This document shows, one piece after another, positions 1 through 64,000 of a DNA stretch of 64,000 nucleotides. The stretch's first letter is position 1. Every line of letters starts with the position of its first letter. The stretch is from positions 4,626,441-4,690,440 of the forward strand of contig FN649734.1 of the NCBI GenBank assembly GCA_000310025.1, read 5' to 3'. The notes under the pieces are model-generated. The model made no database searches and had not been told where the DNA came from. It was given only the letters and a program-made list of their open reading frames with translations. A program made the position numbers and the translations under genes. This stretch comes from Ectocarpus siliculosus (lineage: Eukaryota > Sar > Phaeophyceae > Ectocarpales > Ectocarpaceae).

Positions 1-325
1 CCCCCCAAGCCCGGCAAAACACAAGGCCCCCAATTCCCACTGGCGCTTTTTTGGGGCCAAAACCCAAAAACCCCCCCCAAGCCACCCGGAACCCAGCCTT
101 CTCAACACCCCCCCAACTTTAAAAACCCAGCCCCCCAACACTTGGGACCCCCACAACCTTTCGGCGAAATTTCTTTTCGTTCGTGGAGTCCCCCCCCGGG
201 TTTTGGGAGGGAAAACTGGGGGAAAACGACGGGTTTTTGATTTCCCGCCCCCCCGTTTCCCGGGGGAAAATCCCGGGGGCTTTCCGCCCCGGGGGCCCTT
301 CTCCCCCCCCCCCCCCCGCCCCCCC
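1..325. other. Low-quality assembly edge
   Basis: Nearly every base run is expanded into homopolymers of C, G, A or T, ending at a C tract at about 301-318, after which the sequence is normal. The texture matches the flanks of both N-gaps further on. It probably is the right side of another gap just outside the window, and reading frames here should not be trusted. Confidence 0.8.
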
Positions 326-451
326 CTTCTCTTTGAGAGTAATCCCCTCCACCCCGGCCGCTAGTGCCGCTTCCGCCGCTTTCGCGGCCTTCCTGGCCTT
401 GGCTCCCCCCTTTCGCTTGGACACCTTTGGACTCGGCTCTTTTCCGGCCAT
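1..451 (-). CDS. Partial 5' end of an unidentified Lys/Ala-rich protein gene, truncated at the left edge
   Basis: On the minus strand an ATG at 451-449 lies in a strong initiation context (aaccATGGcc) and opens a frame beginning MAGKEPSPKVSKRKGGAKAR, then an Ala/Lys-rich helix-like stretch and a segment ending GVEGITLKEK near position 325. Below about 320 the sequence becomes homopolymer-rich and unreliable, so the rest of the exon and its donor cannot be read. The basic, Ala-rich start would suit a nuclear or ribosome-associated protein, but I do not recognise the family. It is divergently oriented to the coiled-coil gene starting at 2679, with about 2.2 kb between them. It could also be a chance open frame in GC-rich DNA. 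Confidence 0.42.
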
Positions 452-2587
452 GGTTGCTTTGTTTTCTATTGGTCACAAAAAAAAGATCGAGAGGTGGTTG
501 ATCCACGTGCGTGCTCTCTCTCTCTTCCGTCTCTTTGACTGCTTGCTGCTAATGTATTTTCCTGTCTGCGTGTTCCCGTGAAGCGGGAGCGAAAGTCGAG
601 CGACGGCAGGGGAACGGGAACACAACAAACACAGCAGCAGTGGTCGGTCGACAACGCGCGTGTAAGGCATCAACTATTTAATCAAGTCGCACTAGAGCAA
701 ATGGTAGCTTCTTGTGTGCATCAACGAAACAGGAGGCAGGAGAGAAAACACGCCGGAGATCGCGTCAAGACGTATCCTGCTCGTCTCAATTCGCTACCTG
801 GTGCCCACGGCCCATGGATTCTCCAAGAGCGGGAGGGGGGGGGGGGGGGGGGTTCGCGGAAATCGGCCGCCCTTTCGGCGTCCAAAGCGATCCAACATGA
901 CCACTAGCAGGGGGAGCGAGCGATAGCGCGCTCACCGAAACCACACCGAGCAGAGCAGCCATCTCAGGCAAAGCATCCCCTACGCCCCAGTTTCCATATG
1001 CATAACGTTGGTTACTACTTTGTACTTTCCGGGAAGAGCGCCTCCAAGTAGGGACACGGAAGGATAATAGGTACCATGCTTTCTAGGGTTGTTGGTTTTT
1101 CCGTACATACACCGAAGCCAAAGATCAGTTCCTCTGTCGCTTGTATGTGAAGTACCATCCAACGTCAAGTCTGAAAGTTCCAATTTCAATAAGTAGCACC
1201 TTCTCTACCACGTTTCGTGGATCGAGATGAAATTGGATTTTACACGTTACCAGAGCAAGGCATGTACCTTGAAAAATGGGTTGGTTGTAAGAAAGCAGTG
1301 AACAAAAACAAACTTTTCTTCTTTATCCAACTACAGGGTACTACATTGCTTTGCCTCCATAGCTAAACAACTCTGGCCTGGGATGACCACGCGGGAGACT
1401 TCTCTATCCGCGGACAACATTAGCTTCAGCAGTACTGCTGCGTGCACAACAGCAGAGCAGCAGAGAACCTGGATGCTCTTTTTTTTTTTTGCGAAAACGT
1501 CAGCAAGCTAACAAGACAGTCCGCCATCCGCCCCCTGAGTTCCCGATTTGCAAATACATCTATCTGTTGCCTACCGAAACGTTGGATCAATCGACCGCTG
1601 TACATCTACCGAAGGGGTAGGCGCACCCGCCTGAGAGGACTTCGCGGCGGGTGAAGCGACTACATACGTACTCCAAGCTGCGAGGTGGATGTATGTCGAA
1701 AAACGAACAAAGAGTTCTATGCTGGCTGCGGCTGTATGGCGAGGACGTCACACACCATAGAGACGGTGCTGAAAAAAACTCTCATGCTACGACACGCAAG
1801 TCCTCTAGACACAAACCGTTGGACAAAAGCGGCCATATTGCAGAGTGCGTGCCTCCTGTCGGGCAGTTCCCAACAGCTGAACTGGCCACGCACGCTAGGT
1901 TTGGCCGCCTGCCGTGTGCTGCTGCTGTGTCATCCCGAGGGTGCGTTGAAACGGAAGTTATTTACGTGTGTCTGACTACCGAGGCGCTTCTATTTCGGAC
2001 AAAACGACACCCAGAACCAACCCGGGAGAGATTCACAAGCTGCCGACACCAGCTGGGGCACCGCACCTCCTGGCCCATGCAATCGTCGACAGCTGTCGCT
2101 GACCTCCCCACACAATCAAGGCTCTCTCTGCTACTGCTGTCTCGCAAACACGAAGCATCACGACCGGCGCGGTGCCAAATTTAAATACATCGGCTGGATG
2201 TCAGGCGAGCAAACGCACAAAAATAAAAAAAATCGGCTGCGCGAGTAGCGAAGCGGGGAGTCACCTTGGTCAGATGAACCAGTATATGATGCGAGGTGTT
2301 GCGCACGCCTCTCCAAGTCTCGATCAGCACTGCTGGTAGCGGGTGCAAGGCTGCGGCTTTGAGTGGCTGATGGCTGTCCCCCGTGGGGGAGGATGCGTCA
2401 CGGAGGAAGGTTTTCGGCCATCAGTGGGGCCCCCTCTCCCCCCCGCTCTCCCCTCTCTGTCCCACCCACAAGACCACAACGAAGAGATCGCGATTCAAAA
2501 CAGTAGACAACAGACAGCAGCACCAGGTACCAGGCCACCCAACACGATTGGACCTTGTGATTTGTCTCATCGAGCGCGAAGGAGCAC
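452..2587. other. Intergenic region between two divergent genes
   Basis: I see no convincing coding exon on either strand. It holds a G tract at about 836-852, a pyrimidine-rich stretch near 2430-2460 and the upstream region of the gene starting at 2679. Open frames here lack codon-like composition and paired splice signals. Confidence 0.55.
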
Positions 2588-2593
2588 TATAAA
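2588..2593 (+). promoter_or_regulatory. Candidate TATA box of the coiled-coil gene
   Basis: TATAAA occurs in the context cactataaagcc, 85 bp upstream of the predicted ATG at 2679. The spacing leaves a transcription start near 2615-2625 and a 5' leader of about 60 bases. The assignment rests on motif and distance only. Confidence 0.5.
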
Positions 2594-2678
2594 GCCTTGC
2601 CAACGCCCTAGGAGATCTAACTACCGGTGTACGTCGCGCGGAGGGAGGGAGGTGTGGTTGACAGGATAAACAGCCAAG

Positions 2679-5600
2679 ATGTCTGCGATGTGTACGCCTA
2701 GCCGCTGCGCTACGCCCGCGAGACAGGGGCTCACACCGCTGAGACCGGTGACGCCGATGGGCGTCGATCTACCCGAGGACACGCCCTCCAAGATCCGTGC
2801 GCGGGGTGCTGCGGATTGTGCTTCGATTCGGAGGAGACAGGTTGGTTTTTGTCAAATCATCATGGCAGTTGATCGTTTTTGAGTGTTGATCGTACAGCAG
2901 TGTACAAGGGTCATGAAGTGGATGTGTATGCATACATAGGTGGGTTGGTGCCACCAGGGGGAAGACCACTGACGTGATAAGAGCTCTTAGCGTAGCTGCG
3001 TTACACAAATGACGTCCCGTATTGGCAGCTTCACGCGTCGTGCCGCCACACCGTCGTTTCATCCAACGTACAAAAAATTGGACGAAGTCGGCCGGCAGAG
3101 TTTGAACCCCTGAAAATTGTTTACATTACACAGCAGCAATCATCGTTCCTCGCCATATGGATCGTCGATAGAGACCAGGTTGGAGCCAACGGCTGCCAAC
3201 CCCCTCTGCTGGACATGACATACGCAGCATATCAGACTACACAGCAGCCGATGCTTACTACGCATGGTTTTTTCCGTCAGCGTCGCTTTGCTCAGTTGCT
3301 CTAAGCTCGCTCGATTACTTACCAAAGGACCCGAGTCGTATGTTAGCGATGAATTGAATACTTGGACTGAATTACGCCGAAAACTGTTCCTGTTACATAG
3401 ACACGAAGTGCCCTGTCTCGGGTGTCACGTGTCTTGTGTCATACACAAGGGAACCGTTGGAGCCCGTACGTGCCACAGCTTTAACCGAGACGGCCGCCAG
3501 GGTGTGAGGTCTAATTAGCATGCCTTAAAGGTCTGTAGATGTCATAGCCCAAGAGAAAAATATCGACATCATTTTTTTCTCCTCTGCACAGAGATTGGTA
3601 GTCTTACATTTACACATTAAATCCAAATGGATTACTCCGGAGTACATTTGTGGTGACCGCCACCCTCTTTTGCTCTATGCTCCAGCTCCAGTGCACATAC
3701 AGCATCTTTTCTCGTAGACAACACACACAAAACGACAGCTCCAGGTAGCGAACACAGCCGAAGAGCATCTCGCGCGTCAGTAGTTGATACATTACATCCT
3801 TCTACATGCATACATGCATACCTCTTGACCACAACTGCACGGGGCGAAAAAGAGTACCAAAAACCCCTTATAAGTATAGGTTTATCTGATCTAAGTATCA
3901 ACCACCCCTCATTCGCAAAACCACCAATTGTAATCCGATTCCGGACGTTGTCATGGCATCTATTTACACGCAGCAACTGAGGGCTGAGGGGTCGCCAAAA
4001 ACTCAACGACGCATCATAGCCAAGGGCCAAATGGCAGACAGTTTGTTTTCCATCGCCGCCCGTGTCGATTCGTTTGCATTGTTTACCTCTCCCAGCAGCT
4101 GAGCTGTATCAGTCGATGTTGGAGAATCGTTCGGGAGGGTGTGTGGCACCATCGGTTATCCTAAATCTAGTCACATGTACTTTTCCCCCCTCTCTCACAT
4201 CGCCCCCGTCCCTCCTCAACCTAGCTACGTTATTCAAATGGCAGATACACCCTCTCTATGTACATACCAGGTGCTTCATGCTGAGCTTTTCCAGTTTAGA
4301 TGGAAAGCTGGGTGTGTGAAATCCCATCCGTGGTAGCGTAAACCGTACACAACAGGTCGTGTTGTTGTTGTCTTTGTTGTTGAGTCTTCACATGCGTAAC
4401 ACAATCCAGTCTGACCTTTGCCCAGTGCCCTTCGGTACTCTCTTTCGAGGAGACACGATTTTCACAAAAACCATACATGGGGGCTCCGCCTGCTGGGGGG
4501 GGGGGGGGGTGCACTTCAAGGCTACGCCAGGCTCCTCACACAAATATAGCGCTGTAAAGAGGGGATGGCGTTTCGCAGAACCAAGCGAAACAACTTGAAG
4601 TGAAAAGAATGGATTTGCACAATTGCAGATTTTTACGGTGGGGATGGAAAAAAAGACCTCAAAAGCACCTTTTTAATAACGTTTTGCGTGGTGTTCCGTA
4701 TGTATTTTTGCCGGAACGCCGAGTGTGATGAATGGTTACTACTACTTGCGGGTGTTCAGTGCTGGGGTGACTTTAGTGGAACCGTGTAGAGCGGCAGTAC
4801 GTTTCCAAAAAAAACTGACAACCCCAACGCGGTCCATTGCATTGTGCGTTCTTCACCAAGTTCCGCCAAGCTTTACGTCGAAGGGAGAAAAGAAACACGA
4901 AGCCAAGTGTGCCGAAAAAAAAATCTCCTCTGTGTAGCCCCGCTTGGTATGCCCGAAGGAAAAAATCGCACCAAAAAGCTGTGGTCCCAGGCGTAGATGA
5001 CACGGAGAAGGACAGCATTGTACATACACTAGCTCTTGCAAATGACCTAGGCATTCATTCCTATGTAACGAACGCGTCCACAGCAAGAGGAGACGGCCAA
5101 GGCGGAACTGGAGACGGGCCGCGACCTACACCAGCAGGTTAGTGAGAGATGAGCTCTCCGCATTCTTGCTTGCATGCTGGTGGTCTGATTTTCGCGAGAG
5201 ACATACGAACGTGAACTGGTGTAGTGTATGACGGGTGTCGGTGGAGAGAACATGCAGACAGATACCAGAGAGAGACACGTACGCTTGAGATACTGTAGGG
5301 TAACGTTTCGACAACAGGCAAGCATTTGGAGATGACTACCGCCCCTTATGGCGTCATCGCGTACCTTGTGATTCAACTGAACCGTGGAAGAGTGTTTGAT
5401 TTATGGGTCACTCCAAGAATGAAGGAAAGGTATGCAAACGTTGCTCTTTCATGTTCGCGCTTTCAGAATATCCAACCACAGGTGTGTTTACCTATGCAGA
5501 GGATGCCGCGACTGTAGCCTTTTGAAGTCATCGTCATCAGTACCGTCACTAAATACAGTTGCAGACCAGTTCCCTTGTTCTGTAAGCCTCAATCGTTTGG

Positions 5601-8600
5601 CCTTCTCTGGATGGAGTTCTGTTTTTCTTACGCCATCGATTTTTCTCAATGAAGTCCACTGCTGTTCTTTGCATCTATGTAGCTAGTACCCTTAGTTTTT
5701 TGCGGATGCTGTTCTTCTTTCCTCTACCTCAGCTATTTTGTTTTTGTGCGAAACAGTGTTCTGTATGTCCTTTCGCCTCATGTACTCTTGTGTGTTGCAG
5801 ATGAAGGACGATCGGGAGCGGCGAAACGCTCACGCCAAGGGCGACACGGCGTTGCGGCGCGACCTCTTGGCCAGGCAGGCGGCCCACAAGAAGGGCACGC
5901 TTGAGATAGAGGTCGGTGCCCAAAGAGGCGACAGTAATATTAGTTTCAAACCAAACCGTTCACAAGATCATCCTGTTTGTTCAAGCAGACGGCGGTCCTT
6001 TTCGCGAAGTAATCCTGTCCAAAAGAGTGGGCCTGAGAAAGCCCCACACTTTAGGGAAGCGTTCACCCACAGCAAAAAAGTAGAAGTTATTGAGAGTAAT
6101 AATTTACGCTGAATACCAACCATGTGGACAGGCCATTCTCGTGTTTTCCCTCGCTTACGACAGCCAGACCGGACTCTGCTTTTTTTTTTGCCGCTGCTTG
6201 TGAGTTGCGTCGTGCGGACCGCTAAGTCTGTATTACAAACGTTGGTTGTTTGGGGCTCTCGTTGTGTCCCATGGTACACTACACTGTTTGCGGATTTGTC
6301 CCGTATTGGCTGGATCGATACGGAACTGCTGTACGGGGGTGCCGGGTCGAGGTCGAGCTGCTCTATTTTGGTGTTACAAACAACAACGCGCGACACAAGC
6401 AGCAAACATCTTCGCGGTCTGTACGCGTACGGCGCACCGGTTAACCGACTAGGCGGAGCGGGAGCGTGAATTGAAGGCGAGGGAGAAGGCCGACCAAAGG
6501 GCGAGCGACGCCCTGAAAGAGCTCCGGCGACAGGAGCTGGAGGCGGAGAAGAGAGAGGCCAGGCAGAGCAGGGCGGAGACAGTCTTGCACGTGCGTGTGT
6601 CCTGTCCGGCTTTCTGCGCTTTGCGGTGCTGCCGCGAAGTTGCGCTTTGTCATGCTGCATTCTGTAGTGTCAGGGTTGTTGTGTGCTGCTGCGTCGGTTT
6701 CTTTGTTTAAGACGAAGAATCACCTCTTTGAAGACCTGTATCGGCGTAGTCAACAGCATATAGAACTCCATGCCCACCGTCTAAGGCTTCACGCGAGTCC
6801 ACCCTTTCAATTGGGGGAGAAGCCCTCGTTTTTGGACGGTTTGTGGCGGTTGCCGCACCGCTTGTTTTCCCCAGCGTACATGATCGCTCTCATTTTTGTT
6901 TCTTCGAACGTGCTGGGGTAAAACGCTGCTCTAAGTGCTACTCTGTAGACTGGTGCATTTGGAAGCTATTTGTTGGTCACGTACATGGTTACTGTCATGT
7001 TAACGCTCCTCACTCGAAAGTCTACGGAGACAAGGACCTCGTCATTCGCACTATTTTTGGCAAAAAACTGGGTTTGAAGTAGCCATTCATTGTTCAGGTG
7101 TGCGTCACCTTTAATCAGGTGTGCGTCATCGGCTTTTTTTTTTGTGACAGTTTGGTCTTGGCAATGACGCTGGCCTTGTGTATGTTTTCTACGCCACTGT
7201 TGGGATGTGCGATCTGCGCAGTGCCGATGCACCTTGACTCACGGGGTAAAGAAATCTAACATTTAGGCGGTCGCGTTACGATGTGCTTTGGTGGGTTGAC
7301 CTCGCTCGCAGTCGAAGGCAGCAAAAGACTCCGAGCAGGCCCGGGAGCGATCTCTCGCGAAGAAGGACTACGAAGCCGGTCTCGCGGAGCGTCGTCTTAA
7401 GGAGGAGGAGGTGGGTCGTTGGTGTGCCTCTGAGGGTTTCATTATCTTTTTCAGCCATGGAGATGTTGTAGCAGGGTTTCTTGTTCCCGCCCGTGTGGCT
7501 ACGGGCTGGATGTTTCAGAGGAACTACGCAGTAGTGTAGGAATCGACAATGATCGCGTCCAATAGTGTACCAACCGATAACCACAACCATCTGCGAGCAA
7601 GCCATCCTTTCAACCTGTCGGCCCGTTTTGGTTTGGTTTTGGCAACAATGCGTAGGCAAAGGCAGCCAGGAAAGCCGAAGCAGAAGCTCGGAAGACTGCA
7701 ATGCTCGAGGCCCGAGATCTAAAGTAAGTGCTGAGTCAAATCTTGGCTGTCAGGTGTAGATCGCCGAAAAATCTTCTATTTTCTTGTCCACGGTGGACCA
7801 ATAGTCACCATACAAACTATTTCAGTATATCCCGCCAACCATGTACGGTACCTCTTACTAATGTTGCGTTCCCTACGGCATCCCATAACCTTGGGTGCGA
7901 TGTGTTGGCGGGATCTTTGAGAAACAGCACCCCATGTGATGATTCCGCAAGGTAAGTTCGGCGGTGACGCTAGGAGAAACGCCGGGCTGTAGTTCCATAG
8001 ACGATTGAAAAGGAAAGTAGCTGGAAAGCGCTCAGTTTGTTCGGCGAAGCGACGGAGGCAGCATGAACAACCCGGTCTTGTTGTGGAAGCTCGATCTCTG
8101 CCAATGTTCGAGGCCAGAGTGACACCTGGCGTGTTCGCTGGGCCTGTTCCATCAAAGACTTCGGACGAAGGTCATCATCTACAGACAGGCTCACCAGACA
8201 CGCCCAATCGAAGGCATGGCCGAAGGTGTTCTTGCGGGCGATTGAGGTCTACATGACTGTGCTCAATGTCCCATCGCTTCAACGAGTCAAGATTGCCGAT
8301 AGTTGGCAGCGAATATGGCGCTACTGCTGTCGTCGCCACCTACCGGTCCCTGAACGGACAGCTCCTATCGCTTCCACCGGGAGCTATTACAGGTTGCGCA
8401 GTCGGCAGCGTGCTGGATTTGCGCGTGCCGGTGTGTGTTGGAGGCTGAGGCCCGCGCTTCAGTTCGTACGAAAACTGTTCGTGTCGACCCCTTCGCAAAC
8501 GAGACTGCACTGGGCGGCGTTCGGAGGTGATGGCTGCTTCTCACTTACCCCGAAGATAAAAAGGCCTCTTACGCCGAAGATGGAAAGGTCGCAATCGCCG

Positions 8601-9593
8601 GCGTGGTCTTTCCCTGCCGGATGCGCGTTCTATTATCGCGCTTGCATCAACAAGCGCTTCGCCGGCGACTGGTGGAGCCTTGCAACACCGCTTTGCGGAT
8701 CATGCACATGGGTTGCGTTGGAAACGGGGCCAAGGCCGGACTTGGGATCGGTTGGCCCGCCAGCTTTTTGCAGCATGCATCGCCTAGAGGCGCTACCATG
8801 CTGGATCGACGAGCCGATGTGGGAGTCTGTGCCCCTCAATACATGCCAAAGCCGCTGCCACCGCCAAAGTGTGAATGTGTCAACTACCGCTTTCGCGGAC
8901 CCGCACCCGAGCGGTGTGAAGTGTGAAGAGATGGCTCTCGCTTCCGCTCTCTCCACGGTGTTGGGATGTGCACCCTGTGTTGGGTGTATCTGGCAATGGC
9001 CACTGTGTAGTAACGTGCAGAGGCTCACGCAGAAACCGTGAAGTGCACTTGTGTGTAGACCAGACAGGATGATTTGAATAGGCCCTTAGTTGGCCCAAAG
9101 GTAAGATTGAGAAAGGGAGAGTCGTGAGACTCGCAAGAGTCCCGAAGGACCTTGAAGAGGCCAAGGGACTTGGTGGATGTAGGGTAGAACGGAAAGAGAG
9201 TGGGGGAGATCCTCATGACGGAAAGAAAACGCAAACGGGCTATTTGCAACGTACCGATCGCGGTAATAGACGGTTAGTCCGATCTGTTGCGACACTTCTA
9301 GAATACTCCGCAGGACAATGATCTGATGTACCATAATCCTATCGTTCAATATATGTCAAGTAGGTGTGTACAATGATCTGATCACTGAATCAATATACCG
9401 AAAACTTATCGGATTATTGTACACACCTATGGGTTATTTATTAAACCATAGTGTGATACATGGGACCATTGTCCTAGGGGATATTCTATGCCTGTTGTAA
9501 TAGATCGGATTAACCGTGTATTACCACGATAGGTACGTTGCAAATAGCCCATTTGTGTTCTCTTTCCGTCATGAGGACCCCCCACCCTCTCAT

Positions 9594-9629
<36 letters not shown>

Positions 9630-12600
9630 CCCTACATCTACCAAGGCCCTTGGCCTCTTCAAGGTCCTTCGTGACTCTTCCGAGTTCTCAGGAAATCTCC
9701 CTTTCTCTTCCATACCTTTTGGCCGACTAAGCCGCCGATCAAGCCGCCAATTCTCACCATTTTTCGTTGTCTACACACAAGTGCACTTTGCAGTCACTGT
9801 GTGAGCCTCTGCACTGTTACTACACAGTGGCCATTGCCAGGGATACACTACTGTAGAGCGTTGACATCCCAACAGGTCATGAACCTCGCGATCAAACGGC
9901 AAGCACCGCAGAAGGAACGGTGGAGCAAAGAAACACCAAGAAATCCCTGGGTGATCCCAGCAAAACCGCCTTCCGCCATACACTAACCGCCATGTCGCCT
10001 TTCCGCCGATACACCACCGTCATATTTTGGTTTACCCGCCTTCGCCGAAGTCTTTACTGCCAAAAATGAAAAGCCACCTAACTTTACCGCCATATCAATT
10101 TATCGGCGTAGACTATGGCATTACCGCGGAACAATCACGTCCATTATGTTGTTTTAGCCTCTGCCGAAGTCGCTATCGCCACAAAACGTGTAGCCGCCTA
10201 CCGTCCAGCATTGCCGCCATTTGTTCTTTTTATAGCCTCCGCCAAAGTCATTACTGCCGAAATGTAAAGCCAACTGTCATTCTTCCAAAAACGATTACCG
10301 CCAAAAACGGTATCTTCGTTCTTTCACCCTAACCCCAAACAAATTACCCCCGTATAGCAATACCACCTTACAATCACCGCCTTATTTTGGTTTTACCACC
10401 TCCGCCGATATTGTTGCCTACACTTTGCAACCGCCCACCGTCGAAAACATTGCCACCGGATGGCATTACCGCCCCGTCTGTATCCACCCAACAAAATGGC
10501 TACCGACATAACCCTTTGGAACAAATTCCGTCATGGTTACGTCGACAAACACACAACCAACCTACCGTTCAAAAACTTTGAATATTCCAACACACCATGT
10601 GTCCAGATTGACTGGTGGAACTTTCACAAGAACGGCGGCATCCGATTACCTCTGGAAGATAATACAGAGATGCTATTGTTTTAAACGTGGAGGGGTGCGA
10701 TCGGGGGCAACGGGTGCTTTCGTTCCAGAGCGCAGCCATGCGCTTGTCTTACGATATTTCCGGCAGCATGCTCGTGGTGATCACGTGGAACCGTCGAACC
10801 AGGCGAAAGCCGACCAACCCAAGTTGTCGGCACAGAGTGAGGCCTGCATGACACGATCGCGGTCTCCTCATGCTGATCGTGACTGGTGTGTCCCTGCTAC
10901 CTGTGCGAGCGTGCGAAAGCGTGGATGTTGCCATGGCAATGGTGACGCACCCCGACGCGATTCATCTTCTGGTATTGTTCGCGCCCCCGGGATGGTCTTG
11001 TCGGACATGTCCGATCGGTTCAGCTCGCGAAGACCGCCGAGAGCTGTCTCGAGCTGGCGCTACACGCATCGCTGTGGGGCATTGCCTGCTGCTCGTTTGG
11101 CTGATGAAGCCCTCGCCTCAATACGAAATCTCCGCGTATCAATTTCCGTGCAAACGAGAGCTCACTGGTTATTACCCCGAGCATGGCGAGGTCGGACGTG
11201 CTGTGCTCCCCCTGTCGTGTTGTCGAGAGCATGTCAATAAGCTCATTGCTGGCGACTCGAGCCTTCGCACGATTGATTTGCGGACAATCGAGAGCGTATC
11301 GACAAGCCCCTCTCTCGGCGACTTTCTTCAAACTCTCGGCGGGTCATGGACACTTTCGAATGGAGCAAGACTGGACCGAGGGTTGTTGGGCGCGGCCACA
11401 GGTCGAAACCAAGCACGATCAATTTGCTGGTGCCGTCGGGAGAGTCACTCTTTTTCGAAAAATCGGTCTCTTCGATGGCAGCACTCACAGCACGGTGCGA
11501 GGTTGCAGCGGTACATAGAACGCTCGGTTGGAAGGTGGCCTCGTGTCGGCTGGGCGAAACCGGAGTTTTCGACTTCGGTGCAATCGAGACTACGGCCAAC
11601 AGGCGTCAAGGTTGAGGCTCCACCAGGGCCCTCAATCAACAACTCACCTGAGTACCTCTCAAAGATGATCGCTGCTCCCACTTCTTAAAATGGAGTGGAG
11701 TAGTCGGGTGCACCATTCCTATCATCCGACCTCTCGTGCGTTGGTCCGTAGCGAGTGTGCCGCATAAATTTCATGTTGCCGACATGAGGTCTTGGGACGA
11801 TTGGCGACTGGAATGTCGTGTTGGTACCGAGCGAAGCCAGTGCAAGGTGTGTTTCCTGTAGGCGTTCCACTTCGCCAAGGCAGTCACCTGAGAGCACAGT
11901 CTAGCAGCTCGTACGTGTGTATGCATTGCCTGCATGTCTGTTGGAGGTCAAATTTCAGAAGGTTCTGTCATCGCCAAGTTTGTGCGCGTTCTCTCTACCT
12001 CGCAAGCGCCCGGGCGCAGGGGACTTGACAGGAAAGGATCGCTGCTTGTGAACTCTCCAAAGCATGGCGAGGCCAGGGCCACCTTTCGTTTCCCCCCTGG
12101 AGCTTCCGGGGCGTTTCGTCGTGGCGAATCTGTTGACGAGTGTCTCAGCGACGCACATGTATCCGTTCCACGCGGGCCGAGGCAAGACCGAGGCCTTCCT
12201 CGTCTAGTAGCCTTCGCGAGGACATTTAAGCTTGGTTTTGTAGGGGCTACGGGTTTGGGTTGAGGGTTTGGGTTAGAGTTGGTATTTCGAACGCCCCCTC
12301 TCTATTTCACATAAACGCTGAGTATATTCACCAAGGCGGTCTCGTCTCATCCGAGTGTCTTCTCAATTCTCAGTCGAGCGACCGGCGTCGTGTTCCGCTT
12401 GATAGTGGTGGATGCCGAAGTTGCCTTTGTTGGGTGTGCTTGCCGAGTTCCACAGCAGTGCGACCGGGGTACTCAGTGAAAATATTGATGAAAGCGGGGC
12501 ACAGTAGCGGTGACTTGGGCATGGAGAGGTGGGAAAATGGAGTATTTGAAAGACCCACCGGGTATTGATTGCCTCGACGACCGGGGCTCAAGGATACCCG

Positions 12601-14364
12601 GAACCATCGTTCTATACCTTGAGGGGTTAAAACGGAGACCCTGGTTATTAACTCCCATAACCCAATCTATCGCAAACCCAGAGAGAGACATTGGGTGACA
12701 TGGAGCAGACGTTACCGCTCCTTTGTCTCCTCCCAGAAGGTATTGATTTCTGTCCACAGCAGTAGTGGGGGACTGCGCTTTCGCAGTCTCCATCAAGCGG
12801 CGAGGGCCTTAACAATAGCCCCCTGAAATGAGGTCGGGCTTCCTTGTCTTCGCGAGTGTATCGACACCGTCTCGCACTCGCATCAGTGGTCTCCGCGATA
12901 TGGTCAGGCTCCCATTGTCTTTCTCCAAAGAATGGAATGATCACATGAAGGTGTTCTGTATTAAAGGGGAACAGTGAATCCGTTGCCCTCTGGTGTACTT
13001 AAAAGAAGCGCGGCACAATCTATGCACCCGTCGTTTATACATGCATTCCATCGAGCCTTGGGACCGCAAGCACGCTGAGCGAGGGGGGAAAGGAGATTTG
13101 CTTTGTCAGCCCCCCCCCCCATCCATTCAATACCGCAGGTCAACAGCACAACAACTGTCGGTCCAAGGGACGATACTGTCTGTGTTGTCCTTATCTCGCC
13201 GACCGTACTATGGTAATTTGCGGGCTGTGACCTCCTCATCTTACGCTGCTTTTCCTTGTCCCACGTCATGCTCATCGCCACACAACGCTTTCGAGCACGC
13301 ACCGTCTCACGACCCTCAGCGGGACTACCACCACAAGAAATGAAGTTTGAACCTCCTTCTGGGCGATTGTCTTCCTTCCCTCACCACACACCCCAATCTT
13401 TTTTCATGACTCCCTCCCCCACCGCCACGCTTATTCACCTGTCCGCTCTATCAGGATAAAAGAACGGGCACTCGCCGCGTCGTTGCTTCGGGCAGAGATC
13501 GAGCACTCGAGGGAGAAGGCCAAGGCCAAAGAAGTAGAGGTGCGCCAGGTGTTTTGATTTAGTGCGGAAGCACAGTGTATGAATTATGTACGAAACCAAG
13601 TGTCCATTTGCTGCCGCAAATGGATAGCACTCTTCTCATCTAGGGTAAGTCTCGTGGTCGAACATCATTGCGCATGGCTTCAAGGGGTGCCACGGGTATG
13701 AGTTGACCGGTTAGTCAGGACAGCCCGGAATGGAAGTGTCCACGCCAGGTTAGGCCGGGAAGGCTGTGAACACCACTGCTCACGCCAAGGCCACGTCGGC
13801 CTGATTCACACGTCAGGTCTGATCATGACCTGTACTCGACGAAACGGAGCCGGTGACGCATTCTTCTGCTGTTGATCGAGCCAGCCGAATTGACCGCTCT
13901 CGATTCTTGTCCCAAAAGTTTTTGCTCAATAACCAACGAACATGTGCTCAATACGTGCGAGAAGTCGCCGTAAGCGTCTTTTCACTCCCACCGCGTCGTC
14001 TCGCAAATCATTTTTGCTTTGCTCTCGTAGGCGTGTCTACTAGGGCCGTGATGACTCGATGCAATGGCCTGCACCTTGTGGTGCCTTTCGTTTTCAAAGG
14101 CGGGTGATGCACGCGTGTGCCTTTGTCTAGAGAACGGCCGGTCCAGATACGTATCCAGCGACATCAAGTTAAAATGCAAGAGTTTTCATCGTCCATTTCA
14201 CCGAGTTTTTGTCCTTTTTGTGTTTTATTGCGTTCCTTCCGGCTTGGTTGCTTTGTGCTCAGGAGAAAAAAGCTGCTGATGACCACCGCCAGGCACTGAG
14301 GGCTCGCGCGGGCCAGTACCGCCAGGATAAGGAGTTGGCCAAGACGTCGGCGTTCGCCCGCTAG
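2679..14364 (+). CDS. 272-residue charged coiled-coil protein, eight exons
   Basis: Predicted exons are 2679-2840, 5084-5137, 5801-5911, 6453-6590, 7312-7410, 7656-7723, 13455-13539 and 14263-14364. All junctions are GT-AG, phases agree (only the 7723/13455 junction is inside a codon), and the exons sum to 819 bases ending in TAG. The first ~54 residues are a Pro/Thr-rich basic leader (MSAMCTPSRCATPARQ). From about residue 50 to the end it is almost pure Glu/Lys/Arg/Ala helix, for example LKELRRQELEAEKREA, without signal peptide or membrane segment. The composition resembles trichohyalin-plectin-homology and ciliary microtubule-associated coiled coils, but no diagnostic motif fixes the family. 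A flagellar or cytoskeletal role is inference. Intron 6 is 5.7 kb and carries repeats; additional small exons there cannot be excluded. Confidence 0.75.
8960..9874. repeat. Foldback palindrome of about 915 bp inside an intron
   Basis: The left arm from 8960 (gttgggatgtgcaccctg) is the reverse complement of the right arm ending at 9874, and pairing continues inward almost to a centre near 9410, as at gggctatttgcaacgtacc (about 9238) against its inverse near 9532-9550. Identity by eye is about 75-80 percent with small indels; the right arm has gained a CT microsatellite. It could be a foldback or MITE-like element or an inverted duplication. Transcribed as part of intron 6, it would form a long hairpin. 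Confidence 0.8.
9597..9624. repeat. (CT)n microsatellite
   Basis: About 14 uninterrupted CT units lie in the right arm of the palindrome and are absent from the matching position in the left arm, so the expansion followed formation of the inverted repeat. Confidence 0.9.
9960..10520. repeat. Degenerate ACCGCC-rich repeat block
   Basis: The sequence is punctuated by accgcc, tgccgcc and gcctccgcc words. A longer unit resembling gccnccgccgaagtc followed by ttactgcc recurs near 10034, 10158 and 10236. It directly follows the palindrome and has an AT-richer background than the exons. No coding potential is evident despite short open frames. Confidence 0.55.
12205..12330 (+). repeat. Dispersed repeat with telomere-like core, copy 1
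   Basis: A stretch starting tagtagccttcgcga runs into a degenerate G-rich core (ggtttgggttgagggtt, ggttagagttgg) and then gaacgccccctctctat. Similar arrangements occur at 15585-15690 and 46250-46350. It lies in intron 6 of the coiled-coil gene. Confidence 0.55.
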
Positions 14365-14814
14365 AGGGACCTGCTATGGTTGAGGGCGAGGGCGGAGGAA
14401 GGGCGTGCCATCACACGTTTCCCCTTTGCCGCAGTCGCGAGCGAGGTGTTGGGCAAGTGATCCACTCGCCGTGGTCACCGCATCGCACAGCCAAAACGCT
14501 TAGGTAGCCAAGAGAGGCACAATGTGACCGCAAGTTTTTCGTTCGCGGAATCCGTACGAGGGGTTGGGGTGGGTGGAGGTTGAGGGCAGGACCACACACA
14601 AGGAGCTGATAGAACAAAGGACACACGCAATCTGTTGGGGTTGCCGGTGTGTAGTGTTTTCGTCCCATCCATTCTGGGGCCAGTCTTACATTTTGGGTAG
14701 TATCTGACGTATCAGCCGGGGTCACACAAGAGGAAGGTAACACGGGGACATTGTTTGTTTGTTTTTATATTTTTGTCCCACCTTCCTCCTAAGTTGCCTG
14801 TCGATTTGTTTTAA

Positions 14815-14970
14815 GCGAGAAGGGTTCAGCAGTCCCTTTCCTCTTGTTGTGTACACTCACGAAGATGACGCGTTCCACCGCAGAATTGCAAGTCGTTCAC
14901 TCCCGAGAGATATTCGAACCACCACCTGCTGCTAGTAGGTGTACGAGGGTAAGAACTAGACCACGGGGGC
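14815..14970 (-). mobile_element. tRNA-derived SINE candidate, family A copy 1
   Basis: Read on the minus strand it begins with a tRNA-like head containing TGGTCTAGTTCTTA (box A-like) and GGTTCGAATAT (box B-like), followed by a tail ending in the complement of gcgagaagggttcagca near 14815. Head and tail are shared with the copy at 51059-51242. The head cannot form a proper acceptor stem, so it is not a functional tRNA gene. Confidence 0.65.
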
Positions 14971-15584
14971 GACAGGTTCGGTGTACCTGCGTTTGATTTT
15001 CGTTCCAGCATGTAAAGTAATCGTGACAACGAGGTTCCACACAATCTGCCCTCCTCAAGCAGCGAGGTTGTGTTGGTCGGCAAGCCAGTCATTTTTGTGG
15101 GCACAGCAGTGTACATGCATACGTGCATACAAAAACAAGTGTGTACGAATCCCACGTAGTTGATCGGGAAGGATCGGTACGGAGTTCCGATTCGATGTGA
15201 GCCGTCGAGTAGCCTCAACCTGAATGGACGCACCACCGCTGGTGGTGCGGGGGTTTGCTGGCTGAGACGCCGTTGTCTCTCACTGGCTCGTGTCCGGAAG
15301 AGACCGAACCTCTGCGCTAGTTTGTTTCATATTACATACCAGTACAGTCAGTAGCTCGTTTTTTTCTTGTTTTCGTGTGTTTGTGGGGCGTGCTTGCGCA
15401 AGGACGGGTTGTGGGATAGCCGAACTTGATCGGGAGCACCTCCCGCGGTAGTCGCTCGTACGGGTACGGTGTGATTGCGGACTAAATAGTAGACGGCAAT
15501 GCATTTGTGCGCTATGTTGAGAACCGTTTTGTACCAACGGGTTTTTCCTGTGTTCATGCCCCTTTGGGGGGGCGGGTCTTTCGA

Positions 15585-15690
15585 GCAGTAGCCTTCGCGA
15601 TGTTGTTTCAGTATGTAGGGCGTGCGGGGTGGGATTAGGGTAAGGGATAGGTATACGAAGCCCTCGTCTCTATCAACTTGGAAGTAGATT
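15585..15690 (+). repeat. Dispersed repeat with telomere-like core, copy 2
   Basis: It starts cagtagccttcgcga and carries gggattagggtaaggg, followed by acgaagccctcgtctc. Order and wording match the copies at 12205 and 46250, with substantial divergence. Confidence 0.5.
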
Positions 15691-17146
15691 GGTAAAAACA
15701 TCCGCGGAGGCGGTCCCTTTCGAGGTAGGCATGCGTGGCATGTTTCAATGATAAAACAATGGCGCCGGAGGCGGGGGAGCGGGGGGGGGGGCGGGCGACA
15801 CAATGACTTTATGTTTGTGACAGATTGTCAATCAGAGGGAGTGGCTTCGAGCGAGGTTGTATGCGTCGAGGTCGGTCGCGTGCTTCTTCGTGCCTTCTTT
15901 GCTCGTGTATCTGTCATTTTTTAATTTTTGGGCGGGCTTTATTTTTCGTGTAGATTCGCTCGTTTTTGTCGCCAGCCCTCTCCTCCTCCCTCGGTCCGGG
16001 GTGTGTGAATAGGTTTGGTTTCGTGTAGCACATGCAGTAGAAGCGCAACGAATCACGGTGGCGCACATACGACGGGGCGGATACGCGTGCTACTGGTTGG
16101 TGCTGTCATGCTGTGTGATTCTGGTGAAGTAGAAGAATCATTCTACTGTTGTAGCGCCAAGTCACCAACAGCAAGTTTACGCATAAGTGTGGTGTTCTGT
16201 TGATTGTATCAACGAGTGTATTGTGCGATAGTGTGCGTTGTGGGTAATCGTGATGATAGGGAAACAAGTAGCAATAATCGTCAGGGGTGTCAACTTTCCC
16301 AGTAAACTCTTAAAACAAGCAGCACATAGCGTGCGTGAACACAAAGTACGTGTATTTGGTAGCACGATCGATGCTCTTTCTTTGCATCACTCAGTTTCTC
16401 TTTTATGCTGCCGCGGCCGAAGCTGTACGTATGCATATGGTATCTGGCAGTGCATGCATTCCGGGTCAGTGCACGGCTACGCGATCCTTGGCATGCGAGC
16501 ATCATCAGTTCAAGTGTAGTCTACCTTTGTCCTCTATTCGAGAAGAAGCTTGTTCATTCTTCCTATCGTTGGCGCGAAGCACGACCCGCTACGGAACAGG
16601 CGTACGTGCGGTAGAGGCCAAGGACAGCCAGCCCGGCGCATCTCGCCTCCCGAACTGTACACAGTGATATCATCCCTATTTTTCTCTGATTCCTGTGTTC
16701 GCCCAATATTGGCATGTGCTGTGGTAGGCCATCATTGGTAGACTAAACACTACTGTAGACCTACTACTGTACATCCATTTCAAAGCTCGATCTTCCACGT
16801 GCTTTCATGCAATCCCTCTTTGGCCCGATCATGTTTGCTACGATACCTGTTTGTCCTGCCCTTGCTTCCGCTGTCATGTCAACGTGTGCGTTGACAAAAC
16901 TACTACTGTATTATACTCAGGGTTGCCACAAAAACAAGGTGCCAGTCATCATTCTATGGTAGTTCGACATGCTTGCGAAGTCGACGAACGAGGGGGGGTA
17001 GTGATGGTGAAACGCTAAGCAGGCGTTTTTCGCATTCCGGGAATCAGGGATACAATTTAGTTATCACACAACAGTCATGACACTACTTACTCCTTCTCAT
17101 CCGATCACCCAGCGGGATATCCTTCTCCACATAAGCAGAGGGCGTC

Positions 17147-17412
17147 ATGGCATCATCAACAGAAAAGCGCATCGAACTGAAGCTCTCTAAAAGTAAGCCG
17201 ATAAAAGTTGACCAGTCCAGGCGGCACTTGTTACTGGTACCGGATAACAGCAGCAGCGTAGGCCAAGTATGTAGTCTACTTCTTCTGCCAACAACGTTGG
17301 TTGTTGTTGGACATGCGTGTGCCCTCAACCCTCTCTGCAGTTGGACAAATCCGTCTCTCTCGTCTGCGTCGATATCCAACCGAAGAAGGGAAAGCTCGCT
17401 CGTGAAAGCTGA
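17147..17412 (+). CDS. Possible small two-exon gene, 64 residues, unknown function
   Basis: Exon 17147-17266 starts MASSTEKRIELKLSKSKPIK and ends at a caa|gtatgt donor. Exon 17341-17412 follows a good pyrimidine tract and ctctctgcag acceptor, continues in phase 0 (LDKSVSLVCVDIQPKKGK) and stops at TGA. The two exons join without frame conflict. The product is basic, soluble and has no motif I know. It lies 1 kb upstream of the coding-like sequence at 18.4 kb. A cryptic donor inside exon 2 at about 17402 (gtgaaag) would let it be the 5' end of a longer transcript joined to that sequence. The gene could be spurious; support is splice-signal quality and composition only. Confidence 0.4.
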
Positions 17413-18444
17413 AGTAAACTAGAGAGTCATCGCTGATACGCCCCTCGGGCGTGCCAACAACTGCCGATGATGGAGGCAGATGATCTTGTAAGATGAAGAC
17501 TGGGTGTTACGCTAGAAGAAGACGCGGAAGAGTGGCACTGCAGCTATTTAGCTGCTGGTGTCCACCCAGGTTTATATTTTGCTCCGAACGAGGTCGCCAT
17601 CTTCTTGTCCTCACCCCCTTCCCTTTCCGTTCAGAATTAACCACGCGGTGTGCGGCAGGCAACAACTTCCAGAAGAAGACAGGAGGAGGTGATGTCGGGC
17701 GTGTGCCGGAAGCGCTTTTGCCCATTCATAGAGATAGCACGCATGTCGGGCAGGGAAAACGAAGGACGAAAGTCGTGTGGTTGAAATCCTTTTGACACGA
17801 ATCCTGTTGATTTTGCAACAACATAGCTTACTCACTGGTATTCATGATTAAGTCGTCTTGCTGAACCCTGAACCCTAATGATTACACCTACTCGAGCCTT
17901 GCAGGGGTCTGCATCCAACGAGGCGTCAAACTCCGGGTCATCAAATCATGTTTGCATGTTTGAACCTGTTTCACCTCAAACCAACAGCGCTTCATTTTTG
18001 CACCACAGCGATGCGACGGCTTCCCGTATCTTTGCACACAAAGTTGATGGCATTGGCACAAAGGCGTGATCAAATCATGCTTATCCCATTTTGGCTGCTT
18101 TCTCGATCCTGCCTCACTCTTCTACTATGCATGTCACGGCGGAGATGACAACAGCAGTCACGCATCTCGTTGGATGGATATTACCGAAACAACGGCGGCG
18201 TGATTCCGTTGGGTGATAGTGATGACTGATGAGCACATGGATGCGCGAAAGCAAAACATGCAATGGGTGACCACGATATCAACTCTCCTGGTCATCGAAT
18301 CAAACGTGTTTACACTCGGCATGGATTGGCGATCGAGAAAGGGGCGGGAAGAACGAGAGAGCTCTCACATCACATGTTACCGACCACAGACGGATCCTGC
18401 TGGACCCTGGACACTGGATACATGTTTTTTTTTTTTTTCTCCTG
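17413..18444. other. Intergenic or intronic sequence without a supported gene
   Basis: Nothing coding is convincing. A short telomere-like word, ctgaaccctgaaccctaatg, lies at about 17862-17881. The rest is mixed-composition DNA with only short open frames. Confidence 0.5.
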
Positions 18445-19443
18445 TTGGCACTTTCATATCTACCCTACGGCGGCCTTGCCTCTGTGACTGAAGAACTCCG
18501 GCCTCGAATAGAAGAGCTCCTGTGCGGTGCATACCTCATGGCAAGAGCCCGAGAGGAGTTCAGCCGCCCCGCCTGCCGAGGTTTTACGCGGGTTGATGAT
18601 GCGTTCATCGCGCGCAGATCTCTTCTGGCAACCCCTATCCCCGGGCTTTTTTTTCTCAATTTTTTCAAAACGCGCGAAAGAAAACAGAAAACGATGCCTC
18701 TGCTTGGTTGTTGACCGGCCTGCTGCCCAAGAGAGAAGAGCTCAAACCGGCGAGGGAGGAAAACCTGACGTCGCTAACGGCGACGCTGAGACCGTACCTC
18801 AGAACGCTGTCGGTCCTCCGACGCCCGTGGTGGTGGGGAGCGCGGCTCCGATCCTGCCCTGCTGTGTCCGATGCGAAAGGGGATCGTGTCTGCCATGACA
18901 CCTCAAGACCCACGCTCCTCCGCGCCTCCGCTCGGCGAAGAGGATACCAGGAGGCAGCAGCAACACGAGGCGAGCAGCCACAACAACGACGATAGGGAGA
19001 ACAACAACAACGACAACGATCCTCCTCCTCCTCCTCCTCCTCCTCCTCCCTCTGCCCAGGCGCCTCGCGCTGAGAAAGAGGAGGAGCCCCAGCAGGAGGC
19101 AGGCGGAGGGGCATCATCATCATCATCGCGAAATCGTGGGAGCGCCACGGTTTCTCAAGAGTCAACCCTGGAGAGCAGCAGCACCCCTGCTGGTGCTGTT
19201 CCCCAGCAGGCGGGCGCCGCTGCCGCTGCTGCTATGGTGCCGAGCAAGCCTGTGCTGCGGTGCCAACGGAAGGGGAAGGGGAAGGCGAGCGAGGGTGGGG
19301 CTGGCGCTGGTGCTGGCGCCGTGGCGAAGAGATCGGTCGGTGCTGGCGGGGACGGGATGGAATTGGTCGAAAAAAAGGGCAAGGGAAAACGACAGCGGGC
19401 GGGACAGAGCCATAAGCGGGGCAGGCAAGAGGAAGAGGATGAG
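18445..19443 (+). CDS. Coding-like low-complexity region, possible 5' exons of the ADA3-like gene
   Basis: Two stretches look coding. About 18470-18640 reads VTEELRPRIEELLCGAYLMA and onward, helix-like. From ATG 18871 an open frame runs through Gln/Asn/Asp-rich, poly-Pro, Ser and Ala tracts to a basic patch (KKGKGKRQR) and acidic EEEDE, where gag|gtgagc at 19443/19444 is a good phase-0 donor. If splicing fails the frame stops at 19473. An acceptor at about 21450/21451 (aaaaag|gttaag), also phase 0, could join it to the first ADA3-like exon, but it lacks a pyrimidine tract. A short MVPxKP..RC phrase echoes MVPRCALR in the last exon of that gene. Exact splicing between 18.4 and 18.9 kb, where frames switch, is unresolved. 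It may instead be a separate gene for a disordered nuclear protein. Confidence 0.45.
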
Positions 19444-21411
19444 GTGAGCCACAAAAAAAGAGAGAAGGATTGAGAGAGGGGGGTTGGTTGTTTTTTTTTC
19501 GCGGTAATTATGATGCTCTTTTTTATCCGCGAGGCGGTTGTACTGGGGTGTGTTGAACGCCCGCCACACCCACGGAAGAGAGAGGTTTACAACATACAGC
19601 AGGCGCAGCCTCCTGCTGTTGTGTTTCATGTCTCTTTTGGATCGATCCTCACACCCGCTCCTGGTGGGAAGAAGCTGACTTCCCTTCGACTGCTGTTTTG
19701 AAAATGGTTGTTCCCGATCTCTTCCCACACTCACTCAGCAGGTCTAGGTAACCCGTGCGTTGTGTCGTAGACTGCCGTGGATGTGCCTTCAGCCCCCGCT
19801 AGAATTGAGTAGGTTGATAACAGCAGAGCAGCAGGAAATGCTGGCGCGTCGTGTCTGCCGGCTGTTCAAAATCTTGCTATAATAATACTGCTGTACAATG
19901 GCGTCCGCGACGATGCACCTTCGTTTCTCTCTCACACACAGCGTCTATCCATTCAAAGCTGCACCCTGAGTGGCCACTTTTCTTGTAACCTCTCGCTCTA
20001 CGCATGTATTTACTCTCTACTGGCTGTATTTACTCTCTACTGGCCTACTTTCACACCACTAGTCTATCCCAAGCGTTTCATGTCCTTACCTGCTGTCATC
20101 TTCCCATTGGGCGAGCAAACTTCAATCGACGTGTGTACAGCAGTGGGCACGTGTATGCGTAGGGTCTTTCATGCATTCAGCGGAATATGCACATGGTACA
20201 TACTTGTAGATGGTGTGCTGTGCTGGAGCGTCAACAATCTCAACGCCGACGAAGCACATGTAAGCGTCTACTACTGCTGCACCTCGATCGTTCAATGCGA
20301 TTCGGGCCATGATATCTTAACGTGAAGTGGGAGCGTGCTCTCTACCCTACTGCCTTTTGGTTTCCTCTCTCCTGGCCAAATGGTGCTGTAGGGCGCGTAA
20401 GCTTGGTTGTACTGGTATGCATGTGTGCATATTGTAGAATACGCACAAACTATGCTTTGCGCAACAAACACGGCGGTTCCATACCAAGCACAGCAGTACT
20501 TTTGTTCTTTGAAGTGAATCGGTAGATCTACCGCAGTATATACGCTTCACACACAGATTGGAATCTAGCCAACGCGAAGAGGGTTCTTTCGAACATGTCC
20601 CATATGTGACGAACCCCCTCGTACTTGGGACTGGTGTTCTCTGCGTGTGAACCAGAACAGCCGCAGCAAGTGGAGAAGCACTATAGCAGTCGGCTTGCAC
20701 GTAAGAGGACGGGTGCAAGCAACATTGTAGTCAAATGATGCATTTTCTGAAATTACGCCGCTGTTTTCGGCGCCGATGCTTCTTTTGCTGCTGACATACC
20801 GGACTTTTCAAAAAAGACTCCACATCCCGTTCGACTGTGGGTATATCTCGAATGGGTAAAATAGTCTTTCTGTGTGTGTATTTATTATTCCTTCATTGGA
20901 TTCAAGGGGCGTGGTATCTTGCGCAGCCTACGGTAGATGCACCTACACATGCATAGTACCGAGCGGTGTAGAGTGATGTGTTCGGCATTTTGGGGTGGTC
21001 TCAATTCAGCGGTGGGGGTCCCGGTCTAGCGGTTTGGTGGTTAGCGGCATGCCCTGTATCACGGTGATGAAGTCGCATGACGCCACTGTTGCACCCCGGT
21101 TCAGGTTGTCTTATCTACAGAGTTAATCCGGACAGCGCAACATAGCGGTTGTGTGAGCTGTTTTTTTGTTTTTTTCAGTGAGAAATGGCGGTTATCAACT
21201 CGAATTTTGCGGAAATCCCGCGCGCCCAACTGTCTCTCTCCTCGTTATCGTCCAGGGTGCCATTTTGGACGGCACCTCTCTTATATGCCTACTCTCGCCT
21301 CTGCTCAATCGTTATCTCACCCCTCCCCCCCCCCCCCGCCCGGGCCGCCTCTGCTGCTCTGTTTGCACACCGCCCCGTCTCCGGCCTCTCGCGCGACCGG
21401 ACCAAATCAAC
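19444..21411. other. Non-coding interval upstream of the ADA3-like gene
   Basis: This is an intron if the 18.9-kb exon belongs to the downstream gene, otherwise promoter and intergenic DNA. It contains a perfect 20-bp tandem duplication at about 20004-20043 (tgtatttactctctactggc twice) and several copies of the ACTGCTGT word. A tRNA-like stretch near 21020-21105 lacks pairing arms and is not called as a gene. Confidence 0.5.
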
Positions 21412-24400
21412 ATGAAACATAAAAATTATCATCGCCAACAAAACAAAAAGGTTAAGCCGGTAGTCGTTCCGCCAGCGTTGGACAAGCTGTGGTCGGTCAC
21501 GTGCGCGGCCCACTTCTGCCCGATCAAGAAGAGCGACGAGGATTTTCTCAGGGGCAAGCAGCTGGAGATCCTTGGGAACTTCGGCGTTGCTCCCGGCACC
21601 ATGCGGAAGAGGGCGGTGAGATGTTAGTGCAGCAGTACAGTCTGGTTATCGCGGCGAGAATTTTCTTGGATTTTCTGGTATACGGTACCCCCGTCCTTGT
21701 CCCTTCCCCACGCCCCCCCCTCTCTCTGCAGCTGCCAAACGTGCTGTCGTGGAACGATCAGGCAAATATTTTTTTTTCCCTCAACCAATGTCCCACACTA
21801 GTGCATGGTGCTTCTGCGTTACGTGAGATGACAGTAGTATGTAGTAGTATATAGTCCTCCGTTGCGGAACGGGGTGCGCAGTCAAATGAGCCCTACGCCC
21901 GCCCCCCCCCCTCTTCTCTCCCCTCGTCCAATTGGTTTGCGAACCTCTACTGCTGCAGGAGGAGTTCGAAGGCACTTTTTTGCACCCCACCATGGGCCCG
22001 GAGGATATCGGAAAAGGTGGGTGGTCTGATGTTTGTTGTGCTATCTTCGCACGGGAACGACTTTTGGTTTTGGATTCTCCTCGGTACGTTGGAAAACTCC
22101 CTGCTACGCTGGTCCTGGCGATTTCTCGATTAGTCAGTGTGCATGCTGATTTTAAGTCAATTAGCAATATCCCACATGGGGAAGGACGTACATCTCGGCG
22201 TCAAACGTCGTTTCAGGCGGGGGGGGGGGGGGGGGGGGGGAACCCCAAGAAAGGGGGGGGGGGGCCAATCTTTTGGCCCGGGCCCAAAAGGAAAACCCCC
22301 CTGGAAAATTTTTAAAATTTTTTGTAACCCGGAAAGATCCCTATTGGGGTTGGGGAATTTCCCCCACGGCCCAGGAAAGGACCCGTCCCCGTCATTTGCC
22401 CCGGGATGCCGAAAGGTTCTAATTGAAAAACAAACCGGGGGTTTTAAGCCCAAAACCCCTCCCACCCCACCCCCCTTTTTTCCCGGAAAACTTTCCCCCC
22501 CGTTGCGGGCCCAAAAATCCCCCACAAAAAAAAAAACCAAGAGCTCAAACTGGGTTGGGGGGCCGCCCCCCGGCGGGCCCCNNNNNNNNNNNNNNNNNNN
22601 NNNNNNNNNNNNNNNNNNNNNNNNNNNNNNNNNNNNNNNNNNNNNNNNNNNNNNNNNNNNNNNNNNNNNNNNNNNNNNNNNAATGGCCAATTTCCCACAG
22701 GGGGGAGGTATTATATTTGGGGGAAAAAAGCATTTTGGGGGGGGGGGGGGGGGGGGGGAGGGTACTCAGAGGAAGGGGCGGGCGTGCCAATCGTTTGGTC
22801 TGGGCACGAACGGAACAGCCCTCTGGAATATTTCTAATATTTCTTGTACTCTGGAAGTATCGCTATTGGTGTTGGGTAGTTCGCCCTACGGCCACGGAAG
22901 GCATCCGTCCGCGTCAGTTGCACCGGGATGTCGGAAGGTTCTGATTGGAGATCGAAGCGGTGGTTTTGATGCCAAGACGCCATCCATCGCGACCCTCTGT
23001 TTGTCCTGAAACTCTTCCTCCTCTGTCGCGGCACGAACAGTCCTCGACGAGGAGAAGAGCAAGGAGCTGAAGCTGGGTCTGGTGCCGGCGCTCGGGCGGC
23101 CCTACGAGGACCTGTGGGCGGAGGAGAGCTACGTGGAGTCGCTGGCGAGCCGGTCGTGGTCGTCCCTGGCGAGGGACTCGTCGCAGCACGTGGGTCTTTT
23201 GTGGCTGTTTGTTTATTTAGTGCTGGTATCGATCGGCCGTGCCGCCAGGGGGGAGGGGCACCAGTCTTTTGTGTGGGTAGCGTTTGTGAGGGCTGCTGTA
23301 GCTTTCGTTGCGGTTTCTATTGGTGCTGTTATCGATCGACTGCGCCGCCAGGGTGGACACCAGTCTTGTGGCTGCATGAGGGCTAGCTTTCGTCGTTGCC
23401 ATGCATACGTGTTTTTTCTTTTCTGGTCTTTAGTTGTTGTCGTCGTCATTATCGTTGGCCGGTTTCGTTTTGTTCCCCCGGCGGCGGCGTGTTTCGCGCC
23501 TGCTTGATATATCCCCCAACACCATTTTTTGTTTATTGAGTTGAGAATCACCTCTCCCTTTGCATTTTGTTTGTTTCCACGCGGGAGATAGACTGGTGTG
23601 ACCGACCAATCCTACAGCACATAGTAGAACACCTTTTGCTCGTGAGTAATGCTCCGCTGTTGAACCGTCCTCCTCCAAAACCGTTGTTCAGGCGGGTGCC
23701 TCCACATCAGGAGCATCGGCGGCGGCGGCGGGAGCGGGAACAGACACGGGAGCAGACGCCGCTGCGGCGAAGGCGGGGGGGGGGGGAGGCTCCGCGGAGG
23801 GAGAAAGGGGCAGCCTCCGGGCGGGCGGGCGAAAAAACAGCGGCGGCGGATTCGGCTCCTTCAGCGGAGCGGCGGCGCTGCTTCTTCACGGTTCGTCGCC
23901 ATTGGCAGGTGGCGATGGGGGGGCGGACGGGGCGGACGCCGTTGTGGGTTCCTGCTTGCCGATGGCGAGGGACTGGACGGAGGTGGTACCGTCGCACGAC
24001 GAGGCTAGCTTCCGGCGGTGCCTAGCGGAGAGCAGGTCGAGGGGGGGCGTTTTTGCGGGGAGGAGGGGGTTTTACTTGCAGAGGGGCGGCGATATCGACT
24101 GGGAGGCGGAGGAGGTGGAGAGGGAGAAAGAGAGGAGGAGGGCCGCGGCAGGCTTGGAGGTGAGCGAGTGCCGTGTGATGATTGGTTGGGGGCGGTGCTG
24201 TGCGTACAGTCTCTTGTCGCCTACCGGGCGCTCAACTGTTGATTCAGTTATTCGTGTGGGTGAAAGACGTTTTGTGCTGTTTTTTTTTTAGCTGGTGTTT
24301 GTGCGTGTATCGTAGGCTCTCTCGCCTCCCGGGCGCTCAACAGCAATTCAGCTTTGCGTGTGGGTGGAAGACGTTATTCTTTCCATATTTATTTAGCTGG

Positions 24401-27400
24401 TGTAATATGCGTGAACGCGCTCTCTCTCGCCTGCGGGGCGCTCAACAGTTTTTGCTGGGAGTGAAAAACTTTTTTTTTGTTTTTCCCGCTTTCTTTTTTG
24501 CTGTGGGTGGCATCTCGAGAAACTAGGCTCCGATGCGTCCGGTCTAACTGAGACGGGGCCTCGGAAAAGCTTGGTTCGGTGCCGCGTGTGTAGGGTGCAA
24601 GTGTGCACAGCGTAGGTTACGGGGTAGGTGTCCGCGCGACGGTTGTCCCTCGAAGGGCTTGCTCTTGCGTGTCCGGTGGGAGACGCGGGGTTGACCGGTA
24701 ATCCGGGGCCATCGTTTATCGCTCTGAGTTTTCTTTCGGCGGTCGTTTTTCGTCTCGGGCGTGCGTGCTGTGTGTGTGACAATCTGCTAAGCTCTGTGTG
24801 CCGATCGCTGCTGCTTGTTTGGACGCCCACCGCAGCTCGGCGGTAGTGTCGTTGGTTTGTTGTCTTGCTTGTGCGGTGTGAAGGAAGCGGGGCGTTGGGG
24901 TTGATACATATCGGGCACGCTCCCCCCCCCGGTTGTCCGGTCAAGGGGTGAAACTGTTCGATCTCTTGATCAAGACACAGTACATAAGATTGTCTCAATG
25001 CCTCCGTTTCGCCTGTAGATCCTTGTCCTGGCGTATTGCGTTTGTGCGTGTGCCGGGGTTGTTTCTCGTACCGATGTCTCTTTTTTTGCTTGAATGTTAG
25101 TCGTGTTTTTTTTTTGTTTTGTGTGAATGGGTGATGCTGTTGCACTACAGCAGCACAGTAGTATTGTTTTCGATCGTTGTTCGTGTGCGTCGTGTCATTG
25201 TGGGTGCTGTCCTCACGGCTTGAGCCTGCGTCGTGTGCCGTCACCGACGTGTTGCCCCCCTTCCACCACCTTGCTTGATGATTCTCCGTCCCCCCTGTGT
25301 TGTCTTTCGCCCTTTTGTTCCTGCTGTGCGCTGCGCTCCCACGCGTCGTGTGCGCCATGTTAGGCGCCACTACCACCCGACCTTGGGAATAAAGGAGCGA
25401 ACGGGAGCTCGCGTAGTCGAAGCCTTCCGGGCACGAAATCAACAACAAGAACGCCATCGGGTGAGATACCACGGGTCGTAGCAGCGGTAGTCTACACTAC
25501 TCGTGGCAATATTTTTTAGGTTGGCATTCATTGCACAGCAGTCGGGGTCCGTCAATAAGCGCGGTGTAGTGACAGTCTCCCTCGACCTCTCTATTGATGG
25601 GGTGGTAGTACACAGTAGCACCAAACAATGACGCGACCACCTCCATTTCATTGAGCCCCCCGCCCGAGTCATCCTTGTGAAATGTAGCCTGGGCCGGCGA
25701 AAACCCGGCATATCACTCTTCCGTCCCGGCATTGTAGGGATGCGAGGCTAATGGCCTAATGACTACGGCATGCGTTTACACCCCCTACCTGCCTCAAAAG
25801 GCTCCCTTGTCGAGATCGACGAGGGCGTCATTGTCGCGAAAGCTTTCCGCTCGAGGGGCGAGAAGGACAGGGCAGCGGCGGCGGCGGCGGCGGCGGCGGC
25901 GACGGCGGCGACGGCGGCAGACATTAACACCAAGAACGCTCCTCAGCACTCGCGGCCGCCGCGGAAGGCCAAGCGCTGCGCCGCTTCTCGCACGGAGATA
26001 GGAGCTGGCCCCGGCGCTGCGCCCGCCGTAGCCGAGTGCCCCTCAAGAACAGGAGCGGGGGCCCCGGGGTACTCTCCCGTTGTTGGTTGCGGGGGTTCCT
26101 CCGCTGCCGCGGGGACCCCGCGGGCCGCTTGGCCTGCGAAGGACGGGAATCGTGCGGTGACGTCCGGGGGCGACGGAGGGGCGGTGGCTGTCAAGAAGAG
26201 GACGAGCGTGAGGCTGAGGGGAGGGGCCGCCGCGGCCACAGCGGAGCCTCCTCCCTCGGCTGTTGCTGCTGCTGATGCTGATGCCGCTTTTTCCGGTGGC
26301 CAGTGCCACAGGCAGGAAGAAGAGGGGCAGGAGGAGGACATTGACGAGGTGTCCTGGGAACTGAGACGGCTCGCCAGGGACGAGGTCAAGGTTAACGCCA
26401 AGAATCTCTACGCTCTCTCCGAGCTAGGAGGTGCGTTGTAGAAGCTTGTGGTGCGAAGCCGGGTGTGGGCGAGGTTGTAGATGTACTCATATGGCACGAG
26501 AGGGGGTGGGGGGGTGATGGGCGTAGCAGTACCATGTGGCGTGCCCCAATCCTATTACCTTTTAATACATGTCCCTTACGAGACAGGGCGCTCGTACCGC
26601 TCGGTATGGGATGCCGCCAACATTCTGGCACTCTCGAAACCTGTCTACCGTGTTTGGATGTAGGAGAAACGATTGCTGATCTTGTCTCCGTCCCCATCGT
26701 TCAACCTAAGGTGTTCTTGCTGATGTTGTCCCCCACCCTTTTCATTCGGCCGGAGGGCAGGTCCGGTCGTGGCTTCCTCTTCTTGCCTGGAAAAGTCTGC
26801 ATTCCAGAAAATATTCAGAGCGTTTCCGCTATTCAGTGATGTAGCGGTACATGCATGTTTACATCAGATACTTAGGTCACTTCGTATTCGTTGCTTGAGA
26901 CCTGGTAATATCTGAACCCCGTGTTTCCATTTGTGTTTGTGTATTTTGTTTAAGAAATGTGTTCGGGTTGCCGCTATGCCGTATGGACTGTGTTTTGTCG
27001 ACGTGAGCAGCCTACTGTCGGCAGGAGCGGAAGGTGTACCAGAGCGTGTTCGACCGCGACGAGTGGGCGAAGGATGTCCTCAGTAACGCGCTCCGCCTCA
27101 GCGAAGTGGGCAAGACCGTCGACCTGAAGGGGAAGGTGTGTGTGCGTGCGTGTTTTCTTCCTTAGCATCGACCGCGCTAACCGGCTGGCCAATGGAAAGA
27201 CGAGGGTGTGTGTGTGTTCTCGGGGGAGGCAACAAGCCGTCTAGTCGCATGGGCCGCGTTCGCGGTATTGTTGTTGTGGTGGGGGTGGGTGTTACGTTCT
27301 AAACTTGAACTTTCGAGGAAAAATAATCGTCTGCCGGGCTTTGGTGTCCGTGGGATGTTTTCTCTCACGATCCACATTTTCTGAAACGATCCCCCCCACC

Positions 27401-30400
27401 TCTCAACTCATGCCCAATCAAAACCAGCGGGCAAAGCCCCGTGGCGTCGGACTCGCGGACGACTTCCCCTATCACGACCCGACCCAGCTCCCCGTCCTCG
27501 AGGCGCTGCGGAAGCAGACGGTGGCCTACCAGCACCACCAGCGCAACCAGGAGGAGATGGGGGGCTTCGGGCTGGCGGAGATTGAGCAGGAGCGTGCTAG
27601 GCGGGAGAAGGTGGCCAACGAGGCTACGGCGGTCGCGGAAGCGAAAATGAAGTAAGTCTGTGGTTGTTGTTGTTATTGTTGTTGTTGTCAGTGTTGTTGT
27701 TGTTGGCCTTGGTGTTGGCATTGTCTCTACACGAACGAACCGGTCTGAGCTCCGCCTTTGGCACCGTCACTTCCGTCCTATTCTGAGCGAAATCTCACAA
27801 CAGCGAACAAAGTAACATAAAGAGCGTACGAGTAACAATGCCCCAACATCCCACGACAAACCAACAGGGACTGGGAGCACGCGCGGCTGGCGGTAGGCCG
27901 GAAGGGGCAAACCGGGAGGGGACGCGGCATCCCCATCCCCGGGGGCGTGGCGCACCCGTTCCTCCTCGACAAGAAGACGGCCGACTTCCTGTACTCGGTA
28001 GGGACGGGCGACGAGGTGGAGGTTAAGGACGAGTGGGACGTCTGGTGCCGGGCGAAGGTGGTTGCTGTTCGCGGGGAGGGGGGATGGGTGAGTGGTCCGG
28101 GAAGGGGGGCACCGCTATGTCCGTGCAGTGTGTCGGGGGGTGTACTCACAGCTGTGTACGCCGTAGTCGTTGGACCCTTCGCGGGGTGGGGTGACCGACT
28201 AACCTCGCTGCGGAGTGAATTTCTGGTCCGTGGAGGAGAATGGTGGAAACTGTTCTACGCACGAGAAACTAGCGCGCCGGATCGATCGGCGATATAGGTG
28301 TCTTTGTTATCGCTCTTGACGACGACGGCGCTCACTTATTGAAATGATCCCGGAAAATGAAAAACAATAACGGAGCCAGACCACCGCGTCCAAGAAAGGG
28401 AGGAAGCACGTTACGAAACCGGACCATCGGTTAATAAAATGACCAGGACAAACACGGGGCCGAATGAATACGTTCGATGTCCTGGCGTTCCGCACTTGGT
28501 GCATTGCCCACCCCCCCCCCCCCCATTAGATGGGATGCCCAAATAACCCATGACATGTCTGGGTTGGCACATCAAACGCAAGGATAGTGACACTACCAGC
28601 TCTGGTTCATCCTTGCGAAACGTGCGTGGGCTGCGCCGGCGAAATCGCTCCGTCCGGCATCGTGTAGGGATTCGAGGTCATTCGTCTAACGACTACACCA
28701 TGCGTTTTACATGAGTATACCCCCCCCCCTCGTGTGTGGGATATCTAATCTCTCGTCGTGGCTTCTTTTTCGACACAGGACCCCAAGAAGGACACGAACG
28801 TGCTTCGTGCTGTGAAGGTCAGCTTCGAAGGCAGTGGTCCCGCGATGGATGCTTGGTGTTCGGTTGATGGAGGCATGGTGGCTAAGCCCGGGACTCATCT
28901 TCCTCTTGTAAGTGTCTCGCATGTATCGGTGGTGGTGGTTGTGTTTTTTGTTCCCACTCGTGATTTCGAGGCATTTTTTTTCGTCGCAATTTTGGTGTTG
29001 TTGTTGTGGCAATCTAACTTGTGTGGTTGGGTGATGGAGTGCGCTCGGGCTATTTTGTAGAGTATAGTATTGTCTGCTGTCGTCGTCAATCGATGTACTA
29101 GCGCTGTCTCCTCCTGTTGTCTCACCTTTTTTGTCTTGCCGTTTTTGTTGCAATCCTTCTTGCACTGCGCAGTCCAAGCGACAGCGTGCCCTGGCGGCCA
29201 GAAAGGCCAGCGTGGCTGCGGCTGCGGCGGCGGCGGCGGCCTCGTCGAGGGCGGGCGCCAAGCCAATCAGAATCCGCGCGTTTCACGGCCCCCGGCCCCC
29301 ACCGGGCAAGGACTCGACAGCAGCGGTCTCGTCAAACGGCGCCGCTAACGGGAGCGCAAGCGCAGACTCCGAAAAGGTTGACGTCCAAGGTGGTGCTGCA
29401 GCCGCTAGCGCAAAGCGCAAACGGACAGGGTCATCGGACGACCGTCGACAAGGCAAACGGCCGGCAGCCGCCGGCGAGGGTTTTGGAGGAGGGGCGGGGT
29501 GCGTGGACGGGGAAACGCCGGCGGTGCCGGCGGCGGCGACGGCGGGTATGGTTCCTAGGTGTGCGCTGCGTGCAAGGGCTGGAAGCGACAGCGGGAACGA
29601 GAGCAGCAGCAGCACCAGTAGCGACAGCAGCAGCAGCAGTGGGTACAACGAAGTTAACGCGACAGGAAGGCCACGGAAGACGGCGGCGAGCTTCCGTCAG
29701 GCACGAAGGGCGAGCAGCAGCAGCGGCAGTAGTGGTAGCGGCGGGGTTGGCGGCAGCGGCGTCGGTGGGCTTGATACAATGGCTACTCGCTTAAGAGGCA
29801 CGGGCGACGGGGGTGGCAGCGTGAAAGCAGCAGCGGCAGCAGGAGAGGCGGTATCGAAGGAAGCAGGCATAGCTCGGGACAGTAGAGTGGGCAGGAGAGG
29901 CCGTGGCGGAGCGGTCGTCCAACAGCGCAAAACGGCGCGGAATGCTGCTCACCACAACAGCAGCAGCCACTCTTCCCCATCGGACCCCTTGTCCTCTCGC
30001 CGCACGATGCCTCTCGGCCGGGGCCCGTCGCCGCCCGGCGACGTCGTCGTCCCGAACGGAAGCGTGCCGGCAGCAGTAGTTGCCGCTTCTCCTTCTCCCT
30101 CGTCGCCTTCTCCGTTCGGCCGGAGGAGTAGTGGAAGAGTCGCCGGTCTTTCGAACGGTACCGGGGTCGGGGGGGGCACAGCCAAGGACCTCCGGTCGGT
30201 CAACAGCGGCGGCGGCGGCGAGTCGGGGGTTAACAGCTCGAAAGGGGGAGCGTCCGTTTCCGCGGCGGTGGCGGCGGCGGGATTGTCAGCACCGGCGCCG
30301 GACTTTTCTCCGTCCTCGACGACGGCGACGGCGACGCCGCCGACACCGCCGCTGTCTACCGCTACTACTAGCGCCGCCGCCGCTGCCGCTGCGGTGACAT

Positions 30401-30951
30401 CGGCCGGGAACGACAGCCCCAGGACGTCGGGACCCTGGGCTTCCGCGGTCACCACGACGCTCACGTCGTGGTCGGCGACGGCCTTGGGTAGGATATCTCC
30501 GACCTTGACGAACCGGTTCGTGGCAGCGGGGACAAACCCGGCGGCGGCCCCCGCAACTGCGGCAGCAGCCGCCTCTGCTGCGTGGCTCCCGGACAGCAAC
30601 AACGGCGCCGTCGGCGGCGGCCACAATGCCGGGCAGCCAAGGATCGGCGAGTTGGCGAACGACGCTGCTGTTGTTGGGAGCAATATTGTTCCGCCCAGCG
30701 GCTGTGACACTCTTGGTGGCGGTGTAAAGGCGAACCCCCATTCTGGTGCGGTTGTGGCTGCTGCCAACGGCCAGGCGGCGATTTGTTCAACTCTTGCTCC
30801 TCGCGATGCCGCCGCTGTTCCTACCACTGCTGCTGCTGCTTCCGCTGCTGCTGCTACCGTCGTAGGGGCATCTCCTACCCCTTCGGGCTTCGCTGCGAAC
30901 GTTAGGGCGAGCGCGACGAACGGTCTCAAGGTTGTATTCCGCCGGTCGTAG
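21412..30951 (+). CDS. ADA3: ADA3-like SAGA acetyltransferase-module protein with a Tudor/chromo-barrel-like domain, about 1323 residues
   Basis: Exons: 21412-21615, 21959-22016, 23041-23189, 23692-24159, about 25815-26430, 27011-27135, 27428-27651, 27868-28087, 28779-28907 and 29173-30951; lengths sum to 3972 with every phase matching. Three regions recall the ADA3/NGG1 family, which anchors GCN5 and ADA2 in SAGA: LDKLWSVTCAAHFCP (residues 23-37), LVPALGRPYEDLWAEES (101-117; family pattern PPLGxxYxxxWAxED) and EVSWELRRLARDEVKVNAKN (near 470-490; family pattern DEVxxELRxxQxELxxxxxxN). Residues about 655-722 (GDEVEVKDEWDVWCRAKVV, then KVSFEGSGPAMDAWC and AKPGTHLP) have Tudor-knot/MBT-like logic. 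The last exon encodes a 590-residue Ala/Ser/Gly/Thr tail with a basic KRKRTG patch. Exon 5 could start at another acceptor, and the N-terminus may lie upstream at 18.4-19.4 kb. ADA3 assignment is fairly firm, Tudor probable. Confidence 0.72.
22217..22740. other. False assembly gap with duplicated degraded flanks
   Basis: The 100-base N run at 22582-22681 is flanked on the left, after a G tract at 22218, by a homopolymer-distorted copy of 22760-23090, and on the right, before a G tract at 22737, by a distorted copy of about 22165-22215. The constant offset is about 525 bases. The real locus is probably one G tract with no missing sequence. It falls in the second intron of the ADA3-like gene, so the exons are unaffected. 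Confidence 0.88.
22862..22978 (+). repeat. Dispersed repeat family C, copy 1
   Basis: The segment with ggaaggcatccgtccgcgtc, agttgcaccgg and ttttgatgccaag aligns in order with 47135-47232 and 54131-54258. It lies in intron 2 of the ADA3-like gene. No terminal repeats or coding capacity were found. Confidence 0.55.
23222..23400 (+). repeat. Two-copy tandem repeat, period about 103 bp
   Basis: The word ttatcgatcg followed by ccgccagg and caccagtctt occurs first near 23227-23272 and again about 103 bases later. The duplication is confined to intron 3 of the ADA3-like gene and contributes no exon. Confidence 0.6.
24200..24520 (+). repeat. Three-copy tandem repeat, period 105 bp
   Basis: The word cctnccgggcgctcaac starts at 24220, 24325 and 24430, exactly 105 bases apart (one substitution in the third copy). 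Units also share cgtgtgggtg, aagacgtt and agctggtgt. The array follows the donor of exon 4 in the ADA3-like gene and is intronic. Confidence 0.8.
25671..25772 (+). mobile_element. Dispersed SINE-like repeat family B, copy 1
   Basis: It shares gtcatccttgtgaaa, gcctgggccggcgaaa and a tRNA-like end (tgtagggatgcgaggc, then taatgactacggcatgcg) with 28556-28712 and the inverted copy at 44709-44833. It ends about 40 bases before exon 5 of the ADA3-like gene. Confidence 0.65.
28556..28712 (+). mobile_element. Dispersed SINE-like repeat family B, copy 2
   Basis: About 130 bases align with the reverse complement of 44709-44833: caaacgcaagga, ttcatccttgcgaaa, cgccggcgaaatcgctccgt and attcgaggtcattcgtcta. 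On the minus strand the 28.7-kb end resembles tRNA boxes A and B. It lies just before exon 9 of the ADA3-like gene. Confidence 0.7.
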
Positions 30952-33900
30952 TGCCGTGTGCCGTGGAAGGTAGCGTGTTTGTGCTCGTGAGCCTGGGAGG
31001 AAGGTTATGAGGCGCGCCCCCCCCCACACACCTGGCACACGTATGTACGAGAGTTGGGATCTCCGAATACCCCCTCCCCCCCATGCGGATGGTGGGGCCG
31101 GTATTGTTATGTTAGGGCGAAAGCGGTGAGTTGAATTGGTGGAGGGTTGTGTCCTGCTGGCCGTGTGTGGATATCACCATGAGAAACAGTGACAGCATGC
31201 ACCCCCACGGTTAGGGTGTGGGGTGAGCATTCTCGATGACCCTCAGCTTTTGTCCATGTCTCGAAAAAGGGTCAGAAGAAGAACAGCGATGGAGGCGGAG
31301 GGCGGGGGCAAGTAGCTGGTGTTGTGGCAGTGCGTATGGTTATGTGTTTAGACCGACCGGGATGTCGAGGAGCTTATCGTTAGATGCGTAACGATGTTTG
31401 CGTGTTTATCACGAGGGCGCTTTTGTACGTGTCCCGTAATGAAAAAAACAGAAATCAAAATTGTGAGCTTTGTGATTAGTGGAATCCTCTACCATGTGTC
31501 AACGAAATGTTATTAAAGATGAACAGGAAAGAGGGAAGGGGTCGGGAGGGAGTATTATTAGTAGTAGAGATCAACTGATCGATCGCACGCGTCGAAGCCA
31601 TCTTCCGCCGTTTTATTTTTCGCCAATTTTTCAATGCCGGGCATTTTGCTGATTGAGTTGATTGGTCTTTATGGATGTGATTGTGCTGTTTCTGTTTTCA
31701 CGTGTTTTTTGTCCCAGTAAGACAAAACGAAAATCACGTTCATTTAGTGTGAAAAATTGAGTTGGCAATTTCTATTTTTGGGGGGGGGTTGGGGCGGAGT
31801 TTTTCGACCGCGTGAGTGAAAAGCGACCGGTTGACTGCTGACAAAAAATGGGCGGTGGTATGCTTACGTACGGGGTGGAAGTTCCGTGTCCCCATCATTG
31901 TTTTTCTTTTTGTGTCGTACTTGCGGTAGTAGTAGGATGTTTTTATGCAAGAGTATTCGGGAGGTGGGCTTCGTGACGCCCCATCAACGCTGTTATTTAG
32001 GTAGATGTGTGTGCAACAAGCAACGACATTCATTCATCACATCAGACAGCCTCCGCACTCACTCCGCAAGAGCCCCACCAAGCGGATTCTACGGGGCCTC
32101 TGTGGGACAGATGGAAAAGGCACGTAGGCACGACGAACGGACCGGAGGACAACAGGTTATGAGCCTCGCCGTTAGACAAAGCTTACCGCGGTAGGCGTGT
32201 TTGGCGGGCGGAGGTAGGCGCGCGGGGTGCTTTCGTCGGCAGGTGTTGGTCTGGACAGTGCTGGGGCGAGAGGAGAGGAGCCGTCGATTGTTGTGTAGGG
32301 TTCTGGGAAATTTTGGAGGAGGACCTCCTGTACAGGCTACTGCTACTATTACTGCTCTTAGCTCTTTGACGAGTTTCTGCGTTATGTATCCTCTCGTCTT
32401 TGTTCTGCATCTATCTATCTGTCTCTGGCCGTGCGTTGGCGTGACCGACGTCGATATTTTGTGTGATGCAGGCATGGCGTTGGGTGTGGATCCGCTTATG
32501 CTATTTTTTCTGTGTCCGTCGGATAGGTCAGCCAGCCAGACCACCCTTGAAAAACCTCACGGAGGGTTTGCTTGTTTGTTGGTTGCGGGCGCAACTGCTG
32601 TTCATTAATGCTCTTTGTTGTGTCGTCGGTGACTCCGATGCATCATCTTGGGATAGACGGACACAAGCAACAAGCAGCAAGCATTCCGAGCCTAGGGCCT
32701 TGGGGTTTGTTTCTCTTCTTGATTGAAATTGTTTTCGAGTGTTCGGTTGGGAGAGGCGCGATCGACCTTTCTTGTTGTTGTTGCCGGTCTTGATGCTATA
32801 TATGAAGTCCGAGTGTACTGGTAGGAGGGGGATGTGAATGTACGCCCGCCCGTCGGTGGGGCGCTGGTGTGCTGGCATACTTGTATGTCCTGCCATCGGC
32901 GTATTTATATGCCGCCATGGACAAGTGTAGGTCTGTCACCACAACAAGGACTTATGTATGTAGGAAATCCTCCTCGATGCGATTGATTCTTTCTTGTCTT
33001 TACTCGTGATGGCGTTAGAGAGCATGAGGTTTATTGTTTCATCACGGTGGGAGGGGTGAGAAGGTGGGAGTGCTTTCGGGAAAGGGCACATCCATTCTTG
33101 TAGTAATATTACCAAGGAGAGAAAATACAAGATGTTTGTGCATCATGACCTCCTCCGAAGGAAGGGACTACATGCATGCGTACATGATGAATCAGGTGTA
33201 AGACGCGAGACGGTGTGGATGATGAACACGCGATGCAAGAAAGTGTGTCGTCCAACGTGCTGCCGTTAGCCACAAATAAATCTTTGTTCGGGGTAAGTTA
33301 GCCGAACGCGAATGCCAAATCGAACGCGAACGCTACTACACCGTAAGAGGCGGAGCGATGGCACCCACCCCCGCTACTGACTTTAAGAAGTTCTCGATTG
33401 CTCCACTCCACACCCAACGGGGTGCGGAACGTTTTACCATGGTGTAATGGATAGCCCTCGACGAGATGATTCCAAAACCACTAATAATCGACTAAATCGT
33501 GGTGGCAAGGTTGGGACATTCTTGGTCGTGGAGAAATGATAATGGAGCTTTGAAAGTCGATCGAGCGGGGTACCCTTCTCCTAATGGGGTAATACTCCTA
33601 AAACTACTCTGTACTCTGGAGTACTTCCGTTTCGACGTTTTGTTGTGCGTGGGGTTTCCCTACACATTTATTTACTTACTTGCTGCCTTGATCTTGCTCT
33701 TGCCCGCAACACTCTGTGTTTTCTGGGTTTCGAGCGTGCCGAATCTGAGCAGTCTAGATACTAGAGACTGGTTGGAGGGTCCGAACGCACTGCAACGCAC
33801 CCATATGCAGTTGCATCATCACCAACCAAATTGTTGACAAACCCGTTCACTTCATGCAAGCAAGATACTTGGCCTACATACACAATGCTCACATCGTTCA

Positions 33901-36900
33901 TCAAGTAAGTTAATGTATCAAGCACCTCCTCTTCAGCGCATGGTCATGTTATCCAGCCTCTCAACGATTAAGTATTGCTCAGCTCTCTCTCTCTGCGCGT
34001 GTGGAAGGAATGTGCGTGGTGGTATCATGCCGACACTGCACAGCACGCTACGTACGTGATCGCGTACGCCACCCGCCTGACCGCTCCGTTGTGCCATTAT
34101 GTAACTTGTTGTGTGTCCCGATACATGTGATACGCATAGATGATGCACCGAGAGCCCGGGGGGCGGAGCTACTACTGCTGTAGGAGGTCGACGGCCAGTT
34201 CGTGAAGCTTGCAGTAAGGCGTGAGGTGCCGTGAGGGACACAGAACATCGTGGAGCAGTGTGACTACCGAGGATCACGGCCACGAGCGTTGACAACACAA
34301 CGGCCGGTTTCGCGGTTCACAGTTTTTCCGTTGCGGGTCACGGGGTTTCCGTCCCATGAGCAGGATCTCGTACGCGTGTCCCACCCCTTTCCCGATATTT
34401 TTTTCCTGTTGCCGTCAAGCGTCCCCCCTCAGGACGAAAAAAGCTGCCCCGTCTCCATCTCTGGGAACGACTGGCTTGTTTTGTGCCAGCCCTCCCTCGA
34501 GTCTAGCTGCGCTGGGTGTGGCTGGCCAACGAAGGGCTGTGTGGAGGCTTGGGCAGAGAGAAGCCGGGTCGCCTGGCGTCAAAACGAAAGGTATACATAC
34601 CCTTGCGTTGTTGAACAAGGCCAACAACACATCAAACGTGTAACAGCCGATTTTCTCCTCTGCTGCTGTACAATTAGGGTTCGTTCGCGACCGCGTCATC
34701 GACTCTGTCTTGAGCCCTGGCTTCGGCTGGTCGCTTTTCTTGGCGTTGACGCTCGTGTGGGGACGCAAGTCGATGCACGCGTACGTGTCTCGGTTTGCCA
34801 CCCGCGCATTCTATGTGTGTTTTTCGCGAGTCACCGAGAGAGTGTGTGCGGCCCTATCGCTCCTCTATGCTCGCCAGACTCGCGCACGTGCGTTGAGCTG
34901 CTAGTTGGTAGCACAGCAGCCTGCTTGCGCGCCTCCACGGCCCAGTGGTGCATACCCAGCACAACAAGCGTACCGCGCTTGGTGTGCATCTAGAATGATG
35001 TCCTGAATTCCGCCGTTGCTGTACACCCGAAGCAAGGCAATACATACCCACGACACACCACGAGAAACAGACGTCAGCGGCTCTAAAATGCACGTGTACC
35101 GCGCGACCTACCCGTACATCGCCTCATCTCTGAGAATTGCAGCAGCAAGGAGGGGGAATTGGGCAAGGCGGGTGTTGGGCGTATGTTCCATTCCCTTGCC
35201 CCGTGGCACTACCCACTTCCTGGTGGCGTTGTCGAACGAAAGGTCTCGGCCTCTCGACGCTGCTTGATCCACTCCCCGTTTGCCTTCAACTGAAAAAAAA
35301 ACTCTCGTGCTCTTTCCGCCTCTTGGATGGGTCAGCGGATCCCGTGCGGTTCGATATGTGCATCCGTCTTGTAGCATACCAACAGGACGACCGTTCGTGT
35401 GTTTAGACTATCTAGCTCTGGGCGCTGGGGTCGTGAGCTTGCTTTCCGTGTGGCATACCGCCCACAATTCCGCTGGCGCACAATATTGCCAAAACACCAC
35501 GTTCGTTCGTCCATGGAAAATCGAAGTCGAGCGTTTGCGGCGTGACGTGGGATACCACCTACCTGACTTTCCTCCAATATGCTACAACCACACGCTTGTA
35601 TCTTTGCCGACGTAAGGGTTGTAGCACACATGGAATTATATTTTGCAACGATTGGGAACCGAAAGGCGAGGCGACCAACCAGAGGACAGATATTCTGCTG
35701 CATGGGACCCCGGCTACACAGAGGTAGTGAGTTTACATACGAGCGTACCAGCTCTTGTAGGCAAGACACCTTACGGCGACAGCGGTGACGTGTTTCATGA
35801 TAATATAAGAAAAAAAAAAAAGAACGATAACGTGGTGTTGTTCAGGTCTTCCACCTCGTATAGGTACGTACGTCTGCTGGGCTGCTTTAGAGGTCACCAA
35901 AGGCTCGCAACTCAAGTGCTGTGTGCGCGTGCTTACGAGCCTACTTGTCTGCTGCTCTTGGTGTGTGCAAGTTCATATTAGTTTTTGCGTCATGCGTATG
36001 CTTATGTATGCATCCGAACGACCACACGTTTGTGTGCCGCGGGTTGCATAGAGGATACCGCACCCGCTGGAATAATTTTCAAAGCTCGATTACTCCGCAG
36101 CAGAAACGGCAGTGACAGTGCCGACTATGGCGGCATTGGAATTGCTGTCTCGTCGAGTGCAATCCGACTACAACATAGTACGTGTCATTTGATATATGTA
36201 CATGCTTGGTATCCATCTTCTATAGGAGTAATGCATCGTTTGTATTGAATTCCAGACGGGGTGTGGTGTCTCACGCAACATGCGGCAAGAACGTGATGTG
36301 GACGTTGGAGAGGTGGGTGAGCGACTCCGAATCAGCTGCTCCGAACATTGATACTACATCCTCCGTCCTCTTCGCGTACGTACTCAATCGCGTACACGTC
36401 AACTACATCCTACTTACACAGCAGTGATTTATTTTTCGTCTTTTTCTCTCGTGTCAGCACATAGATACATAACCGGGAGTCCAGACCAGTGACGACGAGA
36501 CGACGTTGTTCCTCTTTCCTACCCTCTCCCTCTCTCGTCCTTTCAATGTGTGCACGCGCATGTCTCTGTCTCCGGTAGAGTGCGGATGAAATCTTGCGGC
36601 ACAGATGGACTAATCGAGTTGTTTTTACTGCAGGGCGAGTGCTTGCTGCAGGGCGGGTAAATCCGCCTGGCACTAACCGCGCTATGCTGTAGATTGTCCA
36701 CGACTCTACCCTCCAACCGTTTCCAGTCATTGCGGCTTGTGCCGTGCATTAACAAATGCATAGATCGATGGGACGAACACACACACGACAAACACAAGTG
36801 CCCGCTTGCCTCTATCAATAACCAATACCGGTAATAGCTGTGCTCGTGCGCACACGTAGTCCTCGCATATGCCGCGAGGCTTTCCTTTTTTGACGGCGGA

Positions 36901-37178
36901 TAAAGGCACAGGGGAAAACATGAACCAATGCGGCCTTGCTTGGACCGAGTACCAAAAACCGTTCTTCGGTCACTGTCCAAAACGTCGACCAACATCTGCA
37001 TTCTATCCACCTGGGACCTCCTCCTCCCTCACCCGCGCTCTGCCGCTCGCAATATTTTTTGCAGGTTTTGAGAGTGTGGGACGGCGTGGCAAAGCAGAAG
37101 GGCAGGGCTGCTAGGCTGCTACCGCTCTAGCCGCCGCCTCTCCCCCTCCCGGCTAGCGTCGCGCGCGCGAAACGAAAT
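30952..37178. other. Gene-poor intergenic region
   Basis: I find no exon chain on either strand. The left part is the 3' flank of the ADA3-like gene. The longest open frame, 34250-34993 on the plus strand, is Cys/Arg-rich without codon signature and is not called. The interval holds the TIR element at 36035-36287. The stretch 36930-37178 is the leader of the next gene; an acceptor-like ttttttgcag near 37065 may mark a 5'-UTR intron. Confidence 0.55.
36035..36287. mobile_element. MITE-like element with 38-bp terminal inverted repeats, copy 1
   Basis: The left end (tgccgcgggttgcatagagg) matches the reverse complement of the right end (tgccgcatgttgcgtgagac) over about 38 bases with scattered mismatches. 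The interior word ttttcaaagctcgatt, followed by ctccgcagcagaa, recurs in the element at 45454-45684. It has no open frame and is presumably non-autonomous. A clear target-site duplication was not found. Confidence 0.65.
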
Positions 37179-40128
37179 ATGTTGGACCGCAGGCGGTTGT
37201 CCTCGATGGCCGAGAGCGTCGACGGCGAGGGGGGCGGCGGGCGCGCCGAGCGCAAGCAGCGGGAGGAGGAGCGGCAGGAGGACCCGCGGCTGCACCTCCA
37301 GCAGGAGGAGCTGAAGGAACAGCTGGAGCAGCTCAGCATGCAGCAGGAGCGGCAGCAGCTGGAGCACCTGAGGGAGCTCCACGAGCAGGAGCAGCAGCTC
37401 GAGCAGCAGCAGGAGCGACTCCGGCTGCGGCAGCAGCTGCCGGGCCACCAACCACAGCAACAAGAGCGACAACCGCAACCGCGAATACAACCGCTATCGC
37501 AACGGCGACCACCAGCTCCCCCGAGACAACAGCGGCAACCCACTGCGGAGAGATTGACCAGATCGTCCGGTGGTGGTGGCGGCGGCGGCGGTGTTGACAG
37601 CCGGAGGCGTTTCTGGAGGCGGCTGTGCTTCTGGGTGGGGGCTATCGCTTGTCTCATTCTCCTTGTTCTGGTCCAGGTATGTAACGGACGAAATCACGCA
37701 GCACAGATCGTTACTGCCGCTTTTGCTCGTTAAAATGTGCCGTGGGCTCGCTGGTCGGGCATATACCGGAACCTGAAGCTCCCCTTTTGCACATAGGTCA
37801 TTTTGCCACTCTTTGTCCGATGGTTCAAGGTTGGCAATGTCACGTCTTCGTGCTGGGGGTCGGGGACTTGGGCACATCGTGTTGCGATGTGATGCGGAAT
37901 GCGGTGATGTGATGTGGAATGCGGTGGTGTGATGTGGAAATGCGTGTGCTCGATTTGTTCGTTGGTTCTTGCACACCTTTATGAGTACTCTGCCATTTTT
38001 GCGTCGAGTATTGCAGGGGCGGCTGTTTTTGGGTGTTGTCTCGTTCTTCTCCCTCGGTGACTGGCTTGGTTTGGCGTACCCACCTCCGTTGAAAGTCTCA
38101 CGCTCCGTCGTTTTCTGTGAGCAAGCGTTTACCCGAAACGTCACTCGTCCTTTGTCCGCTCCTCCATCCTCGTTCTCCTGCATCGACTCGCAACACCATT
38201 TAGATCTACCCGCCCCTTCTGGTGAAGGAGAAGGCCCCGCCGGCCTTCTTCATCTTCCCCAAGAGCACGAAGAGGCTCAAGTTCTTGGGCATGGCGGTTG
38301 ACCTGGACGACATCCCTCTCCTCAAGGCGGCGCTTGCCAAGATGCCGAACGTCCCGCGGCTGGACATCCCGGGGATCATTCGCGCGCTCTGGAACTGCCT
38401 CCCTTCGATGGCCGCCTGGCTCGAGGCCTTCGGGAACATCTTCGACGGCACCTCGGTCTTCCTCGCCGAGATGTGGACGGACAGGCTGACTCCCGTGCTC
38501 CGGGACATTGCCGCCGGGGTGCGGGGCATGCCCGGGATGGTGCGCGGCTTCTTCATCTCGTTCCACAACGCCTGGTGGCCGGTTGCGCTATCCGTCTGGG
38601 GAGCGTTCTGCGGGAGCCTGGGGTCCCTCGCGGCCTCCCTCTGGGGCCGCGCCCGCGCCGTTCCCCCGCTCTTCCTTGCCCTGCTCCAGGCCTTCGGCGG
38701 CGTGCTCGAGGGCCTGCCGTCGCTGCTGCTGCTGGTGCTGCGGCGCGCCCTGGTGCGGCTCTCGGGCAAGCTCCACTCCCTCCTGGGCCTCCTGGTTCTC
38801 GGCGCCGGTTACCTGGGCCAAGGGTTGGCGTTTCTCGGAGGCCTCGCCTGGCGCGGGGCGGGCCACGTCGGGAGCCTGTTCCTCTCCCTCGGACACGTCG
38901 CCGCCTACCTCGCCGCCTGCCTGGCGCAGCTCCTGTCCTTCGCCGGCGTCTCGGTCGGGGTCCGCATCGGCCTCCTGAGGCAGGCGTTCGTGGCCCTGGG
39001 CCTCTGGACAGCCCGCGGCCTCAGCTACGTCTGGCAGGCGGTCATCTTCCTCGGGATAGTCACCGGGCGCGGCCTCGGCCACCTCGGGAAGGCCTTCTAC
39101 GCCCTCGGCGGGGAGAGCCTGGAGGGCCTCTTCTCGTCCGCCGGGATACTGATGGACAGCCGGTTAGGACTCCTGTTGGAAGCTCTCGCGACCCTCGGAG
39201 GCCTCGGCGTGGCGACGGTTGCCGGCGGGTTATCGTTCGTGGGCGAAACCGTTGGGGGATTCTTGGGCCTCTTTGGGCTCGTCGGGGTGGGCGCGGCAAG
39301 GGTCGGGTCCTTTGGGGCGGGGTTGTTCCGGGGAGTCTACGGGATTGTTGCCGCGATCGAGTGGACATTCTGGCCGGTGGTGGCGCTCGTGGCGTCGATT
39401 ATCGCGCTCATCATGTCGGGCGCGTGGTGGAGGTCGTCCAGGGTGAGCGACGGGGGCGGGGGGATAGCGTTGCGCCGCAGTTTTTTTTTTGTCGTTGGTG
39501 CTATTGTTAATAGTGTGGCGATAGGCGTTGCTGTTGATTATGTTTTCCTTTCCCTCCCACCCCCTCGAGTTTCAGTCGTGCTTGATCATTCAACCCATAC
39601 TCGTCGGTGTGTTTTCTGTTTTTTCCCCCCTCCAGGACTGTATTGCTTTGTTTGTAGCCAACCATGACCAAGCAACTCATATCGCTGTCACCCCCGCACC
39701 CCCCATGTGGTGTTTTCTCCTGTCCCCCCCCCCTAGACTGCTGCATTGCTAGCGGCAAAGGCAATGGCGGCGGAGAACGAGTTTGCTGCTGCCCGTCTCT
39801 CGGCGGCCCTCAACAGAGAGAGCGTCAAGACGGCGGACAGAGCAGCTGCGAGGGCGAGGACGGCGGCTGCGGCGGCGACGATGAGAGCGGAGGCGGCGGA
39901 GAGGGCGAAGCGGCACTTGGAACGGTGTGTGTGTAACGAGAGGGGGGGAGAGAGAGAGAGAGAGACTGAGGCAGAGACTGAGGCAGAGACTAGTGCGTGG
40001 AACGGTTAGTGTGACAGGGAGAAAGAGACAGAGTGAGGCAGAGATTGTTACTTGGAACGGTTTGTGTGCATGGCAAGACAGAGTGAAGGACAGAGACAGG
40101 AACTTAACATTTGAACGGCGTGTGTGAC

Positions 40129-40164
<36 letters not shown>

Positions 40165-42201
40165 AACGACCATGAATCCCGCCCCCAATTTGTTACGATT
40201 GAGCATTCTGTTCCATGTTTCTTATGTGAGTGCACGCATTTTCTTTGTTCCTCACCCCCCCCCCCCCCCTTCATTAGGCTCTCTGTCGCAAGCGTGGAAC
40301 GCCCCAGCGGCGGAACACGCAGCAGCAGCGGCGGCGGTAGGGAGGCCGGCGGGCGGGTCTTCCGGAGGCACTCGTCTGCTGGCGTGCCCGGCAGCCTCTT
40401 CATGATGGAGGACGAGGCCGACTCCGCGGGGAGCAGCAGCAGCAGCAGCAGCAGCAACGCCGGCGAGGAGCACAAGAGTACCGCCAGCGGTAGCGGCGGC
40501 GGCGGCGGCAGCGGCAGCAGCGGCGGCGGCGGCGTGAGCGGGATGATAAGGCGGGCGTTGTTTGGGGACGACGAGGGGTCGGAGAAGAAGTCCTCTCGCG
40601 ACGACGATAATGACGACGACAACAGCGCTGAGGGCGGGAGGCACAGCAGGAGCAGCCGTGCCAGTGTCGAGGATAGGTTGCTCAGCGGTGTCAGCCGTGG
40701 TGGTGTCGACGACAGGAGGCTCAGCGGTGTCAGCCGTGACGGCAGGAGGATCAGCGGCGTTCACGGTGAGGACAGGAGACACAGCGGTGTCAGCCGTGCC
40801 AGCGTTGACGACAGGAGGCTCAGCGGTGTCGATCGTGAGGGCAGGTTGCTGAGTGGTATCGACGATGTCAGCGCTGAGGACAGGAGGCTCAGCGGTGTCA
40901 GCCGTGCCAGCGTTGACGACAGGAGGCTCAGCGGTGTCGGTCGTGAGGGCAGGTTGCTCAGCGGCATCGACGATGTCAGCGTTGAGGACTTGAGGCAGAG
41001 CGGTGTCAGCCGTGCTAGTGTGGATGACAGGAGGCTCAGCGGTGTCAGCCGTACCGATGCGGAGGACAGGTTGCTTAGCGGTGTCAGCCGTACCGATGCG
41101 GAGGACAGGTTGCTTAGCCGTGCCAGTTTGGACGACAGGAGGATCAGCGGTGTCAGCCGTGCTGATGTTGAAGACAGGATGCTCAGCGGTGTCAGCCGTG
41201 CTGATGTCGGGGACAGGAGGCTTAGCGGTGTCAGTCGTGCTGATGTTGAAGACAGGATGCTCAGCGGTGTCAGCCGTGCTGATGTCGAGGACAGGATGCT
41301 CAGCGGTGTCAGCCGTGCTGATGTGGAGGGCAGGATGCTCAGCGGTGTTAGCCGTGATGGCAGGCTGCTCAGCGGCATCCACGGCGAGGACAGGAGGCAC
41401 AGTGGGGTCAGCCGTTCCAGTGTGGAGGACAGGTTGCTCAGCCGTGCCAGTGCTGAGGGCAGGATGCTCAGCGGTATCGACGACGTCAGCGTGGAGGACA
41501 GGATGCTTAGCGGTGAGGACAGGAAGCTCAGTCGTGCCAGTGTTGACGACAGGATGCCCAGCGGCGTAAGCCGTGCAAGCGGTGGTAGCGCCAGCGGTAG
41601 CGGCGGCGAGGACAGAAAGCTCAGTGGCGTTAGCCGCGGTAGCGGCGGCAGCGCGGAGGGCAGGATGCCCAGCGGCGTCAGCCGTGCGAGTGCTGGCAGC
41701 CTCGGCGGTGGCAGTGGCGAGGGCAGGAAGCTCAGCGGCAGCGGCGTCGGCGACCTCAGCGCCGAGGACAGGATGCTCAGCGGAAGCGTAGAGGGCAAGG
41801 TGTTCGGCGGGGGCGTCAGCGAGGACAAGCAGCTCGGCCGTGTCAGCGGCGTTAGCAGCGTCGAGGAACGGATGCTCCGCGGTGTGAGCGGCGTCAGCGT
41901 TGACGACAGGATGCCCAGCGGCGTCAGCCGCGGCAGCGGGGGAAGCGGTGTCACCAGCGGCGCCGGCAGCGAAGCGGGAGCGGCGGCGGACATGTGCGAC
42001 ATCGTCGAGAAGACGGCGGCGGCGGCGGCGGCGGCGGTGGCGGGAGCGATCGCGGTGGCGAGGAGCCTGGACAGTCAAAGGTCTGGCGCGGCCCCGGCTC
42101 CTGTCCCTAGCCCTGACGTGGACGCTGCCGCCGTTGTGGCCGCGGCCGCCTCTGTTGGCTCAGTGGGCAGGAGACAGAGGCAAGACATGAGTGGAATATG
42201 A
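37179..42201 (+). CDS. Predicted membrane protein with 13-residue SGVSR tandem repeats, about 1282 residues
   Basis: Exons 37179-37676, 38204-39442, 39737-39924 and 40278-42201 join in frame (phases 0, 0, 2) and total 3849 bases. Residues 1-145 are a Gln/Glu/Arg coiled coil and basic Pro/Gln stretch. A membrane helix (FWVGAIACLILLVLV) sits near 149-163. Residues 167-579 are Gly/Leu/Ala-rich and hydrophobic, with many segments that could be membrane or amphipathic helices separated by single Arg, His or Trp residues. A short Ala/Arg/Glu helix follows (580-641), then Ser/Gly/Asp linkers, then from about 768 to 1200 an array on the pattern R-A-[SD]-V-[ED]-D-R-x-L-S-G-V-S, and an Ala-rich tail. 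No catalytic motif or known family is recognised. It may be a structural or membrane-anchored scaffold; that is inference. Start choice is the first in-frame ATG. Confidence 0.78.
40131..40163. repeat. (GA)n microsatellite
   Basis: About 16 GA units occur in the third intron of the SGVSR-repeat gene, upstream of the exon 4 acceptor at 40277. Translated open frames through it are artefacts. Confidence 0.9.
40656..41960 (+). repeat. Coding minisatellite of 39-bp units (SGVSR repeat array)
   Basis: The DNA repeats with a 39-base period, 13 codons per unit. Typical words are ctcagcggtgtcagccgtg followed by a variable block and gacaggatg or gacaggagg. About 20 clear units and ten degenerate or truncated ones are visible. 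Subfamilies alternate early (ASVDDRRLSGV with EGRLLSGIDDVS), become nearly identical in the middle (ADVEDRMLSGVSR, 41160-41340) and decay into Gly/Ser-rich versions at the 3' end. Confidence 0.92.
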
Positions 42202-42746
42202 CTGCACAGCGTCTAGTTGCATTGAGTGACACGCTTTGATTTGTTTATTTTAAGGAGTAGCGAGCAACAAATCCTTGCTGCTGCTGGTTGCCCTCCGTCG
42301 AGCACGTTTTATTCGATATACCTGACCGTTTTGTGGCCGATTTCATCACATTTCGCAATCAGAGCCCGAAACAATGCTGTAGGAGGCATCAGGTCGGCCG
42401 CAAGTGTTTCGTGCCCTTTCACAATTGTACTGAATTTAATGTACTGCAGCGTTCTCTTTTTTTGTGTGTTCCGGCGCTACAGTCTATCGCACCTTTTGGT
42501 GCATTTGTTTGATGTTTCAGCCGAAGTCATGCAGGAGGAAGGTATCCCACATCGGAGATGTTTTTGGAATATAAAACGGGTCCGGCTCGCTCCTGCGTTG
42601 CTATTTGGCTTTCTGTTCGTTGTAGCCGACAAGGGACAGCAGTTGCTGCATACCACACGAACTGACGTATTCCGGCTGCCACAAGGAAACAAGTGGGGAA
42701 TTACAGTTGGCGTGTCGTTGTTTCACCCGCTCTTTCTTTGTGGCAG
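42202..42746. other. Interval between the SGVSR-repeat gene and the ankyrin gene
   Basis: It probably contains the 3' end of the upstream gene and the first exon or promoter of the ankyrin gene. An open frame runs through it in phase with the Gln-rich exon, but its composition is not codon-like. I could not choose a first exon that matches the required phase. Confidence 0.45.
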
Positions 42747-43593
42747 GCAAGAGAGCAAGGAACAACAAGCTCACGAGCAGGAGCAAAAGCAAAAGCGACG
42801 GCAGGACGACCACGAATCAGGGGCAGAGTGCCAGCAGCAGCAGCAGCAGCAGCAGCGACACGCTCGACGCGCCGCCGGCAAGAAGGTTCCGCTGACGGCG
42901 GACATGACTGTGGCGGAGCTGAACCGCAGCCTCACTACCGGACAGAGGCGGCGCACCAGCGGGCTGTGCAGGTACGGTACGGTACGGTACCGGCTAGGGA
43001 TTATGGGTGGGTTGGGGCAAAAGCCGAAAACACTGTACTTAAACCGGTTTTCTCGTCAACCGTGGTACTATATATGATATTTTTTTCTTGCGGGGACAAG
43101 CCACTTGTACCCTCTTGAATCCGTACGTTCTCTTCGCGAACCGTAGCCGCTATTGCCGTAGTGCCTTTTTTTTTTACACTCCCACTTGGTGCCATAGGGT
43201 TCCAGTTCCACAGCGATATCAAGAGGGGCGTTACTTGTTTTCCTGCCGATTCCTGTCCCGGACTGTTGTGTTGCGTTCACATGTATCCCCTCCTTTTTTT
43301 TCTTTCCATAACACAGCGAATCCGTATCTATCCACAGATGCTGATGTGGTTGTTGTACTCACCTTGAAAACCCTGCCGGTTTCTGAAGATAAATTATTGG
43401 CAATGAATCCATTGCGTATCGCCTGTTTTTTATTTGCTTGCCGCAGACGCATCGCTGGTCTTGGGAGGGTGGACCTGCTCCGCTGTGCCGTGGAGAACGG
43501 TTGCGTGATGGACGAAGGGACGTGCCGGAGCGCCGCGCTTAAGGGACACCTCGAGGTTTGCTGCTGTTGCTGGTATTATAGTGGTGCTCGTGG

Positions 43594-43631
<38 letters not shown>

Positions 43632-46600
43632 GGTCGGTGATGGAGGCTGTGCGTAATGGTAGTTGTCGTGTCGTTTTGTTGGTGTTGGTGGTGTTGGTGG
43701 AGGCTTTGCTTAGTGTTGTTCTCGTGCCGTCTGTGTCGTTGTTGTTGGTGGTGATTGAGGCTGTGCTTGCTGTTGTTGTCATGGCCATGTTGTTGGTGGT
43801 GAGGGCGCAGGCTGTGCGCAGTGTTGTCGTCGTTGGTGGCGGTGGTGGTAATGGAATCTGTGCCTAGTGTTGGTTGTCGTTTTCATGCTGGTGTTTTAAT
43901 TGTTGCGTTTGGCCTGCCAAGAGGTGTTAGCGGTGGTACACGTGGTGGTGGTGATTGTGTTGGCGTTCTCGTCGTCACTCGCACATGCATTTCCGCTACA
44001 TATTCTCCTCGTGCGTTGTAGGGTCCGTCCGGGAGAGTTCATTCCGCGGTGTAGTCTAGATGCCCCGCCCACACAACCAAGACTTTTTTGTGTTCAGTTC
44101 TCTACGCTGTTGGATATGATAGCGAGGTCTTCGGTTCTCCCGACGTTTTTGACCACATCTACAGAGTCTTTTGGTGTGCTCGGCATCAAGAGTGGACAAG
44201 AAAGCAGCAGAAAACACGCACAGAAGGAACGCAAATCACCCAGAACAGTGCAATACTTGTCCAAGGACTTTTGCGCGCGTGTTTTGTCCAGCAACATCGT
44301 CCGGTGGTCGTCCGAGGACAACTAACTAACTAAATGCTTTGAGGTGTCCGAAAACAGCTACCCCCTGTTGAGCTAATTCCGCGACAATAACCCCCACACA
44401 CCCTCCGCCCTCTCTCGAGGACGCGTGGTCAATGGTCTAACCGCTAAGGCATACAAAACGCCCCCGTCCCCCGTCCCCCGTCCCCCGTCCCCCGATCCAA
44501 TACCATCTGTTTCGCACAGCTGCTACAGTGGGCAAGGGCGAACGGCGCCCCCTGGAACAGCGAGACTTGCACCGATGCCGTCCGCGGCGGGCACTTGGAC
44601 ATCTTGCAGTGGTTGCGCGCTCACGGCTGCGAATGGGACAGGTGGGACCAACGACGGGAGGGAATTGGGGGGGAAGAGTTACTGGCGTATCCATGTGCAT
44701 GTCGTAGTCGGTAGGTCGTAGACCTCGCATCCGTCTAATGTGGGGACGGAGCGATTTCGCCGGCCCAGGCTATCACATCACAAGGATGAAGCAGAAGCTG
44801 CTGTGTCGTCCTTGCGTTTGTTGCGCCAAAAACACAGGGGAGGGGGACTGTTGTGCGGGGCCTTTCTGGGTGTTGGGGTCACGGTTGAGGGTATTGGTCG
44901 CTTTTGCATGTCGTCCGTCTTTGTATTCGGACCACAGTTTGGTTGCAAATTCGAGTCGCTGCTGCTGTGGTTGGTCCCCGTTGTCTCGACGTGTCGATTA
45001 GAGACACCGTGGAGAGTGCAACCCCCCCCCCCCCTCGTGATGTCGATAGGAAAGATGGGCTAGGGACACCGTTTTTGAGCCGCCTTTGGCAAAGTAGGAA
45101 GGAACGATTGGCCATCGGTGATCGATCCTTTGGGAAAAATACTCCGTCCTCTAGAGGAAGCATGGCCAATCGTCGAACCGCTAAGGTGTGCAAAACATAA
45201 GAGTACGCCCCCCAGCCCCCCCCCCTCCCCTCATCGTGTCCGACGAAAACCTATGCGTAGGTCGACATGCGGGAGCGCTGCGGCGCGAGGTCACCTCGAA
45301 ATCCTCAAGTGGGCCAGGAACCACGGGTGCGAGTGGGACGAGACCACGTGTAACAACGCCGCCATCAACGGCCACCTCAAAGTCCTCCAGGTGTGTGTGC
45401 AATGTCATGCCATAACAATCTATTAGACTACGGTATTCCACGTGTGTGTACCGCCGTAGGTGACACAAGATACCACGCCCCCTGGACCCTGGACCGATTT
45501 TCAAAGCTCGATTTCTCCACCGCAGAAGCGGTGGCGGTGTCGAAAAAATGGTGGCGTCGGAACCGTCTTGTGGAGAGCTTTCGAAAACGTATCGTTTGGC
45601 TCATACAGCCTCTTCCTCGTGGAGTAGAGGAGCTGTGAAAACTAGAATAGATACAGGGGGTGTGATATCTCGTGTCACCTACGGTAGGTTTGTACTTCAA
45701 CGCTGGACTACCGTTCTACGTGAGTTGCGTGTTATGCGTCAACGCCCTGGACCGATTTTCAAACCTCGAACTGTTGTGTACGCTTTTGAGAGTTTTTTGC
45801 TGTTGTATGGCGTTGGTAGGGTCAGTGCTTGTGTGTTTCATAAATAGTATCTTCGTAACAGATGTAACGTGCTTTATCCTGCATTTGGTTCATCACAATT
45901 TGGATATGCTCACTTGCAGCAACTCCCAATCCCTCGTGTGTGTTGTGTCTTGGCTGAAATAACTATTCTGATACGTCGATCGATCGGCGTGCTGTATCTG
46001 CTTCCAGTGGCTTCGCTCGAACGGGTGCCCCTGGGACAGCTACACCTGCAGCAGCGCCGCCGGCATGGGTCATTTCGATGTGGGTGTCGACTTTGTTGTG
46101 CATTTTTGGTTTGTGTGCCTGTTTTTTTTCGTGGTGGTGGTACTTGGGGAGTGTGTGTGTGTGCTGTTTTAAGCGCGTGTGCCCCTGCGGCTTCACAAGT
46201 ATTTACTGCCCAAGCGCCTGTGTGTGTTATTTTCAGTAGTGTGATAGCGTTTGCGAAGGTATCAAGCTTTTGGTGTGAAATGTGTGGGTTGAGGGGTAGG
46301 GTTAGGGTTTCGAACCTCCCCCCTCTACTTCATTATCCTCACCAAGACGAAGGCGGCCCGTTATTTTATTTGCCGCGACCGTGCAAGCCGGCAGGCCAGT
46401 TCATAGAAACACCCCCAAGACTCTGCCGAGCCGCAACCCTTAAGAATCATGGCTTGGTCCGCGGCCCACGACGCTGCCGACGTTGGTCCTGACGCTCGCC
46501 AAGTATTGGTGCCGAGAGGAGGCTACGGCAACTGCGGTGTTCCGTCTCGTCGAAAACGGGATTACATGCGTGCCCGATCACCGAAGGCAAGCAGCCATTT

Positions 46601-48652
46601 AGACCCCCCCCCCTTCTCTGTCCCGCGCCCCCCTTCCTACACCTTGCTGTGGTATCCGAAGATCTTGAAATGGGCGCGAGCGAACATGTGCCCTTGGAAC
46701 AGCGACACCTGCGGAAACGCGGCTAATGGGGGTCACCTGAACATCCTGCGATGGGCAAGGTATGGCCAATTTTTTTTCTCCGTTTTTTTTGTAGACACAT
46801 GCATGCACGCATCATCGCCGCTTTGAGAACTGAGCAATGTTGAGACTGGGGGATCTCTTTGTAGAAGATACCAATTGGAAGATGCTCCCTGTGTCCACTG
46901 CGGTTTGTATGTACTCCGAAGTTTTTTTATGTGCAAGTATGTTTTGCATGGGTGTCGTGTTCACGATGTCCGGAATGTGTACGTGTGTGAATGTGTGTGT
47001 GGTGTTATGTTGTTGCCTTTGTTCGTCTTTGCTCTCTCACATTGCGTCTCACACGTCAGTTACTCGACGACTGGACCACCATGACAGCAAACAGTGTGTT
47101 CATTGCATCAACGCAGCGATATGCTGGTCACACACACATTGGCCCGTGAACACGCATCCTCTGCGTCAGTTGGACCATTACCGATATTAGAAGAGGTACT
47201 GAGTAGCGACCCGAACGATTTTTTATAGGTGAAGACAACAGCACAACAAAATCAACATCAACACGATATTCGACACTAAAAAAGACAAATCGCCATGGCC
47301 TGGAGACCCGCTACACCACCATCTGAGCAAGCATAACATAAGCGCCACGACATGCTGGTCACACGATTTTCGATGCTAAAAAAACGAAATCACCTCGGCA
47401 GGGAGAACGGCTGCGACTGGGACGAGTCTACCTGTGCGAGTGCGGCGGTAGACGGCCACCTGAACATCCTCAAGTGGCTCCGACAGAACGCGTGCCCATG
47501 GGACGAGACGACTTGCTCCGCGGCCGCTGGAAGGGGCCAGCTGGACGTGTTGGAATGGGCTCTCAACAACGGGTGCGTGTGTGATGAGTTGCGTGACTGG
47601 ACGGTTTGCTTTCGTCCCTGCTGCTTGCGGTTGTCGTTGTTGTTTGGGCTTGTCCCACGTCATCTCTTGTGCTTGATGAAACGACCGCACAGCTGCGCGA
47701 ACTGCTACCCTGCATCTTGCCCAAGCAGATGAATAGAAATCGCAGCGGTTTTGGAGAAGCAAGACGGGGAGGGCAAGCTGAGTCATGTTATCGATACCAT
47801 CACTTAATTACCTGCGCCGATCTAAACTTGCGACCAAGGATATGGCGTCAACCAATCAAACGTCAACGCCCACTTCTTCAGACCCAGTGGTGGTCGAGGC
47901 CCCTCAGTGGTGCCGTCTCGTGCCCAGCCGGTATAGATCACCATTGCTCACGGCCCCCTGAACATTTTTTTCCGTTTCAGAGTACGGAGGAGCTTGTTAC
48001 TAAATACCATCTGTTGTTGCCAAGCGATTCCACCGCCGTTGTTGAATGCACCGGCAGTCTTCAAGTGGCACTGCTGGAGCCCCTTGACTGCGAAGAAGAG
48101 CACCTATCCGCCAAAACAAGGGGCCGGTTTTATTGTAACTAAACGATGAACCGACCACCTACAAATGTGACCGACCGTATCAAAACCAGCGGGAAGAGTT
48201 GTTTTGGGCACGGTGGGAGCAAATGAATTTCGCTCGAGGAACAAACCAAATAAAATCAACTCAACTCACGGTAGCAAACCATCTTACCCAACGTCCAACA
48301 CGCGAGTTAAATCAAGACCAAATTACGCCAACCAAAGCAGGTCACCAATCAGAGTTAACGTGGCGAACCAATTCAACCCCACAAAAGAGCAACCAATCTG
48401 TCCGCCCGAATGTCGCGAAGAACGAACTTCCCACCCAACCGATCAGACACACCCTCTCAATCCGGGGGGGGGCGCAGGTGCGAATGGGACGAGGAGGCGT
48501 GCAGCAGCGCGGCGGCGGGGGGGCACCTCTTCGTGCTCCAGTGGCTGAGATACCACGGGTGCCCGTGGGACTCCAGGACGTGGAAGAGCGCCGCTGCGGA
48601 AGGTCACGAGGACGTGGCGCACTGGGCGAAGGTCAACGGCTGCCCGCGGTAG
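42747..48652 (+). CDS. Ankyrin-repeat protein with about ten short-period repeats, eight exons
   Basis: Exons 42747-42971, 43447-43555, 44520-44641, 45261-45390, 46008-46079, 46662-46759, 47402-47572 and 48478-48652 chain with matching phases and end at TAG. The first is Gln-rich, with a CAG run at about 42834-42858, then [20 protein letters not shown]; an ATG at 42904 would give 314 residues, otherwise an upstream exon is missing. The rest is ankyrin repeats of 26-27 residues on the pattern GHLxILKWARxxGCxWDxxTCxxAAxx, shorter than the usual 33. Repeats keep two Cys seven residues apart. The protein should be a soluble interaction solenoid; no enzymatic or membrane domain is seen and the partner is unknown. 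The last repeat ends KVNGCPR. Repeats of this type form large families in brown algae and oomycetes. Confidence 0.8.
43592..43632. repeat. (GTT)n microsatellite
   Basis: About 13 GTT units occur just after the donor of the second ankyrin exon; related GTT/GTG-rich DNA continues to about 43860. It is intronic. Confidence 0.85.
44400..44460 (+). repeat. Dispersed repeat family E, copy 1
   Basis: The words ccgccctctctcgaggacg, ggtcaatggtctaaccgcta and ggcatacaaaac match 45135-45202 in order. Both copies lie shortly before ankyrin exons (44520 and 45261). It resembles a SINE head but no tRNA fold was confirmed. Confidence 0.5.
44709..44833 (-). mobile_element. Dispersed SINE-like repeat family B, copy 3 (inverted)
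   Basis: Its reverse complement aligns with the copies at 25671 and 28556 across ttcatccttgtga, gcctgggccggcgaaatcgc and gatgcgaggtc. It lies in the third intron of the ankyrin gene, opposite in orientation to the other two. Confidence 0.7.
45135..45202 (+). repeat. Dispersed repeat family E, copy 2
   Basis: It carries ccgtcctctagaggaag, ggccaatcgtcgaaccgcta and ggtgtgcaaaaca, aligned with 44400-44460. It ends about 60 bases before the fourth ankyrin exon. Confidence 0.5.
45454..45684. mobile_element. MITE-like element with 31-bp terminal inverted repeats, copy 2
   Basis: The left end ccgtaggtgacacaagatac and the reverse complement of the right end (ccgtaggtgacacgagatat) match at 28 of 31 positions. 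The interior word ttttcaaagctcgatt is shared with the element at 36035, and a partial copy (ctggaccgattttcaaac) follows at about 45746. It lies in the fourth intron of the ankyrin gene and has no coding capacity. Confidence 0.75.
46250..46350 (+). repeat. Dispersed repeat with telomere-like core, copy 3
   Basis: It has ggttgaggggtagggttagg followed by gtttcgaacctcccccct, like the copies at 12205 and 15585. It lies in the fifth intron of the ankyrin gene. Confidence 0.5.
47135..47232 (+). repeat. Dispersed repeat family C, copy 2
   Basis: The words ggcccgtgaacacgcatcct, ctgcgtcagttggacca and ggtactgagtagcgacccga match the copy at 54131 and, more weakly, 22862. It is in the sixth intron of the ankyrin gene. 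Confidence 0.55.
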
Positions 48653-49097
48653 TCGCCTACTGCTGTAGCAGTGCTGCTGCTGCTGCAAGCATGACGAGGT
48701 GGTCATGCGTGTGTGTTCCTCACACCCAACAGAGAGATAGATAGAACTGGTGGGGGGTATACTGCTGTAGTGCAGCTGCAACTGTGATGAGGTGGTCATG
48801 CGTGTGTGGGCCTCACGCACCCGACGGAGAGATAGATAGACCGTGTGGGTGGTGATTGGTGGCATTTATTGGCCGCGCGCGTTGTTGTTTGTTGAGGGAA
48901 GGCAGGCCGCCGGATGTGTGATAGATGACATCGGTTGGCCACGCGCGTTGCTTGTTCAGCCACCACCTGGAACGACGCTGCAGCGATAAGCGGTGTCGAC
49001 AACGAGGGAGGGGATTCTTAGCTTGCTTTGATCGCGGCTGGGGATAGGAGAGGCAGCTGTGGCGTGCCCTCCCACTTGTTCGTCCTTCCTTCCTGGT

Positions 49098-49590
49098 GCT
49101 CTCCTCGGGGGGAGGGGGGGGGGGGGGGGGGGGGGGCCCAAAACAGGGGGGGGGGGGGGGGGGGCGTTTTTTGGGGGGGGTTGGGAAAAGAAAAAAAGGG
49201 GAAACCCCGGGGGGGGGAGGGGGTTTTGTTTTGGGGGAAGGCTTTTTGGGGGGCCAAATTGGAAAAGGGGGGAAAAGGGTTTTCGTTTAAAGGGGGGGTT
49301 TTTAAAGGGGGCCCGCGATCCCGGAACTTTAAAATTTCCCCCCCGGGGGGGTTTGNNNNNNNNNNNNNNNNNNNNNNNNNNNNNNNNNNNNNNNNNNNNN
49401 NNNNNNNNNNNNNNNNNNNNNNNNNNNNNNNNNNNNNNNNNNNNNNNNNNNNNNNGGGGGGGGGGTTTTTTGGTTTGTTTTGTTGGGGGTTGGGGTTGGG
49501 GGGGGGGGTTGTGGGGTGGTTTTGGTTTTTTTGGTGTTTTTTTGTTGGTGTTTTGTTGGGGGGGGGGTTTGGGGGGGGGGGGGGGGCGCA
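49098..49590. other. False assembly gap with duplicated degraded flanks
   Basis: The 100-base N run at 49356-49455 has a left flank (about 49140-49355) that is a distorted copy of 49590-49810, and a right flank (about 49456-49570) that is a distorted copy of about 48985-49100. For example ggggggtttg before the Ns mirrors ccactgctgtgtttg at about 49793, and ttgtggggtggttttgg mirrors ctgtggcgtgccctccc at about 49049. The real locus is probably a continuous G tract. Confidence 0.85.
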
Positions 49591-51058
49591 GACAGCAGTG
49601 CTGGGGTGTGTGTGGCTGTTTTTGTGTGGCTGTTGCGATAGGACGAGCAGGGTAAGCCCTGTGGTGGGCAGGGTGTTGTGTTGTGTGTGATGGCTGTTGC
49701 GGTGGCAATATGTGAAGAGCGGGGAAATGGATTACTGTATGACGGTCGGTTTGTTAAGGGCTGCCTGCAGTCGCGGAGCTTACGAATTGCCCCCACTGCT
49801 GTGTTTGTATACATAGGCGAGGGTCGGGGTGCCCGGCAGGAACGAGCGCAGGCAAGAAGACGATTGTAAAAGGGAAGGCGACAGAAACTCCAATTGCAAG
49901 TTGACAGCAGGCGAGAAAAGGCTTCCATGGGGATCGTCAGGGTTCGCGAAGCGCTCGATTTTGGGAGGGGTTTTTGTGCGTTCTGCGATGGGACCTTAGT
50001 TTTTCTGGTGAGAGGCTGCATCGGTGGCAGCAACAAGAATGGCATCGGGATCCGTATGGCTCTGCTTGCATGGTGTATCCGAGAACAGACTGGCGTGTTG
50101 GTTGGTTAAGTGCCTATGAATTTGAGCAAGAGGCTTGAGAGGCAGCAACGGTTTCAAGCACGTGCTTCTCTATTGATCTATTGAGAGTGTGAGACGTGTC
50201 GTTCTGTTTCTGAACCACGGGACCAGCGTTTCTACTATTGGAGGCTCGCCAGAGGTCGTAGCATAGCTGCCTCCCAGACCTCTTTTATGTTTTTTTATAT
50301 GTATTCCTTGATGTCTCCCATGGGTGTAAAACGTCGGACGCTTTTGCTCGTAAACGCACGGTTGCTGTAGAGCGTTACGAGAAATGTGCGGCGGTTTCTT
50401 TTCATAGCACGCACCAGGCTTTGTTGGCAGTTTGACATTTGGTGTGCCGCCGTTTCAGTGTGTGCACGCCAAGGTCGAGTGAGTCGGAACAGCTTGGGAG
50501 ACTTGCAAACGCTGTGGTAGAGAGGCGGTGTACACAAGAGGGAGGGGCGTTTGGTTTGGTTGAGCGCTCGACGTAGCAGGCACCTAAGTGCAAGTGGAGT
50601 GCGCGCGTGTCGTGGTACTTGGGCCAAGAGTGGATGGATGCAACTTGGCTGGGATTAAATGCTCCTACACGTGGTATTTACCACACGGTAAGAATGCCAT
50701 CTTTATTTAAGCTTGATGAAAGGGATATTCTCGAGAGCACTTGATTTAGTCCGCATCTCCGAAGCAAGACATTTTTTGTTTGGTGGGTTTTCGCTATGAT
50801 GTGACAAAAGATTCTCATTGCATGAATACTGTAGGCGGCAGCACCGAGAGTAGGCACGCGTTCAGATCTATCTTAAAGAGACCTTGAACATTTCGGCGGC
50901 GAGAGTGTATTTGATACATGCGTGGAATAACGAGGGAAGAAGGGGGTGGGTGCGGGTGAGCCGTATGGGCCATTAGTGCCGTTTATTCCAACCCGTGGTC
51001 ACACAGAAGAGCCTCTCTCTACCCTCCCCTCCTGCGGTACTTCGCCTTCAATTTTTAA

Positions 51059-51242
51059 TGCGAGAAGAGTTCAGCACTCTCTTCCCTCTGTGTACACACG
51101 AACTAGCGCTATCCACTTGGCCAGGAGCGGAAGCGAGTGAAAAACTCACTTTGCAAGAAAAGCTCGCCTACGCCGGGATTCGAACCCACCCCTGACCTGA
51201 CCTCTAGAAGGTTACGAGGCTACCAACTAGACCACCGGGGCA
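51059..51242 (-). mobile_element. tRNA-derived SINE candidate, family A copy 2
   Basis: On the minus strand the head reads gccccggtggtctagttggt, with a perfect box A (TGGTCTAGTTGG) and box B (GGTTCGAATCC). The body runs down to a segment complementary to gcgagaagagttcagca at about 51060, shared with the copy at 14815. The 5' GCCCCGG cannot pair with the 3' end, so this is a tRNA-like promoter rather than a tRNA gene. Confidence 0.7.
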
Positions 51243-51596
51243 TAATATGACACAACGAATCCATCTCTATCATAGAAAAGAGTCTGAGACAGATTAGCAA
51301 TGAATTCATAGCGTCAGAAAGTACCTGTATGTCTACGATTTCCCAGACAGCATATATTAATATATAATATAGGGATATAGGGACATCTCCCCTGCGGGTA
51401 ACAGGCTCAACAAGACAGTTTGGTAGCTGTCTTGTGTGTCTCATATATATATGTTATGTTGGGAAGGTGCAGAAGAAATGTGTTTTGTTCGTGGGGGTTT
51501 GGTGGCGCCGGTTCGCGGGGCTCTTCGATTTAGCAAATAAATAAATACGGTATTTTAGTATTCTTTCTGTTTGCATCCTGTACAAAACGTGTACTA

Positions 51597-51616
51597 CTGC
51601 TGCTGCTGCTGCTGCT
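51597..51616. repeat. (CTG)n microsatellite
   Basis: Six to seven uninterrupted CTG units are followed by a short TA run (tatatatatatg). It is intergenic. Confidence 0.85.
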
Positions 51617-52331
51617 GTATATATATATGTCGAAGCATGACCGACTGAGGACAGACCGTGAGGAAACGCAGCCAGCCGGCAACCAGCAGTGGGCTAGTCC
51701 TTCCTGCTGCCTGCTTTATTTTCATCTTGCATCATCCCTTATGACGCTGCTGCTGCTGTGCTCTTATGAGTCCGCTCGGCAGCGTCATCCTGTGGACTAA
51801 ATATTTGCGGTGTTACATTCCCCAGAAAGAACGTTCGCGGAAAGTGTTGTAGAGAAGAACAGACAATGCTGCTGTTGCGCCCGACACGTTGGTCTGCACT
51901 CTGCAACAGTTGTAGTTCAGTGCAGGTGGTTGATGAGGAGATGGAAATGCCAAGTGCTGTGTTTCAGCCGGCGTATTTAGCTGGGCGAGCCACATGAATC
52001 TGTTTGTGATTATTATGCGGGGGAACTTCTTCAACTACCATGCTGGTTGGTACTTTGCAACTACGGGACCCCTCAGGCTGCTGTCTCTTCATGTGTAGCG
52101 CAGGCCATACCACAGCCAAGACACGCCGCCGTGTCGTTGACACCCAGACCGAGAGAGAAGAGTGACAAAGAGACTTGGCCCTGCAGGTTTTCCCTCTCCA
52201 AAAACCCTCGAGTTCACCACAACGAGGTCTACGAGAGGAGAGGGCATAAAAAAGGGCCATTCTCTTGCTTCACCCGGGGAGACAACCAACCAGCACGCAC
52301 ACGTCAAACATTCGAAATCGTCCTCCTCATC

Positions 52332-53798
52332 ATGCACCTGTACCCGAAGCGGGCTCTCCTCCAAGGGGCGGAGCTGGAGATCTTCAAACTCCTCTCCTTT
52401 GGCGCCACTCCAGAGCAATGGGCGGAGTGGCTCCGGGCTCCGCTCGAGCACGCCGCGGCCCGCGGCAATCTTGGCCTCGTCGAGAGACTGCTCAAGGCCG
52501 GGGCCAACGGCGGGGCAGGGTGGAGAGGATGCCGCGGGCGGACAATGCTCGACGCCGCTGCACTGGGCGGAAACCCGGACGTGGTGGCGACGTTGCTTGC
52601 ATCGGGTTGTGCTTCGGATGTGAACGTGGTGTCGGTGTTGTCGAGGAGGTCCGCCCTGCACGTGGCCGCTGTGTGCGGCCACGAAGCGGCAGCGAAGAAG
52701 CTGATCATTGCCGGAGCCGACGTAAACCGGGTCGACCCAGGGGATGCATGCGTCTCGTTGCATGTCGCCGTTGAAGGGAGACACGGTGACTTGGTAGACT
52801 TGTTACTGATCGGCGGAGCTTGTCCCAATTCTCGCACCAGGGTCGGCCGTACGCCGCTACACCTTGCTGCTGCAAGCGGCAACAATCGTGTTGTGTCGAC
52901 CCTGCTCGGCAGCAGCGGCAACAATCGTGTTGTGTCGACCCTGCTCGGCAACGTCAGGACCGATGTCGACGCGCTCGACAGCAGGGGGTTTCCCCCACTT
53001 ATGGTGGCGTCTGAAGGAGGCCACTGTTCTACCGTCTAGGCTCTCCTGCGGGCTGGTGCCCGCATGACCCTACGTCATGCTGGAGCCCATCTTCGCATGA
53101 CGGCAATGGATATAGCGGCATCAAATGAACACGTTGGGGTGATCGAAGCTATTGTTGAGAACGGTGGTAGCGTGAGAGCTACCGACCCCCTCGGCTTGAC
53201 TGCTTTGCACCACGCCCGCGGGGGAGAGGTGGCAGACGTGCTTCTCGATGCTGGGGCCGATGTCAGCGCCAAATTATGTCCGACATTGCTTGGGTTTACA
53301 CCTATCCTCGTGTGCGCCATGGACAACAGGTGCGAAGCCGTGGTTGCCCTTTTGAAGCGGGGGGGCAACGTCAGTGACACGAGCTGCGGTGGAATGTCCG
53401 CGTTGCATTTGGCATGTGGAAGTCTGTCGCGAGGTATTGACAGAACGGTTGACCTCCTGTTGAGATGGGGGGCGTCGGAAACCGCAGTCAACGACGACGG
53501 TCTAACACCCTCCGACATCCTTAAAGCGACGACCGCCGAATCCAATGCACGCGACGCCGGTGGCGGTGGTAGCACCGAACATCGTGTAGGCGACCCTGCA
53601 ACCCGCCATGACTCGTTGGCACAAGAGATGCAGCGCGAGAGTGCTGCTGGCGCGTGCTCCGGCGGACCGGACGTGGCGCCGCCGTTGCTGGCTGGTCATG
53701 CTTCGCGCGAGGGCAGAGAGGGAGAGGGGAGCGCATCCCAGCGGCAGCGGCAGCGATCGAACCGAGGCAGCGATCGGACGAAATCTACCGGGTCATGA
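52332..53798 (+). pseudogene. Single-exon ankyrin-repeat gene with an in-frame stop codon
   Basis: From ATG 52332 (MHLYPKRALLQGAELEIFKL) the frame encodes classical 33-residue ankyrin repeats (GRTPLHLAAASGNNRVV, GADVNRVD) to a TAG at 53037-53039, inside a repeat at GGHCSTV. The same frame resumes at once (ALLRAGARM) with further ankyrin repeats (LGLTALHHARGG, GMSALHLACGS) to 53798. A 39-bp perfect tandem duplication (52875-52913 and 52914-52952, last codon AGC versus AAC) adds an extra SGNNRVVSTLLG block. Another frame at 53800-53997 ends GLESEEVFRTIVCFL, which resembles a natural C-terminus and would need a frameshift or short intron. It is either a recently broken gene, a sequencing error, or a 235-residue truncated protein. 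It differs clearly from the short-period ankyrin gene upstream. Confidence 0.7.
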
Positions 53799-56700
53799 AG
53801 AGGCGGACGGCCGCAGCAACAAAGTGGGAAAAACAGACGCCGGCGCAGTAGGCGAGCGTAGTTGGCCTACGGATGACGAAAGGGGTGGTGCCGGCAGGGC
53901 GAGGAGAGGGGCGGCGGCTGGAGAAGGAGGCTTGGTCCCGGCTCTTTTGGGTCTCGAATCGGAGGAAGTGTTCCGGACGATCGTTTGCTTTCTATGACAG
54001 CCGCAGGTACGCGCGTTCGTTGCAGTTGGCATCTGTTCTGTTTCTATTGCCCTTTGTTTTTTCCCCATCAGTTCTCGTTTCGTTCTTCTTGTGCTCTACT
54101 ATAATGTTTCTGGGTCTTTGTGATTGCCTTTGGTGTACCCGTTTGGGGTAGTTGGCCTGTGACCAAGGCAGGCATCCATCGGCGTCAGTTGGACCGGTGG
54201 GGATACATAATGGTACTGAGCAGAGACCGGAACGTGTTTTTGATGTCAAGACAAAAACAACAACACCTTCTGCTTGTTGCACAGCAGTACAGGTGGAGAT
54301 GCACTTCGTCCATCTCTCTCGTGCTTTCCATCGGTCGATCTTCGTTCATGTTGTTACCCTTGGTCCTAAATGCGGCATCTTTGACTGGCAGCGTTGGACC
54401 AAGAAGAAGTGGAAGAATCGGAAAAATCAAGCTATACTGAGATTAACCGCTCTATTGACCTTTTTTGGGTCTAGGAAGCGAGCGTACGGGAGAGAGGGAC
54501 GAAAGTACAGCAGAAAGAGACAGAGGCAGCAGCTATATCCACCCATAGGCCATGAGGGCAGCCCGCGACAGGACGGTGGGCACAGACAGGATCATATAAG
54601 GGTTGATGCGTGGTTGCGGTGCGGCCGGTAGGGCAGGTTAGGCTTAAAGATCAGTCGTCAAGCCGCCTAAACTAGTCTGTTAAAATATGTTCAAATGATC
54701 AGTGAAAATGATCAGTGAGAGGGCTTGTAGCTGGTTTTTGTGCTTCTTTACTTTTCTGTCCCCTCCCCAATGTGAGCCCTGTCGGCTCACGACAGCTCCT
54801 GTGATTTTCCCACAATTCCCGCAAGCACGCAGGCACACCAGCACACACCTACCTTTGCATCAGTGGCTCTCTAGGTTAGGGCGAGGGTATTGTGGGGCTA
54901 TGATGATAGTGGATATGTTAAAACTGTATGTTGAATTCGTCTATGCTGCTGTGTAGTATAGGTGCTGACACGATGACAGCTTGATCTTGGGAGTGTACGA
55001 TTTTCAAATTTGGAGGATATGCAGCATACTGTACCACGATGTCCTGGTCTGGTTGGGCTTGAAGTGCCCCTTTTCGCTGTCCTCCTGTCTTTGCTTTAGT
55101 GGCTTCCTGGATTCGGGCGAGGGCATGTATGTGGAGCTATTGATGTGTGTCTCTGTGAAAGGATTTGGGAAGAGATTCATGTTGGCATTCGCATTTAGAG
55201 CAGTGTGCATTTTTCGAATTTTCCGTTCCAGGGACCTCGATATTACCCGCTGGCAGTAACGTCTTTTTCTTTTCATTGATCACTGGGTAGCGCGGCCGAT
55301 GCGAATAACAAAGAGACACCTACCTATAGACTTGCCAACACGTGGCGTGGAGGGATACAGGGCCGCAACTCCATGGCATGCCACAACACGAGCATTCCCA
55401 AATGATCAATCAATGATCTGTCAGGACGCCTGTAGACCCAAAAGGGTTAGGAAGCAGCATCGTTCGTGTATGTGAAGGTCTGGCGGGCCGGTGTCGGCCC
55501 GTACCAAAAATCACCTACAATCATGAGGATCGATATATACGTACCACCCTCGTCGTAGTGTCCCAACAACAGCGCAAGATTGACACACCCTGACGCTGGT
55601 CCTGTCCATGTGATGCTGACCTTTTGGGTCGCTGCCGCCCCGACCCATGTTGACTCTGTGACGTCAGGCGCTAACGGCTCGCGTGCGACACCGGCGGCGG
55701 GCTACAACCTGCAGTATCCCGTCGATGTTTGTGTTGGGATTGATCCCAGTCCCCCTGGGTTTGTACGTCATTAAGGCCGAGCGTGATGCACAACTCGACC
55801 CTGGCAACTCACCGGTGGGAGTTAAAATCAATCGACATTGGGGGGTCGAGACGGAAAGCGTCGGATGAAGGCCGAGAATCCAGGCGGAAATGCGGAGGCT
55901 GAATGTTGTGTGTGGCGTTATGTTATCATTCGGTCCGCGCCTCGTTTACAGGGTAATTGGAGGTTGGAGATGCCGGTGCGATTGCCCGTCCGTGCTGTGA
56001 CTAGATCGGCAAACATGCCGAGGGGGCACGCACATGGTTATCTGCAGCGAGGTTTCAAGCTTGGTAGATATCCGTAAGAAGGAAAATGTCCATGGTACTA
56101 TACCACTGCTGTACAAGCCTCGTGTGGTAAATGGGGAGGATGAGGTGATCTCCGATTGGTGTTCGCGGTGCGGTGTTTTGGACGGAACGGTTGAAACCCC
56201 TTCTCGGTGAGAGGTGTGCCAGTAAGCCGCAGACAAACGTATTCTTAGGGAGCGCAAGCTACAATACTCCGTCGCATGGTTAAAACCGCAATGCAGTCGG
56301 TCGCGTTTTTTCCACGGTGTCGCGGTTTTTCCGCGGTACGAATCTCACATAAGACATGTGTGTGTGCACTACTTGGATACCATGCGTGCACGGCCACACC
56401 AACAACTCCATGCCCACACGATTTCTGCGCACACAAATGTAACTCCCGTATGTTGAGAAAGTTGAAGTGCAACAAACAAACAACAAACAGTATCTATCCA
56501 ACCAAGCTGCCCGTGCGGGAGATCGAGTGTTTGGCGAGGTTGTGTCTACTGGGTTTTAACTTTTAACTACGTTCTTAAGGCGTGAAAGATGAATACGGGA
56601 GACGCGAGGTGTTTCTTACCAAACGTACAACAAGGGTGGAAAGTAAGACACAACTCTTCTTGTTGTACGCGTTGCAGGAACGTAAGGATCGAAGAGATTT

Positions 56701-58518
56701 CATTGTGGGCATCAAATGGTGATGTGCTTGACTTCTTGATACATCGACTCTTGTTTGTTTGGGCTGTCCTGGGCGCGAGCACACGTACGTACAGCATCAC
56801 AGACGGCCAAGCAGGTGTATTTTTTCTCCCGACATGCACCAAACCCAACGTATTTCGAGAATCACCAAGTGGAAGTTCGTCATGCTGTATGGATAGTATC
56901 CGCGTACATAGGTTTCGTTGCTTTTCTGACGGCGCACTGCTGTCGAACAAGGCCCCAGTTTCGCGTGATCTGTTGTACAAAATAGACCAAATCGGTCGTT
57001 GACATCGGACAAAGAAACGTAGTCCGACGAAAGGCCATAGCTTCTCGCTCGACGTCAACAATACCGACTTGCTTCATAGTTTCCTGACAAGAGAGTTTTC
57101 CAAATTGGTTTACTTGCCAATCGTCGTAGCACTAACTCTTCACGCTTTTTAGACTACAGGAGCTTGGCATAGACCAGATCTACCTATACAAACCACGGGA
57201 ATCAAGCTACGAGCCTTGCCACCGAGGCATAATACTCTTCATTACGGCAACTACGGCATGCTAAACGCTCTCAACGGAAGAAACGTGCACCTGGAACGAC
57301 GTCTCTCGGTACTACTTCAACGTTCTCTTTCTTATCCTAACGGAACACAAACGGAGGATGGACAAGAACATGTCCACAACAATAAAGGGGCGCACACTCA
57401 CGGGGCTCTTTTCTCTCCAGGGGCACAACAAAGTGGGAAACTCTCGTGGGAACCGCATATCTAGCGGAAAAAACTGATCCGTCAACTTCAACGCGGGACG
57501 TCTTGATGGGCAACGAATTCCAGACACAAACAGATGAAGGCGTTCTCCTCCACCGGGACTGCGGCCAACTCTTGTCGCAGGCAACTCCGAGAAAAAAAGA
57601 AAGCGTCATTTGTCTCGGAAAACCCACAACATGCGGCGCAAATTCCACGATGGATGCTGCCCACGCTGGTCATCTTTACCTTTTACCGGCTTCAAACTTG
57701 GTTTCCGCCTCGAGATTCTTCTCCAAGCAGGCAACGAGTGTCGTTGACAAAAACGAACTACCTCGTCGCTCGTTATCCCCACACATTACCACAAAAGGAT
57801 CTCCTCAAGCTCTTCAATCGACGTCCAGCAAACCTGTTTCAGGATCGCCAAGACCCCCAAAACACCAAGCATGCTTACCCCCAGCATGCGCCCCTCGCCC
57901 CCAGCAAACATTTATTTATATTGATCAAACCTACCACCGATATCGAAAACCCTCCGCAGTAACTGCGTGTTCATCTCTGATGTAACGGCAAAGCGAAAAC
58001 AGGGGGACACACCCTCAGCGGCATCCACGAGATAACCATTACTGTCTCCGGGAAACAAGACAGTATTTCAAAATACGAACACGAAGGGCCAACAGAAACA
58101 CGAACAAAACCAGCACCGGCATAACAACCGCAAAGACTATCCGGGGCTGGTCCTAAATCTATACTCATTCGCGGGCAACCGCAACAAAAATATGGTATTG
58201 GAAAACCAGGCAAGGACGGGACAGCACACATGGAAACCTAGGAAATACCCCCCTACTTCTCTGATGGCTTACTCGGGAGATTGCCTCGAACGGCGTCCCA
58301 CCAACCTTGGCCCCTCCAAAAACTACTGGAATTTTCAACAATTTTCAGTAAATATACAAAAAAGTGCCACCGAACATCATTCCACCCTTGAGAAGGAAAG
58401 CCGAAATATTGAGCACCTCGGCCGTTACCGGCTGCAAGCAAACCGGGCACATCTTTTTTTCGTGGTTGTCACCGTCCGTTGTAGGCTTGTGAAAGAAAAT
58501 GTAAATGGCTTCGCCGTT
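53799..58518. other. Intergenic region without a supported gene
   Basis: It may begin with a frameshifted C-terminus of the ankyrin gene (to 53997). A family C repeat lies at 54131-54258. Overlapping frames at 56.6-58.0 kb in an AT-richer background look like a decayed element, but no reverse transcriptase, integrase or transposase motif could be named. The right end is the 3' flank of the beta-tubulin gene. Confidence 0.5.
54131..54258 (+). repeat. Dispersed repeat family C, copy 3
   Basis: It contains gttggcctgtgaccaaggca, catcggcgtcagttggacc, ggtactgagcagagacc and tttttgatgtcaagac, in the same order as the copies at 47135 and 22862. Confidence 0.6.
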
Positions 58519-63568
<5,050 letters not shown>

Positions 63569-63857
63569 GGCTTTGCTGCGTGTTGTTATTCTGAGCGTGT
63601 AGCAGGGCCAAGAGCGTGTGTGAGATGAAGGAGATGAGCGCGCCCTCTGTATGCGGAAAACACAACGGCTGTTTTTGTATTTCTGTATACCCCCCCTCCT
63701 GGATCTCAAAATATGAAAACTGAAGGGGGGGGGGGGCGGGGGGGGTAGGTCCCCTCCATCTCTCTTGTTCCCTCTCCATCTCTCTCTCTCACCGCCAGGC
63801 ACTCCATCTGACCCTTCCCAGCACGCCCGTCCACCTTACCTCTACCTCAGCGCAACC
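63569..63857. promoter_or_regulatory. Putative bidirectional promoter between divergent beta-tubulin genes
   Basis: Only 289 bases separate the ATG of the minus-strand beta-tubulin from the ATG of the plus-strand one. The interval has a G tract at about 63725-63746, flanking pyrimidine stretches and no obvious TATA box. Any core promoters must lie here or overlap the leaders, unless leader introns move the start sites. Confidence 0.6.
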
Positions 63858-64000
63858 ATGAGGGAGATCGTCCACGTTCAAGCAGGTGATTTACTTTCTT
63901 CAGGGTCGATTTTGTGAGAAAGAGCTGCGTCGTCGCAATGGGCAACGATGTGTGTTGTGTGGCCGCTCTCCTCCCTATTCTTGCTAACGCCATGTCGCTG
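63858..64000 (+). CDS. TUBB: Second beta-tubulin gene, first exon only
   Basis: Exon 63858-63885 encodes MREIVHVQA plus the first base of the next codon and ends at gcag|gtgatt. The intron sits at the same position and phase as intron 1 of the minus-strand gene, and the peptide is the canonical beta-tubulin start. The remainder lies beyond the window; the bases to 64000 read as intron. The initiation context caaccATGA is good. With only ten residues the call rests on exact N-terminal match, conserved intron position and the divergent neighbour. Confidence 0.85.

What the first reader, a model, noticed from the sequence alone, without database searches (positions are those of the whole stretch)
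21412..30951. ADA3-like protein carrying its own Tudor/chromo-barrel-like domain
Ten phase-consistent exons join ADA3-type motifs (LVPALGRPYEDLWAEES and the EVSWELRRLARDE helix) to a segment with GDEVEVKDEWDVWCRAKVV and KVSFEGSGPAMDAWC. Family knowledge: animal, yeast and plant ADA3 lack a Tudor domain, and the SAGA histone-methyl reader is the separate subunit SGF29. A single polypeptide combining both would be a rewired acetyltransferase module.
Basis: partly seen in the sequence, partly recalled or inferred. Interest (0 to 1): 0.78.

Follow-up and report, generated by a model that had tools for sequence, protein, structure and literature searches.

The report
ADA3-like protein with Tudor-type barrel
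A multi-exon gene appears to join a divergent relative of the gene-activation adaptor ADA3 to a small chromatin-barrel domain, but the ADA3 half is only a remote match and the barrel looks unable to read methyl marks in the usual way.

Summary
The gene model holds with corrections: 11 exons, not ten, at 21412-30951 (+), joined by GT-AG introns in one 1,360-aa frame. Codon preference favours the model frame in 10 of 11 exons; exon 5 is tentative. Library profiles are silent: no Pfam family for the first 768 residues or three pieces, no real PDB match.

More sensitive tests split the claim. The barrel is the stronger half. A profile of nine barrels from the same genome scores the spliced exon 9-10 segment at 36.3 bits, reached by 0 of 5,000 shuffles and within the range of left-out members. 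Of eight such barrels sent to Pfam, six match MBT, three over its cut-off. The ADA3 half is remote: N block reached by 1 of 60,000 shuffles, C block by 500 of 60,000.

"Rewired SAGA" is not supported: the genome keeps SGF29-type Tudor exons, and the barrel keeps one of three compared cage aromatics.

Best reading: a divergent ADA3-like subunit with an added, probably non-methyl-reading barrel; a new domain combination if the ADA3 identity and a single transcript are confirmed.

The parts
21412..21615 (+). exon 1 (aa 1-68); LW...FL part of the ADA3-N block at about 21478-21561
21959..22016 (+). exon 2 (aa 69-88)
   Evidence: codon margin slight
23041..23189 (+). exon 3 (aa 88-137); ADA3-N core LVPALGRPYEDLWAEES at 23079-23129
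23692..24159 (+). exon 4 (aa 138-293), low complexity
25364..25460 (+). exon 5 (aa 294-326), tentative: no codon support, but needed for the frame between the best sites of exons 4 and 6
25801..26430 (+). exon 6 (aa 326-536); start of the ADA3-C-like block at about 26319
27011..27135 (+). exon 7 (aa 536-577), rest of the ADA3-C-like helices
27428..27651 (+). exon 8 (aa 578-652), linker
27868..28087 (+). exon 9 (aa 652-725); first half of the barrel from 28007
28779..28907 (+). exon 10 (aa 726-768); second half of the barrel
29173..30951 (+). exon 11 (aa 769-1360 and stop); Ala/Ser/Gly-rich tail

Best explanation
One gene encodes a divergent ADA3-like adaptor whose chain continues past the ADA3-like helices into a Tudor/MBT/chromo-barrel-type domain and a long, probably disordered tail. 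Shown here: the open frame, the exon order and the membership of the barrel in a family of barrels of this genome. Inferred: that exons 1-7 are an ADA3 part that ties Gcn5 and Ada2 to the rest of SAGA (the KAT module binds the core via Ada3, PMC8194025 passage), and that the barrel gives that module one more contact to chromatin, nucleic acid or a partner protein. Reading methylated lysine through the usual aromatic cage is unlikely; SGF29 is the better candidate for H3K4me3 reading.
For: Phase-consistent GT-AG exons; codon frame in 10 of 11 exons; nine exon matches at the locus and one chance match elsewhere, so single copy as far as that search sees. ADA3-N 13.5 bits, 1 of 60,000 shuffles, and ADA3-C 7.6 bits, 500 of 60,000, in ADA3 order; ADA3-N glocal 0 of 300. 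Barrel 36.3 bits, 0 of 5,000; 27.1 and 25.3 bits, each 0 of 3,000, with only six or three Pfam-tied relatives; 31.8-38.0 bits in nine leave-one-out rebuilds against 24.5-73.5 for the left-out members. Seven of nine pairwise tests with native barrels reached by at most 1 of 1,000 shuffles. Six of eight relatives sent to Pfam match MBT at E 0.0079 or better. Exons 6 and 7 hold no Met and the first ATG of the exon 6 frame, 25770, lies in a repeat, which argues against a second gene starting at exon 6.
Against: No Pfam Ada3 match. ADA3 scores lie below every left-out true member (13.5 against 24.6 or more; 7.6 against 17.4 or more). ADA3-C glocal 40 of 300, extended 63 of 3,000. Exon 5, the link between exons 4 and 6, lacks codon support. 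Textbook chromo-barrels gave 13 of 1,000 and 11 of 300; two of nine pairwise tests with native barrels were not significant, 146 and 91 of 1,000; the place is not among nine Tudor-knot matches in the genome. The query that found the native barrels was written after seeing the domain.
Confidence: 0.58

Rival explanations
1. The barrel protein is not ADA3. Exons 1-10 are one gene of a chromatin-barrel protein whose resemblance to ADA3 is chance or very distant.
For: No Pfam Ada3 match; scores below every true member; ADA3-C weak; with some 24,700 Pfam families to choose from, 1 in 60,000 for one block is not overwhelming.
Against: Two blocks in ADA3 order, N block 1 of 60,000, C block 500 of 60,000; exon 3 ORF first of 1,414 window ORFs.
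Confidence: 0.25
2. Two genes: exons 1-4 encode the ADA3-like N part, exons 6-11 a separate barrel protein.
For: Exon 5 lacks codon support; intron 4 is the longest, 1,204 bases; an AATAAA lies at 25388; ADA3-C, which would tie exon 6 to exon 3, is weak.
Against: No Met in exons 6 and 7; the first ATG of the exon 6 frame lies in a repeat with 41 further matches listed; a full frame can be built.
Confidence: 0.15
3. Rewired SAGA: ADA3 has taken over the methyl-reading role of SGF29.
For: The barrel belongs to a superfamily with methyl readers.
Against: Five SGF29_Tudor places over the cut-off elsewhere, one close to human SGF29 as recalled; barrel reads F, S, M at three cage positions.
Confidence: 0.05

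Closest known systems
ADA3 / Ngg1 / TADA3 (Pfam PF10198 covers the C-terminal part)
   Same: Order of an N-terminal block ([FL]W...FL and G..Y...W.[EQ][ED]) and a later DE[IV]..ELR helix block
   Different: No Pfam match; weaker than every member tried; low-complexity inserts; a barrel and a 592-aa tail follow
Tudor/MBT/chromo-barrel domains (Pfam MBT PF02820, Tudor-knot PF11717, MSL3_chromo-like PF22732)
   Same: GDxVxVKD...W..AxVVxV...VxFxG....DxW pattern; scores with native relatives that match these Pfam families
   Different: No direct Pfam match; longer loop between the halves; two of three compared cage aromatics lost
SGF29 tandem Tudor (Pfam PF07039)
   Same: A barrel-type reader in the same acetyltransferase module, if ADA3 is right
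   Different: No match to PF07039; SGF29-type exons lie elsewhere in the genome

Membership tests
ADA3 | Pfam Ada3 (PF10198) match | tested here: not met
   No match at E<=10. Recalled human, yeast and Arabidopsis sequences gave 2.5e-28, 9.4e-47 and 5.4e-4, the last below the cut-off.
ADA3 | N-terminal block around P.LG..Y...W.EE | tested here: met
   13.5 bits, 1 of 60,000 shuffles; glocal 0 of 300; exon 3 ORF first of 1,414, 9.9 against 7.2; lower than every left-out member.
ADA3 | C-terminal helical block | tested here: inconclusive
   6 of 1,000; 500 of 60,000; 40 of 300; 63 of 3,000.
ADA3 | Binding to Gcn5 and Ada2 | not testable with these tools
   Needs protein work.
Tudor/MBT/chromo-barrel superfamily | Profile relationship to members | tested here: met
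   Indirect, through native relatives: 36.3 bits, 0 of 5,000; 25.3 bits, 0 of 3,000, with only the three over the MBT cut-off.
Tudor/MBT/chromo-barrel superfamily | Direct Pfam match (MBT, Tudor-knot, Tudor) | tested here: not met
   not among nine Tudor-knot places in the genome.
Tudor/MBT/chromo-barrel superfamily | Aromatic cage for methyl-lysine (MRG15 positions recalled) | tested here: not met
   F, S, M at the three positions that align cleanly; the fourth falls on C beside a W and is uncertain.
Tudor/MBT/chromo-barrel superfamily | Five-stranded barrel fold | not tested
   The folding tool takes proteins that the DNA gives letter for letter; I took the spliced domain not to be one and did not send it.
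SGF29 | Pfam SGF29_Tudor match | tested here: not met
   none for this protein or place.

The most novel reading that the evidence does not exclude
An ADA3 subunit that carries its own Tudor/MBT-type barrel, so that the Gcn5 module of this lineage has a second, built-in chromatin or partner contact besides SGF29. The domain would have come from a barrel family spread through the genome and then lost its methyl cage.
Probability: 0.45. Interest if true: 0.58.

Novelty: new variant of a known kind. Interest (0 to 1): 0.42.

Why it matters
If true, ADA3, a scaffold for which the passages seen here describe no reader domain, has gained a chromatin-barrel domain in at least one lineage. It also shows that a lineage-specific profile can find barrels that Pfam misses.

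Tried and rejected
Led nowhere: Pfam on the protein and pieces; PDB sequence search; viral contigs for relatives; ADA3 in the genome by family and by single proteins (none; one chance match, E 3.47). None of these five found the window's own gene, so they cannot exclude another ADA3. Yeast Gcn5 domain in the genome: no match, which shows only that the search is weak for distant genes split by introns. Pairwise tests of the domain with single textbook Tudor, MBT, SGF29 and chromo-barrel sequences: best 37 of 1,000 shuffles; hhalign to textbook chromo-barrels: probability 0.63 percent. The best non-self match of the domain in the genome (C27, E 0.118) reads as no barrel and was dropped. Of ten places, nine went into the native profile; C138 (E 0.848) was dropped, and C456 was cut before a stop. 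C26 was not sent to Pfam (eight of nine were).

Rejected: SGF29 replacement; a real duplication of exon 3, since 22219-22579 is a degraded copy (264 of 360 identical) of 22741-23102 next to an N gap.

Papers: passages of PMC8071052, PMC4532415, PMC8194025, PMC8396726, PMC8638923 and PMC7784034; others in search listings only. The listings of searches for ADA3 with Tudor, barrel, stramenopile or brown-alga terms showed no report of this combination; one search found no paper and the library lacks most subscription papers.
Full report
What was claimed. Ten exons at 21412-30951 were said to join ADA3 motifs to a Tudor or chromo-barrel segment, giving a rewired acetyltransferase subunit.

The gene model. 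Joining the exons failed at exon 7; with the acceptor at 27011 the eleven exons read in one frame of 1,360 residues, joined by ten GT-AG introns. In a leave-one-exon-out codon test against intron triplets the model frame was the best of six in 10 of 11 exons; exon 5 was the exception and exon 2, 20 codons, won by little. G+C is 67 percent in the CDS and 46-56 percent in the introns. Exon 5 is needed to keep frame between the best sites of exons 4 and 6, so this joint is the weakest of the model. Six in-frame AGs that would skip it lie in 25752-25960; by eye they are poor acceptors. An abridged protein found nine exon matches at the locus and one chance match (E 0.354) elsewhere in the 189-Mb genome.

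Library searches. Pfam gave no family at E<=10 for the first 768 residues or for three pieces. PDB gave nothing for the barrel and four chance-level rows for the abridged protein. By the finding's own terms this counts against it, so more sensitive tests were made.

ADA3. Human TADA3, part of yeast Ngg1 and part of Arabidopsis ADA3 were typed from recall; Pfam Ada3 recognised them at 2.5e-28, 9.4e-47 and 5.4e-4, the last below the curated cut-off. PDB search with the yeast part showed Ada3 of 6tbm and 9ynv (the species names K. phaffii and C. thermophilum are recalled). Five-sequence profiles were built for an N block and a C block. The N block scored 11.9 bits in residues 1-140, 0 of 1,000 shuffles, 0 of 300 in a glocal test, and 13.5 bits with 1 of 60,000 shuffles in whole-segment scoring. 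The exon 3 ORF ranks first of 1,414 window ORFs, 9.9 bits against 7.2 for the next. The C block gave 6 of 1,000, 40 of 300 and 500 of 60,000; an extended C profile gave 63 of 3,000 and its segment is not among the eight best printed. Every left-out true member scored higher (24.6 and 17.4 bits or more). Pairwise with human TADA3, the N part gave 7 of 1,000 against the whole and 0 of 1,000 against residues 131-220, the C part 157 and 93 of 1,000. ADA3-like is a fair name; membership is not established. No better ADA3 rang in the genome, but those searches also missed the window's own gene and prove little.

The barrel. Textbook chromo-barrels gave weak scores: 13 of 1,000, 11 of 300 glocal, 13.7 bits against 50.6-102.5 for left-out members. 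Pairwise tests with single Tudor, MBT, SGF29 and chromo-barrel sequences were at best 37 of 1,000. A consensus query of my own then found ten places in the genome, seven at E<1e-3. Reading them showed barrels of the type VKD...W.EA.V...VHY.GW...DEW...DS.RIAP; in two, C17 and C23, an intron seems to part the halves, as here. Three of the ten (C23, C17, C2) overlap sub-cut-off Tudor-knot matches. A profile of nine of them scores the spliced window domain at 36.3 bits, 0 of 5,000 shuffles, best shuffle 10.4, and the whole protein at 27.1. Pairwise, seven of the nine are reached by at most 1 of 1,000 shuffles and two are not significant (146 and 91 of 1,000). With the six members that match Pfam MBT at E<0.01 the domain scores 27.1, with the three over the MBT cut-off 25.3, each 0 of 3,000. 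The two unspliced exon ORFs are the best two of 1,414 in the window on all three profiles. In nine rebuilds, each without one member, the domain scored 31.8-38.0 and the left-out members 24.5-73.5. Of eight native barrels sent to Pfam, six match MBT at E 0.0079 or better, three over the cut-off, and two match nothing. The query was written after seeing the domain, so some selection by likeness is built in; the Pfam-tied subsets are the check on that. I conclude that the window domain belongs to this barrel family.

Cage. In an alignment with MRG15, whose cage positions are recalled, the three positions that align cleanly read F, S, M here, Y, W, W in MRG15. Of seven native barrels in that alignment, four keep three aromatics (C17, C23, C16, C474a); C474b reads Y, W, V, C2 Y, H, Y and C456 F, L, H. 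The fourth position falls on C beside a W and is uncertain. The usual methyl-lysine pocket is probably lost.

SGF29. Five places in the genome match SGF29_Tudor over its cut-off. One, on C457, reads RRSNILTLPRP...VGSRVMTLYPQTTTFYPATISGP, close to human SGF29 as recalled; three others have the core VLAVFPDTT and one VLAVYVDTT, the last with a stop at the edge of its match. The genome therefore seems to keep the separate SGF29 reader; whole SGF29 genes were not rebuilt.

One gene or two. Exons 6 and 7 hold no Met. The first ATG in the exon 6 frame, at 25770, lies in a short repeat at about 25669-25780, for which 41 further matches were listed, 40 of 919 candidates having been scored. This makes a separate gene starting at exon 6 unlikely without a further 5' exon. 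It does not exclude one.

Mechanism. SAGA's acetyltransferase module binds the core surface via Ada3 (PMC8194025, passage). If exons 1-7 are ADA3, the barrel sits past the helices that by homology face Gcn5 and Ada2, and would offer an extra contact (inference). The 592-residue tail is 22 percent Ala, 15 percent Ser and 14 percent Gly, with a basic stretch that could be a nuclear signal (inference).

Literature. Arabidopsis has two 1,211-aa ADA3 proteins; the authors describe an ADA3 domain with six strands and five helices and a conserved C-terminus of strands, and do not use the word Tudor (PMC8071052, passages). In Plasmodium only GCN5, ADA2 and a possible Tra1 were found, and a PHD protein is said to replace SGF29 in H3K4me3 binding (PMC8396726, passages). 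The listings of six searches showed no report of the present combination.

Verdict. A well-supported reading frame, a well-supported barrel domain, a plausible but unproven ADA3 half, and no support for a rewired methyl reader.

Noticed in passing
22219-22579: Degraded copy (264 of 360 identical) of 22741-23102, including the start of exon 3, beside a run of N; looks like low-quality read ends in the assembly.
   Followed up: partly
25669-25780 and 28607-28711: Two related short repeats in introns 5 and 9; for the first, 41 further genome matches were listed. On the minus strand it looks tRNA-derived (SINE) by eye; ARAGORN calls no tRNA in the window.
   Followed up: partly
L011-L018, L020: Barrel domains of the type VKD...W.EA.V...VHY.GW...DEW...RIAP on several contigs; of eight sent to Pfam two match no family and three more stay under every cut-off.
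   Followed up: partly
L006-L010: Five SGF29-type Tudor exons in one genome, one near human SGF29 as recalled and four with a VLAVFPDTT or VLAVYVDTT core; Arabidopsis has two SGF29 genes (PMC8194025, passage).
   Followed up: partly
51981-53795: Ankyrin-repeat reading frames downstream in the window.
   Followed up: no
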